DNA of 64,000 bases from Nymphaea colorata (taxonomy: Eukaryota > Streptophyta > Magnoliopsida > Nymphaeales > Nymphaeaceae): NCBI RefSeq assembly GCF_008831285.2, contig NC_045140.1, positions 22,834,131 through 22,898,130 on the forward strand, read 5' to 3'. The position numbers and the translations under genes are program-made. Of the stretch, positions 1 through 64,000 are shown in pieces (position 1 is the stretch's first letter; the number at the start of each line of letters is the position of its first letter). The notes below the pieces were generated by a model that searched no databases, had not been told where the DNA came from, and saw nothing but the letters and a program-made list of their open reading frames with translations.

Positions 1-2852
1 CGTCACCACATAGAGGTGATCCTGTCTGGGCTGTGTGGCCGATGGGTGGTGCATGGCTTTGCACTCATCTCTGGGAGCATTATGCTTTCTCCATGGACAA
101 GGTTAGGCTCGCTGTTTTTGTAGATGTATCTCAAATAGCTGCTTACTTTCTTGGCATCTTTCCACAGTCACAAACTCGTATTTATTTTAAGTATTAAGTA
201 GAACTTCATAGAAAAAATTAATAGTAAAATGTTTTCAGTAGTTTACCTTAATCACGCATGCTCGGGAACTAAAATAAGTGGCACTTTCCCTGATTATATG
301 GGCATGTTTGATTGCATCAACACAATGAAATCTTGGAGATTTTGCAGTCTCCTGTTTGCCACACTCTTCTTGCAAGGTATTTCATCTCAACAAGGCCGTT
401 GACTTTACTGGGCTTCTAGCTTAAAGCATTCATTTTCTTAATCTTCAATACATATGTTTTTCTTTACTCTCAAATTTGTCACATTTTGTGTCTCAAATTG
501 CAAACAGAGGTACTCTGAATAGAGATAGTTGGAATATATAACCTAGGCAAGACTGGTAGAAACTGTAAGAAATTCATTCAATAATTTTAATGATGTTTCA
601 TTACCATGCATTTATTGCCTTGCTTGTTTAAGATAAAAAAACATGAACTAGGGATCTCAAAGATGATACAAAGCATCAACTGAATTTTTTGAGCATTATG
701 TTCATGAATCATGTTATTTATTTGTTATTTTATAGATAGTCTGTCAAATCATTATCTTTATCAGTCATTTTTAGAAAATGAAGCATACCCACTCTTAGAA
801 GGTTGTGCAACATTTCTGCTGGAATGGCTAGTAGATGGGCCAAGGGGATATCTTGAAACTAATCCCTCAACATCTCCAGAGCATAGTTTCATTTCTCCTG
901 ATGGTAAAGAAGCAGGATTGAGCTATTCATGTGCAATGGACATGGCAATTATAAGAGAGATTTTTTCTGCAATTATATCAGCTGCAGAGGTACTATAGCT
1001 TGCACTGAAATTCCATTGTTCTTATGTGCTGCTATTTAGCATAGAAAATGTCTTTTCTGCGTAGTGATATTTTGGAGTCCCATTGTTAGGTCCTGGGAAG
1101 AAGTGAGCAGAGTCTTGTTAAAAGGGTTAGGGAAGCAATGTTGAAGCTTCCTCCACCAAAAATTGCGAGAGATGGTTCCATTATGGAATGGGTAAGGGAA
1201 ATAAAGCATTTCATTTTACTCATGTTTCCCCCTTTTTTTTCTTACATTTAGATATAGAAGTCCATGGAGGACAACATGAGAATAAGTGGTGCTCAGAATT
1301 TTACCTTGTTTGAAATTTGTCAGGCTCAAGACTTCCAGGACCCAGAGGTACACCATAGGCATTTATCTCATCTATTTGGCCTTTTCCCAGGTCACACGAT
1401 CTCTCTAGAGAAAATCCAGAATTATGCAGAGCTGCTGTCAAGAGCCTTTATAAAAGAGGTTTTGGAAGGAAATTTACAAGGATTACTTCTTTTTTTGCTT
1501 TGCTATGTGAAGTATTATGATACTTGCAGTGAAGGTCAAGTCTTATGTCAAGTTTTTGTCTAACATAGAGTATCTAATGTCTGTTTGATATAGTTAGATT
1601 TTCCAGAATTTTGTTACTTCGTGTTCGGTAATTGCTCTTGTTTCCAAATCACATTCATCTTATGCTTGTCGCTGGCTGATGCATTGATAATCTACCAATG
1701 TTTCTTTTCTTGTCCGTATCATACACTAGTATTAATTAGTAGAACTGCCATGCTAGTTGCTGCACTTTCACACAGCCGAAGTTCAGTTTATGGATAAAAG
1801 TAACTGCAAGAAAATGTAGAAAGATTGTAGAAATGTCAACATCCCACAATTGAATGATGAAAATCCATCCTCAAAAAGTTCGAAACTATAATGGATGCGT
1901 CATTGGATTCACTGTTTGTTGGTGTTGGCTGGTACATCTGAATAATCTTAAAAGTTCACACGGCAGGTGCTCTTCATACTGTAAGATGTGTTTGATTTTT
2001 TAGCTTTTTGGTTATGCTAGGATAATCATACTGATTATAGCATTTTATGTTATACAACGTTGGAACTCAGAAAATGATGGAGTCTGGGTTTATTGCACAG
2101 GTCTAGATTGATACGTTGAGGATACTAAAAAACTAACAAAAAATATTCTATATACTGGGAGAAAAGTGAAATAATGTACTTAAACATATGAAATCTTGGT
2201 CTACTCTAGCTCCAGTTATAATTTGATTTTGTCATCCACACTGGCAGGAGAAGATGGTCCAGGGTGGTCAAGTGCATGGAAAATGGCTTTATGGGCACGT
2301 CTACGAAACAGTGAACATGCATACAGAATGGTCAAAAAATTGATAAGCTTGGTTGATCCTGAGCATGAGCAGCAGTTCAAAGGCGGATTTTATGGCAACC
2401 TGTTTGCTGCACATCCCCCTTTTCAAATTGATGCCAACTTTGGGTAAAGCTTCTATCTCCCCTGGGCTGGATGTATGTGCAATTTTAGCTTGTCTAGCCT
2501 TTGCAGAAGACAGCTTTTTCTTATGGATACAGTATCTGATCGTAGATTTACAGCAGCAGTGGCAGAAATGCTGGTTCAGAGTACTGAATTTGACCTATTT
2601 TTGCTACCTGCACTCCCAAGAGAAAAATGGAGCAATGGGCATGTCCGAGGACTCATGGCACGGGGAGGGGTGACAGTTGAACTCTCCTGGAAAGAAGGTG
2701 AACTTCATGAAGCGACTTTCAGGGTGGAGAAGCTTGATGTCTCCAAAAGGTTGTATTACCACGGAGCAGTGGCCACCGCAACGTTCCGCTCAGGCCTTTC
2801 TTATACATTCAATAAGGAACTAAAATGCATCAACTCAGTTCCTTACCGTTAG
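1..2852 (+). CDS. FUC95A: GH95 alpha-L-fucosidase (FUC95A-like), 3' part, frameshifted
   Basis: Glycoside hydrolase family 95 enzyme; plant members are apoplastic alpha-1,2-fucosidases that trim fucose from xyloglucan and other cell-wall glycans. Six exons are visible: 1-101, 765-989, 1090-1191, 1324-1458, 2248-2443 and 2546-2852, all with GT..AG borders. The N-terminal half lies left of the window. Conserved blocks in order are [101 protein letters not shown] and [11 protein letters not shown] expect catalytic acidic residues in the SPEH and IDANFG blocks, by family knowledge. Exon junction phases agree except at exon 4: read from its start it ends in phase 0, but the next exon needs one carried base. 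The last part of exon 4 reads [11 protein letters not shown], the expected family sequence, in the shifted frame. So about one base is missing near 1414-1418. This is either a pseudogenising mutation or an assembly error. Family assignment is firm; whether the gene works is open. Confidence 0.9.
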
Positions 2853-4090
2853 CTTGGCCCACCAACATCAGGTCTAAGTCTCTGAGGTGTCGTTTAATTG
2901 CATCACGCAGTACAGAAGAACACTCTGTCAGGAACACTTTTTCGTGAATCAGAGCATTCCATTGCGCTTTTGTTTAAATTCACTCAACTGGTGTTTGATT
3001 CACATGGAGGACTTGTCTGATGTTGGATTCACATGAATATTAATGTTTGGACATAGTGTCTTGTGTTTGATTCATGAAGAGGTGGGAAATCATTTCAAAT
3101 TTCACATACGCATAGCCTGTCATCCATGTTTATAAATTGTCATCAATTCATATAGCATGTAAAATGTATTCAGATATCCGTTGCCGAGATGTATATCCTA
3201 TATTATATATTCACATATCACATGAACGTCCATAATGCATTGAAGAAGTCACCTAGAAAGAGAGGGGGAGGAGGAAGGTTGTCGCTATCAAGTCCTTGAT
3301 ACAAATTCCTTTTCTAGGAGGGAGGGGCAGGTTTACGAGCTCTATATCTTGAGAGAGGAACAAAGCCGGTAGATTGGGGGGACAAGTACCAGCGATTGCA
3401 AGGCAATGAAAAAATTAAGGGTGAAAATAAGAATAGGAGAAGGAAAATGAAGAAGAATGGCGGAACTAATGAAAGAAGGCTTTAATACTTATGTGCTTCA
3501 AGGAAAATAGAAACGAAGTAGCTGGACGAAAAGGGATAGAACGAATATGTTGAAAATGAGAACAAGAATGGAAAATAACTAACGAAGAAAAAAGAGCTGG
3601 AAGAAGAAATTGAGACTATTCAAGTGCGGGTGAATTCTACAGCGACTGGTGGATCCTTGTACTCTTCCTTTTAAGCGAACATCTGCAACAACGAGATGTT
3701 AATAGCCTCAAAAGTAGTAAAACAGGAAGAAGAAGAAGAGGAAAGAGGATGATTCAGTAGAAAAAAAAAAGAAAGAAAGAAAGAAGAAGAAAAACAAAAA
3801 GGAGACTCGTCCGTGTTGGTCGATCACTTGCAATCACCAACAATGGTAAAGTTCCAGAAAGAGAAAAATGATATTTTTTTATCTTGATATGGAAAACTCA
3901 GTCACAAAACTAGGTGGACCACTTGCTTTTACTTTACAATGGTAGACTTGACACATAAATTGACTCTATAAAAAGTGAACGGTGTGCAGGACAACACTAA
4001 TTACGAGCCGTCTGTTCAATGGAATATTTGAGCTAACCATATTAATAGAATCAAGAGTCGGGAGGAGAGAGAACCTCCGGCGGACGGCGG
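2853..4090. other. Intergenic and 3' flank of the fucosidase gene
   Basis: Contains the 3'UTR of the fucosidase gene, with near-repeated phrases around tttgattcacatg at about 2990-3080. A purine-rich stretch rich in AAG and GAA follows at about 3400-3800. I see no convincing coding region. A TATA-like ctataaaaag sits at about 3966-3975, upstream of the GC-rich segment at 4.1 kb. Confidence 0.5.
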
Positions 4091-4115
4091 CGACTTGGCT
4101 AGGGTTTCGACTCAG

Positions 4116-4322
4116 ATGTCTCCGCCGCCACCCGAGGGACCGTGGGGGAGGGGAGGCGGCGAGGTGGACTTGGATGTCGGCGGAGCCTTTTCGCCATTGG
4201 GTTCAGCAGCTCGGGATGAGGGGAATGGTGGGTGTGCAAGGGCGGAGGTCAGGGTAACCCTGCTCCTCCGGGCTATGGGAATGACAACACAACTAAATTT
4301 GCATATGATTTTCAAACCCTAG
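4116..4322 (+). other. Possible first-exon fragment, 68-aa ORF, unrecognised
   Basis: A GC-rich island in AT-rich surroundings. It has the look of a plant gene start: a TATA-like box at about 3966, then a leader containing ctagggtttcg, common in plant 5'UTRs, then an ATG at 4116. The ORF encodes MSPPPPEGPWGRGGGEVDLD and continues with glycine- and alanine-rich sequence for 68 residues. No domain is recognisable and no downstream exon could be joined to it. It may be a captured or decayed gene fragment. Confidence 0.25.
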
Positions 4323-4409
4323 CCAAGTTTTTCCTAATCAACACTATTTGAGCTTTTCTGAAGTCGGAGCATTAGTTGCCATTAAAAAAAAAAAAAAAAT
4401 CATATGCAA
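4299..4409. repeat. Perfect 14-bp inverted repeat flanking 83 bp
   Basis: ttgcatatgatttt at 4299-4312 is matched exactly in inverted orientation by aaaatcatatgcaa at 4396-4409. The right arm is preceded by an A-run. The structure could be a very small MITE-like element or a hairpin. I saw no clear target-site duplication. Confidence 0.5.
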
Positions 4410-5099
4410 CACTGAGAAATGGCAAGACGGCTCAAATTGCATGATGTTAGTTTACATGTTTTTATCAAAGAAAAAAACATAATAAACGACGAAGAGAGAA
4501 GAACCGAGAATGAAACTATTAAAACATTCTTGTGGAACCCCTCTCTTACTAATATATTTATGGGCTATGGCTGGTGATAAAGTATCGTTGTTTTGAAAAT
4601 ACCCTGCTCTCAATTAAGCCTGGGCATCGGGCTGACCTGACCGATGCTGCTGATAAGGAGTCGGGTTTGTGCCAACTCCTACCTGCAGTTTGGGCTCGAA
4701 CGGACACCCAAAACTTGAGTTGAGTCCAACCTGACTCAGCCTTACCCGGTTAAAATTTAAATGTATGTATTTTAATATAAAATAGTATATAATTATACTT
4801 AATTATAATAAAATATTATAATTATATATGAATCAATAAAATAATATCAAGAATATCTTATCGAACTAAATCAGGTTTAGTAGGCTGGCCTAGTCTTTTT
4901 TTTTGGGGCCCGAGTTGGGCTGAGTACTAGGTATTAGTGCGTACTCTTACTAAAGTGGTGAACTTGAGGTTATTTAAGGGCACCTCCACTTGAAAATGGC
5001 AAAAAATTTGTACAACTATATAATTTAAATCATATGCGATCTTATTTAAACCACATGAACAAATGAAATTGCAGATGAAGGTGTTTCAATATTTTGAAA

Positions 5100-5345
5100 G
5101 GCTAACCCATCGTTGGCGATTTGAGAAGAGGTAGAAATCGCCCTCCTCGGATTGCTTTGAGACTTGGATGAAAATTAGGACGTGCGTCAACCAAAATGCA
5201 GCACATTTATTGTTTGCAGTTCAAAAGAATAGCGTCCACATAAATGGAACCAACCCACCTATCAGTTATGCTGCAGCCCTTGGAGCAGGCTAACCCAATG
5301 TTGATTTAGTCGTCAATCCTACCAACTGTGCTACACCCCGGAAAG
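5100..5345 (-). mobile_element. tRNA-derived SINE-like copy
   Basis: Read on the minus strand, about 5305-5330 holds tagcacagttggtagg, which resembles a tRNA A box. Further on, ggttccatt near 5243-5251 resembles a decayed B box. The segment 5211-5251 closely matches 42311-42351 over about 41 bp (shared core tgtttgcagttca...a.aatagcg.cca). At the second site the corresponding position is a clean B box, ggttcgatcc. Two diverged copies in the same orientation argue for a dispersed SINE family. The limits are approximate. Confidence 0.45.
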
Positions 5346-8300
5346 AAATAAGTTAACCCACCGTTGATTTGGATCTCAACGTAAGGCATGAGGTGCGCCA
5401 CTTACCATGGTCATTTACCAGCAGCCATAGGTGAAATCGTTGTTGTTTTGTTCGTTCTCATCTGCCCAGCGACTGAAAAAGTTAATATCTTCGACCAGTC
5501 ATGAACTAAAAATGTCCTGCTTCCTTCCTGTCAGCGTCTCCTTTTAACTTCTTAGTCGTTTAATTTCTGTTGGTGACTTCTCACTTTTTCCTTTTTTTTT
5601 TCTTTTTTACATCTTCAACAAAGACTTAAAATAACTTAGACCTATGATGAGCCAATAGTTTTGTTTTCTCCTTTGATTGTAAATTTCACTTGTGTGATTC
5701 TTAGAAGTTACCATTGCGCATGGCTACAAGTTTACCATGAACCTTGCAATTCTCTTGCCATGGAATTCAAAGACCCTTAGTTAAGGCGATAGGCCAAAGA
5801 CTTTCAGGTCGAACATGTGTATTATAGCTGGTTGGGTTGATGTCGGTGCAATCAGATACTCTTACTTTGATTCCTGTAGGCATTATGCGTCCGCCCCAAT
5901 GAGGTGAGAGTGCCTTATTTGCTAGAGTGCCTTATTTGCTAACATACATACATTGAAGTCACACCAAGCACTAACATACTCGTGAACTCTAGGACAAAGG
6001 GGACGGGGTGCTTGATTATTGACTCAGCCTACATGGTCCCCATCTGTCTCAGGCGAGCTACCCTGTGTCTCAGCATGTTCAAGTTGATCCGCACTGGACC
6101 AAACACCAGATGGGGAGCCAAGGCTCACTTGGGCCCTAGCCCTACCTCATTTTTTTTAGAAAATTTACATGTAAATTTTGAAAAATTTTGTTTGTTTTAT
6201 ATTAAAATTTTAAAAAATGATATTTCGACTTAATCAAAATTTAAAAACTTTAATTCAGTCTGCCTCATGAAAATTTTTTGACTCTGCCCCTACAATGGAC
6301 AGTCTTGACAGGTAATATCTCGTTTCAATTGGCAGAGCCAGCCATCAGATAGAAACATGTTATAACTCCATTAAATGGTGGCATTTACTCATTACAAGGA
6401 CCTTTGAACCACACTGAAGCCCGGTTTCGAGCATAGGGGCATTGCCTAAAATGAGCCACCGATCTCATTCAATGCGCTGACCATTCTTTGGTACCAATCA
6501 ATCGGAATATTTAATTTGATAATCCGCAACCATGGTCTGATTCGGGATTTAATATCTTCATGAAGAAATGGGAAAAAGTCCTTGAAGTAATTCTGGTGAC
6601 CAAAAGTCCTCTGATCTACAAGAATGAAAAGTGGACTTGTATGGGCAGTTGCCCACATGAACCATACATAATTTATTTTGCTAACATATAACTTAGTTTA
6701 TTATACATTGGTACCTCTAAAGGCTTCAGTTGTAAGGTTTCATATATTAGTGTTCCTCGGCTACAAACTTTTGATGTTTGCTGGATATCAAATTTTATTA
6801 GATATTTGAATTGAAAAGCAAAGCTAAAATTAATCAATTTTGATAATGCCCTTCTTTCTTCGAAATCGGAAACCACGTCTAGATGCAGTGGGTGAGATAA
6901 ATATCTGTCGCGGCGATGGCTACATGAACTTGAACCAGACCTTGACATCCCTATTTTGGCAGTGCGACTGATATTCACTGAGCGACCATGTTCGATGAAC
7001 ATAACAAGTTGTATGTTAAGACTCCTAAAACGAGATTACGTGTTAGGGGCCTGAAAAGACAAAAACCAAAGACCCCAGTCTATAGAAGCAAAAATGTTAG
7101 TAAAAAAAAAAAAAAAAAAATCTTCCTATAAAAATATGAAAATGCTCATTTGGTGAAGTAATGTCATACGGCTCTCGTGTTAGGTTAGCCACCTAACACG
7201 GGAAATCAGCCTCGATTCTCTGCAACTGGGTTGGGTTGGTGGCAGAGGCGGAAGTAGGTGTTGGTAATTGCCCACACACACCCACAAAAAGTTTTTTTTT
7301 TTATATTAAAAATTTATGACAGTTTTTCTTATTTATATATAAACCCTCATTTACATACAAGTGCTTCTTTAAAATTTAAAATTATCTAATTAGTGTCTCT
7401 TACTCAATCAAAATTTTCTAGCTCCATTCTTGGTTGCAGGGGCGGAGGGGGCGCCTACGCCGTGGCTCACCCCAATTAATTAAAAAAAATACATTATAAA
7501 AATTAAAAAAAATTGGTTGGGTAATGTATTTTTTATATTTGAATTTATTTGGTCCTATCCGAATAAGTTTGATGCCCTGCCCTTCTTTTCTTTTTTTTTT
7601 TAGGAAAAAATAATCTATTAAATAATGGATAAAGCTAGCAATTTAATGGTCATTTGGTTTGGGATCCAGTGAAAACTTATGTACAAGCTTACCAATTGGG
7701 ATCTCAATAGCAATTGTAGTTTTTTTTTTTGTTCTTGTCCTAGTAATCATTGAAGCATTTGGGGCCCGGACACGGTGTTCCACAGAATCAAACATTCTCG
7801 TGACGTTTCCTTTGACAGGAGTCACTCGATTTTGTCGGCATGATTCAATCGCGATTCCTATCAAAGGAAGCATAAGAAGAATGAACCATGAGTTTGATGG
7901 GAAAAAATTATATTTGCTTGACAAGAAAATCCACATCTTATTCATGTTTGATCTTTCAATTGCTGTAAGATCTTGGAGTTGCGCGGATACCTCTTGAGCA
8001 TCATCCATCATGCAAACATTGACAAAATTGACGGATTTTTTTGTCCTACCTTCGTTCTGTTCTTACTTCCAGATATCAGCGTTCACATTTTCTGGTAGTA
8101 GTCTTAATTTACACTACACAAGAAAATACATCATTGTCAATTTTTTTAAGTTGGTGCAAAGGTAAAGCTTAGCCCTTAATTTAAAAGTTTTCATTAAAAG
8201 GGAGGCCCGTAATAGGAAATCAGAAACATGAGGGTTAAATTTGATATTTTAACGGAAAGCTGATCCCTTTAATAAAAATTCTTTGATGTTTACAAACTTA

Positions 8301-8905
8301 TATTATTATTGGTAATTAATATAAAATGGTTATTTGTAAATTTCCTCATCGATTAAATAATAGAGGGCCGCGGTTTTAGATAAATTGCTGAAAGATCAGC
8401 TACTTGATTTTTTTTTTTTCCCTTTACCATCTTTAAAGGAATTGAATCGTTTGATGAGGACCATGCAAGTGGGTTGAATTCGATGCAGCTAAATAATTGA
8501 AAGTCAGAGAAAGATCAGATCCAGTGCTGCTAATAGTGACAAAAATCAATCCGATCTCACCCATTTGCATCCCTACTTGCAGCCTTTAAGTTTTAAAAGA
8601 AAGAAGGTGGATTTCTAGGAATAGAGGCAGCCACTCAATGAAAGATTCATCTCATTCTCGCAGAAGCGCAAGTTTCTGCCGTTTGGGTAAAGACCAGCAT
8701 TCATCTCATGGTTGCCGAATTTGCAACATTACACCAAGATGAAAGAAAAAGATGAGGGAAACCAAGAACCACGATGGTGATTAAAGAAATTGATGGTATG
8801 TCAAAGCAAAATCACAGTCGTTCTGTACACAATTAGTGAATGTTGCTGATTGACGACGCGAGGATCTTTCTCTGCTGAACCATTGACGAACCAGAAGTTC
8901 CGGAA
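5346..8905. other. Intergenic, AT-rich, no supported gene
   Basis: Contains poly-A and poly-T runs and two stretches resembling decayed repeats, at about 6130-6290 and 7235-7590, whose edges carry gggcgga-like or tgcccct-like sequence. A 122-codon ORF at 7643-8011 on the minus strand has a hydrophobic stretch, but the opposite strand is also open there and I recognise no family, so I do not call it a gene. Confidence 0.5.
7176..7200. repeat. Short perfect hairpin
   Basis: The 10-bp arms cgtgttaggt (7176-7185) and acctaacacg (7191-7200) flank a 5-base loop. A similar taacacg-type word occurs at about 7038-7046, so this may be the end of a decayed element. It has no link to a gene. Confidence 0.55.
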
Positions 8906-10867
8906 TCACCGAATGATCCACCGAGCACCTGTGCCAAGATTAGAAGTGGAAGGTGCTCTCACATTCAACTCTTCTAGATCTTCAGTTCTCGGTTCTGGTT
9001 TCACAGAAGATATGACCTCTAAGGTGGCTCCCCTCCTGACCTCCCCTAGTGTTGCACCAACAGGGGACTGCAGAGCTTCCTGGTGATTCACCGGTGGCGC
9101 TGGCAAGAAGACATTGCCTAGTCCGGATGCCATTGAAGGAAGAAGGGGAGCTGGCGACGCCAATGTTCGAGGGCCATTCCAGCCCAAGTTAATTGCTTTG
9201 CTTGGTGAGGGCTGCTCCATGCACCACCTCTTCCCCAGAAGCAGTTGGGAAGCACCGGGCTTCGTCTCGTATTCCCTTGATTCAAAATGATCGACGTCTG
9301 TGAAGGAGACGGTAGAAACTGAAGGTTGGGCCTGCCACTGCCCACTACCATGGTATTGTAAGGCAGGGGAGGAGTGAGGAATGGCCGCTGAACTGCAAAG
9401 ACGCCCGGTATGCTGTGCAGATAATTGAATTTCCTCTGTATGCTGATCACAAGGTTGAGATCTTCTGCAACCTGTTGGCGTTAGCAGCCAGGAATACAAA
9501 AGCAAAGGGCATTAGCAGTAGAACAACAATGTCCCGTTTGAAATTTCTTTATTCTTACGTTCAGATATTTAAGCTAAAGTAATCTGATCTTTCCTTCCCT
9601 CCTCAATCATTGAGTATCTATTAACTGATTTCTGATTGGTTAGGCCCTGCAATCCCTAGAACAAATGTAGTACGCCAAATTTTGTCCTTGTGATAAGCAA
9701 TGTGGTTCATGAGCTTTGAATTGCGACGAGTCGATTTGAACAAATTTGAATATGTTGCGGTAACTGTTATATATCTAGTCGTTCACGCCAACAGAAGGAA
9801 GTACCTTCTCTAAGGAGCCAAGTTGAACAACTCCTTCTCTTACCGCAACAAGGGCAATTGTCTGCAGTGTCCAAGATCAGAAAGGAAAAATGAATACTTG
9901 ACATGATGAGGAACCTTTCTCTTTTCTGCTTGCTCTGTTCGATTCTTTATTGAATTATACATACCTTTATGCCAGATCTGAATTGTGATTCCCATGCTCT
10001 AGGAAGCTGTTGCAAATTAAGCCAAATATTTGAATCAACACCCAAAAGACTAATAGTAATGACATGAAAAACAAGAGATGGGTTCCGCTTCTCTCACCGG
10101 ATCAACTGATGAGCTCCATGAATAAACACCGTGGGGTTCTTTTGTTGAAGAGCCATCTCTGTAAATATACTTGTGACCATAATCAGCAGCCACCTTCCCC
10201 ACCAGTCTACAACGGAGACAAAAAGACAGTATACAGAAATAAAGAAGCTGAATCCCAACAACTAACAAAATTATGGATCACCAACAAACAACAAGCTCAT
10301 TGAATAAGTTTCAAGCATTTAATGTTATAAGTAAGCACATTTAATGTTTGAGAGCCAACTAAACAAATTAAAATCAAGAAACAAAAAAGCATACCCTTCT
10401 CCATAGTTATAGACCTCATACGACAGCTTGAAGAAGATGCCGGCACCGAACTTTGTCGGGGATTCCCTCGAAGCTTGCTGGCATTGACGGAAGTTGCAGA
10501 AACCATCTTCCCAGAGGAGAATCCTAGAAAGCTTCAGTGGTTAAGTAGAAATATTGGCATGAGGAAAACGAGATTCATGGGCCGGAATTACCAGTTTCTT
10601 TTGTTTTCCTTGGATCGGTCGAGATTTCCACTGGAGTCCCATCTGCAACAAGGAAAACAATTAATCAAATAAAATCCTCTGTTGCAGAGAGCAATTTGAT
10701 CAGAGGCAAATGTACGCATAACTCGAGGCAAATTACTTTGGTGGTGGATAATTGCGGGGAAGAATCCTCCAGAATACGGCATACACCCACCGAGACTCCG
10801 GCCCACATAAGCTCCTAAGAGTACACTGCAACGCACAGTTGAGTAGCTGAAGGCTGCCACCCTCCAT
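8906..10867 (-). CDS. bHLH-MYC_N-domain transcription-factor-like protein (At1g60060 type, 'WNK-related')
   Basis: Seven exons on the minus strand: 10737-10867, 10592-10642, 10395-10523, 10098-10206, 9965-10006, 9805-9861 and a last exon starting at 9471. The ATG at 10867 gives MEGGSLQLLNCALQCTLRSLC. Next come the family signatures RWVYAVFWRILPRNYPPPKW, DRSKENKRNWILLWEDGFCN, EVYNYGEGLVGKVAAD, TIALVAVREGVVQLGSLEKV and SIQRKFNYLHSIPGVFAVQR. This is the N-terminal fold of MYC/LHW-type bHLH regulators, without a kinase domain despite the usual 'WNK-related' name. All junction phases agree through exon 7. After VQRPFL the frame used upstream ends at 9118 with an unlikely tail. The alternative frame stays open to 8906 and encodes KAINLGWNGPRTLASPAPLL, which looks like the true C-terminus of the family. 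This implies a one-base indel near 9350-9390, or a short unrecognised intron. Probably a nuclear regulator; targets unknown. Confidence 0.85.
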
Positions 10868-10979
10868 TGCCACTGTTGTGGCTTTCTTGCTCCTTCTGAT
10901 TCCTCCGCTTCTTTAGTATTGTTGGCACGCTCATCACATGAATCTCTGAATTGGGTATCCTTCCTTACTCTCTCTCTCT

Positions 10980-10982
<3 letters not shown>

Positions 10983-11015
<33 letters not shown>

Positions 11016-11041
11016 AGAGAGAGAGAGAAAGAGAGAGAGAG
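10983..11041. repeat. Compound (TA)n-(GA)n microsatellite in 5' region
   Basis: About 29 bp of TA repeat followed by GA-rich repeat. It lies 116-174 bp upstream of the ATG of the bHLH-MYC_N gene. A second (GA)n run lies at 11135-11156. On the transcribed minus strand these are CT-rich, as is common in plant leaders. Confidence 0.9.
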
Positions 11042-13925
11042 TAACACGCACACACAAAGCGGAGACAATCAAGGCCCGTAGTAAACCAGCTGTTGTTTAA
11101 ATTTGAATGTGAGGGCGGACGAAGTAGACCATGCGAGAGAGAGAGAGAGAGAGAGACAATGTCAGCCATGTTCCTTTCACATTCACTACAGATCTTTTCC
11201 TTTATCTACCTGAGCTTTTGGATGGGGGTTACCCTATAAAAAGGAACCAATCTTTCAAGCTTTCAAGAGCCAGAGATGTCAATTTTTGATAAAGTGTGGT
11301 CCATATTGGGAAAAGCTTTTAGCTCACAGTAGAATAAAGCATTTGATTTGGCACACAATAAAAGGGATAAAAAAAAAGCAGCAGTCAACCAAAAAGCATT
11401 TATGAGAATTCTACTTCATCTCGTATTGTTTGTCGTTCTGGGCATTAACTACAGTGAAGGGTGCATTTCCTTACCTGTCATTCAAACTGTTTACAGAACA
11501 GAAGTCTCATCGACCTGAAAAACTAGTCAGTTTCGTGGATTCAATTCTTGCCTTGCTTTTGCTCCCTGTTTTTAGCGAAGCAATCAGGCTTTCAATTTGG
11601 AATACAAAACCCAGCAGGTATATGACCATCACTGCATTAATCCTTTTAAGAGGTTGTTTGTCAGCATGAATACTTCATGAGTGTGAATGTTTCATGAATT
11701 TTTACCACAAAGATTGAAGCAGCTCTATTATTTCATGGGTCTGCACCAATTTTTTAGGCAAATTCATAAAACATTAACATGGCGTCCAGTGCTTCTGCTG
11801 CTAGACGCATTCTAAGGGGAGTTTCAAACACCTGATCAATAATAATTTGGGGTGCACTGAATTAATTAAAAGTGAAAATTTCAGGTAAAACGGCCGCTAT
11901 TTGACCTCCATACCGCATATATTCTCGAATATCAAACTCTATAAAGGTCACGTTCAATTTGGATGCTTTAACCAGACCCCAGGTACTTCATCGCAGCCTT
12001 TGAAGGACAACTAATCCAAATTTTGGTTGTGATCAAGCAATTTCAAGTGCTCAACTTTGTCCTACAGAGTGAAGATAACCATGCATCCAGCGAGTTGTTA
12101 ATTATTAGGACTTGTCGTTTTTCACAGCACCACGTCCTGAATCATTTTCGGTGTCCATGTCTGCCACATCAACCAGTTTGGATGGCTACAGTTCCTCTAC
12201 AGGGAGAAGAATCTGTTCACGTCAATGAAAAATTTCAAATCTAGAAATCAATGGAGAACGGTGCAAATGCTCCCATTATTAAGGATTCAAGACACGTTGT
12301 TATCAATAAAAGCACTAAACTACTTTCTGTGCTCAATGATGATTACAGTAGATGGCTTAGCCACAGTTTAAACAGTGTGTGTTGCATCTGCAATTTAAGA
12401 GATCTGGCAAGCTTGGCTATTAAAGGAAATCTTGTCTCCTTTCATGTGGGGAACCAATGGCGTTGAAATATGTGGAAATTTATTTCGTTCCAAAGAATGT
12501 AGTTAAGTGTCATGTCATCTGAATGTTCATGAGGGTTTTTCATAGTATATATTATTTCACTCGGTGGGTCGTTTCGAGGCCTGTAACTACTTGAAAGAGA
12601 TCCAAGGGTTGAACAAGTGCTTTCCTTTTGTGGTGTAAAGACACTCTTATGAATCTAGCCTAAAAATGAAGCAAATTTATAAAACTCTATGAATCTACTC
12701 TAGTTTTTAGGGTAGATTTACAAGACATTTACAGAGTGTCCTTGCTACCGAACGACTCCTTCTGTAACATCCACACATTAGTTGAGGTGAAAAGGCACCA
12801 ACTGGTGCAAGAGGTGGTGAACATGGGCCATAGTTTCTTAGCCTAATGAATTCTCAGCATCTGAACAATTTGTTGTTGTAAAAATACATGCCTGAATTGG
12901 GTAGTAATCCGATTTGATTCAGGTCATATTCGGTGGTGCATGCATGGTGAAAAATCAAATAGTTCTGTCCATGCATTGAAGTTTCATATACTACAACGCT
13001 GCCCTCTTCGTTGGAAGTTCTATATATATATATATATATAAAATTTTTTCATAGGTCGAAGTCTAAATGCTTGTTTTTTTTAAGAAATTTCTTCAGCTTT
13101 TCTGAATATTATTCCCTTTCTGTAATTTTTCGATCTGGTTGGCAAATGACTCCGACTGGCTAAATCTGTGTGCTGACAGATTCAATTCACAACCCAATTT
13201 TGATAACTTTGTGATGAACATCTAAAAAAAAAAAACAGCTTAAGCCAGAATCACCCTTGTGTTGAGGGGACCACTTTCTTTTCTAAAGGACCTCTTGGGA
13301 CAAGAAAATAATGAGATTTTGAAAGGGTTTGTAGAGATTTTATTGCTGGAATTCATTTGGTCCCCCTCCCTCTACAAGTGGTCCTCTCTCTCAGCCTTTC
13401 TTAATATATATACACACACACACACACATCCACCAAACTTTACAGGAAAAATGTTTCAATTTCACACATTTCAAATTCCTTTCTTATCATCTTTGCGCAC
13501 AGCTAATTCATCTGGGCAGTATATTGCTTACATGTGCACTTTATGTTGTCAGTTCGCTACTTTCATCGTTCAATTGAAAAGCAAACCCATGATTCTACAA
13601 ATGATTCAAAAGAGAGTAGGCACAATAGGTACAATTTAAGTAAGCATAACTAACTTTTCAACTTTGTGTACATATAGTACATAATTCCTGTGATTACGAT
13701 ACACTAAAAAATATGCATGTACAATCTTATGATATATTAAAAAATTTCCAATTAAACACATAAAAAATAAAAAAATCAGAAAACACAGAGACACACACCG
13801 GCGTTGGGATCAGAGTTCTCAAGTCGATAGATACATACAGTATATACACGACGGAGAGAATAAGAGAAGTGAAGAATACCAACCGGGCACCCCCAAGACA
13901 AGAGGTTGAAAGGGAAAAATGAATA

Positions 13926-13939
13926 TCTCTCTCTCTCTC

Positions 13940-13994
<55 letters not shown>
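13926..13994. repeat. Compound (CT)n-(AT)n microsatellite
   Basis: A (CT) run at 13926-13940 is followed by a long uninterrupted (AT) run at 13943-13994. Confidence 0.95.
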
Positions 13995-13996
<2 letters not shown>

Positions 13997-16533
13997 AAAG
14001 ATGAAAAAGTGGGTCATTATATGTCCACGCCGCACTTCCGACATAATTTCTTACACTTTGCATATATTCCAAAGAAATCTTTACCATGAGGGACTACAAT
14101 GCGCAACATTTATGTATGTGAATATAGAGTCAAGTGAAATTTGATAGTGTTTGGACAATTTTACTGACTGTATAGAGAGAGACAATGTGGAAAAACCCCA
14201 TGTGTCAAAAAACGCATCTGCATCCGATTTGATTCGCAGTGTCAAAATTTGCTTCTTATTTATACATTTCAAGGGCGTCTGATACGAGAAACTTGTCTTC
14301 TTGAAACACATATTCCCATCTCCTATTTCTCAAGAATGTTATCCAAGTATGTTTAATCTTTGAATTTTGAATCTAATAAAAACATTTACAACCACATCGT
14401 GTTTCCTAAAACATGAACACAATAGTTTCTAATCCTTGGCAATTCAACAAGTGCTAAGAACAGAATGTTCTTCTTATCAAACACTTCCCCTGATATTTCG
14501 TTTGAAATCACACGTATATAATTATAATCATATTAACATAATGTTGTTATTATCACACACTTCCCTTGATATTTCATTTAAAATTAAACATACATAATCA
14601 TATTTACCCAGTTTTTGTTCCTCCTCTTCTTTTGAAAGACTCTTTTACACTCCCCATTTGCGTCTTACACAGAGCTTCATTCGATTTCTGCTTCTTGGCA
14701 AGTTGCGCCGGCGAAGTTTCAGAAGCTCTGAAAGGGGTGGTTCCAAGGCAGCAGGGTTCACACGCAGCCTCCACCATGCAAGCCCATGTGCAGGTGCAGT
14801 GTTCATCATCATCTTACAGAATCATGTGCCCTGTTCCTGCAGGCATGGACCAACTCAGGGCCCAACTCGTGTAGCTGCTGGTTGGAGAAGACCCACTGAC
14901 CATCGTCTGTTCCAAGTGCACTGTTTCGCAGAAAGAACTCGAGAATCTAAATCTCTTTCCACCAGTTGCATCACATCATATACAGTTACCAGGGAATCAT
15001 ACCTCAGAAGAAGAGACATCCATACAATATCAGAACAAACATAAACTAGAAAAAGCAGCGGGGAATAGTGGAAGGTCCCAACCTGGAGGTCGGCCCAGCT
15101 TTCCGTTGATCACAATCGCTATATATTAAGGCAAAAATGGCGAGTCTAGCAACTTGCTGATCGCAGAATGACAGCAACCTGTCAAGAGGGAACTCTACCA
15201 GTCGTAGTTGTAGATCATTCGAAAACGATAGGTTGGGAAGCGTTCCGGTGATGAGAGACTCGATATTTCTCTCTCTTTTCAATGTTTGCATTCAGTTCCC
15301 GCTTCCAATTCATTTTCTTCTTCAACAATGCTTCTCAATTTCATCACTTGTGTCCACATCATGACAATTTTCAATACATTCACTTCCATGCTTCCCTTTG
15401 GGCGCGCTGGTTTAGTTCCTCTAATGGAAGGCATGCACAAAGTGAACAATACAGAACTTGGGTCAGTCTTCTGGGGCCAATTTGATTTGAATAATCCGAT
15501 TTTCTACCAGACACGTTGATAATGAAAAGATTGGCCAACTTTTGTGTGTGAATAAGAGTGTATGTGGGAACAAGAGTGAACTGAACCCAAGGCCGCTCAT
15601 TCTCTTTGCTTTCAGGGTCCTAAGCTACGTCGGTATCAGCGATAGCAACGGTATACCTTTCAACTTGAAATCGCACCCTACTACCTTAAGACACAAGAAC
15701 ATAATTCTCATGAAAATCGAACTAAAGATCAGCCTTTATACTGACCCTAAATCGACCACCTACACTATGCCACTTGAGGCAGCTAGTATCCCATTCAACT
15801 AAAAAATAAATAAATATGGCGAAGGTATCAAGGCACTATAAAAGTAGACTTGTATTGGAGACCTTGAATGGTATAATGAAATATTCCTCTTGTTCACCCC
15901 AATATTATATTATGTGTGTATTTGTACTGGCTCATTTGAAGGAAACATTAAAATTAAGCTAATAAGAGACTTAAACATCCATCATATATAAATTGAAAAG
16001 TGAATTGAATCTGCAGGGTTGCCTAATCCGTGAATCGGCTAATTGAACGATTCAGCTGTATTCATTAAATATATATATTATATTCATTTAAGAAAATAAA
16101 TGAAGAATATAATAATAATAATAATGTTTGAAAAAATGGATTGAAAATGAAACGTGGCACTCGTAGAAAAGATGTTAGCACCCCTTGATTAGAGTAGATT
16201 TGAAATTCAATTATGCTAAGTTGAAACGGGCCAACGGCAGTGAAAAAGCGAAGTTAAATGCTGTCTCTCTTGAAGGCAAGTGGTTTGATTCCATGTTCCT
16301 CAAATTAGTTGTCCATTGGGAATGATTGGGTTCTATTGATTTTTTTTTTCATTTTTAGGAAAACGATGAGCTCAAGATCTCAATCAAATCTTCGCTCCTT
16401 GTCATGTTCGATTGTCTTTTTGGACGTTGCCTGCACCATATTTGGTGCAAACGTGAGGATGGAATCCAAAATGGAAAAGTTTTGCCCCCAACGGTGTTGA
16501 CCCATGAAAACGGCACCTACTCTCTCATGCACC

Positions 16534-16535
<2 letters not shown>

Positions 16536-16576
<41 letters not shown>

Positions 16577-16599
16577 TATATATAATATATAATATATAT

Positions 16600-16634
<35 letters not shown>
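16536..16634. repeat. Imperfect (TA)n microsatellite, about 99 bp
   Basis: An almost pure AT alternation with a few phase breaks. It can extrude as a cruciform, and copy number in the assembly should be treated with caution. Confidence 0.95.
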
Positions 16635-17753
16635 TACAATGTTCTAAAGTAAACCTGAGGCCCCTGCCATGGTAGTTACAAGGTAGATTCTGTATCTAGA
16701 GATTTAGAAGCATATCTGTATCAAGAAATTTATAAGTATAAAATTTATTTTAGCAATTAATAAGGATATATTGCTCTTAATTCCTCCATAAAATATGAGA
16801 AAGTGGTCGGTACTAGACATTTCAAATGCTAGACAAATAAGGAACATTGTCTAACTCTTCATCTTTTGCAGATTCGTGGTTGAGAAAAAAAAAACAAGAA
16901 GAAAAATATGATAATGCATTAGATAGTATCTAAGTGTCCAAAACTTACCAATTTCTCCTATAATTATTATTATGGATTTTATTTCTCACCTCCATCAATT
17001 TAGAGTTTCCACTTAGTCCAAATGGTTCCAGTTATGGAAATTTCCTATCATGGATGATCGAATTCCTAAAAGTTTTCAATTTTCCTCTTACTTTTTTTGA
17101 AAAACTAAAAAAAAAAAAACTTATAAAATTAGGCCAGGTTCCATGTCCGGTGGCTAACACAGGAACCGTGTTCTACCCTTTCACCAAAGGGATTATCCTC
17201 GTAAACTCATTTTCCAAATTCCACTTTTGTCTTCCTACAGAGAGGGTCTCCTGGTTTACCATCAAAGATATTTTTGTCATTTGACCCTTAACACATTATC
17301 TTGTGTTGAGGGCTTGACAAATAACCTGCTCCACTTGTAAATAGGTTAAGGTTATCTGATGAAAATTCACAAAAATGACTAGGATATTTGAGTTATATTT
17401 TTTCCTACACGTCTCAATTGAGTATATCCAAATATCAACTTCACGAAAGAAGATGTTTGTTCTTTTTCAACAAAGTTTTATCATTATTATTATTTTTTTT
17501 ATTATTTTCATTAAAGCCGAACCTTATGGAGGTGACTATTAAAAATGTGTTGGAATTGGATTCTTTTTCTTGTCAACTTGTGCATTGCGTTTGCTAAAAT
17601 TCTCGCCACCAAACCTTATAATAGACGAATCTCTTAGAGAATCCGTGGCTTGAATGTCTCAAATATACAACATGAAACGTTGTCTCAAATTTTAAACCAT
17701 CACCCAGAAAAATAAACTGAAATTTGTCTTTGTCGCTTTCACGGGCACAAAGC

Positions 17754-17808
17754 CTCTCTCTCTCTCTCTCTCTCTACAAATATATATATATATATATATA
17801 CACACACG
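17754..17808. repeat. Compound (CT)n-(TA)n-(CA)n microsatellite
   Basis: A CT run, then a TA run, then a short CA run. It has the same composite order as other microsatellites in this window. Confidence 0.95.
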
Positions 17809-19338
17809 ACCACTTGGGTAGGAAATGAAAACCAAAACTCATGGTCTTTAAATCTTTAATTTTCCGTTAGTTTGGGTTACTTGAACGATCGGGCCACTAG
17901 GCAGGAGTGAAGTCAGGATTTTTTCAAGGGCGGGCCAAACAATCGTTCGACCAAGCCAAACAATTCAGCGAATTTATCTAAGTATGACCAAACTAAATCA
18001 AAATACAAAAATACAAAAAATACATTAGACAACTAAAGATTTTCAAATTTCTTAATGTAATGGATGATATGCATGCTAGTTATCCATCAATCCAACCAGT
18101 TATATTCCAAACGTGATGGGGTTATTGTGGATGAAGAGATACCATTGGTGAATCCATTTCTCTTTAAAATCTTAGGCATCTAAAACAAGGTTATCATTAA
18201 CACATCACAATATACGCCTCGGATCGACCCATAGCCAAAATGATATTGGCTCGGTACAAGTGTACGACTAATGCACTTTTAAATTATTGAATTAATTGTT
18301 TTCCAGATGAAAAATTAGGAAATAGACCGATAAATTATTTTAATGGGCCGATTAGCTTCACCAAATGTTGGAGCATCACACGTCGTACTTTCTGGTTATT
18401 CAGTCTCATTAATGGCCGGTTTCTCGGCTTTTGGCTAAAATAAAGTCCTTGGCGAGTCGGTGACTGGAATCTTTTCTGTCCAAAGCCAAGTTGAATGAAA
18501 AGAACGAATGGAAGAAAACTTCCCTTCACTGGAAGAAATGGATGCATCTTTTCCATAAACCAAAGAGTGGTTTAACAAGAAACTTTATGCATAGATTCTA
18601 GTCTAGCTTTTCCAGAAAATTCAGCCAATAGATGAGATTACCCTCGACTTGAAGGAGTCGAACGTAGATTTAGTGGTTTTCTATGGTTTTTTATGCTCTT
18701 TGATGTTTAAACTCTTGTAGTGACATTTTGTAGTTTGTTCTCGAATAATATAGTAAGTTCAATTTGGATATCATTTTTATTGCAGATCTCATGGAGGGGC
18801 AGGATTCTAGCCGTGTTGGTCGGTACTTGGTAGAGCTGCTAAGTAAGAACCAGTGAGATGTAGACGAGCCAAGATAAAGAGTGGAAAAGCTAAGAGCTAT
18901 TCATGGGTAAACTTCACCTCATTAACAAGCACACACAACATGTCCTCTGCCCACTCAAGCGTATCTGCAGGATGGAGCTTGCAATAACCTGCTGGTCACA
19001 TCGTTTTTGACAGAAGCACCACTATGCCTGGAATGATTCAAAACTCTGTCAGATGCTTATTATCATGATACAAGTTGCCTTAGAAATGGGAGTTTGTTGC
19101 TTCTGATACATACCGCAAACAGATAACAAAAATAGCTAAAACTCATAAAACTAGTTAACTCACGTAATAAAAAAAAAAAAAAAATCTAGCCACAACCTCA
19201 TGACTGCAAGAATTCATGCATTCTGCATACTCCGAACTCCAAAGAGACTGGGTTTCCTATTTCCCTTCCACATTTTCCACGTGCCGGCAGGTTGTAGCAG
19301 TATGTGAGGGGTTGGAGCTTGATTCCATGAAAAGGAGC

Positions 19339-22300
19339 TCAATTGCACAAGAGATCCCAACTTCTCTGCATATGAGAAGGCAAAGGACAAATAAGATCAA
19401 GCATCTCCACTTTCAAAAGATCAACGTTTGGGGATAGCTGCAATTTCTGCAGAGCCAATTCCACATTGGGGATAATCATCTGCCTGCAATGAAGATGTAA
19501 AGCAGGCTCCCCGTCCAATATGCTTCCTTTTTCAGGGTCAAGACCAGGGGAAGCCTTCTCTTTTGAATCCTGATCATTTGCTTCCCCATCATCTGGACAC
19601 GGCAGAGGCTTCCATTTCTTGTGGGCCCTCCAGCCGTACTTGTAGTCCCCTACTATAGGTGTTCCTAAGGCTTCAGCACAATGCACCCGGAGCTGTCATA
19701 ACAAACATATTCATCAGAGAGAGAAAACAAAGAGAAATTAGAAAGAGACTTACAGATCCAAGGTTTTGGGCTACCCACCTGATGCTTCCTCCCTGTGAGT
19801 GGAGAGAGTTCCAACCAGGTAAATCCTGAGAATGTCAACAGCAGAAAAGAAGGATCACCTTAGATATTCATGGTCTTAAGACATGATTCATTTGAAGGAC
19901 CAAGCAAGATAATACATGATGAAAATAATTGGATGAGGTGGACATTGTATACTTATGTTTCCACATTCATATCAACTAATTGGATGCACTTGGAGGAAGC
20001 ATGCCCAATTGCAAGATAGGCACATCAAGAGAGAAGGATTTTAGATGGAAATGTGGATCATTGGACACATTAACAGTTTCCATTATATGGAGTAGCAATT
20101 AATGGTGCTTTGCATGCAATTATTGAAGCACTAAACAGCCTCACCTTTTGATTTCGTCCACTATTCCCAAGTAACTTCTTTCAAGAACAACAGGAATGCT
20201 ACCACTATGTGTGAACAAAGAGCTCTTTGCGACTGAGCCAATCGATGAAAATGTCAGGAAACGTACCATGGCTTGATGATCTAAGCACTTGATACTCTGT
20301 TATTGCATGCTGAGTTGACACGGCATCGTCATTATGAGCAATAGTTGTCCGCTGAGACTTCCCACCATCAACCACCACCTGGGAACCAAATAGAAGGAAA
20401 TAGAGCAGATACAAGAAGGCAGGACTCAGTTCCTCCATATTATGAAAGCAACCAGGAAAAAGAAAAGGAAAAACTAAGGGCCAAAGTTATAGCTGTTGCA
20501 CAGGAAAAGTAAAGATCAATTAACAGTTGACGAGGTGAACAGACTTCCTACGGTGCCAGCCTCTGAAAAATGGGGCTGTACATTTACAATCATCCAAACT
20601 TTTGCCGACCATTAATCAGATCCAAGTAAAAGAATTCCAGAATATGGGTGAGATTCAACATTACATTGTTTACTAGCAAATTAGCAATGTGTTCCATTTT
20701 CATGAACACATTAATCAGCTTATTAAATTCGAAATGAGTGATTATATCATTATATGAAAATTCTAACTAGAACCATGGGAGCTCCATCCAAGTCTTTTTC
20801 ATACAAAGTTCTAACTACAATAATTCATGTGGAAAGGCAAATGTCACTGCTCACATAAGAACCTCCAAAACAGCTTCGTGATTTTGAACTTTGATGAACA
20901 GAGCTTACATGTCAAACAGCTGCGATATTCTCCAAGATATGCATTTGTCTAACTTAACTTGAAAGTGAAAGTGTAATGAGTTATTTACTAACAGAATCAA
21001 CTTTAAGTCTTCAATCTCGAGAAACAAAGTAAAAAGAATGTACAGTTAATTTAGACACAGCAAGCTGTCCAAAGTGTCTGACTTAGAAAGTTAACACTTG
21101 AGAAGTGAAGCTTTGAAAATTTATGCAACTTACAAGAACCTTATAGCAAATTCAAATGAAAAAAACATCCCATGGGTCAGAAGAATTAGAAGCTGATGCA
21201 TTTGGCATGTGTAACAACTTTAATGTGTGTACCATGGGAATCACGAGTGTCTGTCGTGGAGCTTTGAGCCTATTTTTGCAATATTCTCATGTTCTACATG
21301 ATCACAAGCCCAAGTGCTAGAATGGACAGGCTTGAAATAACAAATGCATTAAAAACAAGTCACATCCATTGCACAGGAAGTCAAGATAGAAAGTACAGCA
21401 GGGGCTAAGTCGCCAACAAAGTTACAAACAAGGTAGGAAGTCTAATGGAGCCTAACTCATCAAAAAACCTTTTTACCTTTGCAAGCGGAGCAGATATTAT
21501 GCCTCTTGTACGTCTTGGAGTCCCAAGAACTAGTGCCCAATATTTCTTCTGCAAAACCTTTTTAATGTTTTCAGTATCCTGGCACATGCATTAACACCAT
21601 AAGCAAAAAGGCAGCTGATGAGCAAACAAATCCATCAGATAAGATCTCAGCATACAGTATAGGTTGCTCCAGAAGTCTTCTCCCGGAAGATTGAGTGAAG
21701 CAAAAGTGTACTTGCTTGTGTCCTACCCATTACTAGGACACCACTACTATCTCTATCAAGTCTGTGAACCTGAAATCACATGAGAGTTGATTTTACAGAA
21801 CACAAATGTGCACACAGCATCATATATATATATATGATGTGGAGTCTTACATAAGGAATACAGAGTAACATATCAGACAGGGCCTAATATTATCTTCTTT
21901 CATTCAACAGGGAAACTCTAATTTTCAGTATTATTCACATTCATACTCAGCATCAAGACTTCTTACATAGATTAATTGTCAATGTGCACAGCAAAGTAAA
22001 TCATTACCGTTCCCCACAAATTTTGGTTGAGAAGAGAAAACATGAAAATGGATGACTCTCCCAGTGGCTAGGAAGTAAGAATAATGGGTGAAGTGAAAAT
22101 AATACGTGAGAATCACCAGGCATTTGTGGAAACAATTTTGGTGAAAATAAAATAGTTATGAACATCTGCATGAGAAACACCAACTTTGTAAATACAGTCT
22201 CTCTTGCGCTCATCAAAGTAGATGACAGTCACTTCTTTTCCCTACTTTCAGGATGATAATATCAATTTTCTTACTTTAATCTGAGAAGCATGACGTTAAA

Positions 22301-23858
22301 ATGATTATAACCACATTCCTAGACAGGCTAATGGCTAACGAAAAACATAGAAGAGATTGACCATGGTTTTAAATATTGGAGGGATACATAACTGATTTCC
22401 AGATTAATCACAACCAACAAAAGATGTTTAACTTACAAGCCGAGGTTTTTCTGAGGACTCGTACTTTAATGTTTCAGCCAATTCATCCAAACTTATCTTG
22501 ACGCCAGTGCCACCCTGGGAAATAGAAAGAAAAGCAAGAAAAAACACTATTCAAGCAAGGCAAACAGGGTCAACTGAAGTTGAAGAAAGAGTGACTAATA
22601 ATAACCTGAACTGGCATTCCAGGCGGTTTATTTATGACGAGGATAGCCGAATCCTAGAACATGGTAAAAAAATTAGCGATGTTTAACATGCAAAATATAA
22701 AACAAAACTGCCGGTGCTTCAATACCTTGTATATTTCAAGACTTCGTATGTAATTTATCTCGTCCAAACTACAAAATTGACCAGCTTTCGAAATGGGTAA
22801 ATCTTGATTACTGATAGGAAGAAATATCCTATCCCCTAAGTTGAGCGTATTTTTTGCTGAGACCTTCCAAAAGTACCATGTTAGAAGGAAGAATAGCACC
22901 CGAATTTAATGAATACATGAAGAAGTACCCAAATGTGAATACCCTTTTGAGAAGACGTCCATCATTTCTTGTTTCTGTTCCTTCCAAAACCGAATCAATG
23001 GGTCCCGCAGCTTGTATTCTGACCTACAGAGAAGTCGAAGAGCAAAGATTGCATGTTTACGACGAACAAAGAGCTAAAAAAGAACTTGAAATAAGAGTGA
23101 GAACATAAGCATGGAGCAAGTACCATCGGCAGGGAAGTTACAGAGTCTAGGGGAATGCCTATCTCTAGACAGAATAAATCAGGACGTCGAATTAAAAAAC
23201 ATGAAACCTTGCCAGAGTGAGTCTCCAAGATGCTGCTACTCTATTGCATTCCACTCATGCTAAAAAAAATGAAAATAAAGTGTAGATTTCCATGAACAGC
23301 AGCTATGACGCGACAACTTTCTTATACACCATTAAGACCGTCAATATAGACTCAAAACAGAAGCACCAACTGATTGTCCATAGACCACATATTTGATCGT
23401 CCCCATAAAACAAACAGGCGCCATCTTTCAAACCACACATTTCATCAGGCCACAAAGCAATCAGGCGCCCATCTTCACCCATCCACCCACCCATCCACAC
23501 AAACACACACCTGTCTCAAGCGAAAGAGCTTATGAATGAGGGATTTGGGCAGGTTTGGGCAGCAACGGAGAACCCACTTCAAGGCCGTCGTGGTGGTGGT
23601 GGTGGCAGTAGCAGCATCGGCGATGACGTTTTCTCCCTTCCGAGGAAGACCTACCATGGAGGCGTACTGCACGGAATAGCGGGGCAGAGGGAACCATTTA
23701 CGGCGTTTCTCCTCCTCGTCCTTCTCTGCAGCAACAGCAGAACTGCCGTAGCAAACAGACGCCCCACACCCCTCCCATTCCAACGGAACCATGATACCGT
23801 TAGGTGAGCAGGACCTCCCGGACACCACACGCCGCCACAGTAGCGCGCGGGAAGCCAT
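19339..23858 (-). CDS. RNA pseudouridine synthase 4-like, mitochondrial (RluA family)
   Basis: A complete ten-exon gene on the minus strand: 23511-23858, 22943-23023, 22726-22863, 22606-22653, 22437-22514, 21656-21769, 21477-21578, 20267-20378, 19779-19825 and 19339-19692. All junction phases agree, giving about 473 residues, close to the length of Arabidopsis RNA pseudouridine synthase 4. The enzyme isomerises uridine to pseudouridine in RNA. The N-terminus [17 protein letters not shown] is Arg- and Ser-rich without acidic residues, like a mitochondrial presequence. Then [20 protein letters not shown] and LFRLRQ form the family's N-terminal region. [15 protein letters not shown] opens the catalytic core. 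The motif [14 protein letters not shown] carries the catalytic Asp (second D). [20 protein letters not shown] and [12 protein letters not shown] complete the core. The tail ends [15 protein letters not shown]. No damage is visible. The ATG at 23858 is the first in frame before the presequence. Confidence 0.93.
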
Positions 23859-26240
23859 CGTTAATTTGCACTCTTGAGTGTCGGGGCTTCAGCCGCTCGC
23901 CGATTGCTTCAAAGGCATGCCTGCTTGGAAATAATAAGGAATCGGAAGGAACCAAGGCAAATAACCAGTCGGCTTCTGGTAAGGTACTCCGGGTCAAGCC
24001 CTGTTCCCTCGCAAACTCGCTGACAACGATGAACGAGCCCACGCCCATTACGAAAGAACAAGCTTGGCAAATGCCACTTGTTTGAGTGTTCCCTTGCATG
24101 GTTATAGAGCGTTCTTCTTCAAATCCATCGCTAGCTTACGGGCTGTTGGCAAATCGGGTTCTTCTTCAAATCCATCGCTAGCTCCATACAAATATTTAGG
24201 TCGCACAAATTTATTTTGCTGAGTAGATGATTACAAATTACGTATGGTCCCTACTTATCTTTCCAAAAAGTAGTAAATGATTATGATAAGTACTTGATAG
24301 AAATCAAGCTGTTCTTTAACTATGGTATTTAAAGTTGGCATTGAATTCCAATCCGATTAAAGTCTACATATGTTTACATGTAAAACGAGACTGGTCTTGG
24401 CTTTTGAGAAGATTCTTTCTTAACCCCATTTTCAAGTCTGAGCCCAACCATGTCAACAATTTAATTATATCAGCTCAAGTATCTCCGGGTCGCTTCAGAA
24501 CCTGAGTGGAGAGTGATATACTGAACAACTAGAATATTATTATGCATTTGCCAAGCACATGTAAAATTTAAAATGAGGAACAAATGTTCACGGTATGTCA
24601 GTCCAATCTGCTGCACTATGTCCATAGGGCGGCTACATGCTGATTGAATTTACTATACTTATCACATGAAAAGGACAGATATAAACATCCCGCAACCATA
24701 TTTCGTGGATGAGAACGACATGTGCGCCACGAGTTCTCCCCGTTCACTTCCAACCGCAATGAGTGGAAGAAAATTTTGCCCTCTTCTTTAGGCATGAGAA
24801 AAAGAAAGTTTCTGTCGCTCACTAAGGAAGCTAAGTTGCTGCCGACTTCCGAAAAGTATCAGTAAAAAAATGAAGATGGTTACGTAGCTTCATCGCCTTC
24901 CTCCAGCATGCATTAGTGGAGATTATCTAAGATACCATCACCATCTTCTTCTTCACTTTGCCAGTTGTAGGTGCAAAACGGTAGCAAAACGTGCACGGTT
25001 TCCCAACCAATAAAGGAACTTGCGGACTTTTATGACAGGAATGAAATTTTTACAAAATGCATGTTCAAGTTCCATGGGTTTTCATTCGCTCACCGGAAAC
25101 ACTTAGGGCTGGGCATGGTCAGCCCGCTGTTAAACAAAGGTGCGCTAGATTTCAAGATCTTGTCGGCAACTCAAGCTCAACATACTTAGTCATCTTCATA
25201 TGTACTTGGCTCAATGTTCATCCTTATTTAAAACTTTTAATGTTTCATTTTCTAATATCATAGAAACTTTTGATGAAGCATCAAGAGTTTTTAAGAAAGC
25301 ATTTGACGAATCGCCACAAATTTTTGCAGGAAGCCATTCGTAACATGCCAAAAGTCTCTAAGAAAATTAACTGCCAGAATCACAACAGTATATATATATA
25401 TATATATAGAAGGAGGTAGAGAGAGAAAGAGAAAAAAATGTGGAGCCAAGTTGGGCCTCTATTACCCAACCCGCTAGCTAGGCTCAATGGATTGCTTTTA
25501 GCGGACTGGTCCAAAGGTCAAATTATCTGCCTCATCATGGGCGGAGTACCCAACCAAGCCCAATAGACAAAAACAGGTGGTTAAATGAATTAGTTTAAAT
25601 AAAACACGCGTTTTCATTATTTCGGGGGAAGGCCAATACTCTTTGGAATAAAATGAATACCTTTAGCGCCTAGGCAAAAGGATCGAATATGGTGTAACTT
25701 TTGCTGCCGTTATGTCACGATTCACAGATTCCAATGCCAAAGAACTAGTTAACCACCTTTTCTCAACATCATTTCAGACGAGAAACGCCAGTCCATCTTA
25801 AAAGGAAAACGAATCCTTCGTAGAAATAGTTCTGTGCTCCTCACTGTCATTATTATTGCCATTGTTTCTAACTTTACTATTTTCTAATTAGACTGGTTAA
25901 CAGGCCAGCTGACAGCATGCAGAGATGAAGTTCAATTAGGCACGCACTTACTTGGCTAAGAAGAGCAGTCACTTCTTATTACACCGGAAAAAGCAAACAA
26001 GAACAGCTTATTACATCCTTATGTCATTATTCTTGTGATTGAGGAGGCAGCCTGCTCTTCTCACAGACCCACTGCGAGAAGAAACTATCTTCCTTCCGTC
26101 ATCATAACATATATTCCATGAACTTTTCATCTTGCAGAAGAATAAACAAAATAGGTATCTAATCATCTAGTGAAATGTCCACATGTACATCGAATAAAAG
26201 AACAGAAGCAATTAATCAATATGATCTGCAGGTGATTTAG
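23859..26240. other. Intergenic, upstream of the pseudouridine synthase gene
   Basis: Contains the pseudouridine synthase promoter with a 26-bp direct repeat, and AT-rich DNA with a short (TA)n run at about 25389-25407. The ORFs overlapping 23800-24100 lie around the gene's start and show no family. Nothing else is supported. Confidence 0.5.
24111..24183. repeat. 26-bp perfect direct repeat, 47-bp spacing
   Basis: A 26-bp word starting gttcttcttcaaatccatcg lies at 24111-24136 and again, identically, at 24158-24183. It is about 250-325 bp upstream of the pseudouridine synthase start codon, so it may lie in its promoter or be a recent local duplication. Confidence 0.85.
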
Positions 26241-26477
26241 CTAATGGATGGAGGTGATAACGACGTGTCCAGAACCACCAGGGCTCGGGCCGGAGTCCTT
26301 TACTGCACCAAGAAACAGGGAGTCCATCATAGAAGGAGCTGCCGGAGGATTGAACTCAGTTGTTGGGGCTGCGGGAAAGCCAGCCGGCGTTCGCCGAGCA
26401 TCAACGGAGAGGCACGAGAGAATGATGAAGGAAAGGAGAAGCGAAAGAACCAGACGCTTAACTGTGATGGCCATCAC
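26241..26477 (-). CDS. Secreted signalling-peptide precursor, PIP/PIPL-like
   Basis: A 78-residue precursor. Residues 1-27 form a clear secretion signal (a KR pair, a run of Leu, Ile, Phe and Ser, then SVDA before ARR). A Pro- and Ala-rich variable region follows. The C-terminus carries DSGPSPGGSGHVV, residues 61-73. The core SGPSPGGSGH matches the SGPS..G.GH consensus of PAMP-induced secreted peptides (PIP/PIPL), and is more distantly like the IDA and CEP peptides. Family members are released by proteolysis, hydroxylated on proline and sensed by receptor kinases such as RLK7 in immunity and growth. Those points are family knowledge, not seen here. A TATA box lies 79 bp upstream. Unusually, seven residues follow the GH, whereas many PIPs end there. 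Intronless. Either of the two leading ATG codons may be used. Confidence 0.72.
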   Translation of the reverse strand: MMAITVKRLVLSLLLSFIILSCLSVDARRTPAGFPAAPTTEFNPPAAPSMMDSLFLGAVKDSGPSPGGSGHVVITSIH

Positions 26478-26555
26478 TAGGCAGTATAGAGGACTAACTG
26501 CAGTATATGGAGATCACAGAGTCTGAATGGTGACTTCCCCTGCTGGTGCAATGCG

Positions 26556-26565
26556 GTATTTATAG
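26556..26565 (-). promoter_or_regulatory. TATA box of the PIP-like gene
   Basis: On the minus strand the sequence is ctataaatac, ending 79 bp before the ATG at 26477. The spacing fits a short leader. Confidence 0.65.
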
Positions 26566-26579
26566 AAAGATCTAGAGAA

Positions 26580-29500
26580 GGCAAGATTTGACCACGCCAT
26601 TCGTGCTTGCGATGTTCATGAGCAGATTCAAATTAAAGTCCTACGAACCATCTCAGTTGCTTCCTAGAATTCGGCTGCCATCAAATTCCTTAGTGTTCTT
26701 CAACTCTCTTTCAAGTTGTGGTCATAGATATTAGCGCGATGGTTTCAACATATAAGTTTTTGAGTTTTTTAAAAAAGGCCCCCTGCTCTGCTCCTGCCGG
26801 TGAGAACTTGGTCGTTCTCATGAATGCTACTCGATTGAATTACAAAGGTTGATAGATGCTACTCTTGAGTAGACAGGAGTAACTACAAATTTTACCAAAT
26901 CCCAATGCAACTCTAAACTTTGGATGCAGAGGAGAAAGGAGAGAGTTCGAAACTCTCATCCGAGTGCGATAAAGATAGTGATTAAAAGTGGTTGAAGAAT
27001 TAACCAAAGTCGGCACAATGTTTTCAAAGTTTGAGTGGGAGAAGTAAAAGAGTTTGCAGTTCAAACCAAGACACATCTGGTTTTACTTTTACTTTTGTTA
27101 GGTGAAGCAACTTGAGGAAATCTTTCAACAAGAGAATTTTCTTACTTGCCGTCGGGCTGTTGAATTCTAGCCGTCATGGTGGCGGAGAATGAGGCATGGC
27201 AATTGGCAAGTCAAAAGTAGGGCTGGGAATGGATCTGATTCTGTTCTGTACCACCATTCTTCTGGATCTTAAGGTCCAGACACATTTAAACAGATTTAAG
27301 GGATGCTCAGTTTGTCCATACGGGTTTCAATAAATAGACGACCAAATTAGGACTCAGATTCTATTTTAAATAAATATCCTATATTCAATATCCAATTATT
27401 TGAAAGTTGGTTCTTAACATGTACATAATGATGCGGTTCAGATTCGGTTGTATATTTAAACATAGGAGTCATGTTTGGATTGTTCAATTAAAAATCAGAT
27501 CTGGATATGGTACAGATATTCAAATTCGAGTTTCAGTCCAAACATATCAACATCTATCAATCTGTTGACATCCTTAACTAGTAATATTCCACAATTGACT
27601 AGCACGAGAGACATAAATCTCGCGAATTGATGGCTGATGGTGCCAAGTTTTCAGATGCACCACGTATGTAACAGGCGGAATTAATGTAAGTCATTGATTT
27701 GAAGCAGCTTGGTCAAGCTCTGACCCGGATCCTCTTCATTCTAATATCGGATAGCAGGCCCATAAAGATGTGTCATGTTTTTATTTTGCTGCTTCTACTT
27801 TGAAGGCTAAATTGTACGCATGCCAAGCTCTCTCTCAAGATTTGATGATAGAAGCGAGACTTTCAGGATCTGAGACCCAATGAAATTCAACTTGTTTGAA
27901 TCTGCCGGCGCATGGATCTGACTCATGTGTGGCCGGCATTCATCGAAATACATGTCCAGAAAAAGACTTGCTGCTTCAGTCGATTTGTTCAAAGTTTGAT
28001 CTTTGATCCTACAAAAAACTAATTTCAATCTAATCCTCTTAAGCCTATGTTTGGTGAAAACAGAAGATAATTATGAATGAACAATGCAACGGTTCATGTG
28101 CATGTTGTTGTTATGCAAAATAAAGAAGAGATTATTCTAACTGAAGCTGATATGATTGTAAACCCAGCTAGGCAAATTCATCTTTGATTTTGGAGGTCCA
28201 TGGTGGCCTTCCTTCATGAAAAGCCACGTTAAGCTGGACAATCCAAATGTGAGATCATCTTGGGCTCAGGGGTTTGCACTTGCATCAAGATGAAAGGTGT
28301 GCTGAACGGAGATTTATTTATTTGGGAGCCACTGATGTTTGGAATTGGAATCCGAAAGCTTGCATATTTCTACTCTAAATTATTTGAGATAGAGAGAGAA
28401 GGAATGAAGGGAAGAACAATCAATAATCCCATCCAAAACCAATGAATAACACCCATCAGCCTAGCCTTCAATACCATGAGGAGAGTAGCCCCTACAGAAA
28501 TCGAACAAGATACTAACTGGGGACTTGGAGAAATACCACCATAGCATAATAGTAACCATGATTTGAACTTGGGATTAATCCATTCATGATGAACCAACAA
28601 GACACTGGGATGAACAAAATTCGTGACTCATGATTCATGCATCTCTAAGCATGTCCATGACACCAGAAACATCCGCCATCGAAGAAATATTGCTAGTCTG
28701 GTATAAAACAGCTGAAGTTTTCATACCTAATTGTCCCAACATCAAAAGGCAATAGATCTGATCAAAACTATTACGATGCATCGCTCTTCATTGTTGTTAC
28801 TTGGCCAGGCATTTATATCTTAGAAGAGACGTGAAGAAGTTCCATGGACGCATCCATCTGATCGCATGCAAGAGTGCCATAAAACGGTGGGGAATTTTAA
28901 GCCATTGAAATGGATAAAGCATTTGTAACAGACAGACTGATTTGAGTTGATCCCCAACAATGTTTTGTAATTCAGAAAGCGAAATGGAAGAATAATTAGT
29001 TATTTCCGTCGCTCTGACAGACTTTGTAAGGATTTGTGTGACTGCTTCTTTTCTTATTCAAGTTTGACCTCTCGTATCTTTCAAACGTGTTTGCAGTGCA
29101 GATGTTAATTTGCTATTCCTAAAATTTAAGACTGACCATTTGACTGATTTTTCCTTGAGTAAGCTTCTTCTTTTGTTATCTATAAGTCGGCATGAAAGTT
29201 TCTCTCTGCGACTTAATTTGACACGTTTGAACACCACATCACCAGATTTCAGAGACCTGTGAAATCTCAGATAAGTTCATATTAGAGGTGTAGAGCAACG
29301 ACCGCAAGCCTAAGTTATGTGCCACACCACGTGCGTACAAACATGATGGGATATCTAACTTATTTGAAAAATCACTTCCCTTTGCAAATCACATCCTTTT
29401 AAGATTTTGTGATCACGTAATAAAAATAGCAGTTGGTGATGGAGGAAGAAGAAAGAAAACCGCTTTGAAGCTTAACAAATGAATGATTTAAATGTCGACG

Positions 29501-32500
29501 GAAAAAGAATTAGTACAAAGACCAGTTTGTACCTTATCAAATCAAATTCTTGAATGATTTGAACTTCTAAAATCCCGGTTTGTGATGTGACTCCAGACGA
29601 AGCTTGAAATCTAACGCCAACTTTCCAGGCATATCAAACAAATTTATAAATCCGATGAGTTTCCCGCTTTTTTCGCGTGTGGAGTGACACGAAAAGCGCG
29701 GGAGAGGAAGAGGGAGAGGGTGTTTTCTTGGAGTGAAACGGAAAGTGAGCGAGAGGGAGAGGGGGCGACTAAGCGAGGCTGTTCTTGCGCTCTGTTAATG
29801 GCAGGTAGATTACGCGCTCCTGATCACTCCCTCTTTCTCGTCCCTTTTCTCAACCCTCTCTCTCTCACTATACATTTCTTCAATACCTTACAATTTTTTG
29901 GCCTCAATTAGTCTCCCCTTTTGTTGATTTCGCTAGATACCCTTTTCCTTTGATATTTGGTTCCATGTGGAATCCGCTCTCTCGAGTTATCCTCCTGTCA
30001 TTCTGCGAATCTGGTTGCACCGGCAAGAAAGAACATGGGCGCGCAAGGAATGGCTCATTCAATGCCGGAAATTATGCAGGTATGCCTTGTTCAGTATTCC
30101 AAGGTGGTGCATGCTTGTGTTGCTCTGGTGGGCTCGTATGAAAATGGGCGCCGTGATTCTGCTGGAGTGAGGATTAAAGTTTGCAGGGCTGTCGAAAGAT
30201 GTTTTTACTCTCAGCTCATCTTGGCGAAGAAGGGTCCTCTGGGGCCGATATGAGTTGCTGCTTATTTTTGAGAGGAAGCTGAGGAGGAAAAAACAGGTCG
30301 CGGACACGGACATCGCCGTCTCTGTAGGTTGGTCGTTTTCTTTCCTTCTGTTTGTTTCTTTTTTCCGGAATTAGATTTCCATTCCTTGCTCTTTTTATTC
30401 TTTCTGAGTCATCACAACCATTAGTCACACTGAAATCGAAAATCATGACAGTATTCGACTCTAAAGTGGCGCGTCTCACATTTTGATGATTCATGTTGCT
30501 GTGAATTGCTGAGACGCCGATGGCACGCCCTTGTTGTATTATTTTTACAGATCATAGCCCATGTCATGCTGCTTCACTCTTGTTTATTCTTCCGGTTTCT
30601 TGTTCATGTCCATTATCTTGAAAATAATATGGCCCATCGTGTCTGTAATCTAAGACTGTTTTCTTTGTGCTTTAGGAACATAATGGTTTTGTTGGCCATG
30701 AGATATAAAGTTACACTGCGTTAATTATTATTTCGGTCATTCATATGGTTTCATGAATGCATTTCCATGCCGTTTCTCGTCCATCTTCTTCTCAGGGAGA
30801 TGAATATGCTAGTCCTGCATATAAGAACGAAGAACGAAGAGGTGGTGTCGGCTGTCCGTTACTGTTGCCGTCGCTGGTTTCTGTATGTATCCTTTGCATT
30901 CCCTCTGTTTCATTTGCGGGAATTAATTATGGTCCAAATACACACGGATTTTGTGGAAAGAGCTTCAATTAATGCAAGTAGTTAGCTTGAACGGGCTGCT
31001 GGCGAGCTCTGACCCAGATCTTGCTCAAATCTTCATATCCTCGATCAAAGGAAACAATGTCCAACTTACTCATGAAAGAAAACAATTGAAATATACTGGG
31101 AGATTTTTCGAAGATGACAATTGAAACATACTGGGAGAATATGTGTGCCCACGTAAAGAAAGGCTGTGTTTTAAAACACAACCAATGAATTGAATTCAAA
31201 AAAATCTGACCGGGCCTGCACCTTATTTGAAACAAATTAAGGTATCTATTTCAATTCTTGTTTGGCTTCAAATAATACCATTAGTTTTAGTACAAAGCAC
31301 TAAAACTCACTTGAAGGTGCAGGAATACAGACACGGCAAGATGAGGATCCCGAGTGATCTGCCCTTACGCATGGGTTAGAAGTAAGAACTCTTTGTTTTA
31401 TGCAACAATATCAATGTATTACATGCACATCTTATAGTGATGGCGGTGCCTTGACAAGAAAGGCATTTCGTATTGCTAAACAAAAAATATCAAGTGGCCT
31501 GATCGATACTCTCTACGCGAACACGAAATACTTGAAATTTTCCTCAACCCCTTCATTAAATTTTGTTTCAATGAGTTTGGCGATGCAAACATGTACTAAC
31601 ATATAAGAAACGTTTCTGTGTAGTTGTACAGTGTAAATGAGTGTCATCACATGACATGGGCTGGACTCATCGATATAGGTTTTGTCAATATATCTGATTT
31701 GGATCGGATAACTAAAATGAACTGTTTCGAAAAAAAAGTTAGATGCAATATATATATATATATATAATATATAAATATTGAAAAACAAATCCAATTGGAT
31801 TTGGATATGCATAAATATCCATAGGTTGGATCAGATTTTGTTTTAAATAAACATTGTATATCTAATGCTTTGCATTTTGAAACTATGCTCTATTAGATTT
31901 AAAATTCAGATTCAAATTCATTTGAATATAAAAATCAGACTCAGATAGGATTCCGATTGTGAAATCATATTTTAATTTGGATATGGCTTGTCTTCATTCA
32001 CATTCGAATTTGAATTCATATCTTTTAGTATGTGAATATATATAAAAAAAAAAGATATGGTTAAAAGTATATTCAATTCAAATTCAATTTGTTGGCATTC
32101 CTAATCAACAATGGCGAAACTCTAAACCTTTTAGCTGAAGGGCACTAATACTCTAAATTTTAGGAAAATGCATACAAACAGTAGCGGATCTACGTCGTGT
32201 AGGCCCACACAAGCGCGTAAAACCTTACATTGTAGCGAAGCAAGAAATGGGTCCAACCACATGCAATATTAAATCAGACCTAGGTCGGTCTGGCCACAAT
32301 GCATCAATACATAAGCAAGCAATTGGAGTAAGTCTGTGTAGGCAATTGCCCACACAAGCACACACACTGCCTGTCTGCCATTTCCTATCAATGCAGTGTC
32401 CCACCAATTCTAAGGAAACATTACGCCATTGCCGGCATGGCTGGTGGAGTGGGTAAAGGAGAGACTGAGTGAGACATGCAAGGCAGGGGAATCATCCTCT

Positions 32501-33224
32501 CCGCTCATGGTTTCTACCCCGTGAAGACAGTCCCATTAATTCGTATACGAATTCTTGGTTTTGCATTAAGTTGCGTAGCTGCACCGCTTTGATTGCCGCG
32601 TTCAGATGCGCTGTTCCTGTCAACTGCACCCCATTCCCTTCTCCTTCACCTTGCGGAGGAAATTAAAGAGAGAGTTGATTTTTCAAAACGGTGGTTGATC
32701 TCCTTTCACATTTTGCAAGCGGACTGCCATCGATCCTCGACGCTTGACGATTCCGAGACGCGTTTACGTTCAGAGGAGGACATGGTTTTGTTTAATTGCG
32801 GTGATAATATGGGGAACGGCGTTTCTTCGACTCCCAGTTTGATTTGGAAACGTACAGCGTCTTAAATGTGTGTGTTTATTTTTCCGTATTGAACTTGACA
32901 GTGTGTCTATTGCAATCGATTTATTAGGGAAATGAATTAGGTTTCAGTCTCTTCGAGCGGATGATTCTCTTACACAAGCATTTCATTAATGTTATCACGA
33001 AAAAACGGGACCTTTGCTTTTTAATCCAAACAGGTTCTATATGGGAAAACTAAACAAATTAGAAGTCGCATCATTCCGCTCACTCTGGAACTCACTGACC
33101 AAAGACTGCTGCGATAGATCAGCAGTCCTCGAAAACACTTGATTGTATATATATATATATATATACAAGGAAGTAGGTACTCGGTATAAATTATGTGAGT
33201 CTCAATTTTAAAGAAATCAAAGTC
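26580..33224. other. Intergenic, no supported gene
   Basis: Mostly AT-rich DNA. The block 29650-30300 is less AT-rich, with CT- and GA-rich leader-like sequence and several overlapping short ORFs, but none has a recognisable family, so it might be a noncoding transcript or a gene relic. Decayed repeat-like DNA with many gattcaaattc-type words spans about 27240-27570 and 31790-32080. Short (TA)n runs occur near 31750 and 33150. Confidence 0.45.
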
Positions 33225-33344
33225 AAATTGTTTTTTAAGAGTTTGAAATATCTTTAGTAGAGAGAAAAAGAAAATAAATGAGTTAAATTGTTTTTTAAGA
33301 GTTTGAAATATCTTTAGTAGAGAGAAAAAGAAAATAAATGAGTT
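33225..33344. repeat. Perfect tandem duplication of a 60-bp unit
   Basis: The unit beginning aaattgttttttaagagttt occupies 33225-33284 and is repeated at once, without visible mismatch, over about 33285-33343. Exact identity implies a very recent duplication or an assembly artefact. Confidence 0.9.
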
Positions 33345-34359
33345 TATTTAAAGTAATTACTTTTTTACATTTAAAGGGTATTTGAACTCTTAAAATAACT
33401 TAATATATATTATTCGATCGCTTTCTAATCCGTATCCGTGGTCAGTTGATTATGATGATCAATGTTTTGTATATGAAGGACATACAGCTGTCAAAATATG
33501 GTATAATGCTGAGGGGGATTTGGTTTCAGGGGTACTTGGGTAATTTTACTATGCTAAGTTTAATTTTTTCCCACGCATAAAGGACAAGCGTCTGTACATG
33601 GTAGGCCAGCTACCTTGCCATCATGGGAAACGGAAAAGGACGTGTATCGGTTCCTAACTCAACTTCACCTCAGACAAGAGTACCCCTCGCTATACATACT
33701 TTTGGGAATTTTCCGTGGAAAATGAAAGAACCGGTTTGCCGGGCGCGAAGTCGACGTCCATCCTCCAGGCCGCACTTTCCCGGCTTTCTTCGTTTTTTTC
33801 TCGAAGAAAAGCTTTCACAAACAAATAAAAGAAAAGAAAGCTTTGAAGTTCCAACCTAACAATTTCTTATGCAAAAACTGTGAAGAAGTGGGATGGGCTC
33901 ACCGATCTGAACATGAACCCATAAATGAAATTTGTCGGATTCGGACTCTACCTCCAAGATACCGGACCCGCGACTTGGTCACGGTCAAGCTCCCAACTTC
34001 CCAGGCAACGCTGCCGTTCGATGAAGAGCGGACGTTCGATCCGAACCGTTGAATCGTCTGCGGAGAAAAGTTGAGGGGGCTGTCGTATCAAGAACGAGGA
34101 CAAAGGAGACGAGAGTTTTTAAAAGCTGTGGCTTTATTAGTAGGCGTGCGCTGGAGATGGAGAAGAGCAGCTCTTGTGGGTCCCACTTTCTGGGCCTCCC
34201 CTGCCGACGTGCAAGTGCAACGCGCCGGACTTGCATCGGGTCCACGCCGCTCTGGATCCAGATCCAAGCAAAATTTATACTCAAAATATAAGACTATTTT
34301 TGGAAGTGCTGTTAGATACATTATCCTTTTACCAAACACAAATACAATTATAGACCTTA

Positions 34360-34796
34360 TCTAACGTCCCATAAATTAAGTTATGTGTTGTAGGAATCTT
34401 CAAGGACTTATAAACGGGTCATTAATGAGAAGATTGTCTTGTTTTCTATCTTTTTTGAGGTTGAAGCCAAACTGCTAAAGGGCAGGTTGGGATCCACTGA
34501 AACAGAAGCTCAAGCGGTAAGGAGTGAGTCGGGTTGCTACAATGGTATCAGAGCCAGTTCAACACTCGGACCTATAATTTCACACATACAGACGCGTGTG
34601 CTTTAGGGGGTGAATTGTAACGTTCAGAAATTTAATCTCGTATTGAAAATTGTGAGAGATTTTCAATGACTTATAATTAATGAGATAATTGTCTTGGTTT
34701 TTAACGTTTTTGAGGTTGAAGTTGAAACTGGTAGGGGGTAGGTTGGAATCCACACGAATCAGAGGCCTGAGCTCAAGAGTGGATCGAGTTGTTACA
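34360..34796. mobile_element. TRIM (terminal-repeat retrotransposon in miniature), fossil
   Basis: Two direct terminal repeats of about 180 bp lie at 34360-34541 and 34616-34796. Both share the blocks taacgt, gacttataa, ttttgaggttgaag and tcgggttgctaca/tcgagttgttaca. Just inside the left repeat is a primer-binding site, tggtatcagagcc (34543-34555), complementary to the 3' end of initiator Met tRNA. A purine tract, taggggg (34604-34610), sits just before the right repeat. The internal region is only about 75 bp and codes for nothing, as in TRIMs. The flanks cctta and cgtta resemble a 5-bp target-site duplication. The repeats are clearly diverged from each other, so the insertion is old. Confidence 0.8.
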
Positions 34797-36900
34797 CGTT
34801 AAGAGTAAGAGGAAACCAAGAAAACTTGGATGTTTGGGTTCTTTCTGGATGATAGATCGTAATCCTCTCATTCACTTGAAAAAGCCAGTTAACTTGCGGA
34901 GAGTCTCGTATAAGCCAAAGACCTGACCTATCTTTATTGGGTACATATTATTTAATTACTAAACCAATGAAAATGGATCTTTGTGTGACATTTTAACATG
35001 AAGAAGGTACTTTTTAAGCAAGTAATAAAAAGTATATTAACGCCAGCTTTTTGTGAAACGAGTCTTGTCCGAATGCACAAGCGTTGGCGTGTGACGAAGG
35101 ATAAGGTGGAGGTCAAAGTTGCAGCAGCGTGCCTAAGTTTGTGATAGAAAAGGACTCACTCCCTGTTGTCTTTATGCATGTTGGGAGGCGAATAATTTGG
35201 CACAAGATACAAACAATCAGTTTGTATTGGCTGCTTCCAGTTGCTGTGGACTCCTCAATCTTATTCTTTCTTTTTACATTATAAGTAATAATAAACAAAA
35301 TTTGAAACTAAAAAGTAGATTAGAGTAATTGCAGGACTTCCCCCTCTCTCCCTGTGACCCAACCTGTCTTTCTCAAAAATTACTAGTTGGTACTCAACTT
35401 TTAGCCATATCTCAAAAACGATGCTCGTTCTTCTGGAATTGCCGGTGCACACCTAAAGTTTGCTGCCAACCTTTAACGAAAAGTCTAGTACCTACATCAA
35501 CATCTCCTAATTGGTTAAAATATTTTTTTTTTTTTAAATGTTTACTTAAGAGCTTGAATTGAGGCTTGAGTAAGGAAATTTAGAAGCTCAAAAGAATGTT
35601 TTCCAGTATGGTAAAGCTTTAAATTCAATTCTCCCAACTTTTTTCATGCTTTCGAAAAACATGAGTTTCATATACTTTAGAATGGTGTGACGGCGTCTCG
35701 ATGCAATATTTTCAAGTTTTTAGCGAGCGTTTGATAAGGAAAGCATTGTGTTTTTAAAAGTATATCAGAAACACACTCTATCGACTATCATCTTTAAGAA
35801 AAATCGCGTGATTATGTCTGAATATTGCTTCAATTTTCTAAATCACATCATATTTTCTAAATCAAAAACATGGTTTTCTTGAAATGTGGGTCTTACAAAT
35901 ATACATTCAAAGAACACATGATTTTTTTTTTCCAAACGCTCTTGTGATTTTGGTCAAGTACCACACTATATTCTCTGGGTTACTAATATCCGTTTTGAAT
36001 TTTGGGAGCATCTCTATGTGCTGCAAAAGAAAAGCCACTGATGCGGAGTCAAAATAAAATGTGCTGCAAAATAAGAGCCACCGATGCGGAGTCACCCTGA
36101 GACACAAAAAAACAAACCCTATTTCTAAAACTTGGGCTTAAAGCTAATGGATGGGTCTCCACCACTAACCCGAATAAAAAATAAGAAGCAATTGACATTC
36201 CCCAACTCTTTTTCTTTTAATAGAGAAAAACTTGTTCTCGTGTCACTGTGACGAGATCCGTCCAGCGAGAGGAGTCCCAGCTCTGGCATCAAAATTCAAG
36301 GACTTAAAAGTCAATCCGTCTGAAGTACGCGACAAACAAGTTTTTGTTCTTCCCTTTTCTTTTTTCTCTTTCAAAGGAAGTAATCAGATGAACCAAAGTA
36401 TCGTCATCACCGTCATCATCTTTGTCCCCATTTGGATCTTTGCTCTCTGGAAGCATTCCCCCTCAAAACTAAAGTCCTCATATTTCTTTTCATAATCAAT
36501 CGGAAACTTTACTTTCAGATCCCACTAATTGTTCTAACCTTGAATGATAGAGTCCAGGGTTCTTTAATTTTCTAATACAAAACCCAGATTTTGCTGACAA
36601 ATGAGACTCTTAAAAAAAAAAAATCCACTTTTTTTTCACAAAAATCCGTTTTTTAACTAAAAAAAAGCACCAAAAAGAACAGAGTTCCACGTTTTCCAAA
36701 GAGATATCATTTTGAGTCTTTGACGGTTTAACAGTAAACGTAAAGTGGGTATAAGTTTTCAAAGCGAAACTTCAGGCCCTTCAATAAAAATTCTTAAAGA
36801 AACGAGAAAAGAAAAGAAGAAGGAAAAGCCGAGTTGTGGATCACCTCCTTCCCTCCGCTCTCGTGACAGGAAAAAGGGTGGTGAGAAAGAAAGAAATCAT
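34797..36900. other. Intergenic, no supported gene
   Basis: Contains the MITE-like element listed separately and AT-rich DNA with A and T homopolymers. A copy of gccaccgatgcggagtca-like sequence occurs twice close together at about 36031-36090. The promoter of the F-box gene probably begins in the last few hundred bases. Confidence 0.45.
35725..35941. mobile_element. MITE-like element with gagcgtttg termini
   Basis: gagcgtttg at 35725-35733 is matched by the inverted caaacgctc at 35933-35941. The inverted similarity extends inward: the left side has aaagcattgtgttttta, and the reverse complement of the right side has atcatgtgttcttt. The size is 217 bp, AT-rich, without coding capacity. I could not define a convincing target-site duplication, so the superfamily is open. 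Confidence 0.45.
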
Positions 36901-36980
36901 CTGTAGTGGAAGGTTGAAGAGGGGGAGAGAGTCCCTCACCAGGAAGGAAGACAAGACAAGAAAAGAAAGCTCGCAATCTC

Positions 36981-36982
36981 TT

Positions 36983-37018
<36 letters not shown>

Positions 37019-37030
37019 CTCTCTCTCTCC
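36981..37030. repeat. (CT)n-(TA)n-(CT)n microsatellite in F-box 5' leader
   Basis: A pyrimidine run, about 20 bp of TA repeat and then another CT run, within about 215 bp upstream of the F-box start codon. The following leader stays strongly pyrimidine-rich up to the ATG. Confidence 0.9.
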
Positions 37031-37194
37031 CCACCACCGTCGCCTTCCCTTTCATGTTTCTCTGTTCCTCTCCCCACACCATTCTTCTGCCTCCTCCTTT
37101 CTCTCTTTGTTTCTGATACTTTCTGCCCTTCTTTCTCCGCCATCACCGATTCCTCTCTCTCTTTCTCTCTGTCTCTCTCTCCGCTTTTGCGTCA

Positions 37195-37785
37195 ATGATG
37201 AAGAGGCCATCGGAGTCAACGGAGAGCGAGGGAAGCAAGAGGAGGAGGGTGGATGGGGAGGGGGATGGGGAGGGGGAGGAGGAGTTCCTGCTGGACGAGA
37301 ATCTGCTGTTCGAGGTGTTCAGGCACATGGATTCGAGGACCCTGGGGTTGGCTTCGTGCGTCAGCCGGCAATGGCACCGGACGGCCAAGGACGAGCGCCT
37401 CTGGGAGATCATTTGCACCCGCCACTGGGCCAACACCGGCTGCTCTACCAGCCAGCTTCGATCCGTTGTTCTCGCCCTCGGCGGCTTCCGCCGCCTCCAC
37501 TCTCTCTATCTTTGGCCCCTACTTAAGCCACCGGCGCGATCCTCCTCCTCCCCTTCTTCTTCGTCATCATCTTCTTCTTCTCAATCGCCCTCCATCCCCA
37601 GATTGTCTACTAACATGATCCCCACATCGGCCCGTTGGGGCAAGGACGAGGTTCACCTCTCCTTGTCCCTCCTCTCCATTCGTTACTTCGAGATGATGAA
37701 CCCCAGCAGCACCCACCATCGGCATCTCGCTTCCGGCGTCGTTCTCCAAACCCCAAAACGTCAATTGCTCGAAGATTCCAGCTGA
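37195..37785 (+). CDS. GID2: F-box protein GID2/SLEEPY1, gibberellin signalling
   Basis: Intronless, 196 residues (rice GID2 is about 212, Arabidopsis SLY1 about 151). It is the F-box subunit of the SCF ubiquitin ligase that, with the gibberellin-bound GID1 receptor, marks DELLA repressors for degradation in the nucleus. Residues 1-29 are charged, with KRRR as a likely nuclear signal. Residues 31-76 are the F-box: LLDENLLFEVFRHMDSRTL then CVSRQWHRTAKDERLWE. The GGF region, LRSVVLALGGFRRLHSLYLW, covers residues 88-107. A serine run follows at 117-129. The LSL region, WGKDEVHLSLSLLSIRYFE, covers 148-166. These three blocks together are diagnostic for GID2/SLY1. Two adjacent ATG codons (37195 and 37198) could serve as start. 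No damage is seen. Confidence 0.95.
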   Translation: MMKRPSESTESEGSKRRRVDGEGDGEGEEEFLLDENLLFEVFRHMDSRTLGLASCVSRQWHRTAKDERLWEIICTRHWANTGCSTSQLRSVVLALGGFRRLHSLYLWPLLKPPARSSSSPSSSSSSSSSQSPSIPRLSTNMIPTSARWGKDEVHLSLSLLSIRYFEMMNPSSTHHRHLASGVVLQTPKRQLLEDSS

Positions 37786-40700
37786 TTCAAACGCCGAACC
37801 GGAAAATCCTGGTTGGCATTCGACAGGCGAATGATTTCAGCACGCCTGTGGAGAGGAAGTTGGTGTGGACTAATTACTTCTTTGCTTTTCGGTTGGTGGG
37901 TGTTGGAAGTCTGTTAATGAATTTGGGTTCTACTCTTTTCCTTTTAGCCTTCTTATGATAATGATAAGCATGCTTTGCTTTTTCGGTGTGTTGTATTTTG
38001 CTTTGAATGTGTATGTAACAACGGATGTTTTTCCCAAATGATATGATTATGAATGTCACCATGAATCCTATTTGTTTGCCACAGCGAGAGAGAGAGAGAG
38101 AGAGAGAAAGAATATATCTCTCCATTCTCGCTATTGACCGAGTTTTTCATTCAATCTTTTCCCTTTTCTTGATTTGTTTTCTTATAGTCCATTCATTCAA
38201 GGTTTCATAAACAGGTGAGATTTCAAGTCGGTAAGGACGTTTGGACTTGTAGCCTCAACTGGCTGGTTGGAGAATTGAAATGATTGTTGTTCTCTAACTT
38301 GATTTAGAGATTGGGAGAGCAAAAAAGAAAGAAAAGATAGTTGTGTCATGTTCATTTTTTTGGCTAAAACATGATTGGGCACGTCATTGTGCCTTTTCTG
38401 TTATTGTTTAGCAAGAAAAGAGAGGGAAGGAGAGAGATGGGGTGGTGTCTTATTCATTATTCAGCTCCAAGGGAAACTGACAGGAGTAAAGATGAAGTTA
38501 TTGTTCTCATCCGAGGGGGTGGGGGCCTACTCCCTGCGTCTTCCCCTCATCTCCTTCCCACCCACATTGTTCGGCTTGTTTGTACATAAGCCAAAAAAGT
38601 TATTTGGCCTCTTGTGCCCGCCCTCTTTATTGCGCCCCTTTCCTCCTCTCACTAAATGAGATGCCCCATTTTGGTGGTATTTGCTGTTGGACTCTCTTGG
38701 AGCATGTGAAAGTTCTTGTGTCCCATCATACCCCCACTCCCCATCTTTCCTTTTTCCTCTTCTCTTTGGCTGCCCCAATCTCGAACATGGTCCTTGTCCT
38801 ATCCTGATTCCCACCCTCACTTAGAAACAGCCCTCCTAACCATACAATTAGAAAATTTGCCTAAACTGGTAGATGGTTGGATTCCTGAAATTAATTCCCA
38901 ATTGTTTTTTATCCAACAAGTTGGTACTGTCTTCTTGTTGTGACTGCTGCTGCTCCAATTTTTTACTTGCTGTAGTTTGTGTGCATCTGTCCTTTCATCT
39001 GCGCTAGCCTTTTTTTTTTTTTTTTATTGCATCTGTCCATCCTACTGTCATTGCCGATCCATACTGCAGGCGTTACATTGCAGAGACTCTCTGTTTTTTC
39101 CTTCGAAAACCAATTTGGGTGTTACAGATGAGGCACTCAAAAATCTACTTGAAGTTGGAAAATCACTGACTTTGTCGATGCAACACGGAAAAACTTCATG
39201 GGCCTATGAAGGGACCATCTGATCTAATGTGGTTCAAAGACTGATTAAAAGCTGTCTTTTACAGCGAAATGCAAATTAGGTGTACCAGTCCCGCCAATGA
39301 TGAAGGCCTTCTCCTTAGCTCGACGCCAATGATAAACAAAGAATGCAGGAGTAAACGACAATTGCAAATGATACTTGTGTTGCAGCTTTTTTTTTTTCTT
39401 GCCAGAGAGATCTGTCGAAACGGCTACTAAATATTCGCACGAATTTTGTCAGATCGAAAAGAACAAAGTGGTTTTTTTCTTTTCAAAATCGGGGGAAAGC
39501 CTTTTTTTTTTTTCCTCTCTCCCTTTTGTTATTAGGGAGGCATGTTATTGTTTGGTCCACCGCTGGATTGGGGAATGCCGCATTTATTTGCTGTAACTGT
39601 AACTGTGAATTTGAGAACAGAAGAACCGCCCAGCTCGAGGTTTCACCTGTAATGGTTGCGTTTCTACTTTAGAGCTTTCACTCTCTACTGCTATCGCCAA
39701 ACTCCTTAATCGTGAAATGCCCAAGTGCAGTAAACTCTGCGAACATCCTTCTCTCAAACTCAGACCTGAGTTTATATCATGAATTTCCCTTCAAACGCAC
39801 CTCCAATTGAACGGTCTGCGTCATTACAATCTCTAACGTCTCCTGATCTTTCTGTTTCACTAAGCCGCAATTGTCCCAGCAAGAAGTGAAAAAGTAGACA
39901 ATGAGAACTCCATTCGAGCACAAAATGGGCAACTGGCAGTTGTTCTTGCCGACCTGTAGTTTCAAAAAAAGGGGAATGACTTCTCCCAGAGAACTTGAAT
40001 ATTCCATTGTACTTTCTGTCTGGTCATTCTCCCTTTAGGTGTCAAGCGCAATGTGGCTGAGCTCAAGGGCATCAGTGCTGCCACTAATGGCGGAGGCCGT
40101 TTCTAATTTGGCAAAAAGCTTTAAGGTTTCCTCAGGTGAAGGCCCCAAACCGGGGAGGTCTCGTCACGATGACGTACACGCTACAGTGTGGTGCTTCGAC
40201 TCCTGTGCCGAAATTCTGTCTGGAATCAGCAGTGGCCGGCAGCCATTGCCACTGGCCGTGGATAAGAAAGGTGTCATGGTTGCACTGTTCACTGTCATTT
40301 TCACCACCTCTCTGATCATGCTTAGCAGGAGAAGTGATGAGCATGGGGAGACCAAGTGGGTGCATGGGCATTGGTGGCTATCAAGCTGGGTGGGCCTTTG
40401 GTTTGTCCTTTAATGGTGTCCCCCTTTAAATGGCCAACTTGGGGAGGCAGCACCTTGGTTGAGATGCTGTGGCTGACCACAGGGGTCCAGCCACAATTCA
40501 CTGACCAGCCCTTTCCCATGGTCCCCTGCACCTAGGTGGACCCATGCATGTAATAATACATGCATCCTAGCTAGCTTATTTTGACAGCTTATGGGCCGTA
40601 TATGTCATGACTTACATTGTGGCTGATAAACCTTTTTTGTCTGTGGGTGGCCTTCAATTTGGTGATCCACCAACCTGCTAGGGTTTTAGTACACTCCACT

Positions 40701-41864
40701 GCGCCCCAGTTGACTTAAACCTTTAAGTTGAAGGAGGTCAAGAGTTCAATACCAGTATTTTGATAGCTAAATTTAGGGCGTGTTTGGATGAGCGGAAGCA
40801 AACGCATGGTCTCGAGACGTACCTTCTTTGCCTTTGCCTTTGGTGGGACAAACAATCCTAAAAAGACAAGCTCCTTTTTTATATGGTTTGTGAATCATTG
40901 GACACTTTCCACAATCTTTGAACGGGAAGTGTACGGTCGAAGCAGAAACAAGACACCTTTTAGGCATTCTCCTCCTTAGAAATGTAAATTGGTTAGAATA
41001 GAACATATGTGACTGTTAGATATGATTGTTTGCAGCCGGAGACAAACTTGAATTTGGAACTGGAAAGCACAATAATGAGCTTGAACTTCTTTGATGTAAT
41101 CGCATCTAAATTAAGTCGGTCAGAATTATTGGGGAAATCTTATGCTGGATTTGAATTATGTCACTGATGATAGTTTTGGAATTGCCTGTTTCAAACTTTA
41201 TCAATCGGATCGAAATCTTTTAGATATTTGATCGCTTTTGAAGCACTGACATATCTATTATGATGCAATGGAGAAGTATTTGCAGAAAAAGATGGCAAAT
41301 TGCACCTGTAAACTTTGTCGGTTTCCGTCGCTATCTGGTTTTGGTTCTGGGGCTTCGTTGACATCACTCTAATTGACTTCGGATCCAACCAAATTTGGAT
41401 CAGATCTACTACCCACTTTCCCTTGCATCATCGACAGCATGAACGCAACCGAGGTTATGAAATTTTGACGCCATATGGTGCGAACTTTGCAGACTGAAGG
41501 TGGATTCTACTATGAAATTTATTGTTTTTATGGAGCTCAATTTTAAAATGCCATGTATGGTATGTGAATCCAACTCATTTAAATTCCGACAGAATGGAGA
41601 AGCTTGAGCCCGGCTGGTGCTTGCTGCATGCATGAGTGAAGATGGAAGACCATCGTTGTGGGCTGATTGGCTCCTTCGCCGGCCGCCGTGTAAAGTGATT
41701 CCGGCGTGCCATTGTGAAAAATATTTCAGATGAGAGAAAACGGTGGGTGAGCTGCCGTAACTTGGCCCCCCAAAAGACAACACCACGAGAAAGGTCGGGT
41801 GACAAAATGACAGAGTTGCAAGTTGAGCCATCAATGTTCACAATTCAATCCTTCATGCCAAGAG

Positions 41865-42071
41865 CGCACTAAGGCAGCAAGGTGGCCCACGTCACAAAGA
41901 GACTTGCGTTCAAATCTTGGGGTGGTCGTTGTTACATTTCAGTAAGTTCATCTTTTAGACTGTAATAGGTTTGACGCAAGCTCTGTGAACCTCTTGGAGT
42001 GGTGGTTGTTGGGTGAAGGGCATGCGTTTCTTAGGACGATGGAATGAACCACTCATCTTTTAACAAAAAAA
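41865..42071 (+). mobile_element. tRNA-derived SINE-like element
   Basis: An A-box-like ggcagcaaggtggccc (about 41873-41888) is followed about 20 bp later by a B-box-like gcgttcaaatcttgg (about 41906-41920). The 3' end at about 42062-42071 is aacaaaaaaagg, a short A-rich tail. The total of about 200 bp suits a plant SINE. No target-site duplication was confirmed. Confidence 0.45.
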
Positions 42072-42219
42072 GGCAAACAAACAAATTCACAATCCTTTAC
42101 TACCACTATTCATTATCTGTTGTGCAAAATATCCCAAAATTATTATTTTAGCCTTTTGAAACAGGTATGAGAACAACCTACTGATAACATTTCATACTTA
42201 TGTTTGGGGGTGAGGGATG

Positions 42220-42385
42220 GGGATGATACTCGAGATGCCGAAATCTCCTCTTTACGTCCTACCATCGAGGTTCAGGACCTACTTGGGAACCTGATTGGCT
42301 GCGGTGCTAATGTTTGCAGTTCAGGAAAATAGCGCCCATGAGGATCGAACCGTTGTTACATACCAGCCGTCTCAGCCATCTATAT
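42220..42385 (-). mobile_element. tRNA-derived SINE-like copy, same family as 5.2 kb
   Basis: On the minus strand an A-box-like tggctgagacggctgg is followed by a clean B box, ggttcgatcc. The body then shares gggcgctattttcctgaact-type sequence with the copy at 5100-5345. The A-to-B spacing is shorter than in a tRNA, so the head has lost bases. Confidence 0.5.
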
Positions 42386-44383
42386 GTTTTGTACATTTTC
42401 CATGAAAGAGAACAAGGACAACGCCCCACTAGGGTAAGGATGTGAATGCATCTGGTTTGCTTCTCATGAGTCCATGGAGCATAAGTTTACCCTTAACAGT
42501 AACTAATTAAGAGGGCTGAGAATTTGAAAACAGCCGATGCCTTTCGTTTCGGTAACTATGATCATGCAATGATGGAAATGAGACGGGGCAGTCTTTGATC
42601 CTTTGGGAGCATTTGATCTCATATCTGATCATGGAACTCATGAGAGATGCAAGGTTCTATCAAACGAGAGATATGAGATCTGCAGATGTCGGATCCACGG
42701 AAAGCTTGAAATCCGCAAATTTCACCCCAGTTGGCTTAGGGGAAGAGGGATTGAGACCCGCGAGAGAAGCCCTCAGTGGGAAGTCTCCTGCCGCCTCTTG
42801 TCAAGAGAGAGAGAGAGAGAGAGAGAGATGAGGTCTCAAACCCTTTGTGCCGGAAACAAAGGATTTCGAAGCCTCCTTTTTCCAGCAGATTTTCAGCAAA
42901 AAAGATGGCTTTGGACCTTACATTGTCAACAAAAAGATTTCCCACCACCGACAGAGATGGAAAGAGAGAGTGAGAGAGGGAGGCTCAACAAAATCCATCA
43001 AAAGAGAGAGACCACCTGCATTAAATGTGTGGTTTGGTAGCCCTAAAGCAGAGTTGAGTAGAGTTCATGCTATGCCTTGAGGGTAGCTTGATTTGGTTTG
43101 GTCAAGAGGACTTTAAGAATGCTTGAAGGTGGAAGACATTGATTGAAAAAAATGGAGTTTTATAGGGTGCAGAAGTTCGCCTGTGTCTATTAGAAGAGGT
43201 ATGATTCCTATGGAAGTGGGAAGGATGTTCCTGAACTATAGAGGGACAAATATAAGTGATAAGCCATTTCCAGTTTGGCAGATGTAGATCCCCAAAAGAT
43301 AGCGGGTTTTATTGTTCGGTTTCTTCTGTGTTGGATAGAAAGTGATTTTACTATCGGTTTTGCTTTTATTTTTTTTTCTGCCGCTTTGGTGCATCCTTTC
43401 TTTCTTTAGTTCTTTGTGGGCTTACTTGATTTTATTTTTTTTCTGGTGCTTTGTGTAATCCTTTCTTTAATTCTTTGTGGAACGATGATCCTCTGCATAC
43501 GTCATTTGATCTGCAATAAAGGATAGTAGAGCACCACCAAGCGTGACCTTTTATTGGAAGAAATGTGCAATGTATTAAAACAAACAATTGATCTCAGACT
43601 TACGTATTTGAACTCCGATCTGAGATCCTCGGTGATCTTGAGAAGATCACAGTGCCACTTAAGATCTAAGAGCTACCTTAGCGCTACGTCAAGGGAGGGG
43701 AGAGAGAGAGAGATCCGGCCTCTCTAATCTCGACTACGAGGGTTCTCAAACATTATTCATGTGCTTAAGTTTTTAATTTTTGTATCAATTTTAACCAAAA
43801 CAAACGAACCTTTTCAAATCCACACCGTGTTGAAAATACCAGTCCCCATCCCATTGTCCTATGGTACGCCTCCGTTTCCATTTCCAGCATCCAGGGATGC
43901 AAACAGGCTTTCATCTACGAGAACTACATATCGAAGATAATCTGGTACCAGCTAAAAATGACAAAATCCTCACCATCAAGTGCGACCTAATAGCAGCCCA
44001 ATAGGAAGAATTGCATTTCTTTATCCAGGAGGCATTTCCCCATTCCTCCTGACTCCTGGCATGCACCCTTGAGCCAAAGTTAGCGTCACAGGATTCTGCA
44101 GCAGCCACCAAGAAAAGCTGATCTCAAAAGCCACCGCAAATTTACACAAACACAAGCCATATCCACATCAGAAGCAGCACACACCACAAGATATTGTAAG
44201 GGATAGATAAGGACGCCAAGACAATTCCAAGAGCTCCACTACATATTGAAGTCCAAATACACCCTGAGGCTTCAGCAATGCATCTCAAGGCAGACAATCG
44301 GGGAAGAAACCCACCTGAAAACATAGCAAAGAAAGCAGACATAAACCAGCGCAGCCTTCATGCTCATCTTCCATCCCTGCTGC

Positions 44384-44842
44384 TCAGTAGAGATCTGCTT
44401 CTTTGTGTGTGTGAATAACACAGTCTGAAGATGGATACGAGATGCACGTCAGCACGTATCCCTTCTCGACCTGTGAATCATCAAGGAAGGAGCCATCAGA
44501 CTGGTCCACTGATCCCGATACCATTTGGCCGGCACAAGTTGAGCATGCACCAGCTCGGCACGAATATGGTAGCTCCACACCAGCGTTCTCAGCAGCATCC
44601 AGAATGTACACATCATCTGGAGCCTCAAATTCATTCTCGGTACCATCAGGTCCAATCAACTTCACCTTGTATGTCGCCATTGCAGACACTCGGAAGCTGG
44701 ACGCCTTAAGTCCAAATGTTTTTGATACGTTTCTCCTGCAAAGTGTAGAACCGCTCTTCACAAAGGAGCATGGGTTTCTAGAGAAATTGTTGACCAGGCT
44801 ACATTTGAATGTGCAGGTGGTTGGAAGTCCCACTGACGACAT
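44384..44842 (-). CDS. Root-type [2Fe-2S] ferredoxin, plastid
   Basis: 152 residues. Residues 1-54 are a plastid transit peptide (Ser, Thr, Asn and Arg rich, ending ASSFRVSA). The mature part starts near [18 protein letters not shown]. The cluster ligands are Cys95, Cys100, Cys103 ([14 protein letters not shown]) and Cys133 ([11 protein letters not shown]). In roots and other non-photosynthetic plastids such ferredoxins receive electrons from FNR with NADPH and feed nitrite reductase, sulfite reductase and glutamate synthase. [10 protein letters not shown] and the C-terminal HKEADLY suit the root-type (Fd3-like) branch rather than the leaf type. The start was chosen at 44842 because a splice acceptor (ttgttag) lies only 9 bases upstream. 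The longer in-frame ATG at 44917 lies within that intron. Intact. Confidence 0.93.
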
Positions 44843-47200
44843 TATCGTGCCTAACAAAAAGAACAGGAAGTAGCCCCAAAAATGAGTCGCATGCATGATT
44901 GCAGCAGAAGCGAGCAAAATAACAGGAATACAACAGGTGATATCTAGGTTAGCAAGAAATTACAGCAAACGTTTAACTAAGCATAAGTATGCAAAAAGAA
45001 GGATATCCAAGACACTCCACAATAAGGTCAATCAACAGAATTCCACGTTCCAATTTTCATGATGATGCAAGCACCATCAGAGTGTGAGTGTGATGCCAGA
45101 AGAAGGATGGCTTCCTCCCCTGTATCATTCACCTACGCTTGAAGAACCCTGCTAACCAAAAACAATTTACCTGATACCAAAAATTTTCTGCCAGATAGGG
45201 TCAAATAAGGATTATCTGCACTTCATTAGCATTATTTTCTCGTTCAGCTGCATATATATGCTTCTTGAACTTGGCAGATGATCGACCAGAGACTCCATAT
45301 TAAAGAATTTAGGAAACTAATGCTGCCAAGGTCATTGGCTAAGTTTCGGTATTTAATTATTGTCTGCATGGTCGCCAACCTATCAGTCACTAGTTCACCG
45401 TCGTACATAGGCAGGCAGTGATTTCATCACCATCAATCACAAGTTACAGTTTCTAGAGAGTCATTTGCGGCAGACATTATGGTTTTTAGAGGCCGTGCTT
45501 AAAAAGCTTTTATTGCAAGTGAGAATCACAACAACCACTAATAAACTAATAAAGCAACCAACAAGAAGAAACCATTCACAATTCAGGTAACCTAATGATG
45601 AAGTAAAAGCTCGTAGCTGCCTTATGGTGGAAGCTCATTCATGTGAAATATGCAAAATAATGTATTTAGAGAGCTGCAGAAGAAATATACAACACACCAA
45701 CTGAAAGTATCAGGTTAGATAAGCATTTGAAGATAGTCTACCAACAAAAAGTCAGGTTACAAGTTTCTTCACAAACAGTGGAGAAGATTTTATTTTATCC
45801 CAAAGAGAAGAGAAGTAGAACTATAGTTTAAACAGAAGCAGATCACTGTTTCGCTAATTCTTTATCCTTAAAATTTGAATTTTCATATCTGTGAGCTACA
45901 AACCTACAAATCTTTTAGTCAAATCTCAAAAGCGAAATATTTAGAATGCACCGAGAAGCTACCGTGCAGAAGGCACACCACCCTTAGGAAAAAAAAAGAT
46001 CCTTTTTACCTTCACAAATGCAGAAATCAAGAGCTTCAAGACAATGACAAGAGATTGGAAGGTCACTCGTCTCTCCCCAAAATCGACAAGGAAAAGAAAA
46101 ACTTCTAATACCATAAAGAACACATAACACTTCGTGCAAAAAATGTGCAGAAATGCAACAATTTACTAACTATGAACACATAAATACGGTTCCCCACATA
46201 ACCTTCACAATCTGTATTCTATTTTGATGGAATAAGCAGAAAATAAGAAGCTCCAATGATGGTGTGTCTCTTCATTTTCCTACTTTAGAGAACCGAAGCA
46301 TACGACCCAACCTTGAAAGAGGACGACTTTGAAAAGCCAACGACTAACAGCAAAACCTAAAGCATGTTCATCATATTGCAGTTTTGGTAGACAAGGCAAC
46401 AGTCACATCCATCACTATCTTCCGACAACAGAAAAAAACAAGATGGATGATAGAGAAGGACGACTTTGCTAATAAGGGCAGCCATCGTCATAGGAAGCAT
46501 ATGGATTGTAGAGTTCCATAGCCTTTGAAAGACGACCCCATGAGTTAGAAGCCGGCAGATTAGATTTAAGTTTAGACCCAGAAGAGGAAGCAACAACAAC
46601 CAGAGAGCCATGCTTAAAATCACAGAGAAAAACAATCAAGATCGAAAAAAAAAAAAAAAAACTGAGCCTTCTACCTCATCCATCTGCATGCACCAAAAAA
46701 AAGATCCTGTGTAGCAAGAACCATGAACCCGTGCACCCATTATATTTTCGAAATAAGAAATTGAAAAAAGGGTTTTTTATAAATATCTTCAGTAGTTAAC
46801 ACGCCAAACTACTCAAAACCCCATAAAAGATAAAGCAAATTCTCAACAGAGAACAGCCTCCATAAAAACTCATAAATCCCTGCATTTAAACGCCAAGAAG
46901 CATTCGAGATGCAAGATTTATAAAAGCAGATACAACAAAGTATCAAGCGAGAACAAGAAGCAAACACCCTACTCGAAGAGGAAGAGAATGGTGTAAAAAA
47001 GAGAGAGCAAGAGAGGGTTTTACCACTGAAACAGTTCTTCTCGACAACACACAGATGCAGCAAGAGGAAAGACCGCCAAGAGAGAGAGAGTGGGAGAGTG
47101 AGGTTGGGGCCGATTTGTTGAGGGTATCGCGAAGTTCGAGTTCTCGACCGAGCGGTAAAGTGAAAACCCTAAAAGAAAAGAGGAAACAGAAAGGGCAACT
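44843..47200 (-). other. Probable ferredoxin 5'UTR: leader exon and long intron
   Basis: On the minus strand a CT-rich leader-like stretch (about 47200 down to 47024) ends at a good donor, cagtg|gtaaaa. The acceptor ttgttag|gcacgata at 44851/44850 lies just before the ferredoxin ATG. This predicts a 2.2-kb intron in the 5'UTR. Introns of this kind often raise expression in plants. Nothing inside the intron looks coding. Inferred; only a transcript would prove the pairing. Confidence 0.4.
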
Positions 47201-49240
47201 TTCGTGGGAATCCAACCTTTTAGCTTAATTTTGAGAACCACCATTTCCTTCCCAGGTTTGTTCAGAGGAGTTGTCCCTTCTATTGATTGATTACTGTTGA
47301 TCTCTGTCTTAAAATCCAGTAAAGACTTGCGTTCATGTACTCTTCCAATTCTTAAGACATTTCTTATTAAGCTGACATATCTAAATTCCCTCCACACAAT
47401 TGGTTTCATCAAACGTAACTTTATTTTACCCACACCATTTTTGCTGTTATAGGAAGTGTCTTTTCATTTAACCAATATGGGCATTTTAATAACACATGGT
47501 TCCTTGTGGTGAGAGACTGTGTTATACCTAAAAAAGAAAAAAGAAGAAGTTATTTTGCACTCTCTTAAATTTCTTGTCAAGAATTTTGTTTAGAAAAAAA
47601 AGTCAGAAAATGAAATTCGTGGACTTTGCTTCTTAAATTCCTTAAAATGCTTTTGACACTCATCAAACATAACAAGTTATGTGTTATGGGGAGTCTCCCT
47701 ATACACTAGTCGCCATCCTCATCAAACAAATTTTTTTTTTTTTTGTTGCATTGTCTACAAAAACGCCTAAACGTAAAAAAAAAATAAAGTTAAACTCCCT
47801 TTTCAATTTCCGAAAAGTTAGGGCAACCTCTGAGAAATTTCCAAAAAAAAAAAAGTTGCTAGAGGAGACGGTGGGCGGCAGAGTTGCTTCCGGAGACGCA
47901 AGTGCAGCTGCCAGTCTGCAGTGCATGAAGACGGACTCGCTCAGACTGGCATAAATATTTTAAACGTCACCCTTTTTCTGAGAAAAAAAAAAAACAACTC
48001 TTCACCAATTTGAAAAAGTAGAAAATCAAAGCTTTTTTTTTTTTTGGTTACTTCAAATAACTTATTTAATACAGTAAAACGATGATGTTACTGGAGAAAG
48101 AACTCATAGATTTTGAAATCAAAAAATTTATGAAAAGTGCTCATCAAAATTAAAGAGTAGTCATTGATGTTTTGGAGATCATTTTATTATACAAGTTTGT
48201 TTTTCCATATTTAAAGAGGGAGTGGAAGTGGAACAAGCTTCTTCTGCTTTTGTTGTTTTGTTCCACCTACCAAAATCCGCATCGACTCTCAGCTTGGGAG
48301 GAGAAAACAAAAGCACCCCAAGTTTGAATTTAGCTGCTTATATTGTTAAAAGAAAACGTCAGCATAGTTACAAAAAGGCGTTTTTTTTAAAAAAAAAAAA
48401 CTAAAAAAAAAGTGATAAATTAAATGACCATTTACAACATTTTAAAAAGCGTTTTCCTGAAAGAAACGTTAAAAACGAAAAAAACGTGTTTTTAACCTGC
48501 TTTTAACTCGTTTTTTTTCCTTTTTCATTTTTTTAATGTCAAACAATTTTTTTTATTTTATATTTTTTATTTGTTACAAATCTACTTATTTTTTAATGTT
48601 TTTGTTATTAGTTTTTCATTTATTTTATTCTTTCATTATTTTTAATTTTTTTATTTTTTAGAATTTATTGTATTCTTTTTATTTCTATTTTTTTCAAACT
48701 GGTCGTATTATACCCGAAAAAAATTTCACAATTTAAAACTCTGAAACATTAGTTATGAGTATGATATAGGAGTGGAACAAAATTATTTGATGTATTTTTT
48801 TAAAACTCTCGAACATTAGCTATGACGAGTGGAACAAAATTATTTGATGTATTTTTTTATACTGCAAAAGATTGAGCGACTTTTGTGAAATTTCAACTGT
48901 AGTAATTAAGAATTTATCCGGAAAATTTCTTTTGTAGAGATGATAAGGATGTGAACGGTTACATTCAAAATCTGGTAAAGACGTATGTTTTTTTTTTTTG
49001 TGCATTAATAACAATTTCGTAGTGAAAGTATCACAAATTTGTTATTTAATGTCTCCGACTCCGAGAGTGGGTTATGATTCGGCCCCGACCATTATCGACC
49101 CGATCCAATATCCACGCAAGGAACAAGGCAGATATTGTCATTCTGCTTCGAGGAGACCCGAGACAGCAACTCCTAACCGCGACCCGCGAGCTCCATGGCG
49201 CCGTCATAGGGGCGTTAAGCGGGAGTGTCAGACCGTTACG
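47201..49240. other. Intergenic, very AT-rich
   Basis: Long T and A homopolymers (for example near 47730, 47985, 48380 and 48520-48660) dominate. The imperfect tandem repeat at 48734-48857 is listed separately. The last 190 bp are a less AT-rich leader of the PPR gene, in frame with it from an ATG at 49049. Confidence 0.5.
48734..48857. repeat. Imperfect tandem repeat, two units of 67 and 57 bp
   Basis: Unit one (48734-48800) and unit two (48801-48857) share aaaactct..aacattag.tatga and then gagtggaacaaaattatttg followed by atgtatttttt. Unit two lacks about 10 bases in the middle. Confidence 0.8.
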
Positions 49241-52234
49241 ATGGCGAGCCCGCTACCAGTTTTGTCTTCCCGCGCCTTCATAGGCACGGCCTTTCACTCT
49301 GATGGGGATTCCAATTGTCTCTTTTCCTCCTTTTCTTCTCCAAAACATGGTGCCTCTGTTGCTAATGCTCACCGTGAACGAATTTCAAGCAGAACCGTCT
49401 CCCTATATCCTCCCCAACCATCAGAAAAATATGAGATTTGCCATCTGAGAAGCCGTAGAGATGCCCATTACTACGCGACTGAGATCAGACGGGTTAGCAC
49501 CCAAGAATGCTCAGAATTTGCTATTGGGAATCTCATTTGGTCGATGGATGAAGATGGGTTTCATCCAAACAGGGCCCTGGCTGCTCAACTCTTGCAGGCT
49601 TGTGTCCGCTGTTCTTCCTACCAACTTGCAAAGCTGGCGCATGGCTTCCTTTTGAGAGTCTACCCCGATCTTCGTAACGATACAATTATATGCAACAATT
49701 TGGTGGGGATGTATGCGAAGTTGGGCTATCTGGACGATGCACTTCATTTGTTTGACGGAATGAATGAGAAAAGCTTGATTTCTTGGTCAGCTGTTATTTC
49801 TGCTTGCAGTCAATCAGGGTACTTTTTAGCAGCAGTACTACTGTTTAGGGAAATGAGGAGAGAAGGTTTGGCGCTTAACGAGTTCGCTCTGGGAAGTGTT
49901 CTAAAAGCAAGCTCGGGGCTGTTGGACACATTTCTTGGCAAACAGCTTCATGCTTTGTCGATACAGAGTGGCTTCCAGTCAGATGTCTGTGTGAGGACAG
50001 CGCTTATAACAATATATTCTAGATGCAACTTAATATCTGATTCTTTGAATGTTTTTCAGTATATAGATTCTCACGATATTACTTCCTACAACTCCATGCT
50101 TGCTGCCTATGTTCAAAATGGGAATTGTGTTGAATGTATAAAATTGTTTTTGCAGGCGATCTCTTTAGGATTTGTTCCGAATGAGCCAACTTATGCTAGT
50201 GTTTTCACTGCTTGTTCGACCATGTGCGATATTTATTTTGGCAGGGCTTTGCATGGCCATATAATAAAGATTGGTCTTTTTGGTATAACTCTTGGTAATT
50301 CACTTATCACACTCTATGATAAATGTGGAAGATTCAATGATGCTCTCAAGCTGTTCACTTCCATGGGTGAGAAAACTATAGTTACCTGGAATGCAGTTAT
50401 TGCAGCATGTGCACACAAAAATAGGTTTTCACATGCAGTAGATCTATTTAAAAGGATGCAGTCGGTTGGGATAAGACCAAATCATGTAACTTTATTGAGC
50501 ATTCTAAGTATGGTAGCTTCTGCCGCAGCTTTGAAGCAAGGTAAAGAAATTCATGCTCAATTTACGAGATATGCTTTTGGGCAAAATGTGGCTCTTGCAA
50601 ATTCCTTGATTACAATGTATGCTAAATGTGGTTGCCTGGACAAAGCAAAAGTTGTCTTTGACAAAATGCCAAGCCGAGATGTAATTTCATGGAATGCAAT
50701 GCTCTCAGCTTATGTTCAAAACAACCATTGGAAGGATGCTTTTAAACTATTTAAAGGGATGAATCTTACAGGCATTTGGCCAGATGATCACACTTTCACT
50801 GTTATCCTTGGCTCTTCCTCTTGGTTAGAAGAACAATTGAGGGGTGATGGTAGAGAATTTCATGCGTACATCTTGAAGACAGCTTCCAAGGCGTTAGCAG
50901 TGTCTACCAGCAATGCTCTTGTAACCATGTACTCTAACATTGGCAATCTTAATGCAGCAGAGAAGATTTTTCTGAAAATCAGAAAGAAAGATCTATATTC
51001 CTGGAATGCAATGATGGATGGGTACTCCATAAATGGCAAGGGTGATGATGCCATTGTCCTTTTCCTGAAGATGCAGTGGCTTGGCGTCAGGTGGGACCAT
51101 CTGACACTCTCCATTCTCCTTGCAACATGCAGTAGGTTGTTGTCTCTTGAGCTCAGTCGACAGTTTCACGCCTTTGTTGTAAAAAGTTATACTCAGATTG
51201 ATGATAGTCCATCTTCTGTTTCAGTTTACAATGCTCTCATATCTACATATTCCAAATGTGGTAGCGTAGCAGATGCAATTTGTGTATATGAAAGAATGGT
51301 TCATACTGATGTTTACTCTTGGACAACAATACTGAGTGCATATGCCCATTATGGAATGGGCCACAAGGCACTTGAACTCTTTGAGACCATGATTGCTCAG
51401 GGGATTAGTCCTAATGCTGTAACATTTTTGAGTTTACTTACTAGTTGTGCTCACACAGGTTTAGTCAAAGAAGGGATCTACTATTTTGATATCATGACTA
51501 AAAATTATGGCATACATCCAGAGGTTGAGCATTATGCGTGCATGGTTGATCTCTTTGGAAGATCAGGTCATCTCGAGAAAGCTGTAGCATTCATCATGGA
51601 TCTTCCTGTTAACCATGGCACCACATTGTGGAAGGTTCTTCTAGGTTCTTGTCATTTACACAAGGAACTCAATCTTGGCATTGAAGCTGCGAGTAGAATT
51701 CTCCAGTTGGAACCTGGTGATGAGACAACATATGTGCTTCTCTCTAACATCTATGCATTCTATGGCATGTGGGAGGATTCTATAAAACTGAGAGGAATGA
51801 TGAAAAATAAAGGACTGAAGAAGGAAACGGGGTGGAGTCGGATTGAAATAGGAAATAAATGGCATGGATTTGTAGCAGGGGATGTGTTGCACCCACATAG
51901 GAAGGAGATATATGAGAAGCTGGAGGAAACTGATGAAAAAATTAGGGGGATGGGTTATTTGCCCATGACTGAGCTGGTTTTGCATGACGTGGATGAATCA
52001 CAAAAAGAAGTCCTAATCAGTCATCACAGTGAAAAACTTGCTGTTTGCTTTGGGATTTTGCAAACTCCCCCTAGCAAGCCTATAAGAGTGATTAAGAATC
52101 TGAGAACTTGTGAAGATTGTCATAACTGGATGAATCTGGTCTCAGTGATAGAAAAGCGCTTCATCATAATGAGAGACTCTCGTCGTTTCCATTGCTTCAA
52201 AGATGGTAAATGTTCATGTGGTGACTACTGGTAA
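49241..52234 (+). CDS. Pentatricopeptide repeat protein, PLS class with E/E+ and DYW domains
   Basis: Intronless, 997 residues from the ATG at 49241. DYW-type PPR proteins bind single-stranded organelle RNA and deaminate specific cytidines to uridine in mitochondria or chloroplasts. About 15 or more PPR motifs fill residues 115-800, with typical triplets such as NSLITMYAKCGCLDKAKVVF, SRDVISWNAMLSAYVQNNHW and PNHVTLLSILSMV. The E region follows (NIYAFYGMWEDSIKLRGMMK). The PG box reads KKETGWSRIEIG, where KKEPG.SWIE is usual. The DYW domain is complete: HSEKLAVCFG (zinc His and catalytic Glu), LRTCEDCHNW (zinc Cys pair) and the terminal HCFKDGKCSCGDYW. The frame is also open upstream with an ATG at 49049. 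MASPLPVLSSRAF at 49241 looks more like a presequence start and is preferred. Target site unknown. No damage seen. Confidence 0.95.
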   Translation: MASPLPVLSSRAFIGTAFHSDGDSNCLFSSFSSPKHGASVANAHRERISSRTVSLYPPQPSEKYEICHLRSRRDAHYYATEIRRVSTQECSEFAIGNLIWSMDEDGFHPNRALAAQLLQACVRCSSYQLAKLAHGFLLRVYPDLRNDTIICNNLVGMYAKLGYLDDALHLFDGMNEKSLISWSAVISACSQSGYFLAAVLLFREMRREGLALNEFALGSVLKASSGLLDTFLGKQLHALSIQSGFQSDVCVRTALITIYSRCNLISDSLNVFQYIDSHDITSYNSMLAAYVQNGNCVECIKLFLQAISLGFVPNEPTYASVFTACSTMCDIYFGRALHGHIIKIGLFGITLGNSLITLYDKCGRFNDALKLFTSMGEKTIVTWNAVIAACAHKNRFSHAVDLFKRMQSVGIRPNHVTLLSILSMVASAAALKQGKEIHAQFTRYAFGQNVALANSLITMYAKCGCLDKAKVVFDKMPSRDVISWNAMLSAYVQNNHWKDAFKLFKGMNLTGIWPDDHTFTVILGSSSWLEEQLRGDGREFHAYILKTASKALAVSTSNALVTMYSNIGNLNAAEKIFLKIRKKDLYSWNAMMDGYSINGKGDDAIVLFLKMQWLGVRWDHLTLSILLATCSRLLSLELSRQFHAFVVKSYTQIDDSPSSVSVYNALISTYSKCGSVADAICVYERMVHTDVYSWTTILSAYAHYGMGHKALELFETMIAQGISPNAVTFLSLLTSCAHTGLVKEGIYYFDIMTKNYGIHPEVEHYACMVDLFGRSGHLEKAVAFIMDLPVNHGTTLWKVLLGSCHLHKELNLGIEAASRILQLEPGDETTYVLLSNIYAFYGMWEDSIKLRGMMKNKGLKKETGWSRIEIGNKWHGFVAGDVLHPHRKEIYEKLEETDEKIRGMGYLPMTELVLHDVDESQKEVLISHHSEKLAVCFGILQTPPSKPIRVIKNLRTCEDCHNWMNLVSVIEKRFIIMRDSRRFHCFKDGKCSCGDYW

Positions 52235-52904
52235 TTGGTTATGGATGATTAATTGAAACATTGCTTTGGCGAATGACCTTTGGATCTGAACATAAGGCAT
52301 GTTAATTAGTAGTTTAACATTCTCAAGTTCAGCTAAATAGCATATCAAGCATGTGGAACAGCTTGATCTCTTCATAAATTAGAGTGTGCCACGAAGCAGA
52401 AGAGAACTGCAATATTGGTGAGATATTATGGAGAGTCATCTCCTTAAAAGCATTTTCAAAGTATGCTTCAAACCGAGAAATATGCTATGAGCATTGTGAA
52501 GCAGCTAAGCATACGTTGGTGCAGTCTGTTGCTTTGCCTTTGCATGCTGGCTGACACCAAGCCCATACGGATCAGTGAGCAACCTTTGCTGTATATGTCT
52601 TCGCCTTTAAGTTAAACTGTTGAGGTTAACATCGGAACTGCTTCAGAGCATAGATTCAGCTTCTAGAAAAAATCAAATTCTTCACATCATAAGTTGTGTC
52701 ACTCACATTATTGAATGATAATCGTACATCACCTTTTGTAAGAAATCGTATACTTGCCTTTGTTTCCACTCTGGTGATTTTTCGTGTGTATAAGTGGAAC
52801 CATATGGTCCACAGCATCCTGGTCTTGAAGAAGAGATTATGTAAAATTCGTGAGACAATGTCTAGCTGGCTGGAATAAATTGACATTCATTTAAGCCAGT
52901 AGAT
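52235..52904. other. PPR 3' flank and intergenic DNA
   Basis: Probable 3'UTR of the PPR gene. The short ORFs here are not credible. The left edge of the duplicated protease unit lies at about 52905. Confidence 0.5.
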
Positions 52905-53107
52905 TGTTTTTCCAAGACACGTTTGACAAACACGTACCACCTGCTCCCGAAAAGGACCAGATTTTCTATCAGCCATTAATTAGGAAGGTTCCTCAGGGAC
53001 ACATGGCGTCTTCTATTATCTTATCTTGGGGCAAAAGCCTATTCAGTCAACGGTGGAAGTCTCTGCTAGGGCAAACTTTTCCTCTTCGCCACGCCACTAC
53101 AACAGAC

Positions 53108-53114
53108 TATAAAT
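53108..53114 (+). promoter_or_regulatory. TATA box of protease gene 1
   Basis: tataaat inside gactataaatccacatgaa, a block conserved in front of protease gene 2. It puts transcription start at about 53140, downstream of the ATG at 53119, so that ATG is unlikely to be used. Confidence 0.75.
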
Positions 53115-53166
53115 CCACATGAATGAAAAGCAAACACGGAGAGAGGAAGTGAAGAAAAGAAAAAAG

Positions 53167-53847
53167 ATGGAGATCATTCCGTTGCTTGTCTCCATGCTCC
53201 TGCTCATGTCATCAGAGGCCATCCTGACCCAGGCCCAGGTCCGATTGACCGGCACGAATACTGCATCCGCCACGCAGGGTGGCATGCGGTTTGACCGCGA
53301 GATCGGCTTACAGTACAGCCTGAAGGTCGTCTCAGATGCCACTAACTTCATCTGGCAGACTTTCAGGCAAGGCGCCGCCGACCGGAAGCCGGTGAACTCT
53401 GTGGGCCTATTCATCGATGATATAGGCGGCGTCGCCTACACATCTGGCAACCAAATCCACGTTAGTGCTCCCTACATCGCCGGTTACAGCGGCGACGTGA
53501 GGAGGGAGATAACAGGGATCCTGTACCACGAGACAACGCACGTTTGGCAGTGGGACGGCAAGGGGCAGGCACCGGGATGGGTGATCGAGGGCGTCGCTGA
53601 CTACATCCGGCTGAAGGCGGGGCTTGCGCCGGCTCATTGTAGGAAGCCCGGCGAGGGGAACAGCTGGACGGATAGCTATGACATTACAGCTCGTTTCTTT
53701 GACTACTGCAACGGATTGAAGGATGGGTTCGTCGCTGAGCTGAACGGGAAGATGAAGGACGGCTACAACGATCAGTTCTTTGCGGACATCCTGGGAAAGC
53801 CTCTGAACCAGCTGTGGAGCGACTACAAAGCTGCGCCCAGGAGTTGA
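53167..53847 (+). CDS. Basic secretory protease (plant BSP family), copy 1
   Basis: 226 residues, intronless. The family includes tobacco NtPRp27 and other secreted, stress- and pathogen-induced proteins (Pfam 'plant basic secretory protein', a zincin-like metalloprotease fold). Residues 1-23 are a signal peptide (MEIIPLLVSMLLLMSSEAIL, then TQAQ). The core has VNSVGLFIDDIGGVAYTSGN and YSGDVRREITGILYHETTHV. HETTH (His121, His125) is the zinc motif HExxH, and EGVADYIRLKAG with Glu141 is the expected downstream ligand region. The C-terminus is LGKPLNQLWSDYKAAPRS. The start was taken at 53167 rather than 53119 because of the TATA box position and because the signal peptide then begins at the Met. 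The paralogue at 57890 has the same length and start. Probably apoplastic; substrate unknown. Confidence 0.9.
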   Translation: MEIIPLLVSMLLLMSSEAILTQAQVRLTGTNTASATQGGMRFDREIGLQYSLKVVSDATNFIWQTFRQGAADRKPVNSVGLFIDDIGGVAYTSGNQIHVSAPYIAGYSGDVRREITGILYHETTHVWQWDGKGQAPGWVIEGVADYIRLKAGLAPAHCRKPGEGNSWTDSYDITARFFDYCNGLKDGFVAELNGKMKDGYNDQFFADILGKPLNQLWSDYKAAPRS

Positions 53848-55556
53848 TTTCTTCGGCTTTGCTTGAATGGACCTGCCCAAGTTGTGTTTAGGCGAGCTAC
53901 CAGTTTAGTGTCATCTATAATGGAGTTTGTGATATGATGACGTGACTCTGTTGCAACATCTATGAGGAACAAAGAGACTTGTAAAAGTAAAAGAAATAAA
54001 CCTTTACGAATGAATTATTATGCTTGGTTAGTACAGCTCTGAGTGCCTACTCAATCTGGAATCTTATTATTAATGGTAGTTTATTCTTAAGGATTGAATA
54101 TAATAGTTTTCTCCTTGCTGTCATTGGTTTTTAATTTTTCATTTAAAACTGAAAGTTAGTTATCAAGTATATATCTAAAACCAGTTCAGCAATCTTACCA
54201 ATTCCCAAGTATTTCTGATTTGGGCTTCCATCGTGAGGGCGTGACCCGGCATAACGAGGGGCCATTAAGCCGACGGGCCAGGCTAGTTAAGTCTGGGTTC
54301 TAGTGGGGAGGTGAACTACCGCTTAGACCTGTCCTATTGCCCAGTCTTAAATGTACATAAAGAATTTTCAAATAAGGAGAACAAACGAGATCCATAAAAA
54401 ATTGGTATGAAATTTCGTAAGGAATCACTTTGGTCATTGATTTTTTCAAGATGCATGTTTGGGAGAAATGAATGTTAGATGACTAAAATATTGTCTCCTT
54501 TTTTTCTTGATTTTCTCTTTGCTGTCCATCTTGAAAAGATTAGATGTGGATCAAATCCAAATCTCCTGGGCAGAAGGGGTTGATTAGCTACAGCGGCCAC
54601 GTATCGAAGGACGGTCCCTAGTTAAAAGCAAGATAGCAAGAAAGAAGAGAGAACAAAAGCAAGAGTCAAAGTGGTTCGGCAGAAAAGTGCCTATGTTCAC
54701 GACCGAAATCTCTCCTTTCATTCGTCACAAGGGAGAGAGTAGCTTTTATTTAATTATCCTTAGTTACAGGGAGATCCAATAAAACGTAGATTTTGGTTAG
54801 TCTTTCTCTTTTGGTGCTGATCTAGTAGATTTAGATCACTCGCTTCCTATGGCACCCTTGTCAAAACCTTCTTGTTTTTAGTGGAATTCTGCAACCTGCT
54901 TGTCAAAACACAGTTTCACTCTGTTGCAGAAAAGAAGTCAGTATAGACAATGGTGCGAAATTCCGGTAACATCAATAAGAATGAACAAAGAGAAAATTAA
55001 GGAAATGCGTCTTGTATTTCAGACGTGATCCATTATATATATAGGTACTAACAGATCATTGAAAATAAAAACAATTTGTAACTGTTCCATGAACATTCTC
55101 AAGGTTAGATGTGACGCTTGCTAAAATATTCCATGAATTGCTTAATCTTTAAGGTATATTTATAAAACGGTTAGAGACAATTCCCTTCACCAAATTGGCC
55201 CTAAATTAACCCTGTTTGCATGTTTATTGGATCCTTCTTATGATCTTTTTCCTTATCTTCCTCTGGACACCATCAATGGAGTGCTTGTTCTACACTCACC
55301 CTGAGTATTGGTCAACCTCAAAATACTAGCAGCTGGTTTCCAGTGCAGAGCAGTTAGGCAGAATCTAAAGTTCATCAGAGGCGCTAGGTTATCGGACATC
55401 AATGCCCGTCCAGTTTCATTTTTCACAATAGAAAACTCTTGGTCAGGGATCTTGTCTTCATCATTGTCACCAGTGGGAGGACCCTGACTTCCTCGAAGTC
55501 ACATTTCAGCAATATTCTTCCCCGCTCTTTCATTGAAACTCACTCAGAAGTCATTA

Positions 55557-55560
<4 letters not shown>

Positions 55561-55631
<71 letters not shown>
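55561..55631. repeat. Pure (AT)n microsatellite, 71 bp
   Basis: An uninterrupted AT alternation about 185-250 bp upstream of small-protein gene 1. Unit 2 has a (CT)n run at the related place (59867-59901). Array length in an assembly of such a repeat is uncertain. Confidence 0.97.
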
Positions 55632-55632
<1 letters not shown>

Positions 55633-55813
55633 CCCAGAGAGACTTCGTACATCATCGTCGCCGTCGATTATCGGATCCAAGGGCCAATAGAAGTCGAGCA
55701 TGGCCGTCAACATTGACTAGGGAGATGCTTAATGTCTGGCTTGATTTCCCTTGTATAGTTAACGCATGTAAGCATAATGAAGCAACCATTGAGGAAGCAT
55801 ACAGAAACCATCA

Positions 55814-56128
55814 ATGGATCACCTCCATTTTATCCTCCTTTCTCTGCTTGCTGTGCTTCTTGTGATCCAAGCCATTGTACGATGTCCTCCCAGCAACAGC
55901 CAATATCCTACCATACTTGGTTGCAGTCATTTCAACGAGGAGGCTGCTTTCTCTTGCAGAGAGGACGCCATTGGAGGAGCTTCTAAGTCCATCCGCAGGC
56001 TCCTCTTCTGGCAACGTCATGTAATGCAGAACCTGATGGGATGCAACAATCGTGAGCCACAATATCCGTTTGAATTTATCCCCTTTATCTGGATTTTTGC
56101 TGTAAATTTGATTCAGATGGAAATATGA
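55814..56128 (+). CDS. Small secreted or membrane protein of unknown family, copy 1
   Basis: 104 residues. The N-terminus is a hydrophobic signal or anchor (LHFILLSLLAVLLVIQAIV, residues 4-22). A Cys-containing middle follows, with GCSHFNEEAAFSCRE, LLFWQRHVMQNLMGCNN and PFEFIPF. A second hydrophobic stretch, IWIFAVNLIQM, ends the protein. I recognise no family. Copy 2 at 60353 aligns along the whole length. Copy 1 has 13 extra codons after AIV and two extra codons in each of two other places, and copy 2 has one extra codon in KQQ. All indels keep the frame, which favours real coding. A weakened TATA-like tgtatag lies 62 bp upstream of the ATG, at the same distance as the better TATA of copy 2. 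Intronless. Confidence 0.6.
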   Translation: MDHLHFILLSLLAVLLVIQAIVRCPPSNSQYPTILGCSHFNEEAAFSCREDAIGGASKSIRRLLFWQRHVMQNLMGCNNREPQYPFEFIPFIWIFAVNLIQMEI

Positions 56129-56435
56129 TTCTCGTGTGTTGGTGCAATCATGGTTCGAAAATCATTGAAACTTACAGACCCTACGAGTTGTTTGGGATCG
56201 TTATTTCAAAGATTATTGATGGTGTTTTCCACAGGACTATTGCACTAGCGCCCAATGCACATTAAAATCACTGCATGCATTGCCAATGAACTCCATCTGC
56301 GATGCCATCATGCCAATGATGGAGGATTTACCAGTTAAAAAGTGCGGTATGTAGCGCAGATGAAAGCTTGAGAGAAACTCAGGAATGTAATGGATTGAAC
56401 CACCGTTGTGAGAAAGAGAAATGAAGATTGAGTTT

Positions 56436-57589
56436 TCAGGCATATCCAGTTTGGACGTTAAAAAAAAAAAAGAAGAAAAGAAAAGAAAACTTGAGACTGC
56501 AACATCCACTTATATCTATATATAGAAAAATTGGATGGCGACTTGGCATTTTTAGAGTTATCCAACCATTCCAATAAGATTATTTAATCTAATATAATAG
56601 ATATTTAAGAGAAAAATGAAGAGAAAAAATTATTAGCATTTTCATCGTTAAGTTCAAATTTTTCTTTTTTTTTTTTTTCTTTCAACCATTCATCTGCTTT
56701 AGATGACCCAATTAGACGCTGGTGATTCTAAAAACCTTCTCTCTCTTTCTTGGTGATTCTAAAAACGAGAGTCACCATTTACCTTCTCTCTCTTTCTTTC
56801 CCTCTCTCTCTCTCTTTCTCTCTCTATATATATATAATATGGCCACCAAAAAGAAAAAGTCCTTAAAACACCTTAGTCAACCATCTCTCGCTCAAATTTG
56901 CTCGCTACCTGTCTCTCTCTCCATGCGTAAGTCCTCGCGCTTCAACGTGTAGGGTTTTTTCATAAAACTCGAATTGGATGTGTCATCTTCTTACTTTCCA
57001 TTTCCTACTGCCTTAGCGCTTTCTTGCTAGTTTTTCAAGATTTTCTTGTCAGTTATCTAACTAAACCATTGGAATTAGAAAATTGCACTCTTAGTTCAAT
57101 AATGGAGTGGTCATCTACTATATTAAACTTCTCACTATAAAATTACATATAAGTTGAACTAATTATATATTGATCCAGTTTACCATAAAATTAAACTAGT
57201 GGCTCTCATGTCCAATTTACGATACATTTGAGTATATATAATGAAAAGTACAAATAGAAAGGACAATTCAAATATAATCAAGCAAACTCGATCACAGAAG
57301 CAATCAATACATGCATACCGATCGATGAAAAATCAGATCATAGAAAAAAACAAGCAAATAACACCGCAAAATTTGCATTCACAATCCATGATGAAAAATA
57401 AAGAAATTAAGAAAAAACTGATTATACGTATTGATTGGAAATATCAAATTACCGCCTACCTGGTTCATGGGCCGGTAAGAATAGTTCAGATTTCTGAGAC
57501 CAACCCATAAACGAACAGAACACGTTATGGAAAGTCATTCTCAATAGACTCTTGTTTCCAGAACAAGTTTGACAAACAAGAAAAATACC
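56436..57589. other. Spacer between the two duplicated units
   Basis: Contains a short internal duplication around ggtgattctaaaaac (about 56720-56767), each copy followed by an accttctctctctttct-type run. A CT-TA microsatellite lies at 56784-56837. AT-rich DNA follows. The 83- to 90-codon ORFs here show no family. Confidence 0.5.
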
Positions 57590-57837
57590 TATTTTTTCCA
57601 TGACATGTTTGACAAACACATACCACCTGCTTTAAAAGGGCAGTTTAACTTTGCAAGTGTTTCAATGAATATGTCCCAGAACGCTAGAACTAAGTGTTCA
57701 TCATCAAAGGCTCACAACGCGTTCGTTTACCAAACGACCTAAAAAAGACAGCATGCATTTTCCTTGTTGGTGAAAAGTTACATGCAAAGAGACACATGGT
57801 GCCCTTACACGCCAATATCTTAAGGCTCAGCAGAGAC

Positions 57838-57844
57838 TATAAAT
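57838..57844 (+). promoter_or_regulatory. TATA box of protease gene 2
   Basis: tataaat inside gactataaatccacatgaa, 46 bp before the ATG. Both sequence and place are shared with protease gene 1. Confidence 0.75.
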
Positions 57845-57889
57845 CCACATGAAACGCAAACACTCAGACAAGAGGAGAAAAAGAAAAAG

Positions 57890-58570
57890 ATGGAGATCAT
57901 GCAGTTGCTCGTCTCCACGCTCCTGCTCATGTCATCAGGGCTCGCCCTGACCCAGGCCCAGGTCCAATTCACCGGCAACAACACTGCATCGGGCACGCCG
58001 GGTGGCGTGCGGTTCGAACGCGAGATCGGCTTACAGTACAGCCTGAAGGTCCTCTCAGATGCCACCAACTTCATCTGGCAGACTTTCAGGCAAGGCACCG
58101 GTGACCGGAAGCCGGTGAACTCGGTGGGCCTATTCGTCGATGATATCGGCGGCGTAGCCTTCACATCCGGCAACCAAATCCACTTGAGCGCTCGCTACAT
58201 CGCCGCTTACAGCGGCGATGTGAGGAGGGAGATAACGGGGGTCCTGTACCACGAGCCCACGCACGTCTGGCAGTGGGACGGCAAGGGGCAGGCGCCGGGA
58301 TGGGTGATCGAGGGCGTGGCCGACTACGTCCGGCTGAAGGCGGGTTTCGTGCCTCCTCAGTGGGTGAAGCCCGGCGAGGGAAACAACTGGGACGAAAGAT
58401 CTGACGTAACAGCTCGATTCTTTGACTACTGCAATGGATTGAAGGATGGGTTCGTAGCTGAGCTGAACGGGAAGATGAAGGACGGCTACAACGGTCGGTT
58501 CTTTGCGGACATCTTGGGAAAATCTCTGAACCAGCTGTGGAGCGACTACAAAGCTGCGCCCAGGAATTGA
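57890..58570 (+). CDS. Basic secretory protease (plant BSP family), copy 2
   Basis: 226 residues, intronless, a close paralogue of the gene at 53167 with no length change. Signal peptide MEIMQLLVSTLLLMSSGLAL is followed by TQAQVQFTG. The zinc motif here is HEPTH (YHEPTHVWQWDG), against HETTH in copy 1, with both His and the Glu kept. EGVADYVRLKAG follows. The most variable stretch between copies is the loop after that motif: GFVPPQWVKPGEGNNWDERS against GLAPAHCRKPGEGNSWTDSY. Copy 1 has a Cys in that loop that copy 2 lacks. Variation centred near the presumed active-site cleft could reflect different substrates or inhibitor escape, which is inference. Intact. Expected to be secreted to the cell wall space. 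Confidence 0.9.
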   Translation: MEIMQLLVSTLLLMSSGLALTQAQVQFTGNNTASGTPGGVRFEREIGLQYSLKVLSDATNFIWQTFRQGTGDRKPVNSVGLFVDDIGGVAFTSGNQIHLSARYIAAYSGDVRREITGVLYHEPTHVWQWDGKGQAPGWVIEGVADYVRLKAGFVPPQWVKPGEGNNWDERSDVTARFFDYCNGLKDGFVAELNGKMKDGYNGRFFADILGKSLNQLWSDYKAAPRN

Positions 58571-59864
58571 TTTCTTCGGCTTTGCTTGAATGGACCTGCC
58601 CTGGTTGAGTTCAGTCGAGCTATCAGTTAGTTTAGAAGCATCAATAATGGAGTTTGTGCAGTGATAAAAAATGGAAGAAGGTGACCGTCTATCAGTCTAT
58701 GTAACTCTCTTGCAGCTTTCTGCTTTGTTACTTGTTAGCTAGGAAGTGACTTAGGCCAAGGAAATAAATAAACCCTTATGAATATTTATTTTTAATAATA
58801 TAACATATGGTTGAGACTGGCCATGGCGGCTTATTAGACGTCATTTGTCATCAAGACACTATGAAAGAATCACATTCATTGAACCCTAGAACTAGTATCT
58901 CGTGAACATACCTTGATTTTTAAACTATATTCATAACATCCCTTCTCCTCAACAATATCTTAATTGATTGATAGTCTGACCATGAAGAATTCGAAGCATT
59001 GGGTTAGAGAAAGTACCCACTTGAATCAAATTAAAAGAATCAAATCGGATTTAACACATAAAAACTTTGTTTTTGTCAACTTTTGGGAAAAAATTATTAG
59101 TTATTTATTTAAATCCACTTATGTTAACAAAATGCAACCGATTGAAATTTATACCTCAAACCAATGTGTGCCTATGTAAATCTTAGGAATTCCCACACGC
59201 AGTTTCAGATTCAGTACTTACCTTAAATTGTGTACTGGGTCAGAGTCTGACTAAAGAATCAATTGGACCTACTTTTTCTTGACCGATTCGATGCATTTGC
59301 ATGGCCAAAAAGGAAAAAAGAAAAAAAGGAATAGAGTTGTCTTGGAACTAGCAGTGCGGTTCAACCAATAAACATAAGAAATTAAAAAAATATGCGGAGG
59401 TAAAATCATTTTTCTAATCTATCAACTATCTAAACATCAATTTCTCGGCTATATGTCTTTATGATCAATCGATCAAGATTTATTTATCATGTCAATAACT
59501 TCAATTACTTCCAAGGCATCATAGGATTCAGAATCTTGTGTGATGGACATGGAGAAATGCTCAAAAATTGATCCAATAATTATGTTATATCCAACTCTAA
59601 CTCACGGCAAAGATAGGCCTAATTCAAATTAATTCGAAAACCCGTACTTATAAACACTGAACCTCTAAAAATCAAGTGTGTTCCACCAAAAACCAACAGC
59701 TACTGGAATCGAATACTTCCGTGAAGGGAGGGAGAGAAATGGGTGGATGGATCACTGCAACTCCATAACTTGGAGGCCACTCTCTCACCAACTACGTACG
59801 AATTAATTTTCTTCATTGTTATCGTCGTTAGGAGGACCTTGACTTCCCCTGCCACTCTTGAAAA

Positions 59865-59901
<37 letters not shown>

Positions 59902-60222
59902 AAAAAGAAATGGCTCACCATTTGGAGAATTTGGCTCTTTAGGTGAGTCATCTGGAACTCTAGAAATGATATTATTTATAGAAATGAAGCCGTCTCAGTT
60001 GAACTCACGTTTGGTTAATTTTTCGTAACCTATGGGAAACTATAACCTATGGGAAACTATCGGTACCTTCAACATCATACAAGAATTGAGATCTGATTTG
60101 TACATGTAATCTTTTTTCAAGTTCAACTTTTTGTTGGACTTATGTTAATGTTATTTTCCTCTCTCTCTCTCTCTCTCTCCGCGTTTCCTTGGCCCTCAAG
60201 AATCATTAACTGCAACTACCAT

Positions 60223-60265
60223 CGAAGTTGCCAAGGAGATCCCCAAGCGAAGTTGCCAAGGAGAT
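60223..60265. repeat. 18-bp direct repeat in the promoter of small-protein gene 2
   Basis: cgaagttgccaaggagat occurs at 60223-60240 and again at 60248-60265, just upstream of the TATA box. Unit 1 has only a diverged single version (ctagggagatgct), so the doubling is specific to unit 2. Confidence 0.8.
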
Positions 60266-60290
60266 GCTAAGTGCTTGGCTTGATTTCCCT

Positions 60291-60297
60291 TATATAG
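60291..60297 (+). promoter_or_regulatory. TATA box of small-protein gene 2
   Basis: tatatag within tgatttcccttatatagttc, 62 bp before the ATG. The matching place in unit 1 reads tgtatag. Confidence 0.6.
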
Positions 60298-60352
60298 TTC
60301 TGACATCTGAGCAAATTGAAGGACAGACTGACGCAGCAAACCAAATCCAGTA

Positions 60353-60619
60353 ATGGATCATCCCCTTGTTATCTTTCTTTACCTGTTTGCCATGTTACTA
60401 GTTATCCATGCCATTGTAGGTTGCGGTCATTTCAACAAGCAGCAGGCTGCTACCTCTTGCAGAGGGCATGGCGCCTTTGGAGGAGCTCCCAGGGCCATTT
60501 TCTGGCGAGGTCATGTAACGCAGAACCTGATGGGGTTCTGCAACGATGGGCTAGATCCATTTGAATCTATCCCTTTTTTCTGGATTTTTGCTGTCAATTT
60601 GATTCAGATGGGGGCATGA
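60353..60619 (+). CDS. Small secreted or membrane protein of unknown family, copy 2
   Basis: 88 residues. A hydrophobic N-terminal signal or anchor covers about residues 4-22 (PLVIFLYLFAMLLVIHAIV). Then come GCGHFNKQQAATSCRGHGAF, GGAPRAIFWRGHVTQNLMGF, CNDGLDPFESIPFFWIF and the tail AVNLIQMGA. Shared with copy 1 are three Cys (GC, SCR, CN), the HFN and FW..HV.QNLMG words, PFE.IPF and the hydrophobic WIFAVNLIQM end. A decent TATA box is present 62 bp upstream. With a protease gene as constant neighbour it might be a secreted partner, substrate or inhibitor, but that is only suggested by position. The C-terminal hydrophobic end could also make it a membrane hairpin protein. Confidence 0.6.
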   Translation: MDHPLVIFLYLFAMLLVIHAIVGCGHFNKQQAATSCRGHGAFGGAPRAIFWRGHVTQNLMGFCNDGLDPFESIPFFWIFAVNLIQMGA

Positions 60620-60990
60620 TTTCCATATATTGGTCAACCATGGCCTAAAATCTATGAAGTTACAGACCCGACAAGTTGTTTGGCATTTCTCTTTCAAAGA
60701 ATTGAAGGTGTTTCCGCAGAATTGCAGCTCGATGCACATCAAAATCACCGCATTTTCATTGTCTACCTACCGACGATGATGTTGAATTATGCTTTTGAGG
60801 AAGGGGTTGCATTGCCAACTGCATCTGCAATCGCGTGTCGGAAATACTGGAACTCCTAAACATTGAACTGCATTGCGATGCTACTGTGGAGGATTTACCA
60901 GTTAAAAATACGATATGTAAAAGCTAGGAAGATACTCAGGAAGTAATGGAGTGTACTGCCGTTGAGAGAAAGACAAGTGAAGAATTGTGG

Positions 60991-63900
60991 TCGTGTAGTA
61001 GGTTCATCCTTGAATTGAACAATGTAATGGAGCAGGTTCAATCTTGAATTGAACAATGTAACTGGTGTGAATCATAATTGTGTTTTGTTTCAAGGTATCA
61101 GAGATGCCAGCCCTTGTGTCTGACTTGCTAGCTTAGTTATGTAAATTATTGACGGTGAGATGGTGTCTTCCAGTTATGTCCCATTTCTATCATTATCTGC
61201 TACTTGGTTTCTATCAAGCTTGTTAGATCAAAACACCATTAAAAGAATAAGGAATGCTGAATACATAACTCAAGTGGGAGGTCAGCCTAACGATCTTATG
61301 CTGGAGCAATTCTACGCTCACTTGATCGAATTACTCGAGTTGTAGGGCTGGAAACATCAAACGAAATATGAGAACTATTGAGGATCAGGACCCGTGTAGA
61401 ACAGACAATCAAGATTCAAGCGACTCAAAAGCAGAAAGCAAGGAAGTAATGCCATCTGCTATTAGGAACGCTTGCCATTGTTCAGAGGCAGGTAATGAAT
61501 CGCATCCTTGATGACCTTTCTAGTAAATCTTTCATTTGTTGATCAAATGATCCTTTCATTTGGTATCACTGAGTTTGATGAAACTAAAAGAGTATTGCTA
61601 TTGAATTATGAAACAGAGTTGGGGAAACATGCATGGAGATTCTTCCGAAGACTAACGGACGTAGGAGCGATTTGTATTCATGAACAAGTCGAGGATCTCT
61701 TTGTTTAATTCATGAATCGGTCGATCGATATATACGGTGTTTGAAATCTGAATCTGCAAGTCTTTCCAGAGGATTCATTAATGTCTTGGAGCAAAAGTAC
61801 TCCAGAATCACAACCAAATCTCTTTAAGATCGGGCTCAAAAACACTTTTGGTAATTGCTTTTTCTTCTTTGGTTCTATACCACCGCAGTGGGTTTCTTAT
61901 TTGCATGTTGGCAAGATTTTCTGCAAACATATTTGTTCGTGTTCACATACACAAATGTGGAGTGCCGAAGAACAGTAAGAGACAAGGCGTCCCAATTATC
62001 CAACACTATCACGTGAACTGTGAACACCTAAGCTCAGGCCCAGACATCCCCTGCTTCAAAAGCCTCACCTGTCGAGTCCACTGGAGCAGATGCGCCGATC
62101 GACCGACCTTCTGCTACCTGCGCCCTCTCTCCGGCCTCAACACATGGGAACATTCTGTACCAATATTTTCTTCAGCTCTCACACTATACATGGAACATTC
62201 TCTCATGTTCGTGTTTATGCACTTCTTTGTTTGGACTTTGGAAGGAAAAGGCGTTGAACAGTTCATAGATTACTTGCTTTATTGGTGTTTTGTTAATTAT
62301 AGGGATCATTTAGTAGTAGGGACACTATGCGAAGGTCATATGAAAATCTACCTCAATTATTGCATCAGATTGATAAAAAACACCCGCAAACTTTGAGACC
62401 GATAAGTGGGACACTCACATATTGTTCCTTTTACCAAACTACTTCATATACATACACAAAATATAGTTATTCATAGATATTTTTGAATTGGCACAAAAAA
62501 TTTCAATTAGGGTTGTATATGCTGAGATCACCGGCTAATCGTGGGTCGTTTGTCCTTGAAAGTTGTTGTTATGTGTATTTGTCTCAAAGATTGGGGCACA
62601 TTCGTAGAATACTTAACAAAATGTTGTAACAATCTCATTCAATCTTTAGAGCAAATACCTAAGATAGAGCAAATGCGTAAGATAGCAACATATTGTTATT
62701 GTAGCCAAACACCCCTTATACTACTGGACCGGGCTCAAACGTAATCAGCTGTTAATCCGAGGATTCGGACAGGACGTGAGGAGAACCCACCTCCTTAATG
62801 CAGGTCGCCGGACCAAGACTTGCTTGATCAATTAATGCCTAATCCTTGCAGAGAACATAAATTAGAGACAATAATGAAGCCGTATAAAGTTCTAAAGAGT
62901 CTGCCATATCAGAGGAGTAGGTCCTATTTCTTGGTTGCTAAAATCTCAATATCTGTTTCATAATCCAATTATATAAGCAATATCCAATTAAATCCTTACT
63001 ATTGTTAAGTGGGTTTTGAACTGTAGCAGAAACTTGAGTGCTACTCTGAAAATGTTCCATATGAACAATCATTTGCATCTCATTTTAACATTATGGTAGC
63101 ATCAATCTTTTTGTTATATGCTCCCGTGTGCCTCACATGTCAATAGCATATTTTTATCGAACTCGAAGAACCATGTACATGGCATGGCTTTCTATGCCAT
63201 TTTGAAATGCTAAAATATGTCACACATTCGCTTGGACAATAGTTTTAAAATAATTGTCTTTGTACGTCATAATGACGATCTTTTAAGAAGTAGATAGTTT
63301 CGCCGAGATAAAAGGAGGAAGTTTTCGAATGAATAGTTCTTTATGGTATAGAAAGAAGGGCGCGTCTTACTCCAAGAAAGTGAGATTTTTGTGGAGTTAA
63401 CAAATGGTTGTAGGCTCATGCAGTGGTTGCTTTCTTATACACTAAGGTCGGACGGGACCATGCATCACGTGAGAATGGCACATGAATTTTATTCTTGAAG
63501 TCAAAAAATATTTTCTAGACAAATGACGATATGGAATACATACTTTGAATTCAAGACAAATCTTGACCATGGAACAAAAGGGTCTTGTAAGCGCTTGGAT
63601 TTTCAAAACTCGTCTCTTATTTCAAGAAAAAAAATCCGCAATTAGTGGCCGCAACCATGGTTGGCAGTACAAGGAAACGATAAGAAATATACACAAATAA
63701 AAACTTTGTACGTACAAAGAGATTCGAACCTGCATCGACGGTGTGGCCAAAGAAAATATAAATGTTTTAGCCTTAGTTTTAATTATTAAAGAGATTTAGG
63801 CTTTTGAAAGCGGGTCGGATCGGGTTACACGACACCGCTGATTAATCATAGAGCTAGGGCACGATCAAACCGGGTTCGGTCTGAGGACGGGTTTGATTTG

Positions 63901-64000
63901 ATTTTAGTTTTACCAGGGGAGGGCAGAGGGAAGGAGGGGATTTTCATTGAAGGCCCAACTTCTTGAAATAATAAAAAAATGGACCCCAAGTTGCAGATTT
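60991..64000. other. Intergenic, no supported gene
   Basis: A near-perfect 28-bp direct repeat (aggttcatccttgaattgaa... at 61000-61027 and 61034-61061) lies just past the duplicated unit. The longest open frames (61508-61708 and 61848-62396) show no family. A B-box-like ggttcgaatctc on the minus strand near 63722-63733 may be a SINE remnant. Confidence 0.45.

Follow-up and report, generated by a model that had tools for sequence, protein, structure and literature searches.

A tandemly duplicated PR-17/basic secretory protein gene with an adjacent small gene and an apparently altered active-site region in the second copy

In the 64-kb window, by which we mean the whole stretch of DNA analysed here, a PR-17/basic secretory protein (BSP) gene and a small open reading frame (ORF) form a unit that is present in two tandem copies, and the two BSP copies differ at positions in their putative active-site region. 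The apparently altered region of the second copy, BSP2, with Ser171 and the motif HEPTH, is what is new here, and it appears to be a more testable point than the pairing of the two genes. We lean somewhat towards an explanation in which a PR-17/BSP gene and a separately promoted small gene were duplicated in tandem, BSP2 was altered, and the small gene was a passenger. A segment of approximately 4.5-4.7 kb, carrying one PR-17/BSP gene and the adjacent small gene, would have undergone a single tandem duplication. The products of the BSP genes would be secreted defence proteins that carry an HExxH metal site; BSP1 would retain the conserved residues, and BSP2, with its changed site (HEPTH, Tyr171 to Ser), would probably be catalytically weak or altered and might act, if at all, by binding and not by cleavage. 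The small gene would encode a Cys-containing peptide, secreted or membrane-anchored, that evolves fast; it would have been carried along by proximity, and the searches, whose scanned sequence collections were prokaryotic, viral, or plasmid, gave no relative.

The first unit consists of BSP1 (53167..53847, + strand; 226 aa, no introns) and the small ORF SP1 (55814..56128, + strand; 104 aa). The second consists of BSP2 (57890..58570, + strand; 226 aa) and SP2 (60353..60619, + strand; 88 aa). For BSP1, the ORF list gives a start at 53119, which probably lies too far upstream, because it adjoins a conserved TATAAA at 53108 and the start at 53167 matches that of BSP2. In each unit, the small ORF lies approximately 2 kb downstream of the BSP gene on the same strand, and both the ORF coordinates and blastn bear out the earlier note, which had described the same order and orientation in the two units. 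It had also described the same spacing; the distances from the BSP stop to the small-ORF ATG, 1966 bases in unit 1 and 1782 bases in unit 2, are similar and not identical.

The similarity between the two units exceeds chance in both genes: in blastn, the BSP block reached 87.5% identity (832 columns), and the small-ORF block aligned in two parts, one of 562 columns (68.9%) and one of 118 columns (77.1%). A sensitive search additionally recovered shreds of the BSP promoter, namely 39 bases at 92% and 61 columns at 79%. A further shred before SP1 (55452..55531, + strand) is collinear with 59807-59885 before SP2 (81 columns, 68%, blastn E 8.4e-6; best reversed-sequence control E 0.45), and its presence in both units suggests that the duplication also took in sequence ahead of the small gene. 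The stop codon of SP1 and its 3' flank (56126..56427, + strand) are similar to 60617-60983, with an identity close to that of the ORF but with frame-breaking indels. The order of BSP promoter shreds, BSP gene with 3'UTR, the shred before the small ORF, and the small ORF with its 3' flank is thus the same in both units. Synonymous divergence (Nei-Gojobori) was 0.21 for the BSP pair (bootstrap 0.13-0.30) and 0.33 for the small-ORF pair (0.18-0.54), with overlapping intervals. The collinear similarity and the overlapping synonymous divergence support the tandem duplication of a two-gene segment proposed earlier, and together they fit one old tandem duplication after which the intergenic DNA turned over heavily. 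Most of the intergenic DNA of the two units is unalignable; a single event is therefore unproven, and two events are possible. A search of the 64 kb for a third copy of the BSP gene or the small ORF gave only weak matches (E 0.05 or more).

Both BSP genes are members of PF04450. BSP1 (E 1.7e-74, 250.6 bits) and BSP2 (E 1e-75, 254.5 bits) matched positions 3-207 of the 207-position profile, against a gathering score of 23.8. The two proteins share identical residues at 186 of 226 positions without gaps. They are under constraint, as seen from an omega of 0.45 (0.27-0.76), differences of 17, 21, and 37 at the three codon positions, and a BLOSUM test value that was reached by 0 of 2000. PR-17 proteins, which are secreted and induced by pathogens, are poorly understood, and members of the PR-17/BSP family include tobacco NtPRp27, N. 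benthamiana PRp27, barley Hv-PR17, and wheat WCI-5. BSP1 and BSP2 resemble the plant family in their near-full PF04450 match, the HExxH motif, and N-termini that appeared hydrophobic and signal-like by eye, from which secretion of both is predicted. BSP2 is set apart by HEPTH and by Ser171, where the bacterial relatives described below have Tyr; the comparison with the plant members is one of their published features. Both copies also differ from basic members of the family: the predicted pI values of BSP1 and BSP2 are 5.8 and 6.3 for the precursors and 6.5 and 7.0 from residue 25. Both are predicted to be near neutral, and the word "basic" in the earlier description of the protease does not hold for either copy. 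With BSP1 as query, a PDB sequence search gave no credible relative (best E 0.064), and a structure prediction for BSP2 from a two-row alignment gave an unusable model (mean pLDDT 33.5).

To compare active-site residues, BSP1 and BSP2, as the sole plant members, were aligned with 84 bacterial relatives, some of them near-duplicates. Four of these came from 7 plasmid records, and the others were the best 80 of 141 confirmed matches from a contig scan led by bacterial sequences, which gave at least 598 pattern matches and at least 141 confirmed ones; an earlier genome-contig scan with the BSP pair had confirmed 0 of 79. The relatives include sequences from Pseudoalteromonas, Paenibacillus, and Bacteroidales, and the four plasmid ones are 22-32% identical to BSP1 and BSP2. 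Residues H121, E122, H125, Q128, E141, G142, D145, and R148 are the same in all 84 and in both plant copies, although counts at residues 117-125 and 138-147 are biased because these lie inside the two search patterns. W217, shared by both copies, is present in 83 of the 84. The HExxH zinc motif is kept in both copies, as HETTH (residues 121-125) in BSP1, which also has E141 and Y171, and as HEPTH in BSP2.

Residue 171 lies outside the search patterns, and here the two copies part. Tyr171 is found in all 84 bacterial relatives and in BSP1, and is replaced by Ser in BSP2; that is, a Tyr approximately 46 residues past HExxH is present in BSP1 and absent from BSP2, relative to a reference set that is bacterial. 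Among the 23 columns with agreement in at least 80 of the 84 relatives, each plant copy departs at six, five of which are common to both, and the departures unique to one copy are residue 147 in BSP1 (V to I) and residue 171 in BSP2 (Y to S). Tyr171 might define the family, which is our own reading. At the first x of HExxH, residue 123, the 84 bacteria have L, I, M, or V, BSP1 has Thr, and BSP2 has Pro; in the 12 relatives obtained without the pattern that covers this residue, it is L in 10, M in 1, and V in 1. Pro occurs at this position in 0 of 84, but so does the Thr of BSP1. As both plant copies differ from bacteria at 123, only the Pro itself is notable, and plants may simply vary at this position. 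In other gluzincins, a Tyr close to the metal site contributes to catalysis. Given this role and the Ser171 of BSP2, we infer that the activity of BSP2 may be reduced or changed, which would make it a catalytically altered copy.

N. benthamiana PRp27, which has the motif HESTH, is reported to be apoplastic and defence-induced and to bind a hydroxamate probe through HExxH; its H122F mutant still raised immunity, HExxH was reported to be dispensable for PR-17 immunity, and barley Hv-PR17 reportedly left both casein and gelatin uncleaved (PMC9322406). A review describes PR-17 as the least understood PR class, with a postulated aminopeptidase activity (PMC11327054), and in soybean a BSP domain is also found as a fusion with a TIR-NBS resistance protein (PMC11019568). 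The label "protease" in the earlier note calls for caution in view of what is reported of barley PR-17 and of the PRp27 mutant, and in view of the apparently altered active-site region of BSP2. A tandem pair in which one copy retains the conserved active-site residues and the other is without one of them would be a natural test of enzymatic versus non-enzymatic roles. In the open-access collection that was searched, queries for sequence motifs, and likewise for PR-17 with tandem and metalloprotease in plants, found no paper.

The small proteins have several features in common. Three Cys are shared by SP1 and SP2 (C37/C24, C48/C36, and C77/C63), as had been observed before, and SP1 has a fourth. 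The best 19-residue Kyte-Doolittle mean at the N-terminus is 2.7 in both, confirming the hydrophobic N-terminus seen earlier; the C-terminus, also taken to be hydrophobic, is only moderately so (1.5 in SP1 and 1.3 in SP2). Neither protein matched Pfam or NCBIfam above cut-off, in keeping with the earlier view that no family is known for them, and the sub-threshold matches of SP2 were Pfam DUF6766 at E 0.14 and an NCBIfam match at E 0.11. A PDB sequence search with SP1 gave no relative at E 10, none of the 44 pattern matches from a scan of viral contigs with the alignment of the small proteins was confirmed, and a structure prediction from a two-row alignment was unusable (mean pLDDT 47.3). Small Cys-containing secreted plant peptides form a generic class. 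SP1 and SP2 are likewise short, with a hydrophobic N-terminus, few Cys, and rapid change, and differ from that class by a moderately hydrophobic C-terminus, only three shared Cys, and no curated family. The small gene may be regarded as a candidate lineage-specific secreted peptide.

Several lines of evidence bear on whether the small ORF is coding. SP1 and SP2 have the same residue in 56 of 85 aligned codons, and share the positions of ATG and TGA; in both, an in-frame stop precedes the ATG by 24 bases. In the MAFFT alignment, all five indels within the small ORF are multiples of three, compared with 3 of 12 in the flanks. Five other gap-cost settings were used, four of which kept 5/5 or 6/6 in frame inside the small ORF; in the remaining one only 4 of 12 small-ORF gaps were multiples of three, and in the first alternative setting 5 of 16 gaps in the 3' flank were. 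Neutral simulations from copy 1 kept the ORF in 94 and 119 of 20000 under two indel-length sets (approximately 0.5-0.6%), and in 997 of 20000 under substitutions alone. The BLOSUM test gave an overall P of 0.009, or 0.019 when conditioned on the absence of a stop, and the residue-identity test gave P 0.052. ORF length alone is weak evidence for a small gene: the 8380 non-BSP bases hold four ATG ORFs of at least 88 aa, where 300 shuffles gave 1.0 on average. We judge that the small ORF probably codes for protein, at least during some period following the duplication, and that by its substitutions it is fast-evolving or relaxed, with purifying selection unclear. Two intron models were dropped by eye, one with the hydrophobic C-terminus as an unspliced intron tail (a T-rich stretch ending in CAG before the stop) and one with a short intron before the SCR codons, because the implied introns were very short or had no conserved coding sequence after them. 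Extension of the frame past the stop was ruled out by the frame-breaking downstream indels. A 12-codon stretch past the stop reads alike in both copies.

The in-frame indels, the common ATG and TGA, and the low neutral survival argue against a different explanation, namely that the small ORF is no longer a working protein gene but one in decay, or a transcript that does not code, the frame of both copies having survived by chance. We consider this doubtful, yet it is the alternative to be taken most seriously, as much of the substitution pattern agrees with it. Differences are spread equally over the codon positions (18, 17, and 16 of 87; 20, 13, and 19 in a protein-guided alignment), and omega is 0.59 with an interval that includes 1 (0.28-1.23). 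In the MAFFT alignment the 3' flank (77.4%, 209/270) is approximately as conserved as the ORF (80.5%, 210/261), with the 5' flank at 65.5%, and in the five gap settings its identity (0.815-0.842) equals or exceeds that of the ORF (0.805-0.831). GC3 is 0.48-0.49 in the small ORFs versus 0.75-0.78 in the BSP genes, although a neighbouring PPR gene is at 0.38, and the small proteins are without a family match.

The earlier note held that retention of both genes suggests a linked role. In its fullest form this would make the small secreted protein a dedicated partner (an inhibitor, chaperone, or substrate) of the neighbouring PR-17 protein, which would agree with the like order and orientation of the units, the signal-like hydrophobic N-termini of both kinds of protein, and the four frames that are still open. 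We nevertheless find such a functional module improbable, since a single duplication suffices as the cause, the small protein has no clear purifying selection, and the TATA-like elements are separate. Retention in itself does not point to a linked role: both genes lie on one duplicated segment with modest, overlapping divergence, and passive carriage would be expected to retain them together. A dedicated partner is possible without being required by any observation made here, and the shared duplication explains the pairing, which as it stands is ordinary for a tandem duplication. A more elaborate scheme, to which we give very little credence, would have BSP1 as the catalytic copy and BSP2 as a pseudoenzyme with a guarding, baiting, or regulatory role, and each copy would have a secreted partner that diverges along with it, encoded by the adjacent small gene, in a lineage-specific apoplastic defence module; if true, this split with its partners would help to explain HExxH-independent PR-17 immunity. 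Least probable of all is an origin of the small-ORF block as a repeat or mobile element of its own that landed beside a BSP gene on two occasions. Downstream of each BSP 3'UTR nothing but this block aligns well, as such an origin would predict, but it has just two copies in the 64 kb, is preceded by the collinear shred in both units, and has a divergence overlapping that of the BSP pair. Moreover, no inverted-repeat pairs surround the second copy, and the 25 listed of the 79 around the first all involve an AT run.

A separate TATA-like element precedes the ATG of each of the four genes by 52-62 bases. TATAAA is found 59 bases before the ATG of BSP1 (53108..53113, + strand) and again 52 bases before that of BSP2 (57838..57843, + strand), while TGTATA lies 62 bases before the ATG of SP1 (55752..55757, + strand) and is matched by TATATA at the same distance from SP2 (60291..60296, + strand). 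As these elements are separate, nothing suggests co-transcription of the BSP and small genes. Scans for bacterial-type promoters (17 versus 18.6 expected) and terminators (6 versus 6.5) gave chance numbers, and neither Rfam at the gathering threshold nor a tRNA search had a match in the window. A DYW-type PPR gene ends at 52234, before BSP1, and ferredoxin, F-box, and GH95 C-terminal pieces lie upstream; together with the PPR gene, these are the four Pfam matches among ten ORFs tried. The window appears to resemble plant nuclear DNA.

BSP2, the second of the two tandem PR-17/BSP genes (57890-58570), encodes Pro at codon 123, within the HExxH motif, and Ser at codon 171, a position occupied by Tyr in BSP1 and in all 84 bacterial relatives aligned (the best 80 of 141 confirmed, plus 4 from plasmids). 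Judging from these two residues in the sequence, BSP2 is a candidate pseudoenzyme. Despite the family name, both "basic" secretory proteins were predicted to be near-neutral, with pI values of 5.8 (53167-53844) and 6.3 (57890-58567) for the whole proteins and 6.5 and 7.0, respectively, from residue 25 on.

Among bacteria, GH92 glycosidase genes immediately adjoin the BSP-family gene in two of the four plasmid loci examined (L002:55-813 and L004:127-924, within-locus coordinates; Pseudoalteromonas and Bacteroides), and one of the remaining two is unannotated. This adjacency hints at a glycan-related role for the bacterial proteins.

Immediately upstream of the duplicated segment, one long ORF (48947-52234) encodes a DYW-type PPR protein. 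A 34-base direct tandem repeat (60994-61061, 88% alike) closely follows the conserved 3' flank of SP2, the small ORF downstream of BSP2.
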